Source of the DNA: an uncultured Bacteroidales bacterium
GTDB taxonomy: Bacteria; Bacteroidota; Bacteroidia; Bacteroidales; UBA3663
DNA: 64,000 nucleotides
Assembly: GCA_905235375.1 (NCBI GenBank)
Contig: CAJOLH010000015.1
Coordinates: forward strand, 38,248-102,247
Reading direction: 5' to 3'
The position numbers were made by a program, and so were the translations under genes. The notes beneath the pieces were generated by a model. The model saw nothing but the letters and a program-made list of their open reading frames with translations. It did no database searches and was not told the origin of the DNA. This document shows, piece after piece, positions 1 through 64,000 of the stretch (position 1 is its first letter; each line of letters opens with the position of its first letter).

Positions 1-1
1 C

Positions 2-271
2 CATGGCATCATTAACATCAAGAACGCCAAGTGGGCACACGACTTTTCCCCACTTCAGGAAGACGGCCCTTCGTTCGTCGATCAGGTGTATTCAAAGGCA
101 TACGTTCGCCATCTCTTCCACGCAGAAGAATACCTGGCACTTCAGATTGCCTCCATCCACAACCTCGCATTCTATCTCTGGCTCGTCGGCGAAGCACGCA
201 AGCACATCCTCGAAGGCGACTTCAAACCCTGGAAGGAAGAGATGTTGCGTGCTGTGACCACAAGATTATAG
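2..271 (+). CDS. tgt: queuine tRNA-ribosyltransferase, C-terminal fragment (5' end outside window)
   Basis: Frame 2 reads HGIINIKNAKWAHDFSPLQEDGPSFVDQVYSKAYVRHLFHAEEYLALQIASIHNLAFYLWLVGEAR, typical of the Tgt C-terminus. Confidence 0.88.
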   Translation, partial: HGIINIKNAKWAHDFSPLQEDGPSFVDQVYSKAYVRHLFHAEEYLALQIASIHNLAFYLWLVGEARKHILEGDFKPWKEEMLRAVTTRL

Positions 272-278
272 TAACTCT

Positions 279-1187
279 ATGCACATTCGAATTGTTTCTC
301 CCGCAGGCTCCATCAAGCCTCGCCTTATCGACAGCGGTGCCCAGACGTTGAAGTCTTGGGGCCACAAAGTCACAGTAGCTGCCCATGCGAAAGGCAGCTA
401 CGGTCGTTTCTCCGGCACGCCACAGGAACGTGCGCAAGACCTCATCGATGCTCTCGAGGATAAAGACGTGGATATCATTTGGTGCTCGCGTGGCGGCTAT
501 GGTTGTATGCAGATACTCGACATGATTCCACTCGAACTCATCAGTCGAGCCGGCAAACCCATCATCGGCTACAGCGATATTACGGCACTTCATGCCCTAT
601 GGCAACATGCCGGCGTACGCAGCCTTCATGCCCCAATGATGAAGCATCTTGCCAACGAATTTGAGCATCGCACTTCGCAGACGATTCGCGAACTGTTGGA
701 GTATTATACGGCTCATCGCAGCTGGCCTCCCAAGCACAATCTTCTTTTCATGAAGAAGGCACGTCTCTTCGTTGCTCCCCATCAGGGTTGGAGCAGCGAG
801 GATCTCAATCCCGAAGCGACCGAAGAACTGCTCGACGAACTGATGGCACACCCTGTCCCGTTTGTCGGAGGGAATCTTGCCGTTCTCACAGGTTTGCACG
901 GGACGCCTTACGACTTCGACTATCACGACAAGATTCTTTTTATCGAGGATATTGCCGAGACCCCCTATAAGATTGACCGCATGATGCAGCAACTCCGTCT
1001 TTGTGGCATACTCGATCAAGTCAAAGGCCTCATCTGCGGGTCGTTTACGGGCTGTGAAGAAGATCCACTGATGCCTGTCAAGATTTGGGACAACTTCAAG
1101 ATGATTGTTGAACCCTACGGCATCCCGCTTTGGCTCGGTTCTCCCATCGGGCATGAGGTCAACAACTATCCAGTTGTAGAAGGATGA
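279..1187 (+). CDS. LD-carboxypeptidase, peptidase S66 family
   Basis: IRIVSPAGSI start, IIWCSRGGYG, PIIGYSDITALHALW, GGNLAVLTGLHGTPYD motifs. Confidence 0.85.
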   Translation: MHIRIVSPAGSIKPRLIDSGAQTLKSWGHKVTVAAHAKGSYGRFSGTPQERAQDLIDALEDKDVDIIWCSRGGYGCMQILDMIPLELISRAGKPIIGYSDITALHALWQHAGVRSLHAPMMKHLANEFEHRTSQTIRELLEYYTAHRSWPPKHNLLFMKKARLFVAPHQGWSSEDLNPEATEELLDELMAHPVPFVGGNLAVLTGLHGTPYDFDYHDKILFIEDIAETPYKIDRMMQQLRLCGILDQVKGLICGSFTGCEEDPLMPVKIWDNFKMIVEPYGIPLWLGSPIGHEVNNYPVVEG

Positions 1188-2146
1188 AGTTAGTAGATTT
1201 CATAAGTCGCTGGATGGCACTGATTGTGCTCGTCGTAGCCGCAGGATCTCTCCTGTGGCCCGCTGTTTTCGGAGTCATCAAGACCGCGTGGATCAGTTAT
1301 CTGCTCGGCGTTGTGATGTTTGGTATGGGATTGACGCTCAACCTTCATGATTTCAAGATCGTATTTACCCGACCAAGGGATGTCATCGTCGGATGCATCG
1401 CTCAGTTCACCATCATGCCGCTTTTGGCCTGGATGTTGACCAAAACATTTCAATTGCCGCCCGAATTGGCTGTCGGTGTAGTGCTTGTGGGTTGCTGTCC
1501 CGGCGGCACTGCAAGCAACGTCATCACCTACCTTGCTGGAGGCGATCTTGCCTTGAGTGTTGGCATGACCGGCGTTTCCACCATCCTCGCTCCCATCATG
1601 ACACCCTTCCTGACCTGGCTATTTGTCGGCACAACGGTCGATGTCAATACCATCGCAATGTTCATGAGCATCGTCCAGGTGGTGATTCTCCCCATCGCAT
1701 TGGGACTCCTCTTCAAACGCTTCTTCCCTGTAGCCACAAACCATGCGAGCAAATATCTGCCTGCATTTTCGACACTTGCAATCGCTGCAATTGTAGCGGC
1801 TGTTGTTTCTGCCAATTCCACCAATCTGAAGACCTGTGGATTCATTATCATCCTCGTTGTCATCCTGCATAATCTCCTCGGATTTGCGTTGGGCTATCTG
1901 TTGGGAAGCATTCTAAGATTATCACACCCCAAACGCACAGCCATCAGCATCGAAGTTGGTATGCAGAATTCGGGGCTTGCCTGCAGTCTTGCCACCCAAC
2001 ATTTTGCATCGATGGCATTGGCGCCTGTCCCTGGTGCCATCTTCAGCGTTTGGCATAACATTGCAGGTGCAATTCTTGCAAAATTCTATAAAGGCTCACA
2101 CTTTTTTACGCGCGCACACAATAAACAAGGACAAAATACGTTATAA
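1184..2146 (+). CDS. bile acid:sodium symporter (BASS) family transporter
   Basis: Multi-TM protein with GMGLTLNLHDF, GCCPGGTASNVITYLAGGDLALSV and EVGMQNSGLA motifs; ATGA overlap with the previous ORF. Confidence 0.88.
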   Translation: MKLVDFISRWMALIVLVVAAGSLLWPAVFGVIKTAWISYLLGVVMFGMGLTLNLHDFKIVFTRPRDVIVGCIAQFTIMPLLAWMLTKTFQLPPELAVGVVLVGCCPGGTASNVITYLAGGDLALSVGMTGVSTILAPIMTPFLTWLFVGTTVDVNTIAMFMSIVQVVILPIALGLLFKRFFPVATNHASKYLPAFSTLAIAAIVAAVVSANSTNLKTCGFIIILVVILHNLLGFALGYLLGSILRLSHPKRTAISIEVGMQNSGLACSLATQHFASMALAPVPGAIFSVWHNIAGAILAKFYKGSHFFTRAHNKQGQNTL

Positions 2147-2210
2147 CTAAATAATATCCTATAACATTCTGTCCAATGCCGATCGGCAAACTGGACGATC
2201 ATACGATGAT

Positions 2211-4910
2211 ATGAAACACAAACGTCTATACACACTTCTCCTCGGAGGCCTTCTGATGCTTGGAGGTCTTGATGTCATGGCACAAGGCTCGACGATGACC
2301 GACCAACAGGTTCTCGACTACGTTGTAACCGCCCTGAAGGCAGGCAAGGACCAGCGCACCATCGCACTGGAACTGGCACGTCGTGGAGTGACCGAAGAAC
2401 AAGCCTACCGTGTGAAAAGGCTGTACGAAGAAAGCAACGAAAACGGAACAATGGGTGCTTCAGAAGCTGCATCCAGCAGGCAGACATCGCGTCGTAGGGT
2501 CAGCTATTCCGACGAAAGCACTTATCTGGGACGAGACTTCGACTTCGAAGGCAATGCCGACAGACGTAGCCGCTCCGCTGCCGGAAGGAGTGGAACAGGC
2601 GCAACCACATCCCGCACATCGACGTCACGTACTACGCGAACTCAAAACCGCATTGGCAGTCGTTCCACGTCCAACAGGGCATCCTCTGCCATTGGCGAGA
2701 CGGGGGCCTCAACCTATGACGGAGGTTATATAAATGCTGGTCGCAACACAGGCAATCGGCTTACTACGGACAAAGAGCTCGAGAGCCAGGCAGGCGAACA
2801 GCTGGCCGAAACCTTCTGGGGCGAAGATGTGATGCTGCCGATTGAGGAAGAAGAGCTTCCCGTCTTCGGTCGCAACATCTTCGATTCGGAGGAACTTACC
2901 TTCGAGCCATCAATGAACCTTGCCACACCAAAGAACTACGTGCTTGGTGCAGGCGACGAGGTCATCATCGACATCTGGGGCGACAATGCCGCCACCATCC
3001 GTGAGGAAATATCTCCAGATGGAACCATCAGTATCGAAAACCTTGGATTGGTAAACCTTTCAGGCAAGACCATTTCGGAAGCCAAGCGATATCTGCGCCA
3101 TCAGCTTTCGCGCATCTATGCAGGCCTTGACCAGGCCGATGGCGTGAACGACATGGAACTCTCGCTCGGTCAGTCACGCACCATCCAGGTGCATGTAATG
3201 GGCGAAGTGAAGTACCCCGGCTCCTATTCCTTGAGTGCCTTTGCCACAGTTTTCCATGCCCTTTACAGTGCAGGAGGCGTCAGCGACATCGGTTCGCTTC
3301 GTAAGATCATGCTCAATCGCGGAGGCCGCAATGTTGCCGTCCTCGATGTCTATGATTTCATCATGAACGGACGTTCCAAGGGGGATGTCACCCTTGAAGA
3401 AGGCGATGTCATCGTTGTTCCCGCCTACGAGCAGCTTGTCGAACTCACGGGCACCGTCAAGCGCCCGATGCGCTATGAAATGAAGAACGGCGAAACAGTG
3501 AAAGACCTCTTCTCATACGCCGGAGGTCTCAGCAACAAGGCATATACACGCAGCATCCGCATTCAGCGACAGAACGGCAACGAGAACGAAATCTGTACCA
3601 TTCGCAAGGATGAGTTCGGCACCTTCCCCACCATGGATGGCGATGCCATCGAGATTGAACCCATCCTGGAGCGTTATTCAAACCGAATCGAAATCAAGGG
3701 TGCAGTCTATCGTCCCGGTTCCTATCAGCTGGGTGCCATCAACACCGTGAAGCAGCTCATCATCGCTGCCGACGGACTCACTGGCGATGCCTTCACCAAT
3801 CGTGCCGTGCTGCAGCGCGAAAACGAGGATCTGACCCGCTCTGTACTTTCAGTTGACGTCAAGGATATCATGGATGGAACCATCAGCGACATCGTGCTCC
3901 AAAAGAACGACATCCTCTACATCCCCAGCCATTACGACCTGAATGATATGGGAACTGTAACCATCCATGGCGAAGTAGCTCGTCCCGGCGACTACCTGTA
4001 TGCGTACAACATGACTATCGAAGACCTCATCATCCAAGCAGGCGGCTTGCTTGAGTCGGCTACTACCCAGCGTGTCGATGTGTCACGCCGCATTAAGGAT
4101 CCGAAGAGCGAGGCCGAAACGTCGCGTGTCAGCGAAACCTTCCGCTTCGCCATCAAGGACGGGTTCATCATCGATGGAGACCCCACCTTCACTCTGTCCC
4201 CCTACGATGAAGTATATATCCGCCAATCCCCTGTCTATCGCAAACAGACCAATGTGATGGTCACAGGCGAAGTGCTCTTCCCCGGTGAATATGCCCTGAC
4301 CCACAAATCCCAACGTCTGTCAGAAATCATCGAGCAGGCAGGTGGAATCACCAGTTTCGGCTTCGTCAAGGGCGCACGACTGACCCGCTTGATGAATGAT
4401 GAGGAGAAGGAACGACAGAAGAGTGTCATCAAGATGTCGCGAAATTCCAAGGATTCCATCTCTGAGGCCATGCTTGACATCAGCAATACCTACTCGGTGG
4501 GCATCGATCTCGAGAAGGCGCTCAAGAATCCTGGCTCTCAAGCCGATGTGGTTCTCCGTGAAGGCGACATCATCGAAGTGCCCGAATACACCAACACCGT
4601 GAAGATAAGTGGCGCCGTGATGTATCCCAATACCGTCAGCTTCGTTGATGACAAGCCCGTGAAATATTACATCGAGCAGGCTGGCGGATTCGGCAACCGC
4701 GCCAAGAAACGTCGCGCCTATGTCGTTTGCATGAACGGACAGGTGAAGAGAGCCCGGAGAAACAGCAATCATGCCGTCGAACCCGGTTGTGAGCTCATCG
4801 TCCCGATGAAGGATCAGAGCAACTGGAACATCCAGCAGACCATGTCGGTGGCTACTACTTCGGCATCTCTTGCTACCATGGTTGCTTCTATTGCCAATAT
4901 TCTAAAATAA
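2211..4910 (+). CDS. polysaccharide export protein with multiple SLBB domains (Wza-like)
   Basis: YVLGAGDEVIIDIWG plus repeated V.G.V..PG.Y.L......E.I..AGG SLBB units; signal peptide. Confidence 0.9.
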   Translation: MKHKRLYTLLLGGLLMLGGLDVMAQGSTMTDQQVLDYVVTALKAGKDQRTIALELARRGVTEEQAYRVKRLYEESNENGTMGASEAASSRQTSRRRVSYSDESTYLGRDFDFEGNADRRSRSAAGRSGTGATTSRTSTSRTTRTQNRIGSRSTSNRASSAIGETGASTYDGGYINAGRNTGNRLTTDKELESQAGEQLAETFWGEDVMLPIEEEELPVFGRNIFDSEELTFEPSMNLATPKNYVLGAGDEVIIDIWGDNAATIREEISPDGTISIENLGLVNLSGKTISEAKRYLRHQLSRIYAGLDQADGVNDMELSLGQSRTIQVHVMGEVKYPGSYSLSAFATVFHALYSAGGVSDIGSLRKIMLNRGGRNVAVLDVYDFIMNGRSKGDVTLEEGDVIVVPAYEQLVELTGTVKRPMRYEMKNGETVKDLFSYAGGLSNKAYTRSIRIQRQNGNENEICTIRKDEFGTFPTMDGDAIEIEPILERYSNRIEIKGAVYRPGSYQLGAINTVKQLIIAADGLTGDAFTNRAVLQRENEDLTRSVLSVDVKDIMDGTISDIVLQKNDILYIPSHYDLNDMGTVTIHGEVARPGDYLYAYNMTIEDLIIQAGGLLESATTQRVDVSRRIKDPKSEAETSRVSETFRFAIKDGFIIDGDPTFTLSPYDEVYIRQSPVYRKQTNVMVTGEVLFPGEYALTHKSQRLSEIIEQAGGITSFGFVKGARLTRLMNDEEKERQKSVIKMSRNSKDSISEAMLDISNTYSVGIDLEKALKNPGSQADVVLREGDIIEVPEYTNTVKISGAVMYPNTVSFVDDKPVKYYIEQAGGFGNRAKKRRAYVVCMNGQVKRARRNSNHAVEPGCELIVPMKDQSNWNIQQTMSVATTSASLATMVASIANILK

Positions 4911-4918
4911 TTGAAACG

Positions 4919-6013
4919 ATGGCTACCAAAAGGAAATTCGATCTAAAGGCCATTGTCAAGCAACTTTGGCAAAACCGCAGAACACTCTACTGGTGGTGTG
5001 GCATCGCTATAGTTCTCGGTGTAATCTTTGCGCTCACGAATCCCAAGGAATATACAGTTACAACGGCTATCGTTCCCGAGCAATCCTCTTCCACAGGTCT
5101 GGCCAGTATCGCATCGATGATGGGTGTAAGTCTTGGCAATGTGGAGGGTGGTAATGTCGATGCCATGGATCCCTCGATGTTCCCCGACATCGCCGAATCC
5201 ATCCCCTTCTTGCAGGCGATGATGGCTACTAAAGTCCATACGCTCGAAGACACAACTTCGGTGACGCTTCACGATTATCTCAAGACAGAATATGTTCCTT
5301 GGACCGTCAAGACTGTCGAAGCTCTCCATAAGTTCAAGGACTTTATCACCAGGCGCAAGAAACCATCATTCGACAATCAATCAAATGACGGTAAAGAGCC
5401 ACCGCGTTATATTCTGCTTGGCGAAAAGGAGTTTGGCAGGTTGAAGGGTCTGGCCCGCAACATCAAGTGTGGACAGAACATGAAGACAGGCATCATTACC
5501 ATCTCGACCACCTGTCAAGACCCGATGGTAGCCACGATGATGGCCGACAATGCCATCGACTGCCTGCAGGCAAGTCTTTACGACTATAAGAGTGCCAAGG
5601 CCAGAGCCGAACTTGCCGACCTCAACGCCCTCGAAGCCGAACGCCGCCTGGAATACGAAAAGCGGCAAAAGAACTATGCCGACTTCCTCAACCAGAATCG
5701 TTCGGCCAACAATTATGCAATCACCGCCGAGAAGGATCGACTTGATGCCGAGATGACACTCGCGTATCAAGCCCTTCAGCAGGTAACCCAGCAACGTTAC
5801 CTTGCCGAACAGAGCCTCATTGAGAAGAAGCCATCCTACGCATTGCTGACACCTCCCACATTCCCTCTGACTGCCAATGGTTCACGCAAGATGGTGGTGA
5901 TTGTATGGCTGTTTCTCGGCTTCGTTTTCGGTGCAGCATGGATTGTCTATGGTCGCAAGTACTGGCAATGGACTAAAGACTTTGTGAATGAGCTTAGACG
6001 CAACGACTCATAA
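4919..6013 (+). CDS. Wzz/GumC-type chain length determinant protein
   Basis: N-terminal TM, ATKRKFDLKAIVKQLWQNRRTLYWW, coiled-coil centre, C-terminal PPTFPLTANGSRKMVVIVWLFLGFVFG. Confidence 0.85.
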   Translation: MATKRKFDLKAIVKQLWQNRRTLYWWCGIAIVLGVIFALTNPKEYTVTTAIVPEQSSSTGLASIASMMGVSLGNVEGGNVDAMDPSMFPDIAESIPFLQAMMATKVHTLEDTTSVTLHDYLKTEYVPWTVKTVEALHKFKDFITRRKKPSFDNQSNDGKEPPRYILLGEKEFGRLKGLARNIKCGQNMKTGIITISTTCQDPMVATMMADNAIDCLQASLYDYKSAKARAELADLNALEAERRLEYEKRQKNYADFLNQNRSANNYAITAEKDRLDAEMTLAYQALQQVTQQRYLAEQSLIEKKPSYALLTPPTFPLTANGSRKMVVIVWLFLGFVFGAAWIVYGRKYWQWTKDFVNELRRNDS

Positions 6014-7535
6014 TCAGGGACGATTAGCCCGAAACACAATAGCGCTGTACCTGCGTACGGCGCTTATGTTGGTTATCAACCTTTATACTTCCCGCGTCAT
6101 CCTGCAAGTGCTTGGTGTCGATGACTTTGCCATCTATTCCATCATCGGCAACTTTGTGGCAATGTTTACGATTGCCACCAGCACTTTGACCGTAGCGACA
6201 CAGCGATTCATCACAGTAGAAATCGGACGAGGTTCGAAAGAAGACATACGCAGGACCTTCAGCACAGCGCTGAGCCTTCATCTTTTGATTGCAGTGCTTC
6301 TAATCATCATCTGCGAAATCGCAGGTTTATGGTACATCAACAACAAGATGATTCTACCCGCGTTTCGTGTAGATGCCGCCCAAATGGTCTTCCACTGCTC
6401 CCTCATTGCCTTCATCTTCCAATTCATCAGCATTCCTTACACTTCGCTCATCATCGCCTATGAGCACATGGGAGCATGGGCGTGGATCAGCATCGTTGAA
6501 GTACTGCTCAAACTGGTTGGAGTATTGATTCTTCCTACGCTCCCAAATGGTTTTGACTACCTTGTCTGGTATGCTGTCTTCATCGTCATTGCAGCTGTTG
6601 TAGTCCGTATCTCTTATGGTTTATATTGCCGCTGGCGGTTTCCTTTCTGCTCGTATAAGTGGAGCCTTGACATAGCACAAACGCGAGAGATGTCAGCGTT
6701 CATGGGATGGAATATTTTCGGCATCGGTGCCGATATCGTCAGCAAGCAATTCATCACACTCCTGCTAAACGCATTTTTCGCTCTTGCTGTCAATGCAGCA
6801 CGTGGAATCGCTATTCAAGTCGAGAATGCAGTTGCCAATTTCACCCGTCAGATATCGATGGCTTTCAATCCGCAAATCACAAAGTCCTATAGCAATGGCG
6901 ATTTCAACCGATTGATATATCTAGTCCGTCTGGGGGCAAAACTCGGATTCTTCCTCTACCTTATTGTCGCAATCCCCCTCATTGCCGAGACTCCTGCCAT
7001 CCTATCAGCTTGGCTTGAAGAATATCCGAACTACACCGTTACCTTTGTTCGTCTATCCCTCGTCAATAATCTCATTATGTCGTTAAGCTATACGCTCGAC
7101 ACAATGATCTTTGCCTCTGGCAGGATACGCGGCATGCAGGTCTGGACAGCCCTGCTTCTGATGTTATGCTTCCCAATCTCCTACATTTGCTTCTGTCTCG
7201 GTCTTCCGCCCTATTACTGCTATCTGGCCACCATCTCGATGACATCCATCCTTCTAATCATCAAGATCTGGATTGCGACAAACCTCCTTTCTGAATGTCC
7301 ACTGGGTTTCGTCAGAATGCTCCTAACCAACTGCCTACCTGCTGCAATACTGGCAGCAGCTCTGCCAACAGCTCTGCACTTCTTAGGCATTGGACAAACT
7401 TCTCCCTTGATTTTCGCTTTGCTACAGTGCATCATCTATGTAGTGTGGAGCTTCGTCACGATTGCTATCGTAGGTCTTGATTCCAAGGAGCGCCAGATGG
7501 CCAAACAATACATAATTCGTTTCGTATGTCGATAA
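5988..7535 (+). CDS. polysaccharide flippase (Wzx/MATE-like)
   Basis: Polytopic; RNTIALYLRTALMLVINLYTSRVILQVLGVDDFAIYSIIGNFV. Confidence 0.85.
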   Translation: MSLDATTHNQGRLARNTIALYLRTALMLVINLYTSRVILQVLGVDDFAIYSIIGNFVAMFTIATSTLTVATQRFITVEIGRGSKEDIRRTFSTALSLHLLIAVLLIIICEIAGLWYINNKMILPAFRVDAAQMVFHCSLIAFIFQFISIPYTSLIIAYEHMGAWAWISIVEVLLKLVGVLILPTLPNGFDYLVWYAVFIVIAAVVVRISYGLYCRWRFPFCSYKWSLDIAQTREMSAFMGWNIFGIGADIVSKQFITLLLNAFFALAVNAARGIAIQVENAVANFTRQISMAFNPQITKSYSNGDFNRLIYLVRLGAKLGFFLYLIVAIPLIAETPAILSAWLEEYPNYTVTFVRLSLVNNLIMSLSYTLDTMIFASGRIRGMQVWTALLLMLCFPISYICFCLGLPPYYCYLATISMTSILLIIKIWIATNLLSECPLGFVRMLLTNCLPAAILAAALPTALHFLGIGQTSPLIFALLQCIIYVVWSFVTIAIVGLDSKERQMAKQYIIRFVCR

Positions 7536-8755
7536 TCAGCACCATCGAACCCTATCTAATAATCTTTGGCACAGCCATGGTTATGATGTTGTTGAGCATG
7601 TTTGCAGACAATCGTTCAACGACACATAAGATTATGTTCCTGTGCGGATGGATTGCCCTCATCATCTTCGTGGGGTTTCGCGACATGTCTGTAGGCAGCG
7701 ACACCGACAATTATCTTCAATCTTTTCATCATCCAGAGGCAGGTTATGGCGAAAACGGCCAAACAGATCCCGGTTTCCATCTATACCTGTATCTCACTCA
7801 CTACCTGTTTTTCGACAACGGAACACTTTTCCTCCTGATTTCAGCAATCATTGGATTAGGTGGCATAGGCTATTGTATTTGGCATAACTCCAATCAGCCG
7901 ATGATGTCGCTAATTGCTTTTGTTTCTTTTAGCACGTCTTCAATGTTCTTCTTCCACACACTCTCCGCTGTTCGCCAATCAATAGCCGAAGGAATATTTC
8001 TGATGGCACTGTGCAATTATCTCGGCTCTACTTGTGAGGAGCGCAAGTTACTCACTCTTCAAGCTGATGGCAAGACCATAACCGAAAAGGAAGAAGAGGA
8101 GATTATGGAGTCACGTAACCGAGGGCTGGCTATCTTGCTTTATATTATCGCAATTTCATTCCACGGCTCGGCTCTGGTAATGCTACCTATTATATTTATA
8201 GCACCCATACTCAAGAATGTCAGTCAGTGGATATGGTATTTGCTCCTTGTGGGGAGCTATCTTATTTCAGCATTTAGCCCAATCTCTGCTTCCGATCTTG
8301 TCTTTCTATTCTTCTCAATCTTCAGCCGAAACTCAGACAGCTACATAAACCGATTCAGTTCCTATAGCAACTTCGAGCAAGGCGAAGTCACCGACATGGG
8401 CTTCCTCAATCCAGCTCTCTGGCCATTCACCCTACTTGCCATCATCATCGTATGGCGATGTGACAAAGTGCGGCTCCAGTCGCAATGGACCATTCTGTTT
8501 CTCCTCTCGGTAATTTTAAACAATCTCTTCAGCGACAACCTAATTTGGGGGCGACTCTTCATCTACATTTCCTTGCTTTGTGTCGTTGTGGTTCCCAATG
8601 CCATTGAGCAATCCAAAAGCTGGATATTCCGTGGAGGCTTCACACTCTTTGCCATCTACTTCATCGTACGAGCTATCAAAATACTGTTCGCTCAATGGCT
8701 GGTTCCTGAAGGAAATATTGTAGCACCTTACCAATTCACGGACTTCACGATATGA
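7526..8755 (+). CDS. EpsG-family / Wzy-like polysaccharide polymerase
   Basis: Polytopic; FVGFRDMSVGSDTDNYLQSF, typical of EpsG. Confidence 0.78.
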   Translation: MSIISTIEPYLIIFGTAMVMMLLSMFADNRSTTHKIMFLCGWIALIIFVGFRDMSVGSDTDNYLQSFHHPEAGYGENGQTDPGFHLYLYLTHYLFFDNGTLFLLISAIIGLGGIGYCIWHNSNQPMMSLIAFVSFSTSSMFFFHTLSAVRQSIAEGIFLMALCNYLGSTCEERKLLTLQADGKTITEKEEEEIMESRNRGLAILLYIIAISFHGSALVMLPIIFIAPILKNVSQWIWYLLLVGSYLISAFSPISASDLVFLFFSIFSRNSDSYINRFSSYSNFEQGEVTDMGFLNPALWPFTLLAIIIVWRCDKVRLQSQWTILFLLSVILNNLFSDNLIWGRLFIYISLLCVVVVPNAIEQSKSWIFRGGFTLFAIYFIVRAIKILFAQWLVPEGNIVAPYQFTDFTI

Positions 8756-9483
8756 AACATCTCACAGTAATCACAGTTACGTTCAATGCCGAGCAAGCCA
8801 TTGCCAAGACTCTGCATTCTGTGATGGGCCAGACCGTCTTTGATGATCAAATCGACTATATCTTGGTGGATGGCGGTTCAAAAGACAAGACGATGGAACT
8901 GATAAATCCTTTTGTATCAAAACTGGCCCACCTGTTCCACGAACCTGATCATGGCATCTTTGACGCGATGAATAAGGGAGCTGCAATCGCTAAGACTCCT
9001 TGGCTGATGTTCTTGAATGCAGGTGATGAGTTTTTCGACAATGATACCGTATCATCACTACAACTTGCGAGACAAGTACCCGACCATATCATCTACGGAG
9101 ACTGCATACGAACCTTTGGAGATGGTCGAAGGAAACTCCAGAAAGCAGAACCATTCTTCGAAAAAAAAGATTGCGTGCCTGGCATAGGCATCTGTCACCA
9201 AAGTATATATATTCCCACCACTTGGATGAATTCACATCCATACCTATGGCAACAGTATCCGCACTGTGCCGATTTTGAACAAATTTATTCCTTTTGGAAA
9301 GAAGGCCGACGTATGGAATACCTTGATCGTCCTTTATGCTATTATTCATACGGAGATGGATTCTCATCCAATGTCAAGAATATCCGCGAAGTCTTCGAAG
9401 AGAATGCCAGTATAACGAATCAGAAACATTCTTGGCTCTACTACAAACAAAAACTGCATCTATGGCTATCATCTCTAAAATAA
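8752..9483 (+). CDS. glycosyltransferase family 2
   Basis: [21 protein letters not shown]...[13 protein letters not shown]...[29 protein letters not shown]. Confidence 0.9.
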
Positions 9484-10076
9484 TCTATCATCTGAATTGT
9501 CTGCGCCTGATGCCTCTTTACGGCATCATGAAGGTTCACCCTCGTCATCGCTTCTTTGACGAGGAGCGTCAAAACTGGTATCATGCAGTGCTTGGCAAGG
9601 AGGGTTGCCGACAGACCTTCAGTGAGAATATGCTACTGCTCACCCTACGAGAGTATCGTTCTGTTCTATATTGGCGCATGGGTGGACTACGTTATTTCAT
9701 CTCATGGTTGGCTCCTGGAGAGAGTGTTCTCCACTTGGTTCAGTCGAAGGACACTGTAGGTCCAGGTCTCGTCATCCACCATGGTCACTCCACACGTGTC
9801 GCCTGCAAAAAGATAGGCTGCAACTGCCAGATATGGCAAAATGTAACCACGGGGATCAACCGCCCTCTTGTCGGAGATCGTCCTACCATTGGCAACAATG
9901 TTCGTATATGTTCAGGAGCCATAGTGCTCGGAGGTATCAACATTGGCAACAATGTAACCATTGCGGCTGGTGCTGTAGTGGTCAAGAGTGTACCCGACAA
10001 TGCTGTAGTTGCTGGAAATCCGGCTAAAATTGTGAAGTTGAATGGAGAGAAGCTCAGCTCTCCTGTCAATCTTTAA
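9462..10076 (+). CDS. serine O-acetyltransferase-like hexapeptide-repeat acyltransferase
   Basis: [30 protein letters not shown]...[54 protein letters not shown]; internal ATG preferred over the ORF-track start. Confidence 0.82.
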
Positions 10077-10080
10077 AGAT

Positions 10081-11091
10081 ATGTTCCGTAAAGTCATCAT
10101 CATATTATTCTGTTTCCTAACTCCTTCGATATTCTTTGCCCAAAAGGTAAGGATATTGGGGTTCGGAAGTAGTTTTATGGAGGATGCATTCTATCGGGTG
10201 CCGGAACTGTTGAAAGCAGATACAGCCAAGGTTGAGCTGGCTTTCTTATACAAGGCTGGATGTTCGCTGGCCGAACATATAGATCTTATGCGCTCTCAAG
10301 AACCTATTTATACCTATTATAAATATAATAATGAAATAGGAAAATGGGCAAAGAGAGACAGCACCAATTCTCGATTTGCACTTCTTGAACACGAATGGGA
10401 CATTATTGTTCTCCAGCAGTCAGCTTCCGAGTCTGGCCTTTACAGCTCAGTTAAGAATACCTTGGCTCCCCTCATAGATTCCATCTACCACTATCAGCCT
10501 ACAGTTCAGTTGGCATGGCACATGACATGGGCTTTTGCCCATAACTCCACACATCCCGCTTTCAATGACTATTATAACATTTCACAACAGCTAATGTACT
10601 ACCAGATTCTTTCGGTCGGCTACAAGATATGTCGTGACGAGTTTGTCGATGATTTTCGTTATCTGATACCTTCGGGTCCAGTCATTCAGGCATTAAGGGA
10701 GTCATATCTCGAATGCGACAATGACTTCTGCCGCGATGGATACCACATCGACCTGAATTTGGGAAGGTATGCGATTGCATGCGCGACTTACGAATCGGTG
10801 CTCGCGGATGTGCTCAATCACGATATTCGTCAGGTGAACGTTACTCTGGACAAGGACACGACACATAAGGTTAGTGATTTCGCCTTTATCCGAGAGATAG
10901 TGTACGACATCTGTCATAATACGGACAGCTTGATATGGAATTATATCAAGGATGACCGTGTTTACAACCGAAGATATTACGACTTGCTGGGTGTTCCCTT
11001 ACCAGATTTACCGAAGCAGAGAATCGTTGCCGAACAGGAGTTCTACCAATCTGGACGAACTACCAGCCACCTGATATACAAGAAAGAATAA
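10081..11091 (+). CDS. DUF4886-family (SGNH-like) exported protein
   Basis: Signal peptide then VRILGFGSSFMEDAFYRVPELL; paralog of 17617..18624. Confidence 0.72.
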   Translation: MFRKVIIILFCFLTPSIFFAQKVRILGFGSSFMEDAFYRVPELLKADTAKVELAFLYKAGCSLAEHIDLMRSQEPIYTYYKYNNEIGKWAKRDSTNSRFALLEHEWDIIVLQQSASESGLYSSVKNTLAPLIDSIYHYQPTVQLAWHMTWAFAHNSTHPAFNDYYNISQQLMYYQILSVGYKICRDEFVDDFRYLIPSGPVIQALRESYLECDNDFCRDGYHIDLNLGRYAIACATYESVLADVLNHDIRQVNVTLDKDTTHKVSDFAFIREIVYDICHNTDSLIWNYIKDDRVYNRRYYDLLGVPLPDLPKQRIVAEQEFYQSGRTTSHLIYKKE

Positions 11092-12248
11092 TGATCAACG
11101 TACTGTATATATCCCATGAGACTTATGAGGTAGCTGGCTCGACATTTTCTCTTGCCAATCACCTGCATGCACTGCGTTCCGAAGTGCATCCACTTGTCGT
11201 GTTGCCAAACAAAGGCCCCGCTGCCGACTATCTCCGAAACCTGGGTTATAATGTCCAGATCGTCCCTTTCAAACTCAACATCTCCCCCAACCGCTTCGCA
11301 TGGCTCAAACGTCTGCCAAGAATGGTTTATGACGATTGGAAAAACTTGCAGGCCTGCAGAATCCTTAGGCCTATTATTCACGATTCCCATATCCAAATGA
11401 TACACACTAATACCAGTGCCACCATCTTTGGATCATATTTGACTCATTACATTGAAGTTCACGATCACCGACACATTCCGCATGTCTGGCACCTACGAGA
11501 ATTTCTCGACCTCGATTTTGGTTTCACACCGTTCAATGGATGGCCGCACCTGCGCAAACTTGTCAATGACGCAGATGCTACCATTTCTATTACACAGGCT
11601 GTCCACGACCACTTTATCACCAATTCGGATGATGTACGCCATCATGTGATCAACGATGCGGTTTGCAGTATATCACAACTCAGTTGCTCAGCCAAACTGC
11701 CATATCTCCTCTTCTGCGGCAAAGTCATCCCCGAGAAGGGTCCTGAGCTTGCCCTCGACATTTTCCATACGCTGCATCTCAAGCACCCGAATTACCATCT
11801 CGTTTATGTCGGAAGTGTAGAAGCCCAATACCAACGATTCCTCGAAACGAAGGCCAAGGACTACGGTATTTCCGATGCGGTCACTTTCAAGCACTTTCAG
11901 ACTGATATTCACCCCTTCATATCACAAGCAACAGCACTTCTGATGTGCAGCCGTAACGAAGCCCAAGGGCGTGTTACTGTCGAAGCAATGTTTTATGGCA
12001 CCCCTGTCATTGCAATGTCCTCAGGTGGTAGCCTCGAAATTATATCGGACAACGTAAATGGGTTGCTGTTCAATACGGTTGAAAAGGGTGCTCAACAATG
12101 CAGCAGGATTATCGAAGATACGACACTTGCACAAAGTATCATCAAAAACGCCCAGCAAACTGCCGCTTCACGATTCAGCGAGGAAGTTTACCGAACGAAA
12201 ATGGTTAAGATCTATAATTCCCTTCTAAACAATAATTCCACCATTTGA
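11091..12248 (+). CDS. glycosyltransferase, GT4/group 1
   Basis: LFCGKVIPEKGPELALDIF...ALLMCSRNEAQGRVTVEAMFYGTPVIAMSSGG. Confidence 0.88.
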   Translation: MINVLYISHETYEVAGSTFSLANHLHALRSEVHPLVVLPNKGPAADYLRNLGYNVQIVPFKLNISPNRFAWLKRLPRMVYDDWKNLQACRILRPIIHDSHIQMIHTNTSATIFGSYLTHYIEVHDHRHIPHVWHLREFLDLDFGFTPFNGWPHLRKLVNDADATISITQAVHDHFITNSDDVRHHVINDAVCSISQLSCSAKLPYLLFCGKVIPEKGPELALDIFHTLHLKHPNYHLVYVGSVEAQYQRFLETKAKDYGISDAVTFKHFQTDIHPFISQATALLMCSRNEAQGRVTVEAMFYGTPVIAMSSGGSLEIISDNVNGLLFNTVEKGAQQCSRIIEDTTLAQSIIKNAQQTAASRFSEEVYRTKMVKIYNSLLNNNSTI

Positions 12249-12251
12249 GTT

Positions 12252-13202
12252 ATGGATGTCAGTATAGTCATCGTTAATATGAATAAGCCAGACGTACTTC
12301 GTATATGTTTGGACAGCATACGTGCTCATACCAACCAAGTGACCTATGAGACATTTGTGGTAGCTTACCTCTACAACCCCGACTCGCTCAAGTTATTACG
12401 CGTCGAATATCCTTGGGTCTGTTGGCTCGAAAGTAATGAGATACGTGGTTTTAGTGAGAATAACAACCTCGCTCTTCGGCAGGCTTCTGGCCGATACTGC
12501 TTTGTAGTCAACGATGATACAGAGATGCGAATGCCCGTCATTGATCGGCTTGTCACCGACCTCGACAATGCCGATGACAAGGTAGCTGTCTTCTCCCCCG
12601 TCGTATGCAAACCAGATGGCAACATTCAATATGCTGGTCGAAACAGATTCACGCTTTGGCGCTGTATAAAACTATACTTTAATTGTTGGTCTGATGCAGT
12701 AGGCCCTTACACTCATGGTCAAGGAATCTTTCAATCTTACAATATCATTGGAGCTTCCTTTATGATTCGCACCCACATCTTCCGACAAATGGGATGGTTT
12801 GACGAATATTATTTCTTTTGTCCAGAAGACATCGCTCTCTCAACCAGTCTCAACCAACAAGGATATGAATGTTGGGTCGATGCTGATGTCTCTATCATCC
12901 ATTATGAAGGAATGTCTGGTCAATCTTTCTCACGTATCAAGGAAGCCACGCAGCCTTCAGCCGACATCGGGACCATCCGATTCATTGCTCAGGAAAGTAC
13001 CCTACGCAAATTGATAATGCGTCTCGCCGTTACTTTATCGAGCATCTTAAAGATTATAGCATATACCATTCGTATCGCTTTGAAAAGAGACGTGGAGAAA
13101 CGGCGCGTCATGCGTTCTGCCCTATTCAATGTAATCTACTATATTTGGACAAACAACCCCCCGAAACAAGCGTTTGTCGAATGTTTCTCGGCCATAAAGT
13201 GA
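12252..13202 (+). CDS. glycosyltransferase family 2 (rhamnosyltransferase-like)
   Basis: VSIVIVNMNKPDVLRICLDSI...GRYCFVVNDDTEM...GASFMIRTHIFRQMGWFDEYYFFCPEDIALS. Confidence 0.85.
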   Translation: MDVSIVIVNMNKPDVLRICLDSIRAHTNQVTYETFVVAYLYNPDSLKLLRVEYPWVCWLESNEIRGFSENNNLALRQASGRYCFVVNDDTEMRMPVIDRLVTDLDNADDKVAVFSPVVCKPDGNIQYAGRNRFTLWRCIKLYFNCWSDAVGPYTHGQGIFQSYNIIGASFMIRTHIFRQMGWFDEYYFFCPEDIALSTSLNQQGYECWVDADVSIIHYEGMSGQSFSRIKEATQPSADIGTIRFIAQESTLRKLIMRLAVTLSSILKIIAYTIRIALKRDVEKRRVMRSALFNVIYYIWTNNPPKQAFVECFSAIK

Positions 13203-13207
13203 TAATC

Positions 13208-14182
13208 ATGAAACTATTATTGATTGACAACGATACCAGCAATTACGACTTCCTCGTCGATGGCTTCGATGAGGTAGTCTATTCGCCATCCCGGCAACCT
13301 AAGATACTGGGATGGATTGTTGGTGCTTGGCGGGCTATACGGAAGACTCCTAATAAGACTGATACTATCGTCTGCTGGTTTGACTTCCAAGCTATTTTGG
13401 TCTATTATTTTACCCGCATTTGTCTCTCACGTCGTCGTATCGTTTGCATCAATATCATGCTGAAGGATAAACATACGCTGCTCAATCGGCTTGTCACTCG
13501 GCTATACGCTTGCGCACTCCACGACAGAAATCTTGTTGCCACAGTCACTTCCTTGTCCTATGGCGCATGGCTTGACTCTAAACTCAATGGTAGTTACAGG
13601 TTCACCCTCCTTCATGACGTCTATCATCGCTATTATGAGATAGAGACATCTCCTGCCGACAGTCCTTATATATTCTGTGGTGGCAGGAATGGGCGCGACT
13701 GGGAACTGATGTATCAAATTGCAAAACGTATGCCTAATGTGGCATTCAGATTTGTACTCTCCCCTAATGATATTGTACGCCACAGGTTTCATGAGTTGCA
13801 CAATGTCACTGTAATGTCAGATCTTCCTCCCCAAGAGTTCCTACATGAGTTGTCATGCTCCCGGGCAGTATGCCTGCCCCTCGACACAATTGCGCCTGCC
13901 GGGTTGATTGTAATGTTTCAAGCAGCTGCAAACCTTCGCCCTGTGCTCATGACCGAGACCATCACTACCAGTGAATACATTACCCCCGACAGAGGATATC
14001 CTTTAGGAGCCGATCCTGAGCAATGGTGCTCTTCTATACAATACGTTTTGTCGGATGCCGACAAAGCACGACAAAAGGCTATCGCCCTTCGCACATTCCT
14101 TCAAGAGCAATGTTCCGAACAGGTCTTTTGCCGTATTTTAGCAAATCTAATCGTTTCAAACAATGAGAATTCTTCTGTGTAA
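13208..14182 (+). CDS. glycosyltransferase-like protein of the EPS locus
   Basis: MKLLLIDNDTSNYDFLVDGFDE start; locus context; C-terminal CLPLDTIAPAGLIVMFQAAANLRPVLMTET. Confidence 0.6.
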   Translation: MKLLLIDNDTSNYDFLVDGFDEVVYSPSRQPKILGWIVGAWRAIRKTPNKTDTIVCWFDFQAILVYYFTRICLSRRRIVCINIMLKDKHTLLNRLVTRLYACALHDRNLVATVTSLSYGAWLDSKLNGSYRFTLLHDVYHRYYEIETSPADSPYIFCGGRNGRDWELMYQIAKRMPNVAFRFVLSPNDIVRHRFHELHNVTVMSDLPPQEFLHELSCSRAVCLPLDTIAPAGLIVMFQAAANLRPVLMTETITTSEYITPDRGYPLGADPEQWCSSIQYVLSDADKARQKAIALRTFLQEQCSEQVFCRILANLIVSNNENSSV

Positions 14183-15422
14183 TAAATTCTACTATCATCG
14201 TGGAGGTGACTGCATCTACACCCTCGAACTTGAGCGGCTGCTGCATCAGCATGGTCATGACGTGGCCATCTTTGCAATGAAGTATCCTGACAATCTTCCG
14301 TCGCCTTGGCAAGATTACTTCCCCAGCGAAGCATCATTCAGTTTTGGACCGAAGATGATTAATGCTTTGTTTCGCCCTTTGGGTTCTCGTGAAGTGAAAG
14401 AGGCTTTCGAGCGGATTATCCAGGATTTCAAACCCGATGTCATACACCTAGGGAACATCCATTCCCAGCTATCTCCTTTACTGGCTGAAATAGCTCACTC
14501 CAGGGGAATACATACAGTCTGGACCCTGCATGACTACAAGCTGCTCTGTCCTCGTTATGACTGTATGCAACCTAATGGTCTTGTATGCGAAGAGTGCTTC
14601 TGCAATCAAAAAGAAGCGACAGGAAAAGCGGTCAAAAGTCCCAATCCCAATGCTTGTCTCAGGCACCATTGCCTAAAAGGAAGCCTATTGGCCAGTTTCA
14701 TTGGTTGGGTCGAAATGAAGAAATGGAACTGCGACCGACTGACTCGTATCACCGACACTTGGATATGCCCCAGCCAATTTATGCTCAAAAAGATGATACA
14801 AGGAGGATTCCCGCACGAGAAACTGATACATCTCTGCAACTTCATAGATGTCGAAAAATGCTTGATGGAGAATTATAGTCAGCGTGAAGACTATTATTGT
14901 TTTGTAGGTCGCCTAAGCCACGAAAAAGGAGTCGAAACCCTTATCAATGCGGCTTCACATCTTCCCTATCGTCTCATAATTATCGGCGATGGTCCTTTGA
15001 GAAGCCATCTGAATGAAAAAATCAAGCAATTATGCTGTCAGGATCGCATTCAACTCGCAGGGCAGAAGAACTGGGAACAAATCAAGCACCTTGTCGCTCA
15101 CGCCCGACTGCTGGTTGCGCCCTCGGAATGGTATGAGAATAATCCTCTCTCTATCCTTGAAGCTAAATGTTTGGGTACACCTATTATTGGTGCAAGGATT
15201 GGAGGTATCCCAGAACTTATCAATCCAATCTCAAACGGCAAAGCATTGGGCGAAGCTGATGGCGACCTTTTCATCCCTCGCAATGTCCCCGATTTGACTG
15301 AAAAGATCAATTTGCTTTGGACGCATCCTTTCAATCATGAACAGATAGCCAAGAGGTCGCAGCAACGGTTCAGTGCAGAGTCGTATTACGAAAGCCTGAT
15401 GAAACTTTATGCTCCTTCATGA
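14163..15422 (+). CDS. glycosyltransferase, GT4/group 1
   Basis: MRILLCNKFYYHRGGDCIYTLELERLL...YCFVGRLSHEKGVETLINAA...PSEWYENNPLSILEAKCLGTPIIGARIGGIPELI. Confidence 0.9.
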   Translation: MRILLCNKFYYHRGGDCIYTLELERLLHQHGHDVAIFAMKYPDNLPSPWQDYFPSEASFSFGPKMINALFRPLGSREVKEAFERIIQDFKPDVIHLGNIHSQLSPLLAEIAHSRGIHTVWTLHDYKLLCPRYDCMQPNGLVCEECFCNQKEATGKAVKSPNPNACLRHHCLKGSLLASFIGWVEMKKWNCDRLTRITDTWICPSQFMLKKMIQGGFPHEKLIHLCNFIDVEKCLMENYSQREDYYCFVGRLSHEKGVETLINAASHLPYRLIIIGDGPLRSHLNEKIKQLCCQDRIQLAGQKNWEQIKHLVAHARLLVAPSEWYENNPLSILEAKCLGTPIIGARIGGIPELINPISNGKALGEADGDLFIPRNVPDLTEKINLLWTHPFNHEQIAKRSQQRFSAESYYESLMKLYAPS

Positions 15423-17023
15423 ATAAATTCAATCATCTACTCTATCCTATACTGCGACATAGTATGCGATGCATGCTTGTGTTGTGTCTTGCACTTTCCT
15501 TGGGCTTTCTAACCAATATAGCCCTGGGGCAGGCTGTTTCGTCGGTGCTTCTCCCATTCCATGAGGGTAACAATTTGACATATAGCTTAACCACCGAGAC
15601 CGCTGTGGGGTCGGGTGACTATACTGCCTATTATCTTACCGCAAATCGGCATGGCATACTCAGCACCGACGCCAATACATCCTATCTGCGTGCGGCGATG
15701 AACTATAACTTCCGACGTGGACGATGGTCGGTCGATGCATGCCTCGATGCACAGGTACAGACGAATGCCTACAGCAAATATTTCATCCAGCAAGCTTACG
15801 CCGACCTCACCTGGTCGTGGATTACGTTGGGTGTCGGTAGCCGCGAGTTTTCTCCCGTACTGCGCGACATTCGTCTGAGCAGCGGCAGCACCATCTGGAG
15901 TGGGAACTGCCGCCCTATCCCCAGCGTCTATCTCATTACCCCCGATTTTGTCACCATCCCAGGCACAAAGAAGTGGCTGCAGGTGTATTTTGAAGGAAGT
16001 TTCGGGAAGTTGCTTGACGACGACTACAAGCGCGACCGTTACGCCATCTATCGTGTCGGCAAAAGCGGACAAGCAGAGTCGTTCCTCACCACCGACGTGT
16101 GGTTTCATCAGAAGAAACTGCATCTGCGCACCAACCCCGACAAACCCTTCGTTTTCTACGTGGGATTTGACCATGCAGCCTATTTCGGAGGCGAGTCCTA
16201 CAATAGCGAATTTCGAGGAGAAACCACTTCGTTCTCTCCCCGACTGAAGGACTTCTTCAAGGCCTTTTTCATCTCCGGCGGTGACAGCAACTCTCCCACT
16301 GGCGACCAGGCTTTCTTCTACGGCAGTCATCTCGGTGCAGAGTGTTTCCGTCTCGATTACCAATGGGGAGGTACCGACAGCAAACAGCAGCGTGTTGGAA
16401 TCTATTTGGAAAATCTCTTCGAAGATGGTTCCAGCATAGCCAAGCTGAACGGCTGGGATGGACTGTGGGGTTTGGAGTACCACAACAGCCAGCACGAGAC
16501 TTGGATTCAGGGCATCGTCATCGAATATTTACAGACCACCAATCAAAGCGGTCCCATTCATTGGGACCGTGAGGATTGGTCAGACAGTTTTGGTCCCGAC
16601 TTTGGTGAGGGGCGTGCAACGGGTGCCGATGACTACTACAATAATTACTATTATGCCGGCCATTGCTACTACGGCCTTGGGTTAGGCACACCCATGATCA
16701 AATCGCCCGTCTATAACGCCGATGGCTACCTGCGTTTCACCGACAATCGCATCCGTGCCTGGCACCTCGGCATCGAAGGTTCTTTGACCAAAGCTGGTTT
16801 GTCCAACATGGGCTATCGCATTCTCAGCAGCTATCGTCGTTCGTGGGGCACTTCGTACGTCCCATCTTCTTCTATCCGCGATGCTTTCTGCACGATGATC
16901 GAACTGAATGCAGGCTTTGGTCATTGGTCAGGAAAGATTGCTTACGCCATGGATCATGGCGACCTCCTCGGCAACAATCACAGTTTCAATTTCAGCATCT
17001 CCTATCATGGAAAGATTTTATAA
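15419..17023 (+). CDS. capsule assembly Wzi-family outer-membrane protein
   Basis: Signal peptide; NRHGILSTDANTSYLRAAMNYNF, QQAYADLTWSWITLGVGSREF, beta-rich C-terminus. Confidence 0.75.
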   Translation: MNKFNHLLYPILRHSMRCMLVLCLALSLGFLTNIALGQAVSSVLLPFHEGNNLTYSLTTETAVGSGDYTAYYLTANRHGILSTDANTSYLRAAMNYNFRRGRWSVDACLDAQVQTNAYSKYFIQQAYADLTWSWITLGVGSREFSPVLRDIRLSSGSTIWSGNCRPIPSVYLITPDFVTIPGTKKWLQVYFEGSFGKLLDDDYKRDRYAIYRVGKSGQAESFLTTDVWFHQKKLHLRTNPDKPFVFYVGFDHAAYFGGESYNSEFRGETTSFSPRLKDFFKAFFISGGDSNSPTGDQAFFYGSHLGAECFRLDYQWGGTDSKQQRVGIYLENLFEDGSSIAKLNGWDGLWGLEYHNSQHETWIQGIVIEYLQTTNQSGPIHWDREDWSDSFGPDFGEGRATGADDYYNNYYYAGHCYYGLGLGTPMIKSPVYNADGYLRFTDNRIRAWHLGIEGSLTKAGLSNMGYRILSSYRRSWGTSYVPSSSIRDAFCTMIELNAGFGHWSGKIAYAMDHGDLLGNNHSFNFSISYHGKIL

Positions 17024-17027
17024 GTTA

Positions 17028-17218
17028 TTTAGGGATTCTAAGGGATTTGAAGGGATTCTAAGGGATCTTAAGGGACGAAAGTTTCTAAGGGATTCTAAGG
17101 GATTATTAGAGATTATAAGGGAAATTAAGGGACGTTTGCTCTGCTTCTACAACTGGACAAGGCAAATGCTTCGTCCCCAAATATCCCTTAATATCACCAA
17201 ATATCCCTTAATATCCCT
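17028..17218. repeat. intergenic tandem-repeat hairpin (AAGGGATTCT / AATATCCCTT arms)
   Basis: tttagggattctaagggatttgaagggattctaaggg...ttaagggacg ... cgtccccaaatatcccttaatatcaccaaatatcccttaatatccc. Confidence 0.85.
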
Positions 17219-17615
17219 AATTCTTCTCCTTCTTCTCCCCTCCTGCAATGTGGGAAGTGACATCGGCGGCCTCTTTGGCAGATGGCAGATCACAACCATC
17301 CAGACACCCGATAGCATCGCCACGCCTACCGACCTCTTCTACGATTTCCAGTCGAAGGTTCATATAGCGCACGTGCTCTACGAAGACGAGCATCGCACGC
17401 TCGATTTGCACGGTCTGGCACGTCAGGAGGGCGATAGTCTCTTCATCAAGTACCTGCCGATGGATGATACCGGCAACACGATGCGGGAGTTCATATCCAA
17501 TCGTTTTCTCATCGAGGACGATTATAACGACGTGCGTTTCCACATCCTGCGTCTCGATGGCAGCAGGATGATACTCGAACGAGGAAATCGTCGATGGGAA
17601 TTGCGCTCGTATTAA
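17166..17615 (+). CDS. lipocalin-like lipoprotein
   Basis: MLRPQISLNITKYPLISLILLLLLPSC lipobox, GRWQI...; start chosen at the in-frame ATG 17166. Confidence 0.6.
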   Translation: MLRPQISLNITKYPLISLILLLLLPSCNVGSDIGGLFGRWQITTIQTPDSIATPTDLFYDFQSKVHIAHVLYEDEHRTLDLHGLARQEGDSLFIKYLPMDDTGNTMREFISNRFLIEDDYNDVRFHILRLDGSRMILERGNRRWELRSY

Positions 17616-17616
17616 G

Positions 17617-18624
17617 TTATTCTTCGAGCAAAATGATGCGCTCTTCCTTTGCGTCGCCCGAGAGATAGTAATTCCTGCGTATTATGGGCCAACGATAAAC
17701 GGGTTGCTTCAATTTCAAACCCGAAGGGGAATAATATTCTGTTTTATAAACAATGTTTTCAGAGAGTCGCTCCCAAATCAAGGTGTCGTGACAAACATCG
17801 TAAGCCACTTGCTTGATGTATTCGAAGTCCGAGGCCGTGTGTATCGTATCCGTGATGGCACAACGCTCGTTCTCTACAATCGAAACGCCCAATCTCGGTG
17901 CCAGCAGCATTTCATAAACAAGGTCACTGACCGCCTCGGCTGCAAATGCCGACAGATGATACCCGTCACTCGTCAAATCAAGGCTATCGTTAAGCGCTGT
18001 CAGACGCAAGCGTTTAATCAATTGCTGGCTATGGATAATCATGTCAATCCTATCAGCAAAGTCATTTCTCACCGCCAATGTAGTTTGTTCTATTGCATAA
18101 TCCATCTTCTGCTGAGAGAAATCATAGTTACTGAAATTCGGATGACTTGAATTTCTACCATAACTCCACGTAGCATGCCAGGCAATTCGAGCCTGTGGCT
18201 GATAGCATTCTATCGAATCGAGCATCATCTGAAGATTAGGTTTCACCGTATCATATAGGCCAGAGGTTCCTGAAGCCTGCTGCAGTGTAATCACTTCCCA
18301 TTGCTTCATCTTCAGTACACTGTCAATCCGCACATGCTGGGTCTCTTGCCACGCTCCCGATTCAGGGTCAAATTCAAAAAGCGAACACTCTCGACCTCCT
18401 TTCTTCATCGTCTCGCAATATTGGTCAAGCGTTGCTCCCGGGCGATACAGATAGGCCACATCCAACTCCCCGCTTCCCCTATCGGGCAGCAGGTAAGGCA
18501 GAAGCTGAAGCATATTCTCAGTAAAACTGTTTCCGATGCCAAGCAGATGCAATGGTTCGGCATTAATATGGTTTGAAGCGAATAGCCACAGCAACAAAAT
18601 AAGCAGTTCACGTGTGCATTTCAT
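17617..18624 (-). CDS. DUF4886-family (SGNH-like) exported protein, paralog of 10081..11091
   Basis: Signal peptide; LHLLGIGNSFTENMLQLLPYLL; shared IAWHATWSYGRNSSHPNFSNYDFSQQKM block. Confidence 0.72.
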   Translation of the reverse strand: MKCTRELLILLLWLFASNHINAEPLHLLGIGNSFTENMLQLLPYLLPDRGSGELDVAYLYRPGATLDQYCETMKKGGRECSLFEFDPESGAWQETQHVRIDSVLKMKQWEVITLQQASGTSGLYDTVKPNLQMMLDSIECYQPQARIAWHATWSYGRNSSHPNFSNYDFSQQKMDYAIEQTTLAVRNDFADRIDMIIHSQQLIKRLRLTALNDSLDLTSDGYHLSAFAAEAVSDLVYEMLLAPRLGVSIVENERCAITDTIHTASDFEYIKQVAYDVCHDTLIWERLSENIVYKTEYYSPSGLKLKQPVYRWPIIRRNYYLSGDAKEERIILLEE

Positions 18625-18708
18625 CCGTCGAATGACTTTTTCGGGGGCAAATATACAAAGTTTTTTGCAACGCACAAAATTTTTTCGCGATTTTTTCGTT
18701 TATATGAT

Positions 18709-21083
18709 ATGAAACCGAAGATTCAATTCCTCCTCATACTCATCGGCTGCCTCTTGGCGGCTCGACCCGTCATGGCTTCGGTCGGCGAATGGCATAGTTA
18801 TCGCAACGTCGGCACCTACGACCAGGTGGCCCTTCTCGGCGACAACCTGTATATCTTGACCGACGGCAACCTCTTCGTCACCGACACCACGCTCACCGAG
18901 TTCACCAGCCTCTCCCGCCTCTCGCTGCTCAGTGGCAACACGATCTCAAAAATAGCGGTCACTCCCGACCATCAGCAGCTCGTCCTGCTCTACAACGACG
19001 GCCTCATCGACATCATCGATGCCGACGGCAGCACCATCTCCATCATGGATCTGCAGACCAAGAGCCTGACAGCCGATAAGCAGCCGCTCGGCATAACCTT
19101 CAGTGGCGATGAGATGATTGTGGCAGCTGAATTCGGATTCTATCGCGTCAGCCTGTCGTCCTACAGCATCGTCGATTCCTTCACCACGCCATCATCCTGC
19201 AACATCGCCTTCTATTGGAAGGATGCTTGGTATCGTTCGGTGCGCGGCCACGGCCTGCAGCGCTGTCCGACAGCAAGCAATGCCAAGCAGGAGTCCAACT
19301 GGACAACAATCCAATCCGACACCATCATCTCTGCCCTGACATTCTATACGCCTGATAGCACGGAACATTGCTGGGTACTTGCCAACGACAAGAACGTCAA
19401 CGTGCTCGATGCTGACGGCAAGACGATACGACGTTCAGCACGCGGTTGCTACACTTCGCTCATCCAAGCGGGTCGTTACATATTCATGGCGGGTAGCGGG
19501 TTCACGCTTGCCGACCCTGAGACCTACGACATCAGCGTCTGCCAAAACGGATACCTCCAGCAAAGCATCAGCATCTGTGCGCTCTCCGACGACACCTTCT
19601 TCACTTCGGTCGCTTCCACTGGACTTTTTTGCTTCAAACTCACCTCCTTCAACCGATGGGCATCATTCGACTATGAACTGCTGGCCGATGGCATCACAAT
19701 ATCCGAAGTCTTAGGTTCCACGGCGCTCTATGCCGGACTGCTCGGCAACGGTCAGTTCGTAGCCACCAACTCCAAGCGCATGTGTCTGACCAACTACAAT
19801 GCCATGGCGCGTACTATGGGCGACATCTCCATCTACCATCCTGACGATGACCGATGGACCACCCGAAACTATCGCGAGGTCATCAATCAGGGCAAAGCTG
19901 ATGGACTGGATGTGTTCCAAGGCATTTCTGCTTTTGCTGCCGACCCGCTCGACGATGACAGCTATTACATCAGCACCCTGCAGCGCGGTCTCTTCCACTT
20001 CAAGGGAGATTCGCTCATCCAGTGGATCGGACAAAGCACACCCGAAGCCTATCCCGACCAAGCCACCAGTCGCATCACCGCTGTCTATCCCGACGAGAAC
20101 GGTTACCTTTGGGTAGCGTGTCCCTTCACCGACCATCTGTTCCGCAGCCTCTCACCCCAGGGACAGTGGACCTGTTATCCCATCTCCGGCTTCCCCGCAG
20201 CATCCAACATCCACCGCATCCTGCAGGCCAGGCACGACAACTATCAGTTCAAGTGGCTCCTGTGCGACTATCCCTACCAGAGCAGCAAGGTGGCGATGTA
20301 CTACGACCATGCGACCCCTGCCAACCTTTCCGACGACCAGAGTGCCTATTTCAGCATCCTCGTCGATCAGGATAACAACCAATATTCCACCATCAACTAC
20401 TTCTTCGACATTGCCGAAGACCTGAACGGTGCCATCTGGTTGCTTACCACCATCGGCCCCCTCGTCATTGACGATCCCTATACCACCTTTACCTACGCGC
20501 AGAATAATCCCGGCTACGGCAAGGTACGCCGTGTGAAGGTGCCTCGCAACGATGGCACCAACCTGGCCGACTATCTCATGGAGTCGGCATCTTGCACCTG
20601 CATCGCTGTCGATAACCTCAACCGCAAGTGGATCGGCACTCTCGGCAGTGGCCTCTTCCTGCTCAGCGAGAAATCGAGCATTTCGACACCAGCAACGCCC
20701 CGCTTTTCTCCAACGACATCCTGTCCCTCTCGTTCGACCCAGAGACATCGGTGCTCTATATCTCCTGCGAAAGCGGCATACTCACCTATCAGACCGATGC
20801 CTGGCAGGGAGAGGCGGATTTCAGCAATCTCTATTGCTATCCCAACCCCGTGCGTCCCGAATATAGTGGCGAACTGCGCATCATGGGCCTCATGGACAAT
20901 TCGCAGGTCACTGTCACCGACGTAGCGGGCAACCTCATCATGCGCACCCAAAGCGTCGGCTCTTCCATCACCTGGAATCTCCGCGACAGCGACGGTCGGC
21001 GCATCAAACCAGGCATATATATGATTCATGGTGTCGATTCGGAAGGTGAAAAGGGGAAAATCTGCAAGTTTCTGGTGCTTTGA
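18709..21083 (+). pseudogene. PorZ-like beta-propeller protein, frameshifted near 20670
   Basis: VGEWHSYRNVGTYDQVALLGDNLYILTDGNLF start; homology continues in another frame (EIEHFDTSNAPLFSNDILSLSFDPETSVLYISCESGIL...YCYPNPVRPEYSGEL). Confidence 0.75.
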
Positions 21084-21161
21084 GCGAAAAATATTTGCCT
21101 TTAGGCAATAATATTCGCAATAATACGTTATAGATACATAAACACCACTGATTTGGGCTCT

Positions 21162-22232
21162 ATGCAAGATAACACTATACAGCAGCCCACCGATGCAAGC
21201 ATCATACTGACCTATCGTTGCCCGATGCGTTGCGTGATGTGTAACATCTGGAAAAATCCGACTCGCAAAGAGGAGGAAATCAAAGCTGCTGACCTAAAGA
21301 CCTTACCGCAGCTCAAGTTCATCAACTTGACAGGCGGCGAACCATTCATTCGAGAAGACCTCCCTGACATTGTCGAGGAGTGCTATCGTCATACCAGTCG
21401 CATCGTCATCTCCACCTCCGGCTGGTTCGAGGAAAAGGTTATTGATCTTGCCAAGCGTTTCCCAAACATTGGTATTCGCATCAGCATCGAAGGACTGAGC
21501 CAGAAGAACGACGAGCTGCGTGGCCATCAAGGCGGTTTCGACCGTGGTCTCCGCACGTTGCTCAAGCTCAAGGAAATGGGACTGAAGGATATTGGCTTCG
21601 GCTGCACGGTCTCGAACAATAATTCGGCCGATATGCTGTCGCTCTATCAACTTTCGCTCAGTATGGGCATGGAGTTCGCCACGGCTGCCTTCCACAACAG
21701 CTATTACTTCCACAAGGACGACAACCAGATTACCAACCGCGAGGAAGTGTGCCGCAACTTCGAGAAGCTCATCAATATGCAGCTCAAGGAGAAGCATCCG
21801 AAATCGTGGTTCCGCGCCTGGTTCAACATGGGACTGATCAACTACATCGAAGGAGGCCGTCGTATGCTCCCCTGCGAAGCGGGCTCTGCCAACTTCTTCA
21901 TCGACCCCTGGGGAGAGGTTTATCCGTGCAATGGCCTCGAAGAGAAATTCTGGAAGCAGTCGATGGGCAACATCCACCATGCCGACTTCATGACCATCTG
22001 GCAAAGCGAGGAGGCACAGGAGGTGCGCCGCAAGGTACGCTGCTGCGCCAAGAACTGCTGGATGGTGGGCACCGCAAGTCCAGTGATGCACAAGTACATC
22101 AAATATCCGCTCCGATGGGCACTGCGCAACAAGGTGCGCTCGATGCAGGGCAAGCCTGCGTGTCTCGACAAGACATGGTGTGACGTCGGACAAGATCCCC
22201 GCCAAGGTGACCTAAACCCTAATCGCTCGTGA
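21162..22232 (+). CDS. radical SAM protein with SPASM-like C-terminus
   Basis: ASIILTYRCPMRCVMCNIW (CxxxCxxC), FINLTGGEPFIRED, C-terminal Cys-rich region. Confidence 0.9.
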   Translation: MQDNTIQQPTDASIILTYRCPMRCVMCNIWKNPTRKEEEIKAADLKTLPQLKFINLTGGEPFIREDLPDIVEECYRHTSRIVISTSGWFEEKVIDLAKRFPNIGIRISIEGLSQKNDELRGHQGGFDRGLRTLLKLKEMGLKDIGFGCTVSNNNSADMLSLYQLSLSMGMEFATAAFHNSYYFHKDDNQITNREEVCRNFEKLINMQLKEKHPKSWFRAWFNMGLINYIEGGRRMLPCEAGSANFFIDPWGEVYPCNGLEEKFWKQSMGNIHHADFMTIWQSEEAQEVRRKVRCCAKNCWMVGTASPVMHKYIKYPLRWALRNKVRSMQGKPACLDKTWCDVGQDPRQGDLNPNRS

Positions 22233-23326
22233 AGAAACAAAAGAACCGCATAGTTGTAACCGGCACACGCGGAATACCCAACATCATGGGTGGTGTCGAG
22301 ACGCATTGTGAGGAGCTCTTCCCCCGACTGGTGGAAGAGGGTTATGACGTAACCGTTATTCGACGCTCCAGCTATTGCCACGACCACCTCTCGCATTGGC
22401 GGGGCGTCAAGCTCATCGATATCGACGCCCCACGCAAGAAGTCGTTCGAGGCCATCATCCACACGTTCAAGTCGGTTATTCGTGCCAAAAAGCTCAATGC
22501 ACAGATTATACATATCCATGCCTGTGGTCCAGCGCTGCTTGTCCCGATGGCTCGTATGTTGGGGATGAAGGTGGTCTTCACCCACCATGGACAAGACTAC
22601 GACCGCGTCAAGTGGGGATGGGTAGCCAAAATGATGCTTCGACTGGGCGAAGCCATGGGCTGCATCTTTGCCAACCGCGTCATCGTCATCAGCCAGGGCA
22701 TCCGCGACATGGTGAACCGCAAATACAGCATTACCCGTAAGATGCACCTCATCTACAATGGTGTGGCAACCCCAGAGGACATCAACGAGCCCGGCTACTT
22801 CAGGCATCTCGGCATCGAGCATGGCAAATACATCCTGGGCATGTGCCGATTTGCCCCCGAGAAGAACCTTCACCAGCTTATCCAGGCTTTCTCGAAGATC
22901 GATTCCCACGGCTACAAGCTCGTCATCGCCGGCGACTCCGACTTTGAGGACTCCTATTCCATCAAGCTGAGAAAGATGGCCAAGGAAAATGGTGTCATCC
23001 TGACAGGCTTCATCAAGGGACGCCGACTGCACGCGCTGTTGAACCATTGCCGCTGCTATGTGCTGCCTTCTTCGCACGAAGGATTGCCCATCGCGCTGCT
23101 CGAAGCCATGTCCTACGGCGCACCAATCCTCGTAAGCGACATCCCTGCAAATCTCGAAGTGGGACTGCCCCGCGACAATTACTTCCATTGCAACGACGTA
23201 CTCGAGCTCACTGCCAAACTACAGGAAACCGTCGATATGCCGTATGATAAATGTGCCTACGACATGGAGAAATACGACTGGAATGTCATCGCCCAGCAAG
23301 TCAGCGAGGTTTATCGCAGCCTCTAA
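22229..23326 (+). CDS. glycosyltransferase, GT4/group 1
   Basis: VTGTRGIPNIMGGVETHCEELFPRL...ILGMCRFAPEKNLHQLIQAFS...LPSSHEGLPIALLEAMSYGAPILVSDI. Confidence 0.92.
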   Translation: MKKQKNRIVVTGTRGIPNIMGGVETHCEELFPRLVEEGYDVTVIRRSSYCHDHLSHWRGVKLIDIDAPRKKSFEAIIHTFKSVIRAKKLNAQIIHIHACGPALLVPMARMLGMKVVFTHHGQDYDRVKWGWVAKMMLRLGEAMGCIFANRVIVISQGIRDMVNRKYSITRKMHLIYNGVATPEDINEPGYFRHLGIEHGKYILGMCRFAPEKNLHQLIQAFSKIDSHGYKLVIAGDSDFEDSYSIKLRKMAKENGVILTGFIKGRRLHALLNHCRCYVLPSSHEGLPIALLEAMSYGAPILVSDIPANLEVGLPRDNYFHCNDVLELTAKLQETVDMPYDKCAYDMEKYDWNVIAQQVSEVYRSL

Positions 23327-23334
23327 CGAACATT

Positions 23335-23425
23335 TATAAATAATATATAGCATCTATAGCAACTATAGCTCATATAGTAACTATAGCTCCTATAACTTCT
23401 ATAGCTCCTATCCCCTATAAGAAAA
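23335..23425. repeat. intergenic tandem repeat (~11-12 bp, ACTATAGCTCCT-like)
   Basis: tatagcatctatagcaactatagctcatatagtaactatagctcctataacttctatagctcctatcccctataag. Confidence 0.8.
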
Positions 23426-23431
23426 AACTAC

Positions 23432-25792
23432 ATGCGTCCCCTCCCCCTTTTAGCGCTACTCATCATCCTCCTTCCATTTGCTGCCACAGCGGGCGAATGG
23501 CAGGCATTTACCTATACGGAGAGCTACAACCGCGCCTGCCGCATGGGGGACAATCTCTACATCCTCAAAGGCAACAGCCTCGTGCGCGCCAGCGTCTCAG
23601 GATGGGCTGTCGAAAAGGAGCTGACACGCGAAGACGGTCTCTCAAGCACCAAGATTGTGGATATCTGCTTCAGTGAGGAAGTCAATCGCCTCGCCGTGGT
23701 CTATGCCGATGGTCTCATCGACATCTTCCATCCTGACGGCTCCGTCTGGACCATCCCCGATTTCTACAATGCTCCCATGCAAGGGAACGACAAAACCATC
23801 AATGGTATTCGTCAGCAGGAAGGCCTTCTTTTTGTCTCTACGGCATTCGGATTCCTCGTTGTGGACCTTATGCAGGAGATTATTCAGCAGACATTTAATC
23901 TTGGCTTGTCGGTCAAATGTGCCTGGCAATACAATGGGGATTGGTATTACAGCACCGACCAAGCTACCTTCTATTGTCCTTGCAGCGGCAATCCCTTTGC
24001 TCCTAATGCCTGGAAAAAGGCAAGCAATCATGCCATCGATGACGTCATCGTCCTCTCGGGTGGTAACGAGCCCCAGTGCTGGCAGCTTGCGCACGACCTC
24101 TGTCTGCGCCGTCTCGTCCCTACGTCCCACGTCTCGCAGCGATGCACTCCTTCCAATACCATTCAGGGACTTTGCCGAGCCGACCGCTTCATCATGACGG
24201 TTTCTACCGACAGCCTCATACTCTACGACATCAATTACGGCCATTGTCCCACCTACGGCAATGCGCCCAAACCGAACCAGCGCTATACGTGTGCGGCACG
24301 TGGACATCTTTCCGGCAGCACTGGTCTCTGCTCGCTCTCCAAGGGGGGCGATTCCTTTGCCTTTCTGCATCCTTCACTCGGCATCTTTGCCGACACGTTG
24401 TCCTACCCCAATCCTTATACTGTCAAGGTCAACGTCCTCTATCGCGAAGGCCTCACCATCAAGAATCATCAGCAGAGCGCCGACATCAATCGCATCACCT
24501 ACAGCCAGGGAGAGGTAGGCATGACCTGCATCCTACCGCTCATCACCAACTACGGCACCATGATGCGAACGTCTGCCTTTCTCACCACGATGAACCCTGA
24601 GAGCGAAACCTGGAACAACTACACGGCCTCCATCGTTACCCCTTACGTCGATAACAATCGCTTCGCAGGTGCTGCCGACATGGTGGCCGACCCGTTCTAT
24701 CCTTCCCGCTACTGGTTCTCCACGCTCGAGGACGGCATCATCGGCATCGACCACGGCAAATACCTCCGCACCTACAATCATGGAACCACCAATCATAAAC
24801 TGCAATGGTGTGCGCCCAACGTCACCCGTGTCGCCGGCATGGCTTTCGCCCCCGACAGCAATCTCTGGTGCTTCAACGAGGGCGTCGATCGCGAGCTTTG
24901 TGTATTGCGCGTCAAGGACAGCACATGGTATAACTTCCAGCTCCCCGGTCTTGAAATGAGCTATGGGTTCACTCACCTTTGCCACACTTGGCGAGGGGGA
25001 CGGCATCAGATATGGGGCTACCAGCACCTCAAGTACGAAGCCACCAACATCTTCGTCTATGACTACGGCAGCGGCCTCAATTCCACAGCCGACGACCGCT
25101 TTACCTACTTCAAGGCGCTCACGCCCTCTTCGGGCATCACCTTCACACCCTATTACGGGCGAGGTGTCTATGAAGGACCCAATGGAGCTATCTGGCTGCT
25201 CAACACTTCAGGACTTTACATCGTTGACAATCCATCGACCGTCTTCAGCAATCCAGGTGTTGTGCGAACCATCATCGAGAATGTCGTTCCCAACAGCTTT
25301 GCCATCGACAACCAGAATCGCGTGTGGATAGGAACCGAAGGGAATGGTCTATATCTCTTCTCAGGCGATGGTCGCAGGCAGATTGCACAAATCACAACGA
25401 TGAACAGCATCCTCAAGACCGACGAGATTCTCTCGCTGGCGTTCGATGACAAACGCTCCGACCTATGGATCGTCACCGCAGGGCAGATACTCCGTTATCA
25501 TTACGACGATGACGAGTACGATGCTTCCGACGAGCTCTCCACCACGGCCTACTGCTATCCCTCGTCCGTCACTTATGGCAGCAACTCAGTGATCAATGTC
25601 TTCGGACTGAAGGACGAAACAGAAGTGATGGTTGAAAATAGTCAAGGCCGCACCTTAATAAAGGATACGGCCGTGGGTGGACTCTGCACAATCGATGCTT
25701 CAACTTTCCCTGTCGGCATCTACATGGTCATCGGAACTGATGCCAATGGTGCCCGTGGCACCCTGCTGACTTTCACGGTAGATGAGCCATAG
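23432..25792 (+). CDS. PorZ-like beta-propeller protein with T9SS-type C-terminal domain
   Basis: Signal peptide; GEWQAFTYTESYNRACRMGDNLYILKGNSL; two-component-regulator-propeller-like IDNQNRVWIGTEGNGLYLFS; full-length relative of 18709..21083. Confidence 0.75.
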   Translation: MRPLPLLALLIILLPFAATAGEWQAFTYTESYNRACRMGDNLYILKGNSLVRASVSGWAVEKELTREDGLSSTKIVDICFSEEVNRLAVVYADGLIDIFHPDGSVWTIPDFYNAPMQGNDKTINGIRQQEGLLFVSTAFGFLVVDLMQEIIQQTFNLGLSVKCAWQYNGDWYYSTDQATFYCPCSGNPFAPNAWKKASNHAIDDVIVLSGGNEPQCWQLAHDLCLRRLVPTSHVSQRCTPSNTIQGLCRADRFIMTVSTDSLILYDINYGHCPTYGNAPKPNQRYTCAARGHLSGSTGLCSLSKGGDSFAFLHPSLGIFADTLSYPNPYTVKVNVLYREGLTIKNHQQSADINRITYSQGEVGMTCILPLITNYGTMMRTSAFLTTMNPESETWNNYTASIVTPYVDNNRFAGAADMVADPFYPSRYWFSTLEDGIIGIDHGKYLRTYNHGTTNHKLQWCAPNVTRVAGMAFAPDSNLWCFNEGVDRELCVLRVKDSTWYNFQLPGLEMSYGFTHLCHTWRGGRHQIWGYQHLKYEATNIFVYDYGSGLNSTADDRFTYFKALTPSSGITFTPYYGRGVYEGPNGAIWLLNTSGLYIVDNPSTVFSNPGVVRTIIENVVPNSFAIDNQNRVWIGTEGNGLYLFSGDGRRQIAQITTMNSILKTDEILSLAFDDKRSDLWIVTAGQILRYHYDDDEYDASDELSTTAYCYPSSVTYGSNSVINVFGLKDETEVMVENSQGRTLIKDTAVGGLCTIDASTFPVGIYMVIGTDANGARGTLLTFTVDEP

Positions 25793-26557
25793 GACTATCA
25801 CCATCAGCACGACACTCACACCAACCGTTACTGCCCCGAAATGCTCCAGCATCTTCGGGGCTTCTTTCATTTCAATCAGTGCCCAAAGGTTGTTGATGGC
25901 ATGGGCAATGACACCGGGCCAGATGGAACCCGTCCAATAGACCAGATAGACGAAACCTGTACCCAACAGCCAACGAGGGATAAACCCATAGGCTTCGAGA
26001 TGAATCAGCGAGAAGAGCAAACCGACCAGGACAGCCGCCCAATGCTTGTTATATCCCTTGAAGCAACGCAACAAAGCTCCTCGGAACATCCATTCCTCGC
26101 CGAGCGCCGTACCGATGCACATCAACATGATGAGTTCAATCCAGCCACCAACACCCGACAGCCCCAACATGGTATCAATCGCCTGCTGCTGCGCTTCGGC
26201 ATTGTTCTTGGCCCATGTAGCCAAAGGTTCGGGCAGCGGCAACGATTCGCAAGCCGTAGCCAACGCATCGAGCGCAGGCAGGCTGACAATCATCAGCAGG
26301 ACAATCAGGGCAACTACCTTCCACGAAGTCTTCCGTGTATGCATGACCTCACGGATCGTTTCTTTCTTATAGAGTATCGTCCACAGGATGGCTGGCAGCA
26401 GCATGATCAGCAAGGTCTGTCCCCATTGGATAAGATGCAGCATCAATGTGCCGTGAGTCAAAGCTGAAATGGGTATAATGGCCAGCACCATGATGATTGT
26501 GCCGACAAAGGCAAACACCAACAGCCAGAAGAAGTCGGTCCAGAACTTTCTTTTCAT
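25700..26557 (-). CDS. CPBP-family intramembrane glutamic endopeptidase
   Basis: GTALGEEWMFRGALLRCF, LFSLIHLEAYGFIPRWLLG, GVIAHAINNL motifs; overlaps the 3' end of the convergent PorZ-like gene by ~93 nt. Confidence 0.88.
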   Translation of the reverse strand: MKRKFWTDFFWLLVFAFVGTIIMVLAIIPISALTHGTLMLHLIQWGQTLLIMLLPAILWTILYKKETIREVMHTRKTSWKVVALIVLLMIVSLPALDALATACESLPLPEPLATWAKNNAEAQQQAIDTMLGLSGVGGWIELIMLMCIGTALGEEWMFRGALLRCFKGYNKHWAAVLVGLLFSLIHLEAYGFIPRWLLGTGFVYLVYWTGSIWPGVIAHAINNLWALIEMKEAPKMLEHFGAVTVGVSVVLMVIVLWLIYRESQQGATGTIGISSDDHVDADRES

Positions 26558-26669
26558 TTTTGAGTGGTCAAATTATCAATTATTCTTCATTTCGGGGGCA
26601 AAGATAAAGAAAATCGCACAAAATACAAAAAAAATCCCCATAAAATTTGGAGATTCACTGAAAAATCAC

Positions 26670-26677
26670 TAACTTTG
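26670..26677 (+). promoter_or_regulatory. Bacteroidetes -7 box (TAACTTTG) upstream of tRNA-Leu
   Basis: TAnnTTTG consensus about 50 nt upstream of the tRNA. Confidence 0.5.
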
Positions 26678-26724
26678 CACCCGCAAAACTGAAACAAACC
26701 ACAGTTTCGCAGTCTTCGAGACTT

Positions 26725-26808
26725 GCCCGGATGGCGGAATCGGTAGACGCGCTAGTTTCAGGGACTAGTGGCCGTACGGCTGTGTGGGTTCGAGTCCCAC
26801 TTCGGGTA
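26725..26808 (+). tRNA. tRNA-Leu (anticodon CAG)
   Basis: GCCCGGA acceptor pairs with TTCGGGT; anticodon arm CTAGT-TTCAGGG-ACTAG; long variable arm; GGTTCGAGTCC T-arm; no encoded CCA. Confidence 0.93.
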
Positions 26809-26809
26809 C
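26796..26809 (+). repeat. attL direct repeat (tRNA 3' end)
   Basis: CCCACTTCGGGTAC, identical to 36644-36657. Confidence 0.88.
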
Positions 26810-26811
26810 TT

Positions 26812-26848
26812 GGTTGCATATCTTTAACAAGTTATGCAACCTTTTTTT
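26812..26848 (+). terminator. intrinsic terminator supplied by the element downstream of tRNA-Leu
   Basis: GGTTGCATA / TATGCAACC stem followed by TTTTTTT. Confidence 0.75.
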
Positions 26849-26907
26849 ATTCTCATTTTCAGCACTTTATATATTTCGCGAGTTTTCAACCATTTGCAAA
26901 TATATTC

Positions 26908-26924
26908 ATTTGGTTGGACAATTT
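26908..26924 (+). repeat. putative integrase arm-type site (left)
   Basis: ATTTGGTTGGACAATTT, identical to 36557-36573; neighbouring GTTGGACA repeats. Confidence 0.6.
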
Positions 26925-26960
26925 GTTGGACAAAAATTTGGAAGTGTCCAACATTTTTCC

Positions 26961-26968
26961 TAACTTTG
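26961..26968 (+). promoter_or_regulatory. -7 box (TAACTTTG) upstream of integrase
   Basis: TAnnTTTG consensus ~75 nt before the proposed integrase start. Confidence 0.45.
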
Positions 26969-27042
26969 CACCAGCAATCGAGGATTGCAGCCAAATTTTA
27001 TCCATTAACGGACGGAACACCCGTAACAAAAAAATTATTTTT

Positions 27043-28587
27043 ATGTCCAGCATCGAAAAAAATTTATCAAGCAAGGCAAGGCAGGATGGCAAGCGCGAGA
27101 TACTTATCCGTGTGTCCGCTGGCCGTGGTGTCCGCTTTCGCCTACGCTCCAACGTGTTCGTCTCAGCAGAGTTCTGGAACGATGAAGCGCAGTCGGTCAA
27201 TGTCCCACCGAAGCGCAAGATCAATGCAAGCAAGGTGATGGAAGCGCAGCAGCAGAAAGCAGCCATCGAAGCCTATTCCCGTGACCTCATTGCCATCTGC
27301 AACGCAGCGCAAGAAGCAGACGCGGAACTGACAAGGGAATGGTGCGAGGATTGCTTTTCGCTTGCTCCTTTCCTACACGATCCAAGCAGCCGATTCGTGG
27401 CCGATGCTTCTCAGAGCCTTTACACACTTGCCAATATCCGGCGCGCCCAGTCAATGCGCCAGGATGCCATCGAGCGAGCAGCAAAGCAGGAACAGGAGAA
27501 AGCAGCAGCCGAAGCAGCTATGAACATCAAACGGCTTTATGACTATATCCAGATCATGTGCGAGCGAAAGCAGTTGAGCGCAGTCCGCAGCAAGAATTAT
27601 CGCGTTCTGATGGGGCAATTGCAGCGATACGAATATTGGTATCAACTGACGAAAGACAAAGACTTCCGACTTGACCCCGAAACCATGTCAGCCGAGATTG
27701 CCGAAGATTTCCGCGTCTATTTGCGCGACGAAGCCAAGTTGCAGAAGAAGCACCCAAAGACATTTGCCAAGATTCTTGCAAAATACCCCATAGCAATCCG
27801 CAGCACGCAGCGCAAGACCCCTCTACCCGACAATGCCAAGCCAAGGACACGCGCCATCGAGGAACGCGGAACAAACACAATCGTAGGCCAAATGCAGAAG
27901 TTCAAAAGCCTATGCAATTGGTTGTACGAAGTCGGCTACATGAGCAGCAAGCCATTTGAGCGCGTTTCGATTGGCAAAGAGTTATATTCGCAGCCGATAT
28001 ATATCAGCATCGAGGAACGAAAGCAGATTGCAGCACTTGATTTGAGCAATGCAAGCCGAACTATGCAAATCGCCCGTGACGAGTTCATCCTGCAATGCCT
28101 GACCGGATGCCGCATCAGCGACCTTGAAACACTCACCGATGCCAACATAAAAGATGATGTCCTGACCTATGTGCCGAACAAGACAAAAGCCGAAACGCAC
28201 GCAACCGCAACCGTCCCCCTTTGCTCCGAAGCCAAAGCCATCATCGACAAATACAAGGATAGCCAAGAGCGCGGAAATCACCTTATACCGTGTATCGCGC
28301 AGCAAAATCTAAATATTGCCCTCAAAACCATTTTCCGAATGGCTGGAGTAACCCGACAGGTTGAGCGCATCAACCCACGAACGGGCGAAAAGGAGAGCAT
28401 CAGCATAGCCGACATTGCAAGCAGCCACATGGCCCGTCGCACCTTCGTCGGCGCAGCCTACGCGCAGACGCAAGACCCGACAATCGTCGGCCTAATGAGC
28501 GGCCACGTCGAGGGCAGCAAGGCGTTTTCGCGCTATGTCCGTCGCGACATTTCTATGCTCCGAGGTATCATCGACAAAATCCAATAA
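27043..28587 (+). CDS. tyrosine-type site-specific integrase
   Basis: TGCRISDLETL (catalytic R), SSHMARRTF (HxxR), HVEGSKAFSRYVRRD (Y); starts at ATG 27043, not within the tRNA as in the ORF track. Confidence 0.9.
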   Translation: MSSIEKNLSSKARQDGKREILIRVSAGRGVRFRLRSNVFVSAEFWNDEAQSVNVPPKRKINASKVMEAQQQKAAIEAYSRDLIAICNAAQEADAELTREWCEDCFSLAPFLHDPSSRFVADASQSLYTLANIRRAQSMRQDAIERAAKQEQEKAAAEAAMNIKRLYDYIQIMCERKQLSAVRSKNYRVLMGQLQRYEYWYQLTKDKDFRLDPETMSAEIAEDFRVYLRDEAKLQKKHPKTFAKILAKYPIAIRSTQRKTPLPDNAKPRTRAIEERGTNTIVGQMQKFKSLCNWLYEVGYMSSKPFERVSIGKELYSQPIYISIEERKQIAALDLSNASRTMQIARDEFILQCLTGCRISDLETLTDANIKDDVLTYVPNKTKAETHATATVPLCSEAKAIIDKYKDSQERGNHLIPCIAQQNLNIALKTIFRMAGVTRQVERINPRTGEKESISIADIASSHMARRTFVGAAYAQTQDPTIVGLMSGHVEGSKAFSRYVRRDISMLRGIIDKIQ

Positions 28588-28593
28588 GCCAAG

Positions 28594-29559
28594 ATGGAAC
28601 GATTTGAATTATTGCCGCACCTCACATTTGACAAGGAACGGCTGCAACTTGCATTTATCGGGAACGTCCCCCCAATTCCGTACACTCGCCTTTGTCGTGA
28701 GTTTAGGGAAGGAGAATCACTTTCGCCGTTGGTTGGTATAACTGCTGTTCTTGGAAGCAGCGCAATCGTTGATAGGTTTCGCCAGCGCTACCTTGTCGCA
28801 GACGATGATGTCAAGGACGAGCAAGCGCCCAAAGTCGCTTTTGGCATGGCCGCAACCATCCTCAAGCACATTTGCTTTGATGTTGAACTGGAAGAGTGGA
28901 TAACATTTGGCGGTGACGAAAATACCACCATTTTCGAGCCGTACTACTCCGCACACGTTGTCAAGGGGCGCAACCTCACAACCGAGCAGCTTGCCAAGTT
29001 GGGTGCAAAGCATATCAGCATGGAGCAGAGTTACCTGGAAGAAACACGAAAGCAATGGGCGAAGCACCTTCCCAGACATCCCGAGCTACTTGAAAGCGTT
29101 ACATCAATAGCGGAACAATACATCACGCTTGTCAAGGAGAGAACGAAACCAACCGACCCTCCTGCACTCTTGCAAGAATCCGTAGAGGCAGAGCATCAGC
29201 CCGTAGAGGCAGAGCAAAACGGAGATAACGAAGAACAACCAACCGGCACTCCTGCAATGGCAGATCTCGTCACTTTCTTCCTTGCTGGGCAAGGCGGCAA
29301 GGCGAATGAAATGCTTGCTGAAATCGGAGGCAAGTCAGGAAAGAAAGCAGTCGAAATCGTTTGGAGGTATCGCTCATTTATACGGGACGAGAATGAAATC
29401 CTAAACAAAATTTTTAAGCCTCTATCGAAATTGTTAGGATGGACTGATAACATGAATAAGAATTGGAACACGCAAATAAGAAACTTGCTCGAAAAGGAGA
29501 AAAAACGAAATGCCATAGAAAAGATGTTTCTCGAATATCAAATGTGTCAAAGGCCATAA
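28594..29559 (+). CDS. hypothetical protein of the integrative element
   Basis: Long ORF directly downstream of integrase; no family recognised. Confidence 0.65.
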   Translation: MERFELLPHLTFDKERLQLAFIGNVPPIPYTRLCREFREGESLSPLVGITAVLGSSAIVDRFRQRYLVADDDVKDEQAPKVAFGMAATILKHICFDVELEEWITFGGDENTTIFEPYYSAHVVKGRNLTTEQLAKLGAKHISMEQSYLEETRKQWAKHLPRHPELLESVTSIAEQYITLVKERTKPTDPPALLQESVEAEHQPVEAEQNGDNEEQPTGTPAMADLVTFFLAGQGGKANEMLAEIGGKSGKKAVEIVWRYRSFIRDENEILNKIFKPLSKLLGWTDNMNKNWNTQIRNLLEKEKKRNAIEKMFLEYQMCQRP

Positions 29560-29578
29560 ACCCTTTGGCACTTTTTTT
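29544..29578 (+). terminator. intrinsic terminator
   Basis: GTGTCAAAGG / CCTTTGGCAC stem followed by TTTTTTT. Confidence 0.7.
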
Positions 29579-29579
29579 C

Positions 29580-29634
29580 GTTTTATAAGTTTTATAAGTT
29601 TTATAAGTTTTGGGATAAGTTTTATAAGTTTTGA
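29580..29634. repeat. 9-bp tandem repeat (TTTTATAAG)n
   Basis: ttttataagttttataagttttataagttttgggataagttttataagttttg. Confidence 0.85.
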
Positions 29635-29768
29635 TTGCAGATGAAAACAAAAGACAATACCTTTGCACCATCAAATTTGAAATGCCCCGACATCATTTCA
29701 AAGGAGACAGGCAGCGAAGCAAGGCGGCATAAGCCGTTGTCGGAATCGCCGAGCCGACCAAAAATATT

Positions 29769-30068
29769 ATGGCAAATAATGTTCTTTCAACAATCGAAAG
29801 CAACCCCCAAACAATCGTCATGGTCACCGCTGGCGACCTCTGCGAACTCGTCGAACGTCTGATCGATGCCAAGACGAAGAATGAACAACCAATCGAGCAG
29901 CAAGGCGATGAATTCCTCACACCAGTCCAAGTAAAATCCATTTTGCGCATTTCCACAAGCACCGTATGGCGATGGAAGCGAGCTGGCTTAATAACCCCCG
30001 TCAAGGTTGCTGGCCTACATCGCTATCGCAAGTCCGAAATAATGGCGCTTCTTAACCATCAAGTGTAA
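29769..30068 (+). CDS. HTH (MerR/excisionase-like) DNA-binding protein
   Basis: FLTPVQVKSILRISTSTVWRWKRAGLITPVKVAGLHRYRKSEIMALL. Confidence 0.8.
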   Translation: MANNVLSTIESNPQTIVMVTAGDLCELVERLIDAKTKNEQPIEQQGDEFLTPVQVKSILRISTSTVWRWKRAGLITPVKVAGLHRYRKSEIMALLNHQV

Positions 30069-30343
30069 TGAGCAATACCGATTCAACCATCATCTGCAAG
30101 GCGATTAGCCGTTGTCTATCGAATCCATCGGAAAAGAATGTTTCTGCCGTAATGAAGCGCTTTTGGAATGGCCTACCCGATGGTGACGAAATGCAGCCGC
30201 TTCGGTTCCTCGTCTATGGCATCCGCGCCCTGCAAAGACGCGGTGAGCCAATCAATGAGGAAAATGTCATCGACTATCTGCGCTGCGAGACCTACGACAT
30301 GACGAGGCCGTGCAAACGATTTTTGAAGAAGATGAAGCAATGA
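30068..30343 (+). CDS. hypothetical protein
   Basis: ATG overlaps the preceding stop codon (TAATG); element operon. Confidence 0.55.
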   Translation: MSNTDSTIICKAISRCLSNPSEKNVSAVMKRFWNGLPDGDEMQPLRFLVYGIRALQRRGEPINEENVIDYLRCETYDMTRPCKRFLKKMKQ

Positions 30344-30513
30344 GCAATCAGATACACAAGGCGCAGCTCGAAGCGTCACTGCAAATCGCCGACCCTGTTC
30401 TACGCGCCGAGTACCTTTCGGCTTGCAGCATCGAGCAGGCGACGGGCAACCGAGAGCCGTTGAAACGCTTTCAGCAGAAATATGCACGATACATTATGAA
30501 TAATGCAAAATAA
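30340..30513 (+). CDS. small hypothetical protein
   Basis: ATGA overlap with the upstream ORF; MSNQIHKAQLEASLQIADPVLRAEYLSACSIEQATGNREPLKRFQQKYARYIMNNAK. Confidence 0.5.
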   Translation: MSNQIHKAQLEASLQIADPVLRAEYLSACSIEQATGNREPLKRFQQKYARYIMNNAK

Positions 30514-30521
30514 CAAGAAGA

Positions 30522-31193
30522 ATGAGTGCAAAATCAAAAAACCAGGAGGCACGCCGTACCTGCGTGTTCCACTCGAATTGGATGCAGGTTGCAAAGACCA
30601 TCGCCGACATGAAAGTGCGCTGCATATTCTACGAAGCAGCGCTCCAGTACGCATTTGATGGGACGAAGATTGACACACCTCCAGAACTCGAACTTGTCCT
30701 CACATTCGTCTATGGACTGATTGACGAGGACGTGGCGAAGTATCAGAGAATCTGCGAGAGAAGGGCAGAGGCGGGGAGAAAAGGTGGCGCTCCAAAGGGG
30801 AATCAAAACGCAAGTAAAAACAACCAAAATCAAGCAATTCAAGCAAATGCTTGTTTTGATAACAAAACAAGCAAAAACAATCAAAACAAGCCTACTGATA
30901 CTGATACTGATACTGATACTGATATTCTCAATGAGAATAATAAAAAAGAAATAGTATCAAAGAAAAAAGCTGCGTCCGCAGCCGCACTCGAAAAGAGAAA
31001 GAGGGATTTTTACGAATCGCTTTTGCCATATCGAGAGCAATATGATAAAGACCTTTTGCAGGGATTTTTCTCATATTGGTCTGAATCGAACAAAAGTCAG
31101 ACAAAAATGAAGTTCGAGCTTGAAAGGACATTCGAGGTGGGTATGCGGCTCGCACGCTGGGCAAATCACGACACACGCTTCTCTAAAAACTGA
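30522..31193 (+). CDS. DUF6291-like phage/plasmid replication-module protein
   Basis: FHSNWMQVAKTIADMKVRCIFYEAALQYAFDGT...RRAEAGRKGGAPKGNQNA; just upstream of a DnaB-like gene. Confidence 0.65.
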   Translation: MSAKSKNQEARRTCVFHSNWMQVAKTIADMKVRCIFYEAALQYAFDGTKIDTPPELELVLTFVYGLIDEDVAKYQRICERRAEAGRKGGAPKGNQNASKNNQNQAIQANACFDNKTSKNNQNKPTDTDTDTDTDILNENNKKEIVSKKKAASAAALEKRKRDFYESLLPYREQYDKDLLQGFFSYWSESNKSQTKMKFELERTFEVGMRLARWANHDTRFSKN

Positions 31194-31198
31194 TCGAC

Positions 31199-32629
31199 AT
31201 GAAACCGCAGGATAAGAACCAAATGCCATCCGTACCAAGGATGGCCGTGCAACTACCCAGTGCGCCCGATGCAGAAAGGGCACTTCTCGGTATGTTCATT
31301 TCATATCCGAATATCATTATGTCAGTACGTGAATCGCTATCCGAGGCTGACTTTACGGACACAAGGAACCGCGCCCTTTTCCGCTGCATAAAGAGCTTGC
31401 TCGACGATGGCGTAGAACCCTCTATCCTGTCCGTGTCACGGAAAGCGCGAACCATGTCTCTCGAACTGGATGATGCCTTCATTGCCGAAACTGCCGTCGC
31501 AGACGATGGGGGCCACGATGCCGGATATTTGGTCTGTGTGCTTAACGAGATACGCGTCCGTCGCGACTTGTGGACGCACCTGCAAGATGCGGCAAACCGC
31601 GCACTCGACTACTCCGTCGATACTGCTGGCATTATAGAGCAAGTAAGAAACGAGCTGAGTGACATTCAGAGCATCGGGCGTGAGCATATTGTCTCTGATG
31701 CAAACGTCTATGGGGAATTGTGCAAGATAATGGAAGATAACCGACAGCCAGAAACGCGGCACGAAGGCACTCCAAGCGGTTTTGATTGGATTGATGTTCG
31801 TGGAGGACTTAGGCCAACCGACTTAATAATAATTGCGGCTGAAAGCAGCCAGGGCAAAACGTCGTTCGCCCTATCCGTTGCCCTCAACGCAAGGCTACAA
31901 GGCCATAAGGTGGCATATTTCAGCCTCGAAATGTCCTGCCAGCAACTTTGTGCCAGGCTTCTCGCAATGCAGACCAACGTGCCATCATCAAGCATCTTGA
32001 CAGCCCAGCTGAACGATCACGATTTCGGAACGGCTTACCATTATGCAGCCAACCTTGCGGAGCACGGTGGCGAAGGAGGAGCAATACTTCTCGATGATAG
32101 GCCGCTGTCTGATATCAACACAATCATTCAGAGCATCCGAAGCATGACAATAAAGCGCGGTATTTCGGGCGCAGTCGTGGACTTTATGCAGCGCCTATCT
32201 CCACCAAGAGGAATGAGCCGTGAGCAGTACATGGGAGAGGTGGCGCAGCGGTTGAAGAACCTTGCGCGTGAACTCAACATTTGGGTGATGGCGTTGAGCC
32301 AGCTTTCACGAGACCGAGATTCGCCCGTGCCTAATTTGAATCGGTTGAGAGATTCGGGACAGATCAACGAGGCTTCCGACATCACCATTCTACTCTACCG
32401 ACCCGAAGCTGTCGTGCCTTATTCATCTTCGCGGACATTCCCAGAGCCATTCAGTACCTACGACCCGAAAGGCCATGCAATGGTAACGATAGGCAAGGGA
32501 CGCAGCATCGGCACGGGAGCCTTCCTGTGCGGCTTCGATGCGCAGGCCACCCATTTCTATGAGAAGCCATTGTCGCAGATACCGACAATCGGGAACTACA
32601 CAACAGATAACCAGAGATATAAATTTTAA
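31199..32629 (+). CDS. DnaB-like replicative helicase
   Basis: Short DnaB N-domain (ERALLGMFI...), GGLRPTDLIIIAAESSQGKTSFALSVALNA Walker A, VAYFSLEMSCQQLCARLLA, AVVDFMQRLS, WVMALSQLSRD. Confidence 0.88.
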   Translation: MKPQDKNQMPSVPRMAVQLPSAPDAERALLGMFISYPNIIMSVRESLSEADFTDTRNRALFRCIKSLLDDGVEPSILSVSRKARTMSLELDDAFIAETAVADDGGHDAGYLVCVLNEIRVRRDLWTHLQDAANRALDYSVDTAGIIEQVRNELSDIQSIGREHIVSDANVYGELCKIMEDNRQPETRHEGTPSGFDWIDVRGGLRPTDLIIIAAESSQGKTSFALSVALNARLQGHKVAYFSLEMSCQQLCARLLAMQTNVPSSSILTAQLNDHDFGTAYHYAANLAEHGGEGGAILLDDRPLSDINTIIQSIRSMTIKRGISGAVVDFMQRLSPPRGMSREQYMGEVAQRLKNLARELNIWVMALSQLSRDRDSPVPNLNRLRDSGQINEASDITILLYRPEAVVPYSSSRTFPEPFSTYDPKGHAMVTIGKGRSIGTGAFLCGFDAQATHFYEKPLSQIPTIGNYTTDNQRYKF

Positions 32630-32644
32630 TAACGAGGAAGAAAC

Positions 32645-34060
32645 ATGGAAGACGAACTGAGCACAACAAATGCCGTGAACGGCATGAGGGTAGGGCGCTT
32701 CGGTGGAGCCATCAACTATGCAGTCAGAAGCACCCCAAAGCAACCAGCACCGCAACCGATGATACAGGAGGACGAAACGCCACCTGTGACACAACACTAT
32801 GAGGCTGCTCCAGTACAGGCACCAGCGCCCGACATCAGCACCACGATGCCGCAGGTGCCGGATGTGCAGCCTACGGAACCAGTGCAGCCAAGTTTGGCTG
32901 CAACACCGACAACCGCACAGACAACCGCACAGACGGATGCACAGACGCAGCCGAAGGCTCCAGTGCAGCAGATACCGAAGCCGATGCCGGCAAGACCAGG
33001 AGTGACCGCCAATCCAATGACCGACCCTTATGCCTACTTCGAGCAGATGTACGGGCCGAGCGAGACGCTTGAGGAAAGACAGGCAAGGGAGCGCAGGGAG
33101 TACAAAAACCAACAGATATCCAATTGGCTCGGCACGCTTGGGGCATTGGGAAATATGGTCGTGACCTCAAGCAGCAGATATGGACGGGCGGTGAAAAGTC
33201 CCGACATTGCACAAGCAGCCGCCAATGGCATCATGACACAGGCGGCGAAGCGCCGCGAGGAGGACAGGAGCCGACTGGCAGCGGTGCAGAAGCAACAGCA
33301 GCTTGACGCGCAGCGCGAGAAGATGAAGCGCGATGCAGACGAGAGGGCATGGAACCATGCCTACAAGGTGAAGAAGGACGAGGCCGATGATAGGTGGAGG
33401 CGCGAGAAGGATGAACGCGATGATGCATACCGTCGAGAACAACTCGACTACCAGAAGCAGCGCGACTCCGACAGATTGAACTTTGACAAAACAAAGGAAA
33501 AAGAACGAAGAGCCATAGAATATGCAAAGCTTGCCGACCAACGTAAGGAACGTAGGCAAAATATTGAAATTGAAGCTATGAAGTTCGCTGCGGAGCAAGC
33601 CCGTTATGAAAGAGAACACAGCAGCAAAGACGAGATTGTATTGCCTCATCCATCTTATCCAAACGGCCTCCACATTGCAAAATCCGTTTGGAACGATGCG
33701 ACGAAGAATGTCGTTATTTCCATGCTGTACAACGAGGCCGAAAAACAGCGAAAGGAAGAATTTAAGAAGTGGAAAGAACACGAAGAAGCCACAAACTGGA
33801 AATACAGACACTTCGGGCGCGGTTTTGAAAAAACTCCGAGACCTAAAAATTGGTTCGATGAATTTGCTGGTGATATTAATAATTTAGATTACCGATCTCC
33901 TGATGCAGAATATTTGATCGTTTCCTATCTATCAACACATCCAGATAGCGAGGCATCGAAAAATGTTGTTAATATGCTCCAGAGCATGAGCAATTACAAT
34001 ACCAACGATACCCATCATGAAAGTACCTTTTGGGATGACGATGACCCACTTAAGGAATAA
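32645..34060 (+). CDS. hypothetical Pro/Ala-rich and coiled-coil protein
   Basis: P/Q/T-rich N-terminus, NWLGTLGALGNMVV hydrophobic segment, ~150 aa charged helical region. Confidence 0.65.
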   Translation: MEDELSTTNAVNGMRVGRFGGAINYAVRSTPKQPAPQPMIQEDETPPVTQHYEAAPVQAPAPDISTTMPQVPDVQPTEPVQPSLAATPTTAQTTAQTDAQTQPKAPVQQIPKPMPARPGVTANPMTDPYAYFEQMYGPSETLEERQARERREYKNQQISNWLGTLGALGNMVVTSSSRYGRAVKSPDIAQAAANGIMTQAAKRREEDRSRLAAVQKQQQLDAQREKMKRDADERAWNHAYKVKKDEADDRWRREKDERDDAYRREQLDYQKQRDSDRLNFDKTKEKERRAIEYAKLADQRKERRQNIEIEAMKFAAEQARYEREHSSKDEIVLPHPSYPNGLHIAKSVWNDATKNVVISMLYNEAEKQRKEEFKKWKEHEEATNWKYRHFGRGFEKTPRPKNWFDEFAGDINNLDYRSPDAEYLIVSYLSTHPDSEASKNVVNMLQSMSNYNTNDTHHESTFWDDDDPLKE

Positions 34061-34080
34061 AACGAATAAAACGAGAAGCA

Positions 34081-34401
34081 ATGAAAAAAAGAAGCAGCAG
34101 CAAGTCAATCCACAAGAGTACGATAAGCGAAGTGAACGAGATGATTTGCGACTTTTACGGCGAGTATTATCGCGAGATCGAGAAAGTTATCGGCAGTCTG
34201 ACTTGCGACCCGTACTACGACTTCATGCGCCTATTACAGGCATACCCTTCGAAACTCAAGGATGCACCAGGAGATAGCGAAGATATCCTGCAACTTAAGG
34301 CTGACTTTCGACGTTGGCTCAGAAGATACCGAGCTTGGCGTAAGGTTCGCGAACGGATAGACGCAGGTTCGGCTGGTTCGGAGGAACACGGCGAAGATTG
34401 A
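34081..34401 (+). CDS. hypothetical protein
   Basis: MKKRSSSKSIHKSTISEVNEMICDFYGEYYREIEKVIG...; plausible composition. Confidence 0.5.
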   Translation: MKKRSSSKSIHKSTISEVNEMICDFYGEYYREIEKVIGSLTCDPYYDFMRLLQAYPSKLKDAPGDSEDILQLKADFRRWLRRYRAWRKVRERIDAGSAGSEEHGED

Positions 34402-35387
34402 ATCTTTTTGCACTCATAAATATGTCCGAAGAGAGTGGGGCGGTTTCGCGATGAAAGCACCCCACTCGATTATGTCGATGTGCAAATAATTACAAAAATT
34501 GTGTCCGTGGATGGCCTATGCCACACCCCCACCTCTACCCCCCATCCACCACCCCAAGTGCCACCCTGTGCAATGCGCGAAGCCGTCAAAAGCACCTCCG
34601 ACATGACAAAAGACATTGCCAACCATCGAAATCGCATCGAAGTCGTACCGATGTCGTATGTTTGAGCGCGAAGAAGCCGTGCGGATGCCCGTATTTGCCC
34701 ACATTTGCCCCAAGAATCAACGTTCGCTTGTCGAGTGATAAGTCACCCATCTATGCGGCGAAATGCAGTCACGCGCGAATATTATAAACACCGATTTTTT
34801 AGAGAATGTCGGGTACCTTAGACGGGGTCATTTTCCCCACGAACAAGGACACCACCCCTCCCCCTACCTCCCTGGTCCTTTGCAGAGATAAGCTGTGTGT
34901 GGATGATTGGTATGTAGTACCTACCCACCCCCGCGCGTGTTCCATATTGGGATGCACCACCCCCTCCCTTCGGTTCTTCATCCGTCTGGCACACCAGGCA
35001 TACAGGGTTCGGCACCATCAAGCACACCGACCACCGACAAACCACCGACACCAGGCACCATCAAGCGACCGACACCAGACACCATTAGGAGCGCGCCGCC
35101 CTTTCTCCCTTCCTTTGGATCCAAATTTGCACCCCCTTTCCATTTTGCTTTGTAACCTATTGCAGGCACATATATTTTTGCACATTACGAAAAGCCATCA
35201 AAACAAAATGGCAACAAAATATAAACGTACTACCAACAAAATAAAAACATTATAAACGTCTTAAAAACAATATGTTAAATAGTCTTAACGAGCAAAAAAT
35301 AATTGCCGAAAAATTTGGAGGGTATCACAAAATGCCATACATTTGCAGCGGCAATATCGCCAAAACAACCTATAACAATTTATCATT

Positions 35388-35699
35388 ATGTCACAATTAA
35401 CAACTACACCCGAATGTATTGAAGAGAGCCGCAACAATGAGCTGTTAGCTAAGATTGACGAACTCATCAAAAAGGTCGATGAGATTCGCGCCGCAGCGAC
35501 GAAAAGGTATTTGTCAAAGAAGGAGGCTGCTGCCTATATTGACAGGTCAGTAAACTATATTGACAATCTGATAAGGAGCAAGGAAATTCCCTATTACATG
35601 CCAAGCGCAAACGCCGTATACATCGACAGGCACGAGCTGGAACGATACATCTCAAATAACAGATTCAAGAGCATGGTCGAAATCGAGCGTATAAAATAG
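35388..35699 (+). CDS. helix-turn-helix (excisionase family) protein
   Basis: RYLSKKEAAAYIDRSVNYIDNLIRSKEIPYYMPSANAVYIDRHELERYI. Confidence 0.78.
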   Translation: MSQLTTTPECIEESRNNELLAKIDELIKKVDEIRAAATKRYLSKKEAAAYIDRSVNYIDNLIRSKEIPYYMPSANAVYIDRHELERYISNNRFKSMVEIERIK

Positions 35700-35718
35700 C
35701 ATCAGCACTCCGACCATC

Positions 35719-35749
35719 AGAGGGACGCAGCAGCGCCCCTCTTTTTTTG
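35719..35749 (+). terminator. intrinsic terminator
   Basis: AGAGGGACGC-AGCA-GCGCCCCTCT followed by TTTTTTT. Confidence 0.8.
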
Positions 35750-36066
35750 GCTCATAGATACATGGCCAGAGCAGCAGCCGCCCCGTACCATCTTGCAATT
35801 TCCCATTGATCCGAGCGAAGCTGCCACGCATACCGGGCAACCCATCAGGAGCGCACCCCACCACATTGTCAAGCTGGAGACAATCACCGACACCCACACA
35901 TTGCAAAGATTGATGATTCAGCGCGTAGTACAACGTCACATATCATTTTTCGTGTCTGCATTTTGGCAATCATCGTTTATTTTCCCATCTTTGCCACATC
36001 AGAACAGGCGGCAACCATTCGCCGTTATCATAAACAAAGCATTCAAGACATTAACAATTCAAGAAG

Positions 36067-36321
36067 ATGGAAATCGACAGCCTACATCTTGCCCTGGTAG
36101 TACAGGGAACAATACAGAGAGCAAAGAAAGGGGATCCGCTGGCGAAGGAGACACTGGAGCAGTGGAACCGAATGAACCAGGAGGAGGGTCTGCCACCGAT
36201 GGAGCAACTACTTCGGGAGTGGGTGGAGCAGAACCGACCGAAGGAATCCGAAACACCGAAGCAAAAAGAGGATAACGGGCAGATTTCAGATGCCCAGGAG
36301 AACCTATACAAGGCGAAGTGA
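36067..36321 (+). CDS. small hypothetical protein
   Basis: MEIDSLHLALVVQGTIQRAKKGDPLAKETLEQWNRMNQEEGLPPMEQLLREWVEQN. Confidence 0.5.
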   Translation: MEIDSLHLALVVQGTIQRAKKGDPLAKETLEQWNRMNQEEGLPPMEQLLREWVEQNRPKESETPKQKEDNGQISDAQENLYKAK

Positions 36322-36508
36322 GCGTGAGCCTGAAAAGGTAACCGAAGCAGAAGCACATATCCAGCGACAAACGACAAATAGATTTGCCAAAATTTAATAA
36401 ATCCTGCAACTCAAAGCACTTTTCTTGCAGTATGTTTTGCAGTGTTAGGAATAATAATTATCTTTGCACCCGACATAAAATAAATTGTTACGGCAACTAT
36501 TTGCCACT

Positions 36509-36542
36509 TGAAGGTGTCATTTGCGAAAATGGCATCTTTTTT
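36509..36542 (+). terminator. intrinsic terminator near the right end of the element
   Basis: GGTGTCATTT-GCGA-AAATGGCATC followed by a T-tract. Confidence 0.65.
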
Positions 36543-36556
36543 TTGGTATGTTGGAC

Positions 36557-36573
36557 ATTTGGTTGGACAATTT
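36557..36573 (+). repeat. putative integrase arm-type site (right)
   Basis: ATTTGGTTGGACAATTT, identical to 26908-26924. Confidence 0.6.
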
Positions 36574-36643
36574 TTACAAACAGCCATTTAATCGCATAGC
36601 TATATGCTTGAATACCAACGCACTACAATTATATAATTGTACC

Positions 36644-36657
36644 CCCACTTCGGGTAC
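36644..36657 (+). repeat. attR direct repeat
   Basis: CCCACTTCGGGTAC. Confidence 0.88.
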
Positions 36658-36674
36658 CTTTTTACTTTTATTTG

Positions 36675-36712
36675 AATTGCCAAATATCTAAAAAATCAGA
36701 TATTTGGCAATT
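36675..36712. repeat. perfect 15-bp inverted repeat just outside attR
   Basis: AATTGCCAAATATCT / AGATATTTGGCAATT, 8-nt loop. Confidence 0.85.
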
Positions 36713-36980
36713 TCCTATTATAAAAAGTGACGGTTTCCCAGCTCACCACCTGCTGAGGACGGATATGATATTTCAGCCGTGATAGTTCGCGGCTGCTGAT
36801 AGTTTAGCGGTGCAATTATACACATTATTATACAATAAAGCAAATATTTTCGAAGAAAAAGATGTTTATTCAGCGTTTTTATTCTTTTTCTTCAAAAAAG
36901 TTTGGTTGTTTCGTAGAAAAACAGTACATTTGCACATCAAAAAAATAAATACTCATTTATATAAATAACGGTTTACATTT

Positions 36981-38294
36981 ATGAGATTCTATGATCGAGA
37001 ATCGGAAATTGGCATCTTGCTCAACAATGAGCAGCAGTCAGAGAAAAGTGCTACATTCACAGTGCTAATGGGACGAAGACGCGTCGGCAAGACATCTCTC
37101 GTAATGAAAGCCTTCGAGGGGCGTCAATATGCCTATCTCTTTGTGTCGAAGGACAGTGAGGCAGTGCTTTGCAATAAGTTCCAACAGGCAATAGAAGAAC
37201 AGTTGTCCATCAGGGTCTATGGCCGCTTGACCACCTTCCACGATTTCTTTGAGGTAGTGATGAAAGAGTCTCTTCATCGGCACTTTACAATCGTATTCGA
37301 TGAATTTCAAAATTTGTACAAGGTGAATCCCGCCATCTTCAGTGAGATACAAGATTTGTGGGATCGTTACCACCGGGAGTCGCATCTCAACCTTATCACG
37401 ATGGGTAGCATCCGCTCCTTGATGAAGCGTATCTTTGAGGATGAGAATGAACCGCTATATGGTCGTCCCACTTCCAAGTTCACCCTCCTCCCCTTCACAA
37501 TAAATGTAATCAAACAGATATTTCGAGACCATAAGCCCGACTATAGAAACGAGGACTTGCTGTGCCTATACATGCTTACAGGGGGTGTTGCCAAATATGT
37601 GGAACTTATGATGGATGCCGGATGCTATACGAAGGAGAAGATGCTCAACTACTTCTGTCGTCAAGACTCCTATTTCCTTTCTGAGGGTCGAGATCTGATG
37701 AATCAGGAGTTCGGTGACGAGGGCTCCACCTACTTCTCTATACTCCAACTCATTGCAGCAGGACTGAACAGACGTTCTGACATTGACGGAGCCATGCAGA
37801 AGGACATGGGTACGTTTCTACAGAATCTAGAGAGGAATTTCAATGTTATATCACGCTTGAAACCTATTCTTGCAAAACCTAACAGCAAGACAAGCGCCTA
37901 TGAGATTTCCGACCAGTTCTTGCGCTTCTGGTTCCGTTTCGTATGGCCATACCAGTCTTTAGTGGAACGTAGGCAACTGGCATTGTTGCGACAAAATATG
38001 AGTCTGCACTATGAGCAATTTTCTGGCAGGACGCTCGAACAGTTCTTCCAGCAGTCGGCAATGGAATCCGGACACTATACGATGGTCGGAAACTGGTGGG
38101 ATCGAAAGGGAGAGAATGAGATAGATATGATAGCCCTCAACGAGTTTGACCACACAGGCATCGCTGCCGAGATAAAGCGTAATCCACGAAAGCTAAGTCT
38201 TTCAGAGCTGGAACGCAAGGTGTCAAACCTACCGTCTGCAGACTTTGGAGGTTATAACCTTACCTTGCAAACTCTTTCATTAGAAGATTTGTAA
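36981..38294 (+). CDS. ATPase with C-terminal DUF234 (archaeal-type ATPase family)
   Basis: FYDRESEIGIL, VLMGRRRVGKTSLV (Walker A), FTIVFDEFQNL, DRKGENEIDMIALNE C-terminal nuclease-like motif. Confidence 0.85.
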   Translation: MRFYDRESEIGILLNNEQQSEKSATFTVLMGRRRVGKTSLVMKAFEGRQYAYLFVSKDSEAVLCNKFQQAIEEQLSIRVYGRLTTFHDFFEVVMKESLHRHFTIVFDEFQNLYKVNPAIFSEIQDLWDRYHRESHLNLITMGSIRSLMKRIFEDENEPLYGRPTSKFTLLPFTINVIKQIFRDHKPDYRNEDLLCLYMLTGGVAKYVELMMDAGCYTKEKMLNYFCRQDSYFLSEGRDLMNQEFGDEGSTYFSILQLIAAGLNRRSDIDGAMQKDMGTFLQNLERNFNVISRLKPILAKPNSKTSAYEISDQFLRFWFRFVWPYQSLVERRQLALLRQNMSLHYEQFSGRTLEQFFQQSAMESGHYTMVGNWWDRKGENEIDMIALNEFDHTGIAAEIKRNPRKLSLSELERKVSNLPSADFGGYNLTLQTLSLEDL

Positions 38295-38316
38295 AGATAT
38301 ATTTACCTTGATTAAG

Positions 38317-38493
38317 TCAGAGCGAGTTCAGCCATTCCTTCATAGCTTCAGGATCAGAGAACCGAATACCCTCACCTCGTTTAATTTCTTCCTTTGCTTT
38401 ATCTACACGTGCGAAGACCTCTTCTTTGCTCATCAGCGATGAGTCTGCTTTACTCGCAGTCAATTTCTTGGTATATTTCAAAAGCTTTGCCAT
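38317..38493 (-). CDS. small protein (58 aa), antitoxin-like
   Basis: Below the ORF-track cutoff: MAKLLKYTKKLTASKADSSLMSKEEVFARVDKAKEEIKRGEGIRFSDPEAMKEWLNSL. Confidence 0.5.
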   Translation of the reverse strand: MAKLLKYTKKLTASKADSSLMSKEEVFARVDKAKEEIKRGEGIRFSDPEAMKEWLNSL

Positions 38494-38754
38494 TAAATAA
38501 GATATTTATGGTTCTGATGTAAGAGGGAGCCTCTATCTTTGCGGGGTAAAAACATTTCCAAGGTTAGCTCGCAGACGCAGTCAAGGCCCATCAGGGTTAA
38601 GACCGAAAGCCCGTTTCCGCCCAGCATGCAGGCAAGGGAAAGCAGGGTTAACTCATACAAGTAAAGTCCTACCAGAGTTAAGACGAGAAGTAGTAAACTC
38701 TTTGTAGGGTTAAAGTCTAATTCCAGTCAAGTTTTTTCAGGGAACTACACTTCT

Positions 38755-38890
38755 TTTGTCATAAGGGATATTAAGGGATGTTTGGGGATATTTAGGGATA
38801 TTTGGGGTCAATGCATTCGCCTTAACCAATTGGAATAGCAGTACATTCGTCCCTTAATATCCCTTAAATTCCCTTAATATCCCTTAGAAT
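38755..38890. repeat. intergenic tandem-repeat hairpin (AAGGGATATT arms)
   Basis: (aagggatatt)n ... loop ... attcgtccc(ttaatatccc)n; complementary arms. Confidence 0.85.
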
Positions 38891-39511
38891 CTCTGCTAGT
38901 TCATCTATGACTAAGTCGGGACAAGCCGACAAGAGAAGTTCGCGTGAATGATTGCCCCACGTTACGGCGCAAGTGCGGCAGCCCGCGCGATTGCCCATCT
39001 CGATGTCGAAAGTCGTGTCGCCCACAACGAGTGTCTCGTCTGCCCGAATGTCCATCCTTTCGAGCAAGGCCAGCACCATGTCGGGAGCAGGCTTGGGTGT
39101 CAGATGGTCATCGACGGTCACCACCGTCTCGAAATAACGGTCGATGCCATTGTTCTGAAGAATCAGGTCCAGGGAATGACGGTCGCGCGAAGTGACGATG
39201 GCCATACGGGTGCCATATTGGGCAAGTTGCTCCAGCATCTCTGCCACGCCTGGGAACATACGGATGTTCGGGATCTCATACTTCATGAACAGTCCCGCAT
39301 AAACCTCCACGGCCTGGTGCGCCTCTTCTTCCGTCATATTTCCCAACGTCTGGAATGCCTTCCAAAGTGGTCGGCCGATGGTTGCCACCATCTCTTCCTC
39401 TGCTGGCACAGGAAGTCCTAACTGCACAAAGGACTCCCGCAAAGTTTCTACAATCCCTCGCGCCGTATCGGCCAAGGTACCATCGAAATCAAATAGTACA
39501 TTCTTGATCAT
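38864..39511 (-). CDS. HAD-family phosphatase (phosphoglycolate phosphatase-like)
   Basis: VLFDFDGTLADT, IVTSRDR, KPAPDMVLALLERM, VVGDTTFDIEMGNRAGC. Confidence 0.88.
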   Translation of the reverse strand: MIKNVLFDFDGTLADTARGIVETLRESFVQLGLPVPAEEEMVATIGRPLWKAFQTLGNMTEEEAHQAVEVYAGLFMKYEIPNIRMFPGVAEMLEQLAQYGTRMAIVTSRDRHSLDLILQNNGIDRYFETVVTVDDHLTPKPAPDMVLALLERMDIRADETLVVGDTTFDIEMGNRAGCRTCAVTWGNHSRELLLSACPDLVIDELAEILRDIKGI

Positions 39512-39643
39512 AATGTTAAAAAAAGAGGTTGCAAAGATAATGAAAAAATGCAATTTATATACCAGAATCCCCGAAAAGAAACATAAATAAGAGGAATTTG
39601 CGATTATTTGACGTGATTTCCTCGATAAATGAAAAATAATTCG

Positions 39644-39651
39644 TACCTTTG
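39644..39651 (+). promoter_or_regulatory. -7 box (TACCTTTG) upstream of GT4 gene
   Basis: TAnnTTTG consensus 22 nt upstream of the ATG. Confidence 0.5.
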
Positions 39652-39673
39652 TCGCACCAAACACTACAATTAG

Positions 39674-40834
39674 ATGAAGGTTTTATACATTGCTCATACT
39701 TCCGACAATGAAGGCTCTTCTGTAGCCCTCATCAACATTGCAAAAGGGATGCAAGGCAGGGACATCGAATTTGCAGTAGTATGCCCCGACTCCAAGGGAA
39801 CCATAGTTGCGAGCCTCCATGCAATGGGTGTTAGGGTCTTTGTCCCACGATTCCAATACGCCGGCTTCTATGTTTATCCGCTGACAAAGAATCCTCTGCT
39901 TTGGCTTAAGAGAATGTTGGGCATCGCCTTGCGCGAATTATATGGCAGATGGTATTTACTCAAAGTGGTGAAGGTCTTTCATCCTGACATCCTTCACACC
40001 AACAGCGGAGCGTGTGCCTTGGGGTGGAAAATCGCAAGAAGAATGCACATACATCATGTCTGGCATATCAGAGAATACATGGATAAGGATTTTGGGCTGA
40101 CCGTCATTCCATCCAATCGGGCATATCGAGACCGTCTGCTCAGCAGCAATAACTACAATATTGCCATCACACAATCCATCTTCAAGCACTTCAATCTTCG
40201 TCCAGTAGATGAATGTATTTACGACGGAGTAATTGACAGTCATCGAGCCGTCGGCGACGCTCCCTCATTCGGCTATCCTTATTTTCTCTTCGTAGGCAAT
40301 ATAATCAAAGCCAAGGGCGTCGATGCTCTCGTCGATCAATTTCTTTCTTTCCACAGGTCTGACGACCGACATCATCTGGTTCTCGCCGGTCCCTATGACA
40401 GAGATCCCGAATTCTACGACTCTCTACAGAAAAAAATAGCTGCCGCTAATGACTCTGATTACGTTCATTGGCTGGGACATCGTACTGATGTCTATGAACT
40501 GATGCGAGGTGCCACCGCCTTGATCGTTCCCAGCTACAACGAAGGATTTGGATTTATCACCGCCGAGGCAATGTTCTGCAATTGTTTAGTAATCGGTCGA
40601 GATACGGCTGGTACCAAAGAACAATTCGACAAGGGCAAGGATGAAAGCGGTGGAGAGATTGGTCTGCGCTTTTCAAGCGATAGCGAGATGCCCTTTCTCA
40701 TGCATCTGGCTGCCAACTCGAATTTCGATGAAATAAAAAAAAGAGCATTGGAAGTAGTTTTGAATAACTATACCATAGAAGCAAACACACAACGCATTTA
40801 TAAATTCTACGAGAAAGTACTTTCACAGCATTAA
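39674..40834 (+). CDS. glycosyltransferase, GT4/group 1
   Basis: MKVLYIAHTSDNEGSSVALINIAKGM...FVGNIIKAKGVDALVDQF...IVPSYNEGFGFITAEAMFCNCLVIGRDTAG. Confidence 0.88.
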   Translation: MKVLYIAHTSDNEGSSVALINIAKGMQGRDIEFAVVCPDSKGTIVASLHAMGVRVFVPRFQYAGFYVYPLTKNPLLWLKRMLGIALRELYGRWYLLKVVKVFHPDILHTNSGACALGWKIARRMHIHHVWHIREYMDKDFGLTVIPSNRAYRDRLLSSNNYNIAITQSIFKHFNLRPVDECIYDGVIDSHRAVGDAPSFGYPYFLFVGNIIKAKGVDALVDQFLSFHRSDDRHHLVLAGPYDRDPEFYDSLQKKIAAANDSDYVHWLGHRTDVYELMRGATALIVPSYNEGFGFITAEAMFCNCLVIGRDTAGTKEQFDKGKDESGGEIGLRFSSDSEMPFLMHLAANSNFDEIKKRALEVVLNNYTIEANTQRIYKFYEKVLSQH

Positions 40835-40845
40835 GACTATCTGGG

Positions 40846-41871
40846 CTATTTGTCAGCACCACCATAACTGATCAGCAAGCCGATCACCGCCGAATAGCTC
40901 TTCCGCCCCTCCTCAATCCTATTGGAACGAAGATAGAGGTCAAAGATCTTATCCTGAATATTGCCAAGAGTCGTGCTGTAGAGGCCCGACCAATGTTCAT
41001 ACCTTGCCTGCTCAAGCTGGATTATCTCGGGTCGAATCTGGGCTCGAAACACTTCGTATTCCTCCCCTCCCACACCCTCCATCGCACGAAGCACATAGTG
41101 CAGGATGGAAAGATAGCCGCTGAAACGTATCGACGGAACGTCGCTCGACGTGCAGGCAAGGAAACCGTAGAAGTTCGCCTCCCCTTCGCTGGTGATGCCT
41201 AAGAGGTGCGAAAGTTCATGCGCGTAGGTCGCTGCATATTCGCAGGGCAGCAGGTCACCGTTAACAATAAATTCGCCGAAGAAAGGCCCCATCGTGCCCG
41301 TCACTCCAACCTTCGAGGCGAGCGGTGTCAGCAGCATGGTCTTCACCTGCGGTTGCTCGGTGAAAGGCGTATGGATACCTAACCTTTCACCCATTCGGGC
41401 ATATTGCCTCACCACCTCCCGCTGCACCAGCGCTTCGTCAACTTCCTTTATCTCGACATACGCATCATTGAGCCTCTCCACATAGTCGTCGGCAAAGCGC
41501 TGTAAGGCAGCAACGTCATAGTTCGGACGAGGTGTCGATGTGCGCTGATAGAAGTCCGATTGGCTATAGTTCAGCCCCCAAGCCGCATAGAACCACACGT
41601 AGAGCCACACTACCAGCTCCATTTCCATCCACAAAACCTTGCGCTTCCGCTGTCTGCATTTCGTAACGGCGAGAATAGGATAAAGCAGAAGGCCCAGGAT
41701 TCCAACGATATAGAAAACTCCACTGATGCTGAAAGGCATCAACGAGGAAAACGCAGACAATGGCTTGGCAACAACGGGGTAGATATGCTGCGCATATAGG
41801 TCGCCCCCTCCAGGCAGGAGTTGGAACGACACAACCAACAGAAACAATATCAGCAGAACCGTTCGTCTCAT
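40846..41871 (-). CDS. DUF3810-family membrane protein with zinc-protease-like HELSH motif
   Basis: TM N-terminus; AATYAHELSHLLGITSEGEANFYGFLAC. Confidence 0.75.
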   Translation of the reverse strand: MRRTVLLILFLLVVSFQLLPGGGDLYAQHIYPVVAKPLSAFSSLMPFSISGVFYIVGILGLLLYPILAVTKCRQRKRKVLWMEMELVVWLYVWFYAAWGLNYSQSDFYQRTSTPRPNYDVAALQRFADDYVERLNDAYVEIKEVDEALVQREVVRQYARMGERLGIHTPFTEQPQVKTMLLTPLASKVGVTGTMGPFFGEFIVNGDLLPCEYAATYAHELSHLLGITSEGEANFYGFLACTSSDVPSIRFSGYLSILHYVLRAMEGVGGEEYEVFRAQIRPEIIQLEQARYEHWSGLYSTTLGNIQDKIFDLYLRSNRIEEGRKSYSAVIGLLISYGGADK

Positions 41872-41978
41872 CTTAGTCTTGCATACTTCGAGCGCAAAGA
41901 TACGAATTATTTCCGATTTATCCAAATCCTTTGGGAGTTATTCGCAAAAATAAAACAAAAACCAGTTCACAACCTTCG

Positions 41979-42480
41979 TAAGCACGCTGTCGCGCGACAG
42001 AATGCTTTATCCCATCGAAGAATACCCTTTCTTGGCCAGAATTGGGTATGCTCCCGCAGAAGAATGACCATTTTCAGCCAAGAATGGTTATGCTCCCGTC
42101 GGCGAAAGCATTCTGTCGGCCGTCAGAGTGCCTTATCCTGTCGAAGAATTCCCTTTCTTGGTCAGGATTGGGTATTCTTCAATCGTGGCATACCCTTTTT
42201 TGGCCAACTTTGGTTATGCTCCAAACGGAGAAAGCACTCTGACGGCCGACAGAGTGCTTTTTCCAAACGAGGAATACACTTTCTTGGCCGAAATTGGTCA
42301 TGCTCCTGTCGCAGCATACCCTTTCTTGGCCAACTTTGGTTATGCTCCAAACGGAAAAAGCACTCTGACGGCCGACATAGTGCTTTTTCCAACCGAGGAA
42401 TACCCTTTCTTGGCCGAAATCGGTCATGCTCCCGTCGAGGCATGACCTTTTTCGGCCAAGACTGGTCATACCTCGATTTG
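41979..42480. repeat. array of twelve 42-bp palindromic units in a 126-bp higher-order repeat (ABC x4)
   Basis: Unit centres (GGCC or variant) at 41992, 42034, 42076, 42118, 42160, 42202, 42244, 42286, 42328, 42370, 42412 and 42454: exactly 42 bp apart. Best palindrome AAAGCACTCTG-ACGGCCGA-CAGAGTGCTTT at 42231-42260. Confidence 0.93.
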
Positions 42481-42695
42481 AGATGGTGTATTTGCCGTCT
42501 TAGCCTTCCAATTAGACAAATTAATCCGATAATTTTCATCGGGAAATGCAATTATTTGGCAAAAAGAGGGAATTATCGGAAAAAGACATTATTTTTGCAT
42601 TTTAGTTTCCGATATATCGGAATAACGGCATACCGTAATTTCGGAATCCCGGAATAACGAAATCCCCCGCAAAAAGCAATAACCCAAAAAGAAAT

Positions 42696-43976
42696 ATGAA
42701 GAAAAACCTCGAGACCATCTGCGTTCACGGCGGATGGAAGCCCCAGAAAGGCGAACCCCAGCAGTTGCCTATTTACGAGAGCACCACATTCAAGTATGAA
42801 ACCAGCGATCAGATGGCACGTCTCTTCGACCTGAAGGACGACGGCTACTTCTACACCCGCCTTGCCAACCCCACCAACGATGCCGTGGCCAAGAAGATTG
42901 CCGCCCTCGAAGGCGGTGTAGGTGCCGTCCTTACCTCCTCGGGACAGGCTGCCAACTTCTACGCCATCTTCAACATCTGCGAAGCTGGCGACCACTTCGT
43001 CACATCCAACACCATCTACGGCGGCACGTTCAACCTCTTCGGCGTGACGCTCAAGAAACTCGGCATAGAATGTACCTTCATCGATCCCGATTGGGACGAC
43101 GAACGTATCGAGGCTGCCTTCCGTCCGAACACGAAATGCTTCTTCGGCGAAACTATCTCCAACCCCGGTGGAAACGTGTTCGACATCGAGCGATTTGCCA
43201 AGATGGCGCACCGCCATGGCGTGCCCCTCATCGTCGATAACACCTTCGCCACGCCCATCAACTGCCGTCCCTTCGAATGGGGCTGCGACATCGTGACCCA
43301 CTCCACCACAAAATACATGGACGGACACGCCGCACAGGTGGGCGGTGCTGTAGTCGATTCGGGCAACTTCGACTGGGATGCCTACGGCACGAAGTTCCAC
43401 GGCCTGACCACGCCCGACGAGAGCTACCACGGCCTCACCTACACCAAGGCTTTCGGCAAGATGGCCTACACCACCAAGCTCGTCAGCCAGCTGATGCGCG
43501 ACTTGGGCAGCATCCCCTCGCCCTTCAACGCTTATATCCTCAACCTTGGCCTTGAGTCGCTGGCACTGCGCATGAAGCAGCATTGCGCGAATGCCCAGAA
43601 GGTTGCCGAGTGGCTGGAGAAGAACCCGCGTGTGAGCTGGGTGAACTACTGCGGCCTGCCTTCTAACAAGTATTATCCCTTGGCGCAAAAATACCTGCCC
43701 AACGGCTCGTGCGGAGTCATTGCCTTCGGCCTGAAGGGAACGCGTGAGGATGCCATCCGCTTCATGGACAACCTCGACTTCATCTCCATCGTCACCCACG
43801 TCGCCGATGCCCGCACCTGCGTGCTCCATCCCGCCAGCCACACCCATCGCCAGCTCTCCGAAGAACAGCTTCGCGAAGCAGGCGTCGCTCCCGACCTCGT
43901 TCGCCTCTCAGTCGGCATCGAAAACGTCGATGACATCATCGCCGACCTTGAGCAGGCGATGGCTAAGATGGGATGA
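42696..43976 (+). CDS. O-acetylhomoserine aminocarboxypropyltransferase / Cys-Met metabolism PLP enzyme (MetY-like)
   Basis: TICVHGGW, PIYESTTFKYE, YTRLANPTNDAVAKKIAALEGG, HSTTKYMDGHAAQVGG, VRLSVGIENVDDIIADLEQA. Confidence 0.92.
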   Translation: MKKNLETICVHGGWKPQKGEPQQLPIYESTTFKYETSDQMARLFDLKDDGYFYTRLANPTNDAVAKKIAALEGGVGAVLTSSGQAANFYAIFNICEAGDHFVTSNTIYGGTFNLFGVTLKKLGIECTFIDPDWDDERIEAAFRPNTKCFFGETISNPGGNVFDIERFAKMAHRHGVPLIVDNTFATPINCRPFEWGCDIVTHSTTKYMDGHAAQVGGAVVDSGNFDWDAYGTKFHGLTTPDESYHGLTYTKAFGKMAYTTKLVSQLMRDLGSIPSPFNAYILNLGLESLALRMKQHCANAQKVAEWLEKNPRVSWVNYCGLPSNKYYPLAQKYLPNGSCGVIAFGLKGTREDAIRFMDNLDFISIVTHVADARTCVLHPASHTHRQLSEEQLREAGVAPDLVRLSVGIENVDDIIADLEQAMAKMG

Positions 43977-44016
43977 TGTGTTTTTAACACGAATTATCGT
44001 GAATTATCGCAAATTT

Positions 44017-44045
44017 AATGCCGGCAGATGGGTTCTGTCGGCATT
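44017..44045 (+). terminator. terminator-like hairpin
   Basis: AATGCCGGCAGA-tgggt-TCTGTCGGCATT. Confidence 0.55.
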
Positions 44046-44187
44046 ATTGTTATTTACCTCTTCGGATAGATGGAGTCGCGGCAAATACTACTCCCCAATA
44101 AGGAGCCAGTACGTATATGTCGTTGCAATCCCAACTTTCGATTAGAAAAGGCACAGCATCCCACAATGCCGCACCTATCGATTGCTC

Positions 44188-44886
44188 TTATTCTTTGGGA
44201 AGCTTGATAAGTCCCGCTTTCTCAAGGATGGGCAGAACATGAGAGGCAGCTTTTCGCTTCGACTCGTCCTTCTCGTTCCAATACAGTTGTTGAAGGTCTT
44301 CACGATCCTTGACAATCTCGTGCATCTCCTCATCGTCCATCAGCTGGAGGATAATATGTCCCTTTTTATCTGTTCCACTCGAAACGACATAGCAAACCAT
44401 ATCCTTCAACATGTCACTGGCAATCATTCCGCCTGCAATTCCACCGCCAATAGCGCCACCAAGCACTCCGAAAACGCCAGCAATGGCTCCAGCGTTCATT
44501 GACTCCTTACGGCCAATCTTTCGGTTGACAAAAAGCAGGTCGTTCTGTCCCATGCGGATCGCTCTCGAATAACCGTTGCCGAAGCGGGCTTTCTCATAGC
44601 GAAGATTACGGCAGTTCACATAGATGGTATCTGCCTGCATCACGGCGAAAATTTCCTTCTTCAACATTTTGTCGATGGTCTTATCTCCTGTTTTCAAAAT
44701 AAAGTCACTTCCACCCCACCATACCTGATGAGTCTTGCTTTGTTGATCGAAACAGACGGTGTCCAAGGGCTGCCAGCGGCCAGCTACAAAATCTTCATAA
44801 GTGTTGCAGTAACGGCACTGTGCCTGGAGTGTAACGGATGTCAGCATAAGGAGCGACATCAGAAAGAGGATAAAGATTTTTTTCAT
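44188..44886 (-). CDS. exported protein with Gly-rich (glycine-zipper-like) segment
   Basis: Signal peptide; AGAIAGVFGVLGGAIGGGIAGGMIASD. Confidence 0.6.
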   Translation of the reverse strand: MKKIFILFLMSLLMLTSVTLQAQCRYCNTYEDFVAGRWQPLDTVCFDQQSKTHQVWWGGSDFILKTGDKTIDKMLKKEIFAVMQADTIYVNCRNLRYEKARFGNGYSRAIRMGQNDLLFVNRKIGRKESMNAGAIAGVFGVLGGAIGGGIAGGMIASDMLKDMVCYVVSSGTDKKGHIILQLMDDEEMHEIVKDREDLQQLYWNEKDESKRKAASHVLPILEKAGLIKLPKE

Positions 44887-45112
44887 ACGATTTGATGTAA
44901 TAGCATATTTTAATTAAAGAAATATAGAACTCATCGTTCTTCTACAATATAACGTATCAGGGACGAAATTATTGTCTTTGGGCGTTAGTTTTTCTCAAAG
45001 AATCGCCGCAATTTATCTTTGTTATGTTGCGAACCTCACGCCGATTTGTTTCAAAGGACTCCAAAAATATCAAAAAAGACGAATAAATTTTGGATTTACC
45101 ACTTTTATACCT

Positions 45113-45120
45113 TATCTTTG
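45113..45120 (+). promoter_or_regulatory. -7 box (TATCTTTG) upstream of sugar MFS gene
   Basis: TAnnTTTG consensus 40 nt upstream of the ATG. Confidence 0.5.
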
Positions 45121-45159
45121 CACACGTTTTTATTTACCTTTCATTTAATAATACCTGTT

Positions 45160-46632
45160 ATGCAACAAAACGAAAAGGGTAGCAAAGGCTACTTGTTTGG
45201 TATCGTGTTGGTAGCCGTTCTGGGCGGATTGCTCTTCGGTTACGACACCGCTGTCATCTCTGGAGCCGAGAAAGGCTTGCAGGCCTTCTTCAAGGGAGCC
45301 GACGGATTTGTTTACACCGACTACATCCACGGCTTCACATCTTCGTCAGCACTCATCGGCTGCATCATCGGCTCGGCACTCTCGGGTCTGTTTGCCACAA
45401 GCTTCGGGCGCAAGCGTTCGCTCATCTTCGCCGGTGTCTGCTTCTTCCTCTCTGCCTGGGGAAGCATGAGTCCAGAGACGGGCATCCTTGCAAAGGGCGA
45501 ACCTACGATGACGCTGCTCGTAGTCTTCAACCTATACCGCGTGCTCGGCGGCATCGGCGTTGGCATGGCATCGGCCATCTGCCCGATGTATATCGGCGAA
45601 GTCGCACCTGCCAACATCCGAGGTATGCTTGTCAGCTGGAACCAGTTCGCCATCATCTTTGGTCAGCTCGTCGTCTATTTCGTCAACCTCGTTATTCTGG
45701 GCTCACATGCCAATCCCATCTATGATGCCGTGTCGGGCGTAATCACCAACTTTACCGAAGCACAGTGGACCATCGAAACCGGCTGGCGATATATGTTTGG
45801 CAGCGAAATGGTGCCTGCCGGACTCTTCACCCTGCTTATCTGCTTTGTGCCCGAGACACCGCGCTATCTTGCCATGACTGGACAGGACGAGAAGGCACTG
45901 CACGTCCTTTCGCGCATCAATGGTTATTCGAAAGCGGTTGACATCCTCGAAAACATCAAGAACACCGTGGCCGAAAAGAAGGAGCGCCTGTTTGCCTACG
46001 GCTTCATGTGCATCTTTGTGGGCGTGATGCTCAGCGTATTCCAGCAGACTGTCGGCATCAATGCCGTGCTCTACTATGCACCGCGCATCTTCGCCGACAT
46101 GGGCATGGACAATCCAATGATGCAGACTGTCATCATGGGCATCGTCAACATCACGTTCACACTCGTGGCTGTGTTCACCGTCGAGAAGCTGGGCCGCAAA
46201 CCGCTGCTCATCACTGGCTCTCTGGGTATGGCCCTCGGTGCCTTGGGTGTGGCTGTCACCTTCGGCAACGAATCGTTGAGCATCGTTACCATGCTCAGCA
46301 TCATGGTCTATTCGGCCTGCTTCATGTTCTCGTGGGGGCCCATCTGCTGGGTATATATCTCCGAGCTCTTCCCCAACACCATCCGTGGTGCTGCCACCGC
46401 CATTGCCGTGGCCTTCCAGTGGATCTTCAACTTCATCGTAAGCTCTACGTTCGTGCCGTTGTTCAATATGCACATCACCCCTGGCGACGACTTCGGCCAC
46501 TGGTTCACCTACGGCCTCTACGGACTCATCTGCATCATTGCTGCCATCTTCGTCTGGAAGCTCGTTCCCGAGACCAAGGGCAAGTCGCTCGAAGATATGT
46601 CACGTCTCTGGCGTGAACGCAACAAGAAGTAA
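45160..46632 (+). CDS. sugar porter family MFS transporter (xylose-type)
   Basis: GGLLFGYDTAVISGAEKGL, FGRKRSLIFAG, PETPRYLAM, FQQTVGINAVLYYAPRIF, VPETKGKSLEDM. Confidence 0.93.
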   Translation: MQQNEKGSKGYLFGIVLVAVLGGLLFGYDTAVISGAEKGLQAFFKGADGFVYTDYIHGFTSSSALIGCIIGSALSGLFATSFGRKRSLIFAGVCFFLSAWGSMSPETGILAKGEPTMTLLVVFNLYRVLGGIGVGMASAICPMYIGEVAPANIRGMLVSWNQFAIIFGQLVVYFVNLVILGSHANPIYDAVSGVITNFTEAQWTIETGWRYMFGSEMVPAGLFTLLICFVPETPRYLAMTGQDEKALHVLSRINGYSKAVDILENIKNTVAEKKERLFAYGFMCIFVGVMLSVFQQTVGINAVLYYAPRIFADMGMDNPMMQTVIMGIVNITFTLVAVFTVEKLGRKPLLITGSLGMALGALGVAVTFGNESLSIVTMLSIMVYSACFMFSWGPICWVYISELFPNTIRGAATAIAVAFQWIFNFIVSSTFVPLFNMHITPGDDFGHWFTYGLYGLICIIAAIFVWKLVPETKGKSLEDMSRLWRERNKK

Positions 46633-46652
46633 CGCTTAATCGCTGATTAAAC

Positions 46653-46710
46653 AAAGGACGGAAACGTCGGACACCTACAAGAAATCCGCGTTTCCGCCCT
46701 TTATTTTGTA
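46653..46710 (+). terminator. intrinsic terminator
   Basis: AAAGGACGGAAACG ... CGTTTCCGCCCTTT followed by ATTTTG. Confidence 0.6.
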
Positions 46711-46913
46711 GTCAACTCCTGATAGAGCGAGAAGAGTCGGGCGAAGCAACCACTCTGAACGACAATTCGGTGCGGGCGACATCCATCTTGCAGATTTGCT
46801 CCGCGAGGAGGTTCATGTTGTGAAAACGGTCGTAGTCCGAGGGTTCATGGTTAAGGGTTGAGGATTCATGGTTAAGAGCGCCATCGAATTGAGATGGCAT
46901 AGCATCGAGGTCA

Positions 46914-47075
46914 TCAGGCCAAGGGGCGAGGATGAACGGGATCCATATTGAGGGAGCCAAAGAGGGGATCTCGATGGGCAATAACGATGGTGATGAGGTA
47001 AATGCCGCGCTCGTAGTAGTCGTGACCTTTGTAATGCGGACGATGGGACGGGTATTGTGGGATGGGGATCGTCAT
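46914..47075 (-). pseudogene. truncated REP-associated tyrosine transposase (RAYT/Y1_Tnp-like) fragment
   Basis: MTIPIPQYPSHRPHYKGHDYYERGIYLITIVIAHRDPLFGSLNMDPVHPRPLA*; resembles the N-terminus of RAYT proteins; no HUH/Tyr domain follows. Confidence 0.55.
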
Positions 47076-48122
47076 TCAATCATGTTTGCTGTATGTGGTT
47101 TGGGCGTCAGGTAACTGCGAACAAGCCTTGACGGCCTGTAGGTCGCGGGCGAGTTGTGCCTTGAGATCTTCAAGTGACTCCATCTTGCGCTCATCGCGGA
47201 TACGGTCGATGAAACGCAGGCTGAGACGCTGGCCGTAGAGGTCGCCACTGAAGCCGATGAGATGGGCCTCGATGGTGAGACGGTGCTCATTCTCGACCGT
47301 GGGGCGATAGCCAACGTTGACCATTGCCAGAAAGCGGCGGGCATCGGGAAGTGTAGCAATGGCGGCATACACGCCACGACGCGGAAGGTCGGTTTCATTT
47401 CCTTCGGCAGCAATGTTTGCGGTAGGATAACCCAGCCGGCGTCCCAACTGATGACCGCGCACGACGATGCCCGATATCTCCTCGCCCATGGTCACGAAAC
47501 GGAACTGCTGGCCGCGATACACCATCTTGACCAACGCGAAACGCACGAGGTCGGCAAGCAGACGGATGGCGCTCTGTCGCGAGAGTGTTACCCGACGGCA
47601 GAACTGATTGAGCGTAAGTCCGGCTTCGCCCTCCTTGGCGAGCAGGTCGAGAGCGGTGGCCTGTTGCTCGGTGAAACGCATCAGCGAACCGACATCGTGC
47701 TGTTCGCTGCGCCAAAGGGCAAGATGGACGGGCGTGGCCACGATGTTCTCGTCGGCGACACGCACGTATGCACGCCAACGTCCATCCTCTTCACGTGCCA
47801 TAACGGGGCGGTCGGTCGAAGCAGGGATGGTGGCGATGAGCACCGTGTGACCTTCGGCTTTCACCGTTTCCCACGTGCAATCGACTTCGGGCCGACATCC
47901 AGTGTGGGCAGCAGCATCAATCATGTAGATCTCCTCGTCGCTGCGCACGCCCGCTATCGTCCCATTGTCGCGCACACCGACGAGCAGCCGCCCGCCCTTC
48001 GTATTGGCAAAAGCGGAGATGCTGTGGGCAATCTTGCTCACGCTGGATATCTCGTATTTGAAATCCTGTTGCTGATGTTCGCCCTCGGCGATGAGTTCGC
48101 TCAGGCGGTCCTTGGGTTTCAT
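47076..48122 (-). CDS. AlbA_2 (Schlafen-like) domain + winged HTH + riboflavin kinase fusion
   Basis: N-terminus HQQQDFKYEISSVSKIAHSISAFANTKGGRLLVGVRDNGTIAGV; C-terminus VVRGHQLGRRLGYPTANI...RGVYAAIA...NVGYRPTV...IEAHLIGFSGDLYGQRLSLRFIDRIRDERK. Confidence 0.85.
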   Translation of the reverse strand: MKPKDRLSELIAEGEHQQQDFKYEISSVSKIAHSISAFANTKGGRLLVGVRDNGTIAGVRSDEEIYMIDAAAHTGCRPEVDCTWETVKAEGHTVLIATIPASTDRPVMAREEDGRWRAYVRVADENIVATPVHLALWRSEQHDVGSLMRFTEQQATALDLLAKEGEAGLTLNQFCRRVTLSRQSAIRLLADLVRFALVKMVYRGQQFRFVTMGEEISGIVVRGHQLGRRLGYPTANIAAEGNETDLPRRGVYAAIATLPDARRFLAMVNVGYRPTVENEHRLTIEAHLIGFSGDLYGQRLSLRFIDRIRDERKMESLEDLKAQLARDLQAVKACSQLPDAQTTYSKHD

Positions 48123-48616
48123 TTCTCTTTCGTTGTAATGGTTTTCTGGAAAGCCAGACGCGGGTCGCCATTGGTCAGATGGATAATGCCGCAATAGGTG
48201 AAGCCGAACTTTCGAAGCAGGTGCTGCATCGTCTTGTTGTCGGCATGGGTGTCGATACGCACGGTGTCGGTGAGTGCAAACGCATAGTCGAGCACACGAC
48301 TCATCACGCCATGTACCTTTGTGCCCGAAGCTATGCGATGGATCACGTAGTACGGATGGTCGTTGAGCCATTGGCCTTCATAAATCTCGGCATACGTCGG
48401 GTCGGGGCCTTCGATGAGGGCGAAGGTGGCCACAGGTTCAACGTCCTCCTCCATCACATAGCTGACGCCACGCTCCACGTCATCCTCAATCTGCTGACGC
48501 GAGGGATGTCCATCGGCCCACTGATGGATATTACCTTCGGCCACCATCTTCTTACGCGCCTCGTCGATGAGAGCAAGGATGGCAGATATATCGTCCGTAG
48601 AGGATTTGCGTATCAT
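48119..48616 (-). CDS. GNAT-family N-acetyltransferase
   Basis: IRKSSTDDISAILALIDEARKKM...YVIHRIASGTKVHGVMSRVLDYAFAL...FGFTYCGII. Confidence 0.8.
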   Translation of the reverse strand: MIRKSSTDDISAILALIDEARKKMVAEGNIHQWADGHPSRQQIEDDVERGVSYVMEEDVEPVATFALIEGPDPTYAEIYEGQWLNDHPYYVIHRIASGTKVHGVMSRVLDYAFALTDTVRIDTHADNKTMQHLLRKFGFTYCGIIHLTNGDPRLAFQKTITTKEK

Positions 48617-48794
48617 GAGGCTTTCTGAACTTATCTTTTCTAATTTTGGCACAAAGGTACTATATTCTGGCCAATTTACCAAAATAAAGAATAAATAAAA
48701 GTAAAAATATGAACATTTGTCAGTCATTTTACATAAAATTCATAAAAAAAACAGAATTTCACGTTCAAAAGCCCTCCATTTACGAAATAATAAC

Positions 48795-48802
48795 TATCTT
48801 TG
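48795..48802 (+). promoter_or_regulatory. -7 box (TATCTTTG) upstream of VTC-domain gene
   Basis: TAnnTTTG consensus 39 nt upstream of the ATG. Confidence 0.5.
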
Positions 48803-48840
48803 CACATCGAAAACTATATAAAATGCGTTAAATCACCCCA

Positions 48841-49644
48841 ATGGTTGAAACTAAAGCGTCTGTCTTAAAGCAAATCAACGAAGTACTGGAGACATACCAG
48901 CCCATTTCGCTCGAAGAGATGAGCGCCGTGAATCTGATGAACCGCATCGATGCCAAGTTCGTCATTCCGCTGGTCAAGCTGAAGCCTCTGCTCCAAACCG
49001 CCGCCTCACAGTACTATGTTCAGGTGCTGGGAGGCAAGCCCACAGCTGCCTATCATACCATCTACCTCGACACCGACGATCACCGCATGTACAACCTGCA
49101 CCAGACGGGCCGCAAGGTGCGACAGAAGATCCGTGTGCGCACCTACGAGGAGACAGGCACCACCTTCCTCGAAGTGAAGAACAAGAATAACCACGGACGC
49201 ACCAAGAAGAAACGCATCGAGGTGCCCAACTTCGAGAGCATCTTCCACAGCGATGAGGCACGGCAGTTCTTAGAGCAGAAGTCGTGGTACACCATCGACC
49301 AACTGCGACCCCACGTCGAGAACTTCTTCGACCGTATCACCCTCATCAACCACGGCATGACCGAACGCCTTACCATCGACCTGGGTCTGCGCTTCCACAA
49401 CTACGAAATAGACACACGCGCCGACATTGGTCACTGCGTGGTCATCGAACTGAAGCGCGACGGCCTCACCCATTCGCCGATGCAGGATATCTTCCTCGAT
49501 ATGCGCATCCTCCCTGGAGGCTTCAGCAAATACTGCATCGGTAGCGCATTCACCAATCCCGCCTTGCGCCACAACAACCTCATCGAAAAGATGCGCCGCG
49601 TGGAGCGGTTTCGCCAGATGCAGGAGGGATTGCTGCTTGATTAG
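48841..49644 (+). CDS. polyphosphate polymerase (VTC) domain protein
   Basis: NLMNRIDAKFVIP, YHTIYLDTDDHRMY, RKVRQKIRVRTYEETGTTFLEVKNKNNHGRTKKKRI. Confidence 0.88.
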   Translation: MVETKASVLKQINEVLETYQPISLEEMSAVNLMNRIDAKFVIPLVKLKPLLQTAASQYYVQVLGGKPTAAYHTIYLDTDDHRMYNLHQTGRKVRQKIRVRTYEETGTTFLEVKNKNNHGRTKKKRIEVPNFESIFHSDEARQFLEQKSWYTIDQLRPHVENFFDRITLINHGMTERLTIDLGLRFHNYEIDTRADIGHCVVIELKRDGLTHSPMQDIFLDMRILPGGFSKYCIGSAFTNPALRHNNLIEKMRRVERFRQMQEGLLLD

Positions 49645-49649
49645 AAAGT

Positions 49650-49795
49650 AGTAAAAAGGGAGTAAAAGGGGAGTAAAAAAGGGAGTAAAAGGGACAATAC
49701 TACCGCCTTTCGAAAAGAACTCCCTAAAATAAGAAGCCCTAACAACATTTGTCCCTTTTTCTCCCTTTTTACTACCCTTTTACTACCCTTCAATA
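49650..49795. repeat. intergenic tandem-repeat hairpin (AAAAGGGAGT arms)
   Basis: agtaaaaagggagtaaaaggggagtaaaaaagggagtaaaaggg ... tttgtccctttttctccctttttactacccttttactaccc. Confidence 0.85.
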
Positions 49796-49831
49796 ACACT
49801 TAACATCTTTAACACCCCTTCATAAACAACT

Positions 49832-50497
49832 ATGGATTCTGAACTTCTCGACATTGGCTCCGAACTGATCAAGCCAATTGGCATGACCGACTTTTTGTTG
49901 CGTCTTCTCATCAACGTGCTGTTTGTCATCGGCATCATTCACTTCCTCTATTATCGCCGTTCGCGTCGCGCCGACTACTATTTCACTTTTGCCATCATTT
50001 CGCTTTCGACGTTCATGATTGTGGCATTGCTGGGCACCGTGAAACTCAAGACGGGCTTTGCACTGGGTCTCTTTGCCATCTTCTCAATCATTCGTTACCG
50101 AACGGAGTCGATGCCTGTGCGCGAGATGACCTACCTCTTTGCCATCATCGCCATTTCGGTGGTCAACGCCCTGGCAGGAGATGCCGTTGGCTGGGTTGGT
50201 CTGATTGCCATCAATGTCATCTTCGTCATCGCCATCTCACTCGCTGAACTGACGCGCAAGATGAAGCATCTGGCGTGCAAGTTCGTCAAGTACGACCGCA
50301 TCGACCTCATTGTCCCTGCACGTCGCGCCGAACTTATCGCCGACCTGGAGAAACGCTTGGGCGTCACCATACGTCGCGTCGATGTAGGCACGGTCAACTT
50401 CCTAAAGGACATGGCTCTTCTGAAGGTTTGGTATGAGCCAGAAGACGGCAACGAGGAAAACACGGTCGATGAACTCAGCAAGGTGCCAAATTTTTAA
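49832..50497 (+). CDS. DUF4956 membrane protein
   Basis: RSRRADYYFTF, LKTGFALGLFAIFSIIRYRTESMPVREMTYLFAIIAISVVNAL. Confidence 0.85.
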   Translation: MDSELLDIGSELIKPIGMTDFLLRLLINVLFVIGIIHFLYYRRSRRADYYFTFAIISLSTFMIVALLGTVKLKTGFALGLFAIFSIIRYRTESMPVREMTYLFAIIAISVVNALAGDAVGWVGLIAINVIFVIAISLAELTRKMKHLACKFVKYDRIDLIVPARRAELIADLEKRLGVTIRRVDVGTVNFLKDMALLKVWYEPEDGNEENTVDELSKVPNF

Positions 50498-50542
50498 TCT
50501 CAAGACAATCTTTCTTGAGAATCTAAGACACACATTATTCCG

Positions 50543-51295
50543 ATGAAGAAATACATTCTATTTATTCTGACCCTGCTACCCATGGTCAGCATGGCGCAGT
50601 CGGATGCCGGACTTTGGACATCGGTCGGCATCGACAAGAAAATCAACAAGAAACTCTCCTTTGGCTTGGAAGGTGAATTTCGTTCGCGCAACGACTTCAA
50701 GACCGCCGACCGATGGAGCATTGGCCTCGATGGCACATACAAGTTCACCAAGAAGTTCCGCGTGGCAGCAGGCTACACTCTCCTGAATGACAACCGCAAG
50801 GAAAAAATCTCCTATAACAACGATGACCCCTCGTCGCTCAACTACTACAACAACTGGCGTCCCTCCTACTGGACCGTTCGCCATCGTGTCTTTGCAGGCT
50901 TCGGCTTGAGTACTGGTGTCGGACGCTGGTCGTTCTCACTGCGCGAACGCTGGCAATACACCTACCGCCCCGAGAAGACCACCACGCGCTACGACTTCGA
51001 CAATGCTAAGTGGGAGGACACCACCGTCAAGGGCAAGGCGAGCAACGTGCTGCGTAGCCGCATTCAAGCGGAATACGACATTCCATACTGCACCTGGACA
51101 CCCTACGCCAGCGTGGAGCTCTACAACGCATGGTCAGTCCAAAAGGTGCGCTACACCATCGGAGCAGACTGGAAAATCAACAAGAAGAACAGTGCAGGCA
51201 TCTACTACCGCCTCCAGAACGAGCGTAGCAGCAACGATGATGACGAAGATTCGAACATGAACATCATCGGCCTGACATACAATTTCAAATTCTAA
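50543..51295 (+). CDS. DUF2490 outer-membrane-type protein
   Basis: Signal peptide; DAGLWTSVGIDKKINKKLSFGLEGEFRSRNDFKTADRWSIGLDGTYKF. Confidence 0.8.
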   Translation: MKKYILFILTLLPMVSMAQSDAGLWTSVGIDKKINKKLSFGLEGEFRSRNDFKTADRWSIGLDGTYKFTKKFRVAAGYTLLNDNRKEKISYNNDDPSSLNYYNNWRPSYWTVRHRVFAGFGLSTGVGRWSFSLRERWQYTYRPEKTTTRYDFDNAKWEDTTVKGKASNVLRSRIQAEYDIPYCTWTPYASVELYNAWSVQKVRYTIGADWKINKKNSAGIYYRLQNERSSNDDDEDSNMNIIGLTYNFKF

Positions 51296-51301
51296 GCAGT
51301 A

Positions 51302-53197
51302 ATGAAAAAGTCTTTCATTTATATCATAATGTCGCTTGCAGTGGTGGGCTTCACGGCCTGCGAGAACGACGATACCGACTTCAGCGACATCATCAACCAA
51401 GACACAAGCGGTGGGGAAGATGAGGGTGAAGAAGAAAGCGACGGAGGCAGTGAAGAAGGCGGCGGTTCAGGCGGCTCCACCTCCGACCTGCTCATCACTG
51501 AAAGCAGCTCGCTATCCAATGCTGTCGAAATCAAATGGACCAACAGTGCAGCCGCACTCACCGTAGCTTCAGACATCTATTCGTCACTCACCTTCAAAGG
51601 TTCGGGCACCCACGTAAACATTACGTCAGCCAGCAGCCTCACCAGCGAAGTGACCTACACCCTCAGCGGCACCGCCACCAAAGGCTCATTCTATCTCAAT
51701 GGATCGACCGATGCTACCGTGGCATTCAACGGCCTTACCCTCACCTGCACCGACAGCGCTGCCGTCAACATCCAGAACGGCAAGCGCATCAACGTCATTG
51801 TAGAGGGCACCAACACCCTCAAGGACGGCACAAAGAACAGCAGCAAGGGCACACTCGTCATCAATGGACATTCGCAATTCTCCGGCACAGGCGCTCTGAC
51901 GCTCTACGGAATGGCAGGCCACGCCTTCTGGGCTGATGAGTACATCCAGATGAAGCAGTCGTTCACCGGCAGCCTTGTTGTAGCATACGCCGCTGGCGAC
52001 GGCATAAATGTCAACCAATACTTCGAGCTCAATGGCGGCAACGTAAAAATCTCGGGCACGATGGACGATGGCATACAGGTCAATGCCGATGACAAGTATT
52101 GCGGCTTTTTCAACGTGGATGGCGGCACACTTGACATCATGACTTCGGCGGCTTCGAGCAAAGGCATCAAGGCCGACGGATATGTCCACATCGACAACGA
52201 CAAATCCGACCCCGTCATCACCATCACCAACAGCGGAGCAGGTTCGTACGACAGCACCGAAAAGGAAGCAAAGGGTGCAGCCTGCATCTCGAGCGACGGC
52301 AGCGTCACCATCGATGCCGGCACACTCACGCTCACAGCCACGGGCAACGGCGGCAAGGGATTAAAGTGCGACTCTACCTTCACCATGAACGACGGCGCGC
52401 TCACCATCACGACCTCCGGCTCGTCCTACTCGTCGAGCGACGACACCACCTATCCCAAGGGTCTCAAGGCGGGCACCGAGTCGGGTAGTACGCGTGTGGG
52501 TGGCATCGTCATCAACGGCGGCACGCTCAACATCACCGTCAGCGGTCGCGCCGAAGGAGCTGAGGGCATGGAAAGCAAAAACACCATCATCTTCAACGGC
52601 GGCTACACCACCGTCAATGCCTACGATGATGCCATCAACTCGGGTGGCGACCTCACCATCAACGACGGCTACGTCTATGCCCGCGCCACCAACAACGATG
52701 GCCTTGATGCCAACGGCAACTGCTACATCAAGGGAGGCCTCATCTACGCCATCGGTGCCTCATCGCCCGAATTGGCGATCGATGCCAACAGCGAAGCGCA
52801 GAAGAAACTCTATGTCACAGGTGGCACCATCGTCGCCCTTGGCGGATTGGAGTCGGGAGCCAGCCTCAGCCAAGCGTGCTATTCTGCCTCCTCATGGAAC
52901 AAGAGTACATGGTATGCCTTAACCTATGGCAACGAAACCTTCGCCTTCCAAACCCCATCGAGCGGCGGCACCACAATGGTTGTCTCAGCAGCTTCCACCC
53001 CCTCGCTCAAGAGTGGTGTCACCGTTTCGGGTGGCACGGAGATCTTCGGAGGCACAGCCTACACCGGAGCCTTGGTGAGCGGCGGCTCCTCCGTCACGCT
53101 CTCCAACTACACGGGCGGCAATCAGGGCGGCGGCCCAGGTGGTGGAGGTCCAGGCGGTGGAGGTCCAGGCGGCGGTGGACACCCGGGTGGATGGTGA
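51302..53197 (+). CDS. carbohydrate-binding-domain (DUF4353-like) lipoprotein with Gly/Pro-rich tail
   Basis: Lipobox GFTAC; DGIQVNADD / KGIKADG / GDGINVN repeats; C-terminal GGGPGGGGPGGGGPGGGGHPGGW. Confidence 0.82.
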   Translation: MKKSFIYIIMSLAVVGFTACENDDTDFSDIINQDTSGGEDEGEEESDGGSEEGGGSGGSTSDLLITESSSLSNAVEIKWTNSAAALTVASDIYSSLTFKGSGTHVNITSASSLTSEVTYTLSGTATKGSFYLNGSTDATVAFNGLTLTCTDSAAVNIQNGKRINVIVEGTNTLKDGTKNSSKGTLVINGHSQFSGTGALTLYGMAGHAFWADEYIQMKQSFTGSLVVAYAAGDGINVNQYFELNGGNVKISGTMDDGIQVNADDKYCGFFNVDGGTLDIMTSAASSKGIKADGYVHIDNDKSDPVITITNSGAGSYDSTEKEAKGAACISSDGSVTIDAGTLTLTATGNGGKGLKCDSTFTMNDGALTITTSGSSYSSSDDTTYPKGLKAGTESGSTRVGGIVINGGTLNITVSGRAEGAEGMESKNTIIFNGGYTTVNAYDDAINSGGDLTINDGYVYARATNNDGLDANGNCYIKGGLIYAIGASSPELAIDANSEAQKKLYVTGGTIVALGGLESGASLSQACYSASSWNKSTWYALTYGNETFAFQTPSSGGTTMVVSAASTPSLKSGVTVSGGTEIFGGTAYTGALVSGGSSVTLSNYTGGNQGGGPGGGGPGGGGPGGGGHPGGW

Positions 53198-53199
53198 TG

Positions 53200-53280
53200 A
53201 TCTAATATCGGGATTGCGGAATTTCGTAATAACGGGATTTCGGGATTTCGGAATAACGGCATTACGGAATAACGATATTA
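53200..53280. repeat. intergenic CGGAATAACG-type repeat
   Basis: cgggattgcggaatttcgtaataacgggatttcgggatttcggaataacggcattacggaataacg; shares CGGAATAACGGCAT with 42610-42625. Confidence 0.75.
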
Positions 53281-53283
53281 ACA

Positions 53284-53314
53284 GGGCGGCACTCCGAGTT
53301 TCGGAATGCCGCCC
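53284..53314. terminator. hairpin, possibly a bidirectional terminator
   Basis: GGGCGGCAcTCCG...CGGAaTGCCGCCC between convergent genes. Confidence 0.6.
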
Positions 53315-53333
53315 TGATTAATCAAATCAGTCC

Positions 53334-54581
53334 TTACTTCAGCTTGAAGTAGCGATACTTGATGTCGTAAGCAAAGAACGTCTCCATGCGCACGTCGTGC
53401 CCCCGGTGTTCCTTCAACTGCTTGAGGAAGCGCTCAAGCATCTTTTGTTCGGACTTGTTAATATCTTTCGGATCCTTCAATTCCTTTTCTGCCTGGTCTA
53501 TCATCCCCGGCAAGGAGTCAGCGGGAATAGTTGGAAGCGTCAGGCGACTGCTGGAACTGATGGGCATATAGATGCCGCCACCCAAGTCGCGACATTCGGT
53601 GCTCCTTTGGATATAATCACCTTTCTTCTCTGCCTTCAGAATGCCCCATTCGTCTTCCACCACATGCAGGCGGCTGACAGTGCTGCGAACCTTCGTCTCC
53701 TTGACTTTTTCTCCCTGTTCATTGACTTTCTCACGTTCAGTGGTGCGCGTGGAGATGTATTCGAGTACGTCAATCATCTTGCCATCTTGTTCGTAGGAGC
53801 CCACCAACTGGAACTTGTCGCGTGCCGAACCATGACGACCCCAATCCTCATAGTCATCATAGACCTCATCGAAGATATCGGGCTCAATGAGGAGCTTGTT
53901 GCTGTAGAGCGTCTTCTGTTCGTCGGCAGTGAGTTGTTCGTTGCATTCGGTAATCTTCTGCTCCGAATCGGTGACCTTCCCTTTCGCGTATGTCCGCACC
54001 ATCGACACCTTTGCCTTCAAGGAAGGATGGTCAAGCGCCAGGTTAAAGATCTTGCGAAAGCCTGCTACGGAAATAGCAGTCTTGAGCAAAATCATGTACT
54101 TCTTCGGAATAATCTTGAAGATCAAATCCATGTCGTTCATGCCAGCATCATACTTCACCACAGCCTGCCATGAGTCGATGCGAGCCCTGTTTTCCTTGGC
54201 CTTGTCCCAAACGTGACGAAGCACGTAATGGGCCGGCGATTCGCCGTCGGGAGTGACGATGGCGGGAGGCAGCAGCATCAGCTTCTCACTGAGTGCCTCG
54301 TTATGAACCAGTGTCTCGCCCTTGACGAGAGTGAGTTCGCGACGCACGGACTGCTGTCCCATGCAGGAGTACTCCACCTTCAATGGGCCAGCGGGAAGTT
54401 CATCGAGCATATATTCGCCCTTTTCGTTGGCAGCAACACCACGATTAATGGATGCAATATAGACAGTGGCGTATGGGCAAGGTGTACTATCGTTAAGCGA
54501 AACGACACCTTGCAACGTTTGTGCCCCACTCGGCAATACTGTCAGCACCACCAGCAGGAAAGAAATCAGAATCTTTTTCAT
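53334..54581 (-). CDS. carboxypeptidase-regulatory-like domain exported protein
   Basis: Signal peptide; LQGVVSLNDSTPCPYATVYIASINRGVAANEKGEYMLDELPAGPLKVEYSCMGQQ; paralog of 54654..55889. Confidence 0.8.
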   Translation of the reverse strand: MKKILISFLLVVLTVLPSGAQTLQGVVSLNDSTPCPYATVYIASINRGVAANEKGEYMLDELPAGPLKVEYSCMGQQSVRRELTLVKGETLVHNEALSEKLMLLPPAIVTPDGESPAHYVLRHVWDKAKENRARIDSWQAVVKYDAGMNDMDLIFKIIPKKYMILLKTAISVAGFRKIFNLALDHPSLKAKVSMVRTYAKGKVTDSEQKITECNEQLTADEQKTLYSNKLLIEPDIFDEVYDDYEDWGRHGSARDKFQLVGSYEQDGKMIDVLEYISTRTTEREKVNEQGEKVKETKVRSTVSRLHVVEDEWGILKAEKKGDYIQRSTECRDLGGGIYMPISSSSRLTLPTIPADSLPGMIDQAEKELKDPKDINKSEQKMLERFLKQLKEHRGHDVRMETFFAYDIKYRYFKLK

Positions 54582-54653
54582 CTTAAGTAACTATTCATAA
54601 AATAACTATACGCAAATTTCGCATTAGTTCTTTTGTTGTAATTAAGGGATTAA

Positions 54654-55889
54654 CTACTTCACCTTGAAATACTGATACTTGATATCGTAGGAGAAATTGA
54701 GCTCAAAACAGATGTCACGATCTTGATGTTTTCTCAGTTGCTCTATGTATGCATCGGCCATTTGTATTTGGGTCTTGCCCCAATCCGACCGATCTTCCTT
54801 CTCCAATCTCTCAATCTCCTTCGGAATCTCCTCCTTGGTAAAGACTGGCACACTGGCATGATGGCTTGAACTGATAGGCATATAGATGCCACCGCCCAAG
54901 TCACGACATTCGCACAAAGAATGGGAACTCTCACCTCGTCTCTCCACCTTCAGTATTCCCCACAAGTCCTCAACCACGTGCAAAGTGGTGATCCAAGTAT
55001 TTGTCTTTTTGACGGTAATCGTATCTCCGTCCTCGTTGACTTTCTTTCTTTCATTGGTCACGGTGTTGACATACTCCAGCACATCGATGGTTTTGCCATC
55101 TTGTTCGTACGAACCCACCAGTTCGAAATTGTCGCGGTTCTTTCCCTTGCGTCCCCAAATTTCCTCAGGGTCATAAACCTCGTCGTAGAGGTTCGGCTTG
55201 ATGAGCAGCTTGTTTTCGCACAGCGTATTCTGTTCGCTACTGGAAAGCGGCTCGTTGCTTACCACCTTTTGTTCCGAGACCTTAATCTTGCCCTTCTGGT
55301 ACGTACGAACCATCGAAACCTTGGCTTTGAGGGCTGGATGGTCAAGAACCAGGCTAACGATTTTGCGATAGCCAGCCACACCTGCTGCCATCTTGATGAT
55401 GAATAAGAACTTCTTGGGAAGCGCCTTGATGATAACGTCAATATCGTTCAGTCCGAGTTCATACTTCACATCGGCCTGCCACGAGTCGATGCGCTTGCGG
55501 TTCTGGTCGGCCTTGTCCCAAACGTGACGCAGCACGTAATGGGCGGGGCTTTCTCCATCAACAGTCACAATGGATGGAGGCAACAGCATCAGTTTCTCGC
55601 TCAACACCTCGTTGTTGACCAAGGTCTCGCCCTTGACAAGGGTGAGTTCGCGATGCACGGTTTGCTGACCCATGCAAGAGTATTCCACCTGTAGCTTACC
55701 AGCGGGAAGTTCGTCGAGTGTATATTCGCCCATCTCATTGGCTGCAATACCACGATTGATGGAAGGAATATAAACGGTGGCGTATGCACAGGGGGTACTA
55801 TCGTTCAACGACACAACGCCCTGCAACGTCTGGGCCACGCTTGGCAGCGCTGTGAGCACAGCCAGCAAAAGAGTTAATAAATTTTTCAT
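54654..55889 (-). CDS. carboxypeptidase-regulatory-like domain exported protein (tandem paralog)
   Basis: LQGVVSLNDSTPCAYATVYIPSINRGIAANEMGEYTLDELPAGKLQVEYSCMGQQ. Confidence 0.8.
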   Translation of the reverse strand: MKNLLTLLLAVLTALPSVAQTLQGVVSLNDSTPCAYATVYIPSINRGIAANEMGEYTLDELPAGKLQVEYSCMGQQTVHRELTLVKGETLVNNEVLSEKLMLLPPSIVTVDGESPAHYVLRHVWDKADQNRKRIDSWQADVKYELGLNDIDVIIKALPKKFLFIIKMAAGVAGYRKIVSLVLDHPALKAKVSMVRTYQKGKIKVSEQKVVSNEPLSSSEQNTLCENKLLIKPNLYDEVYDPEEIWGRKGKNRDNFELVGSYEQDGKTIDVLEYVNTVTNERKKVNEDGDTITVKKTNTWITTLHVVEDLWGILKVERRGESSHSLCECRDLGGGIYMPISSSHHASVPVFTKEEIPKEIERLEKEDRSDWGKTQIQMADAYIEQLRKHQDRDICFELNFSYDIKYQYFKVK

Positions 55890-55896
55890 ATTTTTA

Positions 55897-56670
55897 TTAT
55901 TTCAATACCACCTCCACGGGGCAGTGATCGCTGCCAAAGATCTCGTTGTGGATCGAGGCACCTTCAAGCCGGTCGGCAAGGCGATTGCTGACCAGGAAAT
56001 AGTCGATACGCCAGCCGGCGTTCTTTTCGCGCGCCTTGAAGCGATAGCTCCACCACGAATAAGCGCCTTCGAGCGTAGGATAGAAATGGCGGAAGGTGTC
56101 GATGAATCCGGCATTGAGATGCTCGGTCATCTGCGCACGTTCCTGGTCGGTGAAACCTGCGTTCATGCGGTTGGCCTTGGGATTCTTGATGTCAATCTCC
56201 TCGTGTGCCACGTTCATATCGCCACATACGATGATGGGCTTCCGTGCATCAAGTTCCTGCATATACTTGCGGAAGGCAGCATCCCACGTCATGCGGTAGT
56301 CGAGGCGACGCAAGCCGTCCTGCGAATTGGGCGTATAGACGGTGACGAGAAAGAAGTCGGGATATTCGAGCGTGATGACACGACCCTCATGATCGGAGGT
56401 TTCTGCACCTGTCTCGTCTGTCCAACTGCCCATTCCGAAGCTGACCGAAAGGGGCTCATGCTTGGCGAAAATTGCGGTGCCAGAGTATCCTTTCTTCTCG
56501 GCATAATTCCAATACGACCGATAGCCCGGGAACTCGATGTCGAGCTGCCCCTCCTGCATCTTGGTTTCCTGCAGGCAAAAGAAGTCGGCATCGAGGGTTT
56601 CAAACACTTCCTTGAAGTTTTTGCCCACCACGGCACGCAGGCCGTTTACATTCCAACTGATGAATTTCAT
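55897..56670 (-). CDS. xth: exodeoxyribonuclease III
   Basis: MKFISWNVNGLRAVV, DFFCLQETKM, RRLDYRMTWD, CGDMNVAHEEID, YSWWSYRFKAREKNAGWRIDYFLVS, GSDHCPV. Confidence 0.95.
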   Translation of the reverse strand: MKFISWNVNGLRAVVGKNFKEVFETLDADFFCLQETKMQEGQLDIEFPGYRSYWNYAEKKGYSGTAIFAKHEPLSVSFGMGSWTDETGAETSDHEGRVITLEYPDFFLVTVYTPNSQDGLRRLDYRMTWDAAFRKYMQELDARKPIIVCGDMNVAHEEIDIKNPKANRMNAGFTDQERAQMTEHLNAGFIDTFRHFYPTLEGAYSWWSYRFKAREKNAGWRIDYFLVSNRLADRLEGASIHNEIFGSDHCPVEVVLK

Positions 56671-56835
56671 ATTTTTATCGCATTTTGGGTGCAAAAATAG
56701 CGATTATTTATCCTAATTCCAAATATTTGAACGAAAAACGGCAAAAAAAGCCGCATCGGTTTGGCTATTATTCGACATTTTTATATATTTGCAGCAGAAA
56801 TATGCATTATCTTTGCCTCGAATCTTAATAACATC

Positions 56836-57927
56836 ATGGACAAAGGACAACAACAGATAATTTCTGCATTTGACATCAAAGGGAAAGTCGCTGCCGTGCA
56901 ACCTTTTGGGAACGGGCACATCAACGACACGTTTCGCGTTATCACCGAGGGCGATAACACGCCCGACTTTGTGCTGCAACGTATCAACCACCACATCTTC
57001 CGCGACGTGGATATGCTGATGGATAACATCTTGGCCGTCACCAATCATATCCGCAGGAAAATGGAGCAGCAAGGAGTCAAAGACCTCGACCGCCGTGTGC
57101 TTCGCTTCCTTCCCACCCACGAGGGGAAATACTACCATTTCGACGGCGAAAGTTTTTGGCGACTGATGATCTGTATTGCCGATTCGGAGAGTTTCGATGT
57201 GGTCAACGCCAAGTATTCGCACTTTGCAGGCCTTGCCTTCGGAGAATTCCAGAATATGCTGGCAGACATTCCCGTCAAGTTAGGCGAAACCATCCCCAAC
57301 TTCCACAATATGGAGTTCCGTCTGGAGGAGTTCCGCGAAGCCGTTCGCAACGACCGTGCCGGACGAGTAGCCAAAGTGAGAGACCTTATCGATGGCATAG
57401 AGCAAAGGGCTGAACCGATGTGCGAAGGCGAACGCCTGCATCGTGCCGGTCTCCTGCCCAAACGCATCTGCCATTGCGACACCAAGGTGAACAATATCCT
57501 TTTCGACCACGAGGGACGGGTGCTTTGCGTCATCGACCTCGACACTGTGATGCCTAACTTCATCTTCTCCGACTATGGCGACTTCTTGCGCACTGCTGCC
57601 AACACCGCTGCAGAAGATGAACCCGACCTCAGCCGCGTGGGCTTCAATATGGAAATCTTCGAAGCCTTCACGCGCGGTTATCTCGAAAGCGCACATTTCC
57701 TCACCGACATTGAGATTGCTCACCTCCCCTATGCCGCCGCGCTCTTCCCCTATATGCAGACAGTTCGCTTCTTAGGCGATTATCTCAATGGCGACACCTA
57801 TTATAAGATTGCTTATCCTGAGCACAACCTCGTCCGTGCTCGAGCTCAGATGAAACTGCTCCAGAGCGTCGAGGACTGTATGCCCAAGATGAAGTCATTG
57901 ATAGTTTCCATCATGAATAATTATTAG
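56836..57927 (+). CDS. APH-family phosphotransferase (N-acetylhexosamine kinase-like)
   Basis: FGNGHINDTFRV, FVLQRINHHIF, RICHCDTKVNNILFDHEGRVLCVIDLDTVMPNFIFSDYGDFLR. Confidence 0.85.
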   Translation: MDKGQQQIISAFDIKGKVAAVQPFGNGHINDTFRVITEGDNTPDFVLQRINHHIFRDVDMLMDNILAVTNHIRRKMEQQGVKDLDRRVLRFLPTHEGKYYHFDGESFWRLMICIADSESFDVVNAKYSHFAGLAFGEFQNMLADIPVKLGETIPNFHNMEFRLEEFREAVRNDRAGRVAKVRDLIDGIEQRAEPMCEGERLHRAGLLPKRICHCDTKVNNILFDHEGRVLCVIDLDTVMPNFIFSDYGDFLRTAANTAAEDEPDLSRVGFNMEIFEAFTRGYLESAHFLTDIEIAHLPYAAALFPYMQTVRFLGDYLNGDTYYKIAYPEHNLVRARAQMKLLQSVEDCMPKMKSLIVSIMNNY

Positions 57928-57934
57928 TTTTTTC

Positions 57935-58095
57935 TATCACGAATTTGAGAATTTGAGAATTATCATTACCTCCAGCTATATTCAATTCGATAATTCGACA
58001 ATTCGTGATAAAGATATACAATTCGATAATTCGTGACAATAATAAACGTTAATCCATGACGAGAACAAATAACTCTATAATTCGATAATCCGTGA
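57935..58095. repeat. intergenic GATAATTCGTGA-type repeat with inverted arms
   Basis: TATCACGAATT...AATTCGTGATA; repeated attcgataattcgtgac; the motif recurs at ~43990-44010. Confidence 0.75.
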
Positions 58096-58103
58096 CAAAA
58101 AAT

Positions 58104-59459
58104 ATGAAAAGTAATCTAATTCGTGTAATGCTCGCTGTTATCATGATCAGCAGCAGCATCCTGACCGGATGCACCAGCAATTCGAGTCAAAGTCGTATCA
58201 TTCCTGTCGAGACACCAGCTCGTCCCGACGGACAGAAAGATGTGCTCGGGCTGCGCCTCCCTCCCATCGACACCATTCGTGTCGGCATCATCGGTCTCGG
58301 TATGCGGGGCGAGGATGCCGTCTATCGCTACACCAACCTCCCTGGCGTAGAAATCAAGGCACTCTGCGACCTGCATCAGGAGCGCGCCGACTCGTGCCAG
58401 CGTTTCCTGCGTGCAGCTGGTATGCCCGAAGCCGACACCTACGCTGGTAGCGAAAATGCCTGGAAAGCCGTCTGCGAACGTCCCGACATCAACCTCATCT
58501 ACATCTGCACCGACTGGATTGACCACGCTCCCATGATGCTCTATGCCATGGAACACGGCAAGAACGTGGCTTGCGAAGTACCTGCAGCCCTGACGATGCA
58601 GGAGATCTGGGATGTCGTCAATACTGCCGAACGCACCCAGCTCCATTGCATGATGCTCGAGAACTGCGTCTATGACTTCTTCGAGATGACTACACTCAAC
58701 ATGGCGCAACATGGTGTCTTCGGCGAACTGATGCACGTCGAGGGCGGTTATCTGCATTGCCTCGAACCCTATTGGCCCGAATATGATGACGACTGGCGCA
58801 TGAAATACAACAAGGCTCATCGCGGCGACATCTATCCCACCCATGGCATGGGTCCTGCCTGCCAGCTGCTCAACATCCATCGCGGTGACCGCATGAAGAC
58901 GCTCGTCTCGATGGACACCAAGGCGGTCACCCTGCCCCAGTATCTGAAAGATGTGCGGGGCGATACGGCAAGTGTAGCAAATGGAGACCACACGATGACG
59001 ATGATCCGCACCGAACAGGGCAAGAGTATGCTCATCCAGCACGGCACCGCCACTCCACGTCCCTATAGCCGCCTCTACGAACTGACCGGCACGAAAGGCT
59101 TCGCACAGAAATATCCGCGCCCGGGCTATTCCATCAATTCACACAGCTTCGTCAGCGATGCCGTGCGCGATTCCTTGACACAAGCCTATCGCAGCCCCAT
59201 CCTCACCGCCGACCTCGAAGAGAATGCCCGTCGCGTAGGCGGTCATGGCGGCATGGATTTCATCATGGACTATCGCCTCGTCTATTGCCTGCATCATGGC
59301 CTGCCTCTCGACATGGATGTCTATGATCTGGCTGAATGGTGCTGCATCAGCCCCCTCTCTGCCCTATCGCTCGAAAATGACTTCGCTCCCGTCGAAGTTC
59401 CCGACTTCACCCGTGGCAACTGGAACAAGATCCAGGGCTTCAGTTATGCCTTCGAATGA
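58104..59459 (+). CDS. Gfo/Idh/MocA oxidoreductase fold lipoprotein, GH109-like
   Basis: Lipobox ILTGC; RVGIIGLGMRGEDAVYRY, CTDWIDHAPMMLYAMEHGKNVACEVPAALTMQEIWDVV. Confidence 0.85.
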   Translation: MKSNLIRVMLAVIMISSSILTGCTSNSSQSRIIPVETPARPDGQKDVLGLRLPPIDTIRVGIIGLGMRGEDAVYRYTNLPGVEIKALCDLHQERADSCQRFLRAAGMPEADTYAGSENAWKAVCERPDINLIYICTDWIDHAPMMLYAMEHGKNVACEVPAALTMQEIWDVVNTAERTQLHCMMLENCVYDFFEMTTLNMAQHGVFGELMHVEGGYLHCLEPYWPEYDDDWRMKYNKAHRGDIYPTHGMGPACQLLNIHRGDRMKTLVSMDTKAVTLPQYLKDVRGDTASVANGDHTMTMIRTEQGKSMLIQHGTATPRPYSRLYELTGTKGFAQKYPRPGYSINSHSFVSDAVRDSLTQAYRSPILTADLEENARRVGGHGGMDFIMDYRLVYCLHHGLPLDMDVYDLAEWCCISPLSALSLENDFAPVEVPDFTRGNWNKIQGFSYAFE

Positions 59460-59460
59460 T

Positions 59461-60440
59461 TTACTTGGTTTCAGTCTTCTTTCCGTGAAAATTGAAAAGT
59501 GAAGACGGATGGGTAAATTTTTGGAAAAAAGGAATTCGTAATAGCAATGAAATGCAGAGAATGATTAGCGAAACTATGAGGAATACAGAGATCAGGTTTT
59601 TGGGGAAATCAAATCTGCTGAAAACCATCATAAAGAGATGGATGAAAAAGAATTGATAGAGGTAGTAATGCAAAGTGAACTTCCCCTGTGTTGCCATCCA
59701 TTGGGTAGAAGGACAGACATTGATGAAAGCCACTGACATAGGAATGCATAGAGCAAAAGACGCGAGCCTTATATACATTCCTGTAATATCATGGTATGGG
59801 TCGGCATGATTAAGATTGAGGCCATCTCCCTTGATGAAAGACAAGAGAACAAAAACAAAAACCAATAGAAATCCGCACCACCACCTATACTTTGCATCGA
59901 CAAAAAGACACTTTCCCCTCATGCAATGACCTAACATGAAAAATGGGAGGAATGCAAATGTCCTTTGCAGAGACAAGAAACGATCGAAAGGAAGAAAACC
60001 TGCAAGTATTCCGATTACAAAAGAAACGATGACTACCAGTTTCTTATTTGAAAGCATACTGTCGGGAATAATTTGCAATAAGGCCTCCAATAGAATAGGC
60101 TAAGGAGATACCACAATCCCCACATGGGAGTAAACACCGATTCGATTGTCACTTCCCCACTGGCAATATATCCATAAGCAAGCCATATCAGTTGGAAAAA
60201 AATCAGAGGTTCTATCAAAGACCAGCATCTCGACACGAATTTCCGACAATCCTTCTTTTGTGAGAAATACCCGGATAGGAATATGAACAATGGCATGTGA
60301 AACATATAAATCCAATTCCACAACAAAGCCCCGCCTGATATCGAGTCGAACTGATTACATTCAAGTACATGTCCTGTTATTACCAACAGGATAAGACCAA
60401 ACTTAACCGAATCCAATCGGGAATCCCTTGATGAACTCAT
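59461..60440 (-). pseudogene. acyltransferase 3 family membrane protein, frameshifted
   Basis: N-terminal half 60033..60440 (RLDSVKFGLILLVITGHVLE...FHMPLFIFLSGYFSQKK) continues in another frame as 59461..60090. Confidence 0.75.
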
Positions 60441-60752
60441 AACAGATAATTTTTCGAGAACAACTTCCCAAGGGCAAAGTTACTGCAAATATTCCTTTTG
60501 TGCAAGAAAACCACCCGACTTTCTTGCTTCTAACCGAAAGAATTGTTACTTTCAATGCACGTTTTGCATCCAGAGATGTCTCTTCCCCTATGATGAATTG
60601 ACCATTCTTAAGCAGGATGCCTGGAGGCAGGCAAAGCATTCATGATGATCCGTGAATGCCGTTTCATAGATGGACAATTGGAATTAATTCCTTGTTACTC
60701 TTTGTCAATCTCTGTGAACCTTGCGAACCTGCGTCCGTCACGTTCAATGGAC

Positions 60753-61352
60753 TCAAAGGACATCTTCCATCAGCATTTTCTCAATCAAAGGGACGTACCA
60801 GGCGCGCACTTCATCGGCAGTTGGTGTATGACCTCCGGGGAAGTGATGCGACTTGTTGTAATGTTCCAGGAATATGGGCTCGAAGTGTGCCAGCGTGTCC
60901 TGTTCGCCGAACAAGCCCCACACCTTGTCCTTATAATATGGATTGCAATAGTTGAACTGTACGGACTCCAGTTCGGCAAACTCCTGTATCAAAGCTTCGT
61001 CGATAACGAACTTCTGGTTGCCATCCTTTCGTGCAGATTTATATTCGTGTGCTCCTATGCGCGGCTTCAGGAACTCCGTCATCCGAAAGTGCGGATTGCC
61101 AAGCAAGGCAGGGATGCCTGCAACGGGAGCCAGCATCTGAGCATAGAACGAACCACAACTATTGCCCACCAGTAGGTCAGGCTTCTCGTGGTCAATCAGT
61201 TCTCGGATAAGGCTGAGGGCTTCTTTCGGGTGAATCGGCAAATCGGGGGTAAGCACCTCTGCTCGCCCCTCGAAGCATTCGCGCAAAGCCAAGGCTGGCA
61301 CACACTGGCCACTGGCAAAGAATCCGTGCAGAAAGAGTATCTTCTTATTCAT
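60753..61352 (-). CDS. YqiA/YcfP-type alpha/beta hydrolase
   Basis: ILFLHGFFASGQ, LLVGNSCGSFYAQML, GEQDTLAHFEP, GGHTPT. Confidence 0.85.
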   Translation of the reverse strand: MNKKILFLHGFFASGQCVPALALRECFEGRAEVLTPDLPIHPKEALSLIRELIDHEKPDLLVGNSCGSFYAQMLAPVAGIPALLGNPHFRMTEFLKPRIGAHEYKSARKDGNQKFVIDEALIQEFAELESVQFNYCNPYYKDKVWGLFGEQDTLAHFEPIFLEHYNKSHHFPGGHTPTADEVRAWYVPLIEKMLMEDVL

Positions 61353-61836
61353 GTCCAACCAGTTCTATTGACTCTTTTCCTGTAAGATGTTCTATATCGA
61401 AGCGAATCGCCAGCATCCGCGACAACCCTTTCTCCAATTCCTTTTGCAAGGCTTCCTCTTGGTTAGGGTTGTATCTGTCACCAAGCATTCGCGCTGATTC
61501 AAGTTTCTCTTGCTCATCCTCAACGATATGGATTCTGCCAAACGCTATGACACTGCGAAAAAAGGTTGTATATTTCTCAGGATGCACTTCGTCCTGATCT
61601 ATGACACAAAACGAGGCCTTCTCGTATTTGCGGATGGCATCGACCTTATGTCCACTGAGTGCGCTGTGAAAATACAATTTCCCATTCGCATAGACATAAC
61701 TGATGGGAACAGCGTACGGATAGCCGTTATCTCCCAACAAGGCCAAGGTGCCTGCTGTGGATTTCTGCAATATGCTGATGCTTTCTTCTTCGGAAAGCTG
61801 CTGGCGCTTACGCCGCATTTCTCTGAATTGTCCCAA
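61345..61836 (-). CDS. pyridoxamine 5'-phosphate oxidase family protein (NimA-like)
   Basis: FREMRRKRQQLSEEESISILQKSTAGTLALLGDNGYPYAVPISYVYANGKLYFHSALSGHKVDAI. Confidence 0.88.
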   Translation of the reverse strand: MGQFREMRRKRQQLSEEESISILQKSTAGTLALLGDNGYPYAVPISYVYANGKLYFHSALSGHKVDAIRKYEKASFCVIDQDEVHPEKYTTFFRSVIAFGRIHIVEDEQEKLESARMLGDRYNPNQEEALQKELEKGLSRMLAIRFDIEHLTGKESIELVGHE

Positions 61837-61910
61837 ATTATGATAATGCTTTTAATCCAATTCATTTTATGTTTCTCTTGCCTTTTTGAGGGCAAATTGT
61901 TGTTTCGGTG

Positions 61911-61918
61911 CAAAGATA
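61911..61918 (-). promoter_or_regulatory. -7 box (TATCTTTG on minus) upstream of the NimA-like gene
   Basis: CAAAGATA on plus strand. Confidence 0.45.
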
Positions 61919-62056
61919 CTGAGTATTGATGATATTTCAAAATTTCAGATAAACATTTATTACTTTTTAACTGACAAGCATTAAATTCTTACTCTTTGTT
62001 CTTTTGCCTATACTCTTGTAGGCTGCACCTTGCATTTCGCTCGAAATATTTTGCAA

Positions 62057-62450
62057 CGTCAAGCATCAGTGGTTTCCGTCCTGAGTGCGACGCAGAAACG
62101 CACTCAGGCCTCCCTTGGGAACCGCTAATTTTCAGTGTCCTCGGTGTCTTCCGTGTTCGATAAAAAAAGAACGTTGGAGGTATCTGCTGCAGAGCAATTT
62201 TATTCTTTTTTTCTCTACGGACTTCATGGACTTAATGGACTATCAATGACGTGCGCAAGCAAAAGTCCTAAAAGTCCCCATAGTCCGTAGAGAATAATAA
62301 CTCCTTGGCGACTCGCGGACTATCTCTGGCGTGCGCAAGCAAAAGTCCTTAAAGTCCCGAAAGTCCGTAGAACTTAAACCAGAACTCCGTAGCGACCCGC
62401 ATTGGCGCGCGCAAGCGAAAATCTGTGTGGATCTGTGCGATCTGTGTGAC
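62057..62450 (+). repeat. left arm of ~400-bp imperfect inverted repeat
   Basis: Colinear with the reverse complement of 63510-63909: cgtcaagc-tcagtg..ttccgtcctgagtgcgacg, aaacgcactcaggcctcc, tcagtgtcctcggtgtcttccgtgttcgata, aacgttggaggtatctgctgc, tctgtgcgatctgtgtgac. Confidence 0.85.
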
Positions 62451-62555
62451 CCTAAAATAACTCCTTGGCGCCCCTGTTCTTTATCAAGAATTGTCGAACA
62501 ATATTTATCTACCACGGAATACACGAAAGACACGGAATCTTGTTCGTCCAAGGCG

Positions 62556-63362
62556 CTACGGCTTGGCAATCACTGTGATTTCATGAATGGTAAACAGTCC
62601 GTTCTCATCAATAGTGAAAGGAGCCGACAGCTCTGGCATATCGTCGTAGGTCAGCACAAGTCCTGTAGTGAATTTCACACCAGGAATGAATATGACTTTG
62701 GGGTCGCCACTGCTGACGTCATAGTATAGCTGCTCTCCTATCCACAACGGCAGTTCGTCATCGAAGCCACCCATGTTCTTGACGGAATTGGTGACAGTCG
62801 TCAACAGCTTGCCACCATCATAGAGCGAGATCACTTCACCCTCAATCGTATAACTCAAGCGCTGGAGCAGTTCTTGCTGCACACCATAGGGATTGACCTC
62901 TGTCTTCACATAAGCTAAGTCGTTTTCGCCAAAGCGAATCTGATGGAGCCACTCTACTCGAATGCCCGAGCCTTCCATCGCCGAACTGGTAAGCCAGAGG
63001 TCACCCGTCTTGGCATTGTACTTCGCCTGTGGTTCACGCGTATGGCGAATATTGGGAAAGGTGGTGGATAGTGCCCCTTTTGTCACATTGATGCCATAGC
63101 CCTCTGTAGAGGTCTGGTCCACTTCGTCAATGCTCGACACATTGATTTCAGATACCGTATCGTTCAACAAATCATGGCAATGGAACATCACCGCCTTTGC
63201 CGAAGCCTGCTGAACATGGTCGGGCATCATGTCCGAAGGCACAGGATCTTCCATAGTGCCAGCCAACGGTTTCTGATCTACATTGGCAGTCTTGCACCCT
63301 GCCATCACCAAAGCCATAGCAAAGATTACTAAGGCATAACTGATTAAAGTCTTTCTTTTCAT
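62556..63362 (-). CDS. hypothetical lipoprotein
   Basis: MKRKTLISYALVIFAMALVMAGCK lipobox; plausible composition. Confidence 0.7.
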   Translation of the reverse strand: MKRKTLISYALVIFAMALVMAGCKTANVDQKPLAGTMEDPVPSDMMPDHVQQASAKAVMFHCHDLLNDTVSEINVSSIDEVDQTSTEGYGINVTKGALSTTFPNIRHTREPQAKYNAKTGDLWLTSSAMEGSGIRVEWLHQIRFGENDLAYVKTEVNPYGVQQELLQRLSYTIEGEVISLYDGGKLLTTVTNSVKNMGGFDDELPLWIGEQLYYDVSSGDPKVIFIPGVKFTTGLVLTYDDMPELSAPFTIDENGLFTIHEITVIAKP

Positions 63363-63509
63363 CTTAAATACATTTATTTCATTATTCAAATTCTGCATAG
63401 AAACACTATTGTTCACGCTCTTTCAGTTCAAAAAGTTTCTCGAATACGCGGCGGACGTGTGCCGTGCCTTCCGATTCCTTCTGGCTGAGCCGCTAATCTG
63501 ATAAATCAG

Positions 63510-63909
63510 GTCACACAGATCGCACAGATCTACACAGATTTTCGCTTGCGCGCGCCAATGCGGGTCGCTACGGAGTTATTATTCTCTACGGACTTTCGGG
63601 ACTTTAGGGACTTTTGCTTGCGCACTCCAGGGTTAGTCCATTAAGTCCTTGAAGTCCGTAGAGAAAAAAGAATAAGTCCATAGAGAAAAGACTCCTTAGA
63701 GCCATTGGAAAAGCATCGGAGCGCGTAGCGAGTCCTTGAAGTCCATGAAGTCCGTAGAGAATAAAAATTGCTCCGCAGCAGATACCTCCAACGTTCTTTC
63801 CTTATCGAACACGGAAGACACCGAGGACACTGAAAATTAGCGGGTCCCAATGGAGGCCTGAGTGCGTTTCTTCGTCGCACTCAGGACGGAAAGACACTGA
63901 AGCTTGACG
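63510..63909 (-). repeat. right arm of ~400-bp imperfect inverted repeat
   Basis: See left arm. Confidence 0.85.
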
Positions 63910-64000
63910 CGAGATATATTCCTTAGAGCTAAAGAAATCTGTGTAAATCAGTGAAATCTGTGTGACAAAAGAGAGAAAAGTCATCCGTGAGAATCGGACA

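What the first reader, a model, noticed from the sequence alone, without database searches (positions are those of the whole stretch)
41979..42480. Twelve helically phased 42-bp palindromes in an ABC x4 array with no indels
Seen directly: palindrome centres (GGCC, or GGTC/AGCC/GCGC variants) fall at exact 42-bp intervals from 41992 to 42454. Three unit types (A: AAAGCACTCTGACGGCCGACAGAGTGCTTT; B: GAATACCCTTTCTTGGCC..GGGTATGC; C: GCATACCCTTTTTTGGCC..GGTTATGC) cycle with a 126-bp higher-order period. Some arm changes look compensatory (ATACCC/GGGTAT in unit 2 versus ATGACC/GGTCAT in unit 12), which suggests the dyad itself is conserved. 42 bp equals four 10.5-bp turns, so all dyads lie on one face of the helix. 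Inference: a multi-site protein-binding array (segregation/nucleoid, decoy or regulatory platform) or a cruciform/RNA-hairpin array. I recognise no known family.
Basis: partly seen in the sequence, partly recalled or inferred. Interest (0 to 1): 0.88.

Follow-up and report, generated by a model that had tools for sequence, protein, structure and literature searches.

The report
Evenly spaced 42-bp palindrome arrays
Between genes, a group of uncultured rumen bacteria carry blocks of about 10-12 near-palindromes repeated every 42 base pairs, roughly one block per 36,000 bases along the chromosome; the geometry is kept while the sequence changes, which suggests that the blocks help to organise the chromosome.

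Summary
In detail: twelve dyads at exact 42-bp steps (window 41979-42470, order ABC x4). It is one copy of a dispersed system. In the sequence read (1.2 Mb of this MAG, 0.39 Mb of a sister MAG) most long tandem arrays have a 41/42-bp unit, mostly 10-12 units, in at least six palindrome families that share geometry and a CNA|TNG spacer core. Arrays are intergenic, enriched between convergent genes (OR 4.9) and evenly spaced (26 intervals, mean 35.7 kb, CV 0.26; 0 of 20,000 random placements match). In orthologous arrays, indels that break the register are about 6 times rarer per substitution than in flanking DNA. Coding is rejected. Pair-by-pair compensation was tested within two families and not found, so symmetry is kept at half-site or family level. 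The main family occurs in 6 of 15 genus genomes; its exact motif was found in no other sampled species and in no viral contig. REP/RAYT and ParB/parS membership fail. Best reading: phased nucleoprotein (binding or topology) arrays that organise the chromosome, working like BIME-2, sopC or matS without being members. The binding factor is unknown; a homogenised neutral satellite is the main rival.

The parts
41979..42470 (.). whole array: 12 dyad units of 42 bp (30-bp near-palindrome + 12-bp spacer), order ABC x4
41979..42008 (.). type A palindrome 1 (AAGCACGCTGTCGCGCGACAGAATGCTT)
42105..42134 (.). type A palindrome 2
42231..42260 (.). type A palindrome 3
42357..42386 (.). type A palindrome 4
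42021..42050 (.). type B (M family) palindrome 1; the further B units start every 126 bp at 42147, 42273 and 42399
42063..42092 (.). type C (M family) palindrome 1; the further C units start every 126 bp at 42189, 42315 and 42441
40846..41871 (-). left neighbour, DUF3810 protein (PF12725) read from the ATG; the longer TTG-start ORF 40846-41925 is what was scanned
42696..43976 (+). right neighbour, Cys/Met-metabolism PLP enzyme (PF01053; O-acetylhomoserine sulfhydrylase-like, the subfamily being my inference)

Best explanation
The array is one of a genome-wide set of chromosome-organising sites. Shown: each site is about 10-12 dyads locked in a 42-bp register (alternating half-sites every 21 bp, i.e. 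on one face of the helix if the DNA is near 10.5 bp/turn); sites lie between genes, preferentially at convergent gene ends, about once per 36 kb; palindrome families differ in sequence but share geometry and spacer core. Inferred: a dimeric DNA-binding or topology-acting protein (a clade-specific nucleoid protein, or gyrase or another topoisomerase as in BIME-2) assembles co-operatively along one face of each array, and the sites mark or relieve chromosomal domains of about 36 kb. The binding factor was not identified.
For: Register: 646 of 677 adjacent unit steps in 75 arrays are exactly 42 bp, 8 more are 84, nearly all others 41 or 43; 306 x 42 and 27 x 41 of 333 steps in contiguous sequence. 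Register-breaking indels per substitution 17/2189 in arrays against 55/1126 in flanks (Fisher p 1.9e-13, though pairs share sequences), although spacer sequence is not conserved (72% against 75% in flanks and 84% in palindromes). Unit number: this MAG 11 or 12 in all 17 arrays first catalogued. Even spacing: 26 intervals, mean 35.7 kb, CV 0.26, minimum 24.2 kb; 0 of 20,000 random placements, also with doublets unmerged. Neighbouring arrays are often of different families, so families appear interchangeable. Shared geometry and spacer core in six families. Convergent gaps 18/37 against 82/507 background, OR 4.9, p 1.2e-5. Many sites orthologous across species; one probable site with M/A arrays in two species and a D array in a third, joined by the left flank only.
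Against: No binding protein was found: no extra ParB paralogue and no consistent RAYT. Families of different sequence are hard to reconcile with one sequence-specific protein. Homogenisation could keep register and unit number without selection. Sites can be lost: one is empty in G000 where three relatives carry it. All genomes are MAGs; one array runs off a contig end, so long uniform arrays may be missed. The spacing test rests on two genomes. The window's own array lies between divergent genes.
Confidence: 0.5

Rival explanations
1. Neutral or selfish satellite: palindromes amplified by slippage or hairpin-mediated replication and homogenised within arrays; intergenic location only reflects removal elsewhere.
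For: Units are homogenised within arrays (unit-to-consensus identity 0.7-0.96), higher-order repeats differ between arrays, and whole-unit gains or losses occur (12 in 27 ortholog pairs).
Against: Unit number is narrow (11-12 in all 17 arrays of this MAG first catalogued) where neutral slippage should broaden it; spacing along contigs is far too even; several families share geometry, spacer core and layout.
Confidence: 0.27
2. RNA-level 3'-end element: arrays transcribed from neighbouring genes form hairpins that terminate, insulate or stabilise mRNAs, as proposed for REPs.
For: Bias to convergent 3' ends; very stable predicted folding (z -19); A units resemble GC hairpins with T/A tails.
Against: The spacer length is fixed although its sequence is not, which a string of RNA hairpins would not need; no compensatory covariation in M or A; the GGCC centre of M, which would be the loop, is among its most conserved positions; tandem-context arrays read by eye show no clear strand preference for U-U or G-U; the minimum-energy fold is one long-range structure, not 12 hairpins; arrays also lie between divergent genes.
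Confidence: 0.12
3. Centromere-like partition sites (ParB/SopB type, as sopC).
For: sopC is twelve 43-bp repeats, each with a 16-bp inverted repeat bound by a ParB dimer (PMC9178275), very close in geometry and unit number.
Against: One ParB_N protein in 14 of 15 genus genomes, none found in the incomplete G000, no extra paralogue in array-bearing genomes; a parS-like cluster lies elsewhere, on G000:C66, and no parS in the array; dozens of sites and several families.
Confidence: 0.06
4. A tandem-repeat peptide (14 codons per 42 bp).
For: 42 is divisible by 3 and some arrays have an open frame.
Against: 43 of 75 arrays have no open frame in any of six frames; the window ORF has no Pfam hit. Two mirror-image frames show raised synonymous ratios (1.87 and 1.59), which I attribute to the symmetric placing of variable columns.
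Confidence: 0.02

Closest known systems
BIME-2 / REP arrays of enterobacteria (DNA gyrase sites)
   Same: Intergenic arrays of imperfect palindromes in alternating half-site orientation, many per genome; BIME-2 elements bind and are cut by gyrase (PMC2817692, PMC6379681). That REPs favour 3' ends is my own knowledge.
   Different: No consistent RAYT, exact 41/42-bp register, stereotyped unit number, several families with one geometry, even ~36 kb spacing. Fixed register and even spacing are not features of BIMEs to my knowledge.
F plasmid sopC centromere
   Same: 12 x 43 bp tandem repeats, each with an inverted repeat bound by a dimer (PMC9178275).
   Different: One site on a plasmid beside sopAB; here dozens of chromosomal sites of several families, with no dedicated ParB found.
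MatP-matS, SlmA and Noc binding sites (own knowledge)
   Same: Palindromic chromosomal sites spread along the genome that organise the nucleoid.
   Different: Those are single sites of one consensus; here 10-12-unit phased arrays of at least six consensuses.

Membership tests
REP/BIME with RAYT (IS200/IS605-like TnpA-REP) | a Y1 (RAYT-type) transposase gene in the genome | tested here: not met
   PF01797 has no match in G000, G003, G004 or G006, all array-bearing; it is present in some array-bearing and some array-free members
REP/BIME with RAYT (IS200/IS605-like TnpA-REP) | many extragenic palindromes in clusters of alternating orientation | tested here: met
REP/BIME with RAYT (IS200/IS605-like TnpA-REP) | GTAG/CGTC end tag on the palindrome | not tested
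   no tag search was run; the printed family consensuses show no GTAG or CGTC at their ends (by eye)
ParABS / sopC-type centromere | a dedicated ParB-type binding protein beyond the housekeeping ParB | tested here: not met
   one ParB_N match in each of 14 of 15 genus genomes, none in G000 (90% complete), no extra paralogue in array-bearing genomes; binding proteins without ParB_N not excluded
ParABS / sopC-type centromere | chromosomal parS consensus in the sites | tested here: not met
   no parS with up to 4 mismatches in the window array; parS-like cluster on another contig, C66
ParABS / sopC-type centromere | about 12 tandem ~43-bp units, each with a dyad | tested here: met
Structured RNA known to Rfam | covariance-model match above the curated threshold | tested here: not met
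   two chance-level hits far below gathering scores
Structured RNA known to Rfam | compensatory base-pair changes | tested here: not met
   M and A families
Protein-coding tandem repeat | an open frame maintained through the arrays | tested here: not met
DNA gyrase / nucleoid-protein binding array | binding in vivo | not testable with these tools
   needs ChIP or Topo-seq

The most novel reading that the evidence does not exclude
A new class of chromosome-architecture element: evenly spaced, helically phased dyad arrays in which position, register and unit number are under selection while the sequence family can be replaced, read by a factor that recognises array geometry (or the shared CNA|TNG spacer core) rather than one palindrome sequence.
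Probability: 0.35. Interest if true: 0.93.

Novelty: new variant of a known kind. Interest (0 to 1): 0.8.

Why it matters
Bacterial chromosome-organising sites known to me are single short motifs or plasmid centromeres. A set of multi-unit phased arrays about every 36 kb, with exchangeable sequences but fixed geometry, would point to a structural code for domain organisation in the Bacteroidales, where nucleoid biology is little known, and would give a direct handle for finding the protein that reads it. If it turns out to be a satellite, its narrow unit number and even spacing would still need an explanation.

Tried and rejected
Coding. Pair-by-pair hairpin covariation in M and A. RNA polarity by neighbouring-gene strand: tabulated and read by eye, weak. 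RAYT link. Extra ParB or parS in the array. Plasmid or phage origin: no blastn match and no exact M motif in viral contigs. Rfam. Literature searches for such arrays in Bacteroidales found nothing relevant, and the main text of a 2025 REP survey has no mention of Prevotella or tandem arrays. Isolated M sites in G011 as possible operators: most proved to lie in arrays; L260 and L261 were not resolved.

Full report
The array. Window 41979-42470 holds twelve dyad-symmetric units at exact 42-bp steps, in the order A-B-C four times. Each unit is a ~30-bp near-palindrome plus a 12-bp spacer. B and C belong to one family (M, half-site CCAAGAWTGGTYATGC); A is a second family (half-site CCGWCAGAGTGCTT). 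The array lies between a DUF3810 gene on the minus strand and a Cys/Met-metabolism PLP gene on the plus strand.

Who has it. The window lies on contig 15 of a 3.9-Mb, 125-contig MAG. With up to 2 mismatches the M motif occurs 70-125 times in six of fifteen genus genomes and not at all in the other nine. In one genome for each of 84,980 species, exact matches come only from six MAGs titled as rumen or omasum Bacteroidales/Prevotellaceae; none occur in viral contigs and the array has no plasmid or phage match. Among genomes where the PLP gene was found, the array-bearing ones are those at or above 88% identity to G000 and the nearest array-free ones are at 81% (G006 had no good match), which suggests one clade; no tree was built.

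A set of families, one geometry. Lag analysis of contiguous sequence (1.20 Mb of G000, 0.39 Mb of G003) shows that most long tandem arrays have period 41/42 or a multiple. They fall into at least six palindrome families (M, A, D, F, G, H), plus E, whose period is partly 41. The first six share a dyad of about 28-32 bp, a 12-bp spacer and a common spacer core CNA|TNG, weakest in A. A cluster scan that requires at least two nearby hits finds essentially only these arrays; a scan for lone units was not printed. Family D, like M, occurs only in the same six genomes. Array-free relatives carry shorter 41/42-bp arrays of other sequence (G005 3-5 units of 41 bp; G012 about 5-6 units of 42 bp), while 0.29 Mb sampled from 20 other families of the order has no tandem array of 100 bp or more.

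Register and unit number. Of 677 steps in 75 arrays, 646 are 42 bp and 8 are 84; nearly all others are 41 or 43. In 27 orthologous pairs, register-breaking indels are 0.008 per substitution in arrays against 0.049 in flanks (Fisher p 1.9e-13, although pairs share sequences), while spacer sequence (72%) is no more conserved than flanks (75%) and palindromes are 84%. So length is kept without sequence. Unit number is narrow: in this MAG 13 arrays of 11 and 4 of 12, mostly 8-11 in relatives, although unit order differs (all A, MAMA, all M). Shorter exceptions exist: a 3-unit A array on G000:C15 and a 7-unit H array on C3.

Place in the genome. Arrays lie between genes, enriched in convergent gaps (18/37 against 82/507, p 1.2e-5) and not enriched in divergent ones. 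Along sixteen contigs or parts of contigs, 26 inter-array intervals have mean 35.7 kb, CV 0.26 and minimum 24.2 kb; random placement gives a mean CV of 0.85 and a mean minimum of 1.4 kb, and none of 20,000 trials reaches the observed values, also when doublets closer than 1 kb are left unmerged. Many sites are orthologous across species. One site carries M/A arrays in two species and a D array in a third, linked by the left flank only, so it is a probable, not a proven, family exchange; one site is empty in G000.

What it is not. Coding is rejected (43/75 arrays without any open frame). Within M and A the arms do not compensate, and several positions mismatch more than expected, which I attribute to a shared ancestral unit. 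REP/RAYT and ParB/parS membership fail tested features. No Rfam family matches.

Mechanism. The best-supported reading is a phased nucleoprotein array that marks or relieves chromosomal domains of about 36 kb, preferentially at convergent gene ends. It works like BIME-2 (gyrase; PMC6379681) or sopC (12 x 43 bp; PMC9178275). The binding step and the factor are inferred. The main rival is a homogenised satellite.

Limits. All genomes are MAGs; one uniform array runs off a contig end, so upper limits on unit number are soft. Most contigs read were chosen because they carry an M/A array. The spacing test covers two genomes. Genes were called by longest ORFs.

Noticed in passing
window 42607-42666 and 53203-53280: Short arrays with an 8-bp period (CGNAATNN); the one at 42607 lies directly upstream of the PLP gene. 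70 pattern hits in 1.2 Mb of G000 and none in 0.35 Mb of other genus members or 0.29 Mb of other families.
   Followed up: partly
window 17031-17132, 38764-38807, 49650-49694: Short tandem repeats with a 10-bp (about one helical turn) period, AGGGATATTA-like; 13 hits of AAGGGATNTTAAGGGAT in 1.2 Mb of G000 and none in the sampled relatives.
   Followed up: partly
L115:4669-5173; G000:C10 about 24.4-25.0 kb; G003:C39 1.5-2.4 kb: Doublets: two arrays of different families (M/A or A next to D) side by side, each mostly with about 10-12 units.
   Followed up: partly
L258:3136-3466, L273:2683-3013, L055 about 982-1244: A further repeat family (E, TTGTACTGCYTGTGTACACTTGATACAA) of about 8 units with steps of 41-42 bp, near M or D arrays.
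   Followed up: partly
L159:3011-3231, L160:11421-11538, L164:2054-2183 (G005); L174:4414-4647, L242:503-702 (G012): Array-free relatives in the genus carry 41- or 42-bp repeats of other sequence with 3-6 units.
   Followed up: partly
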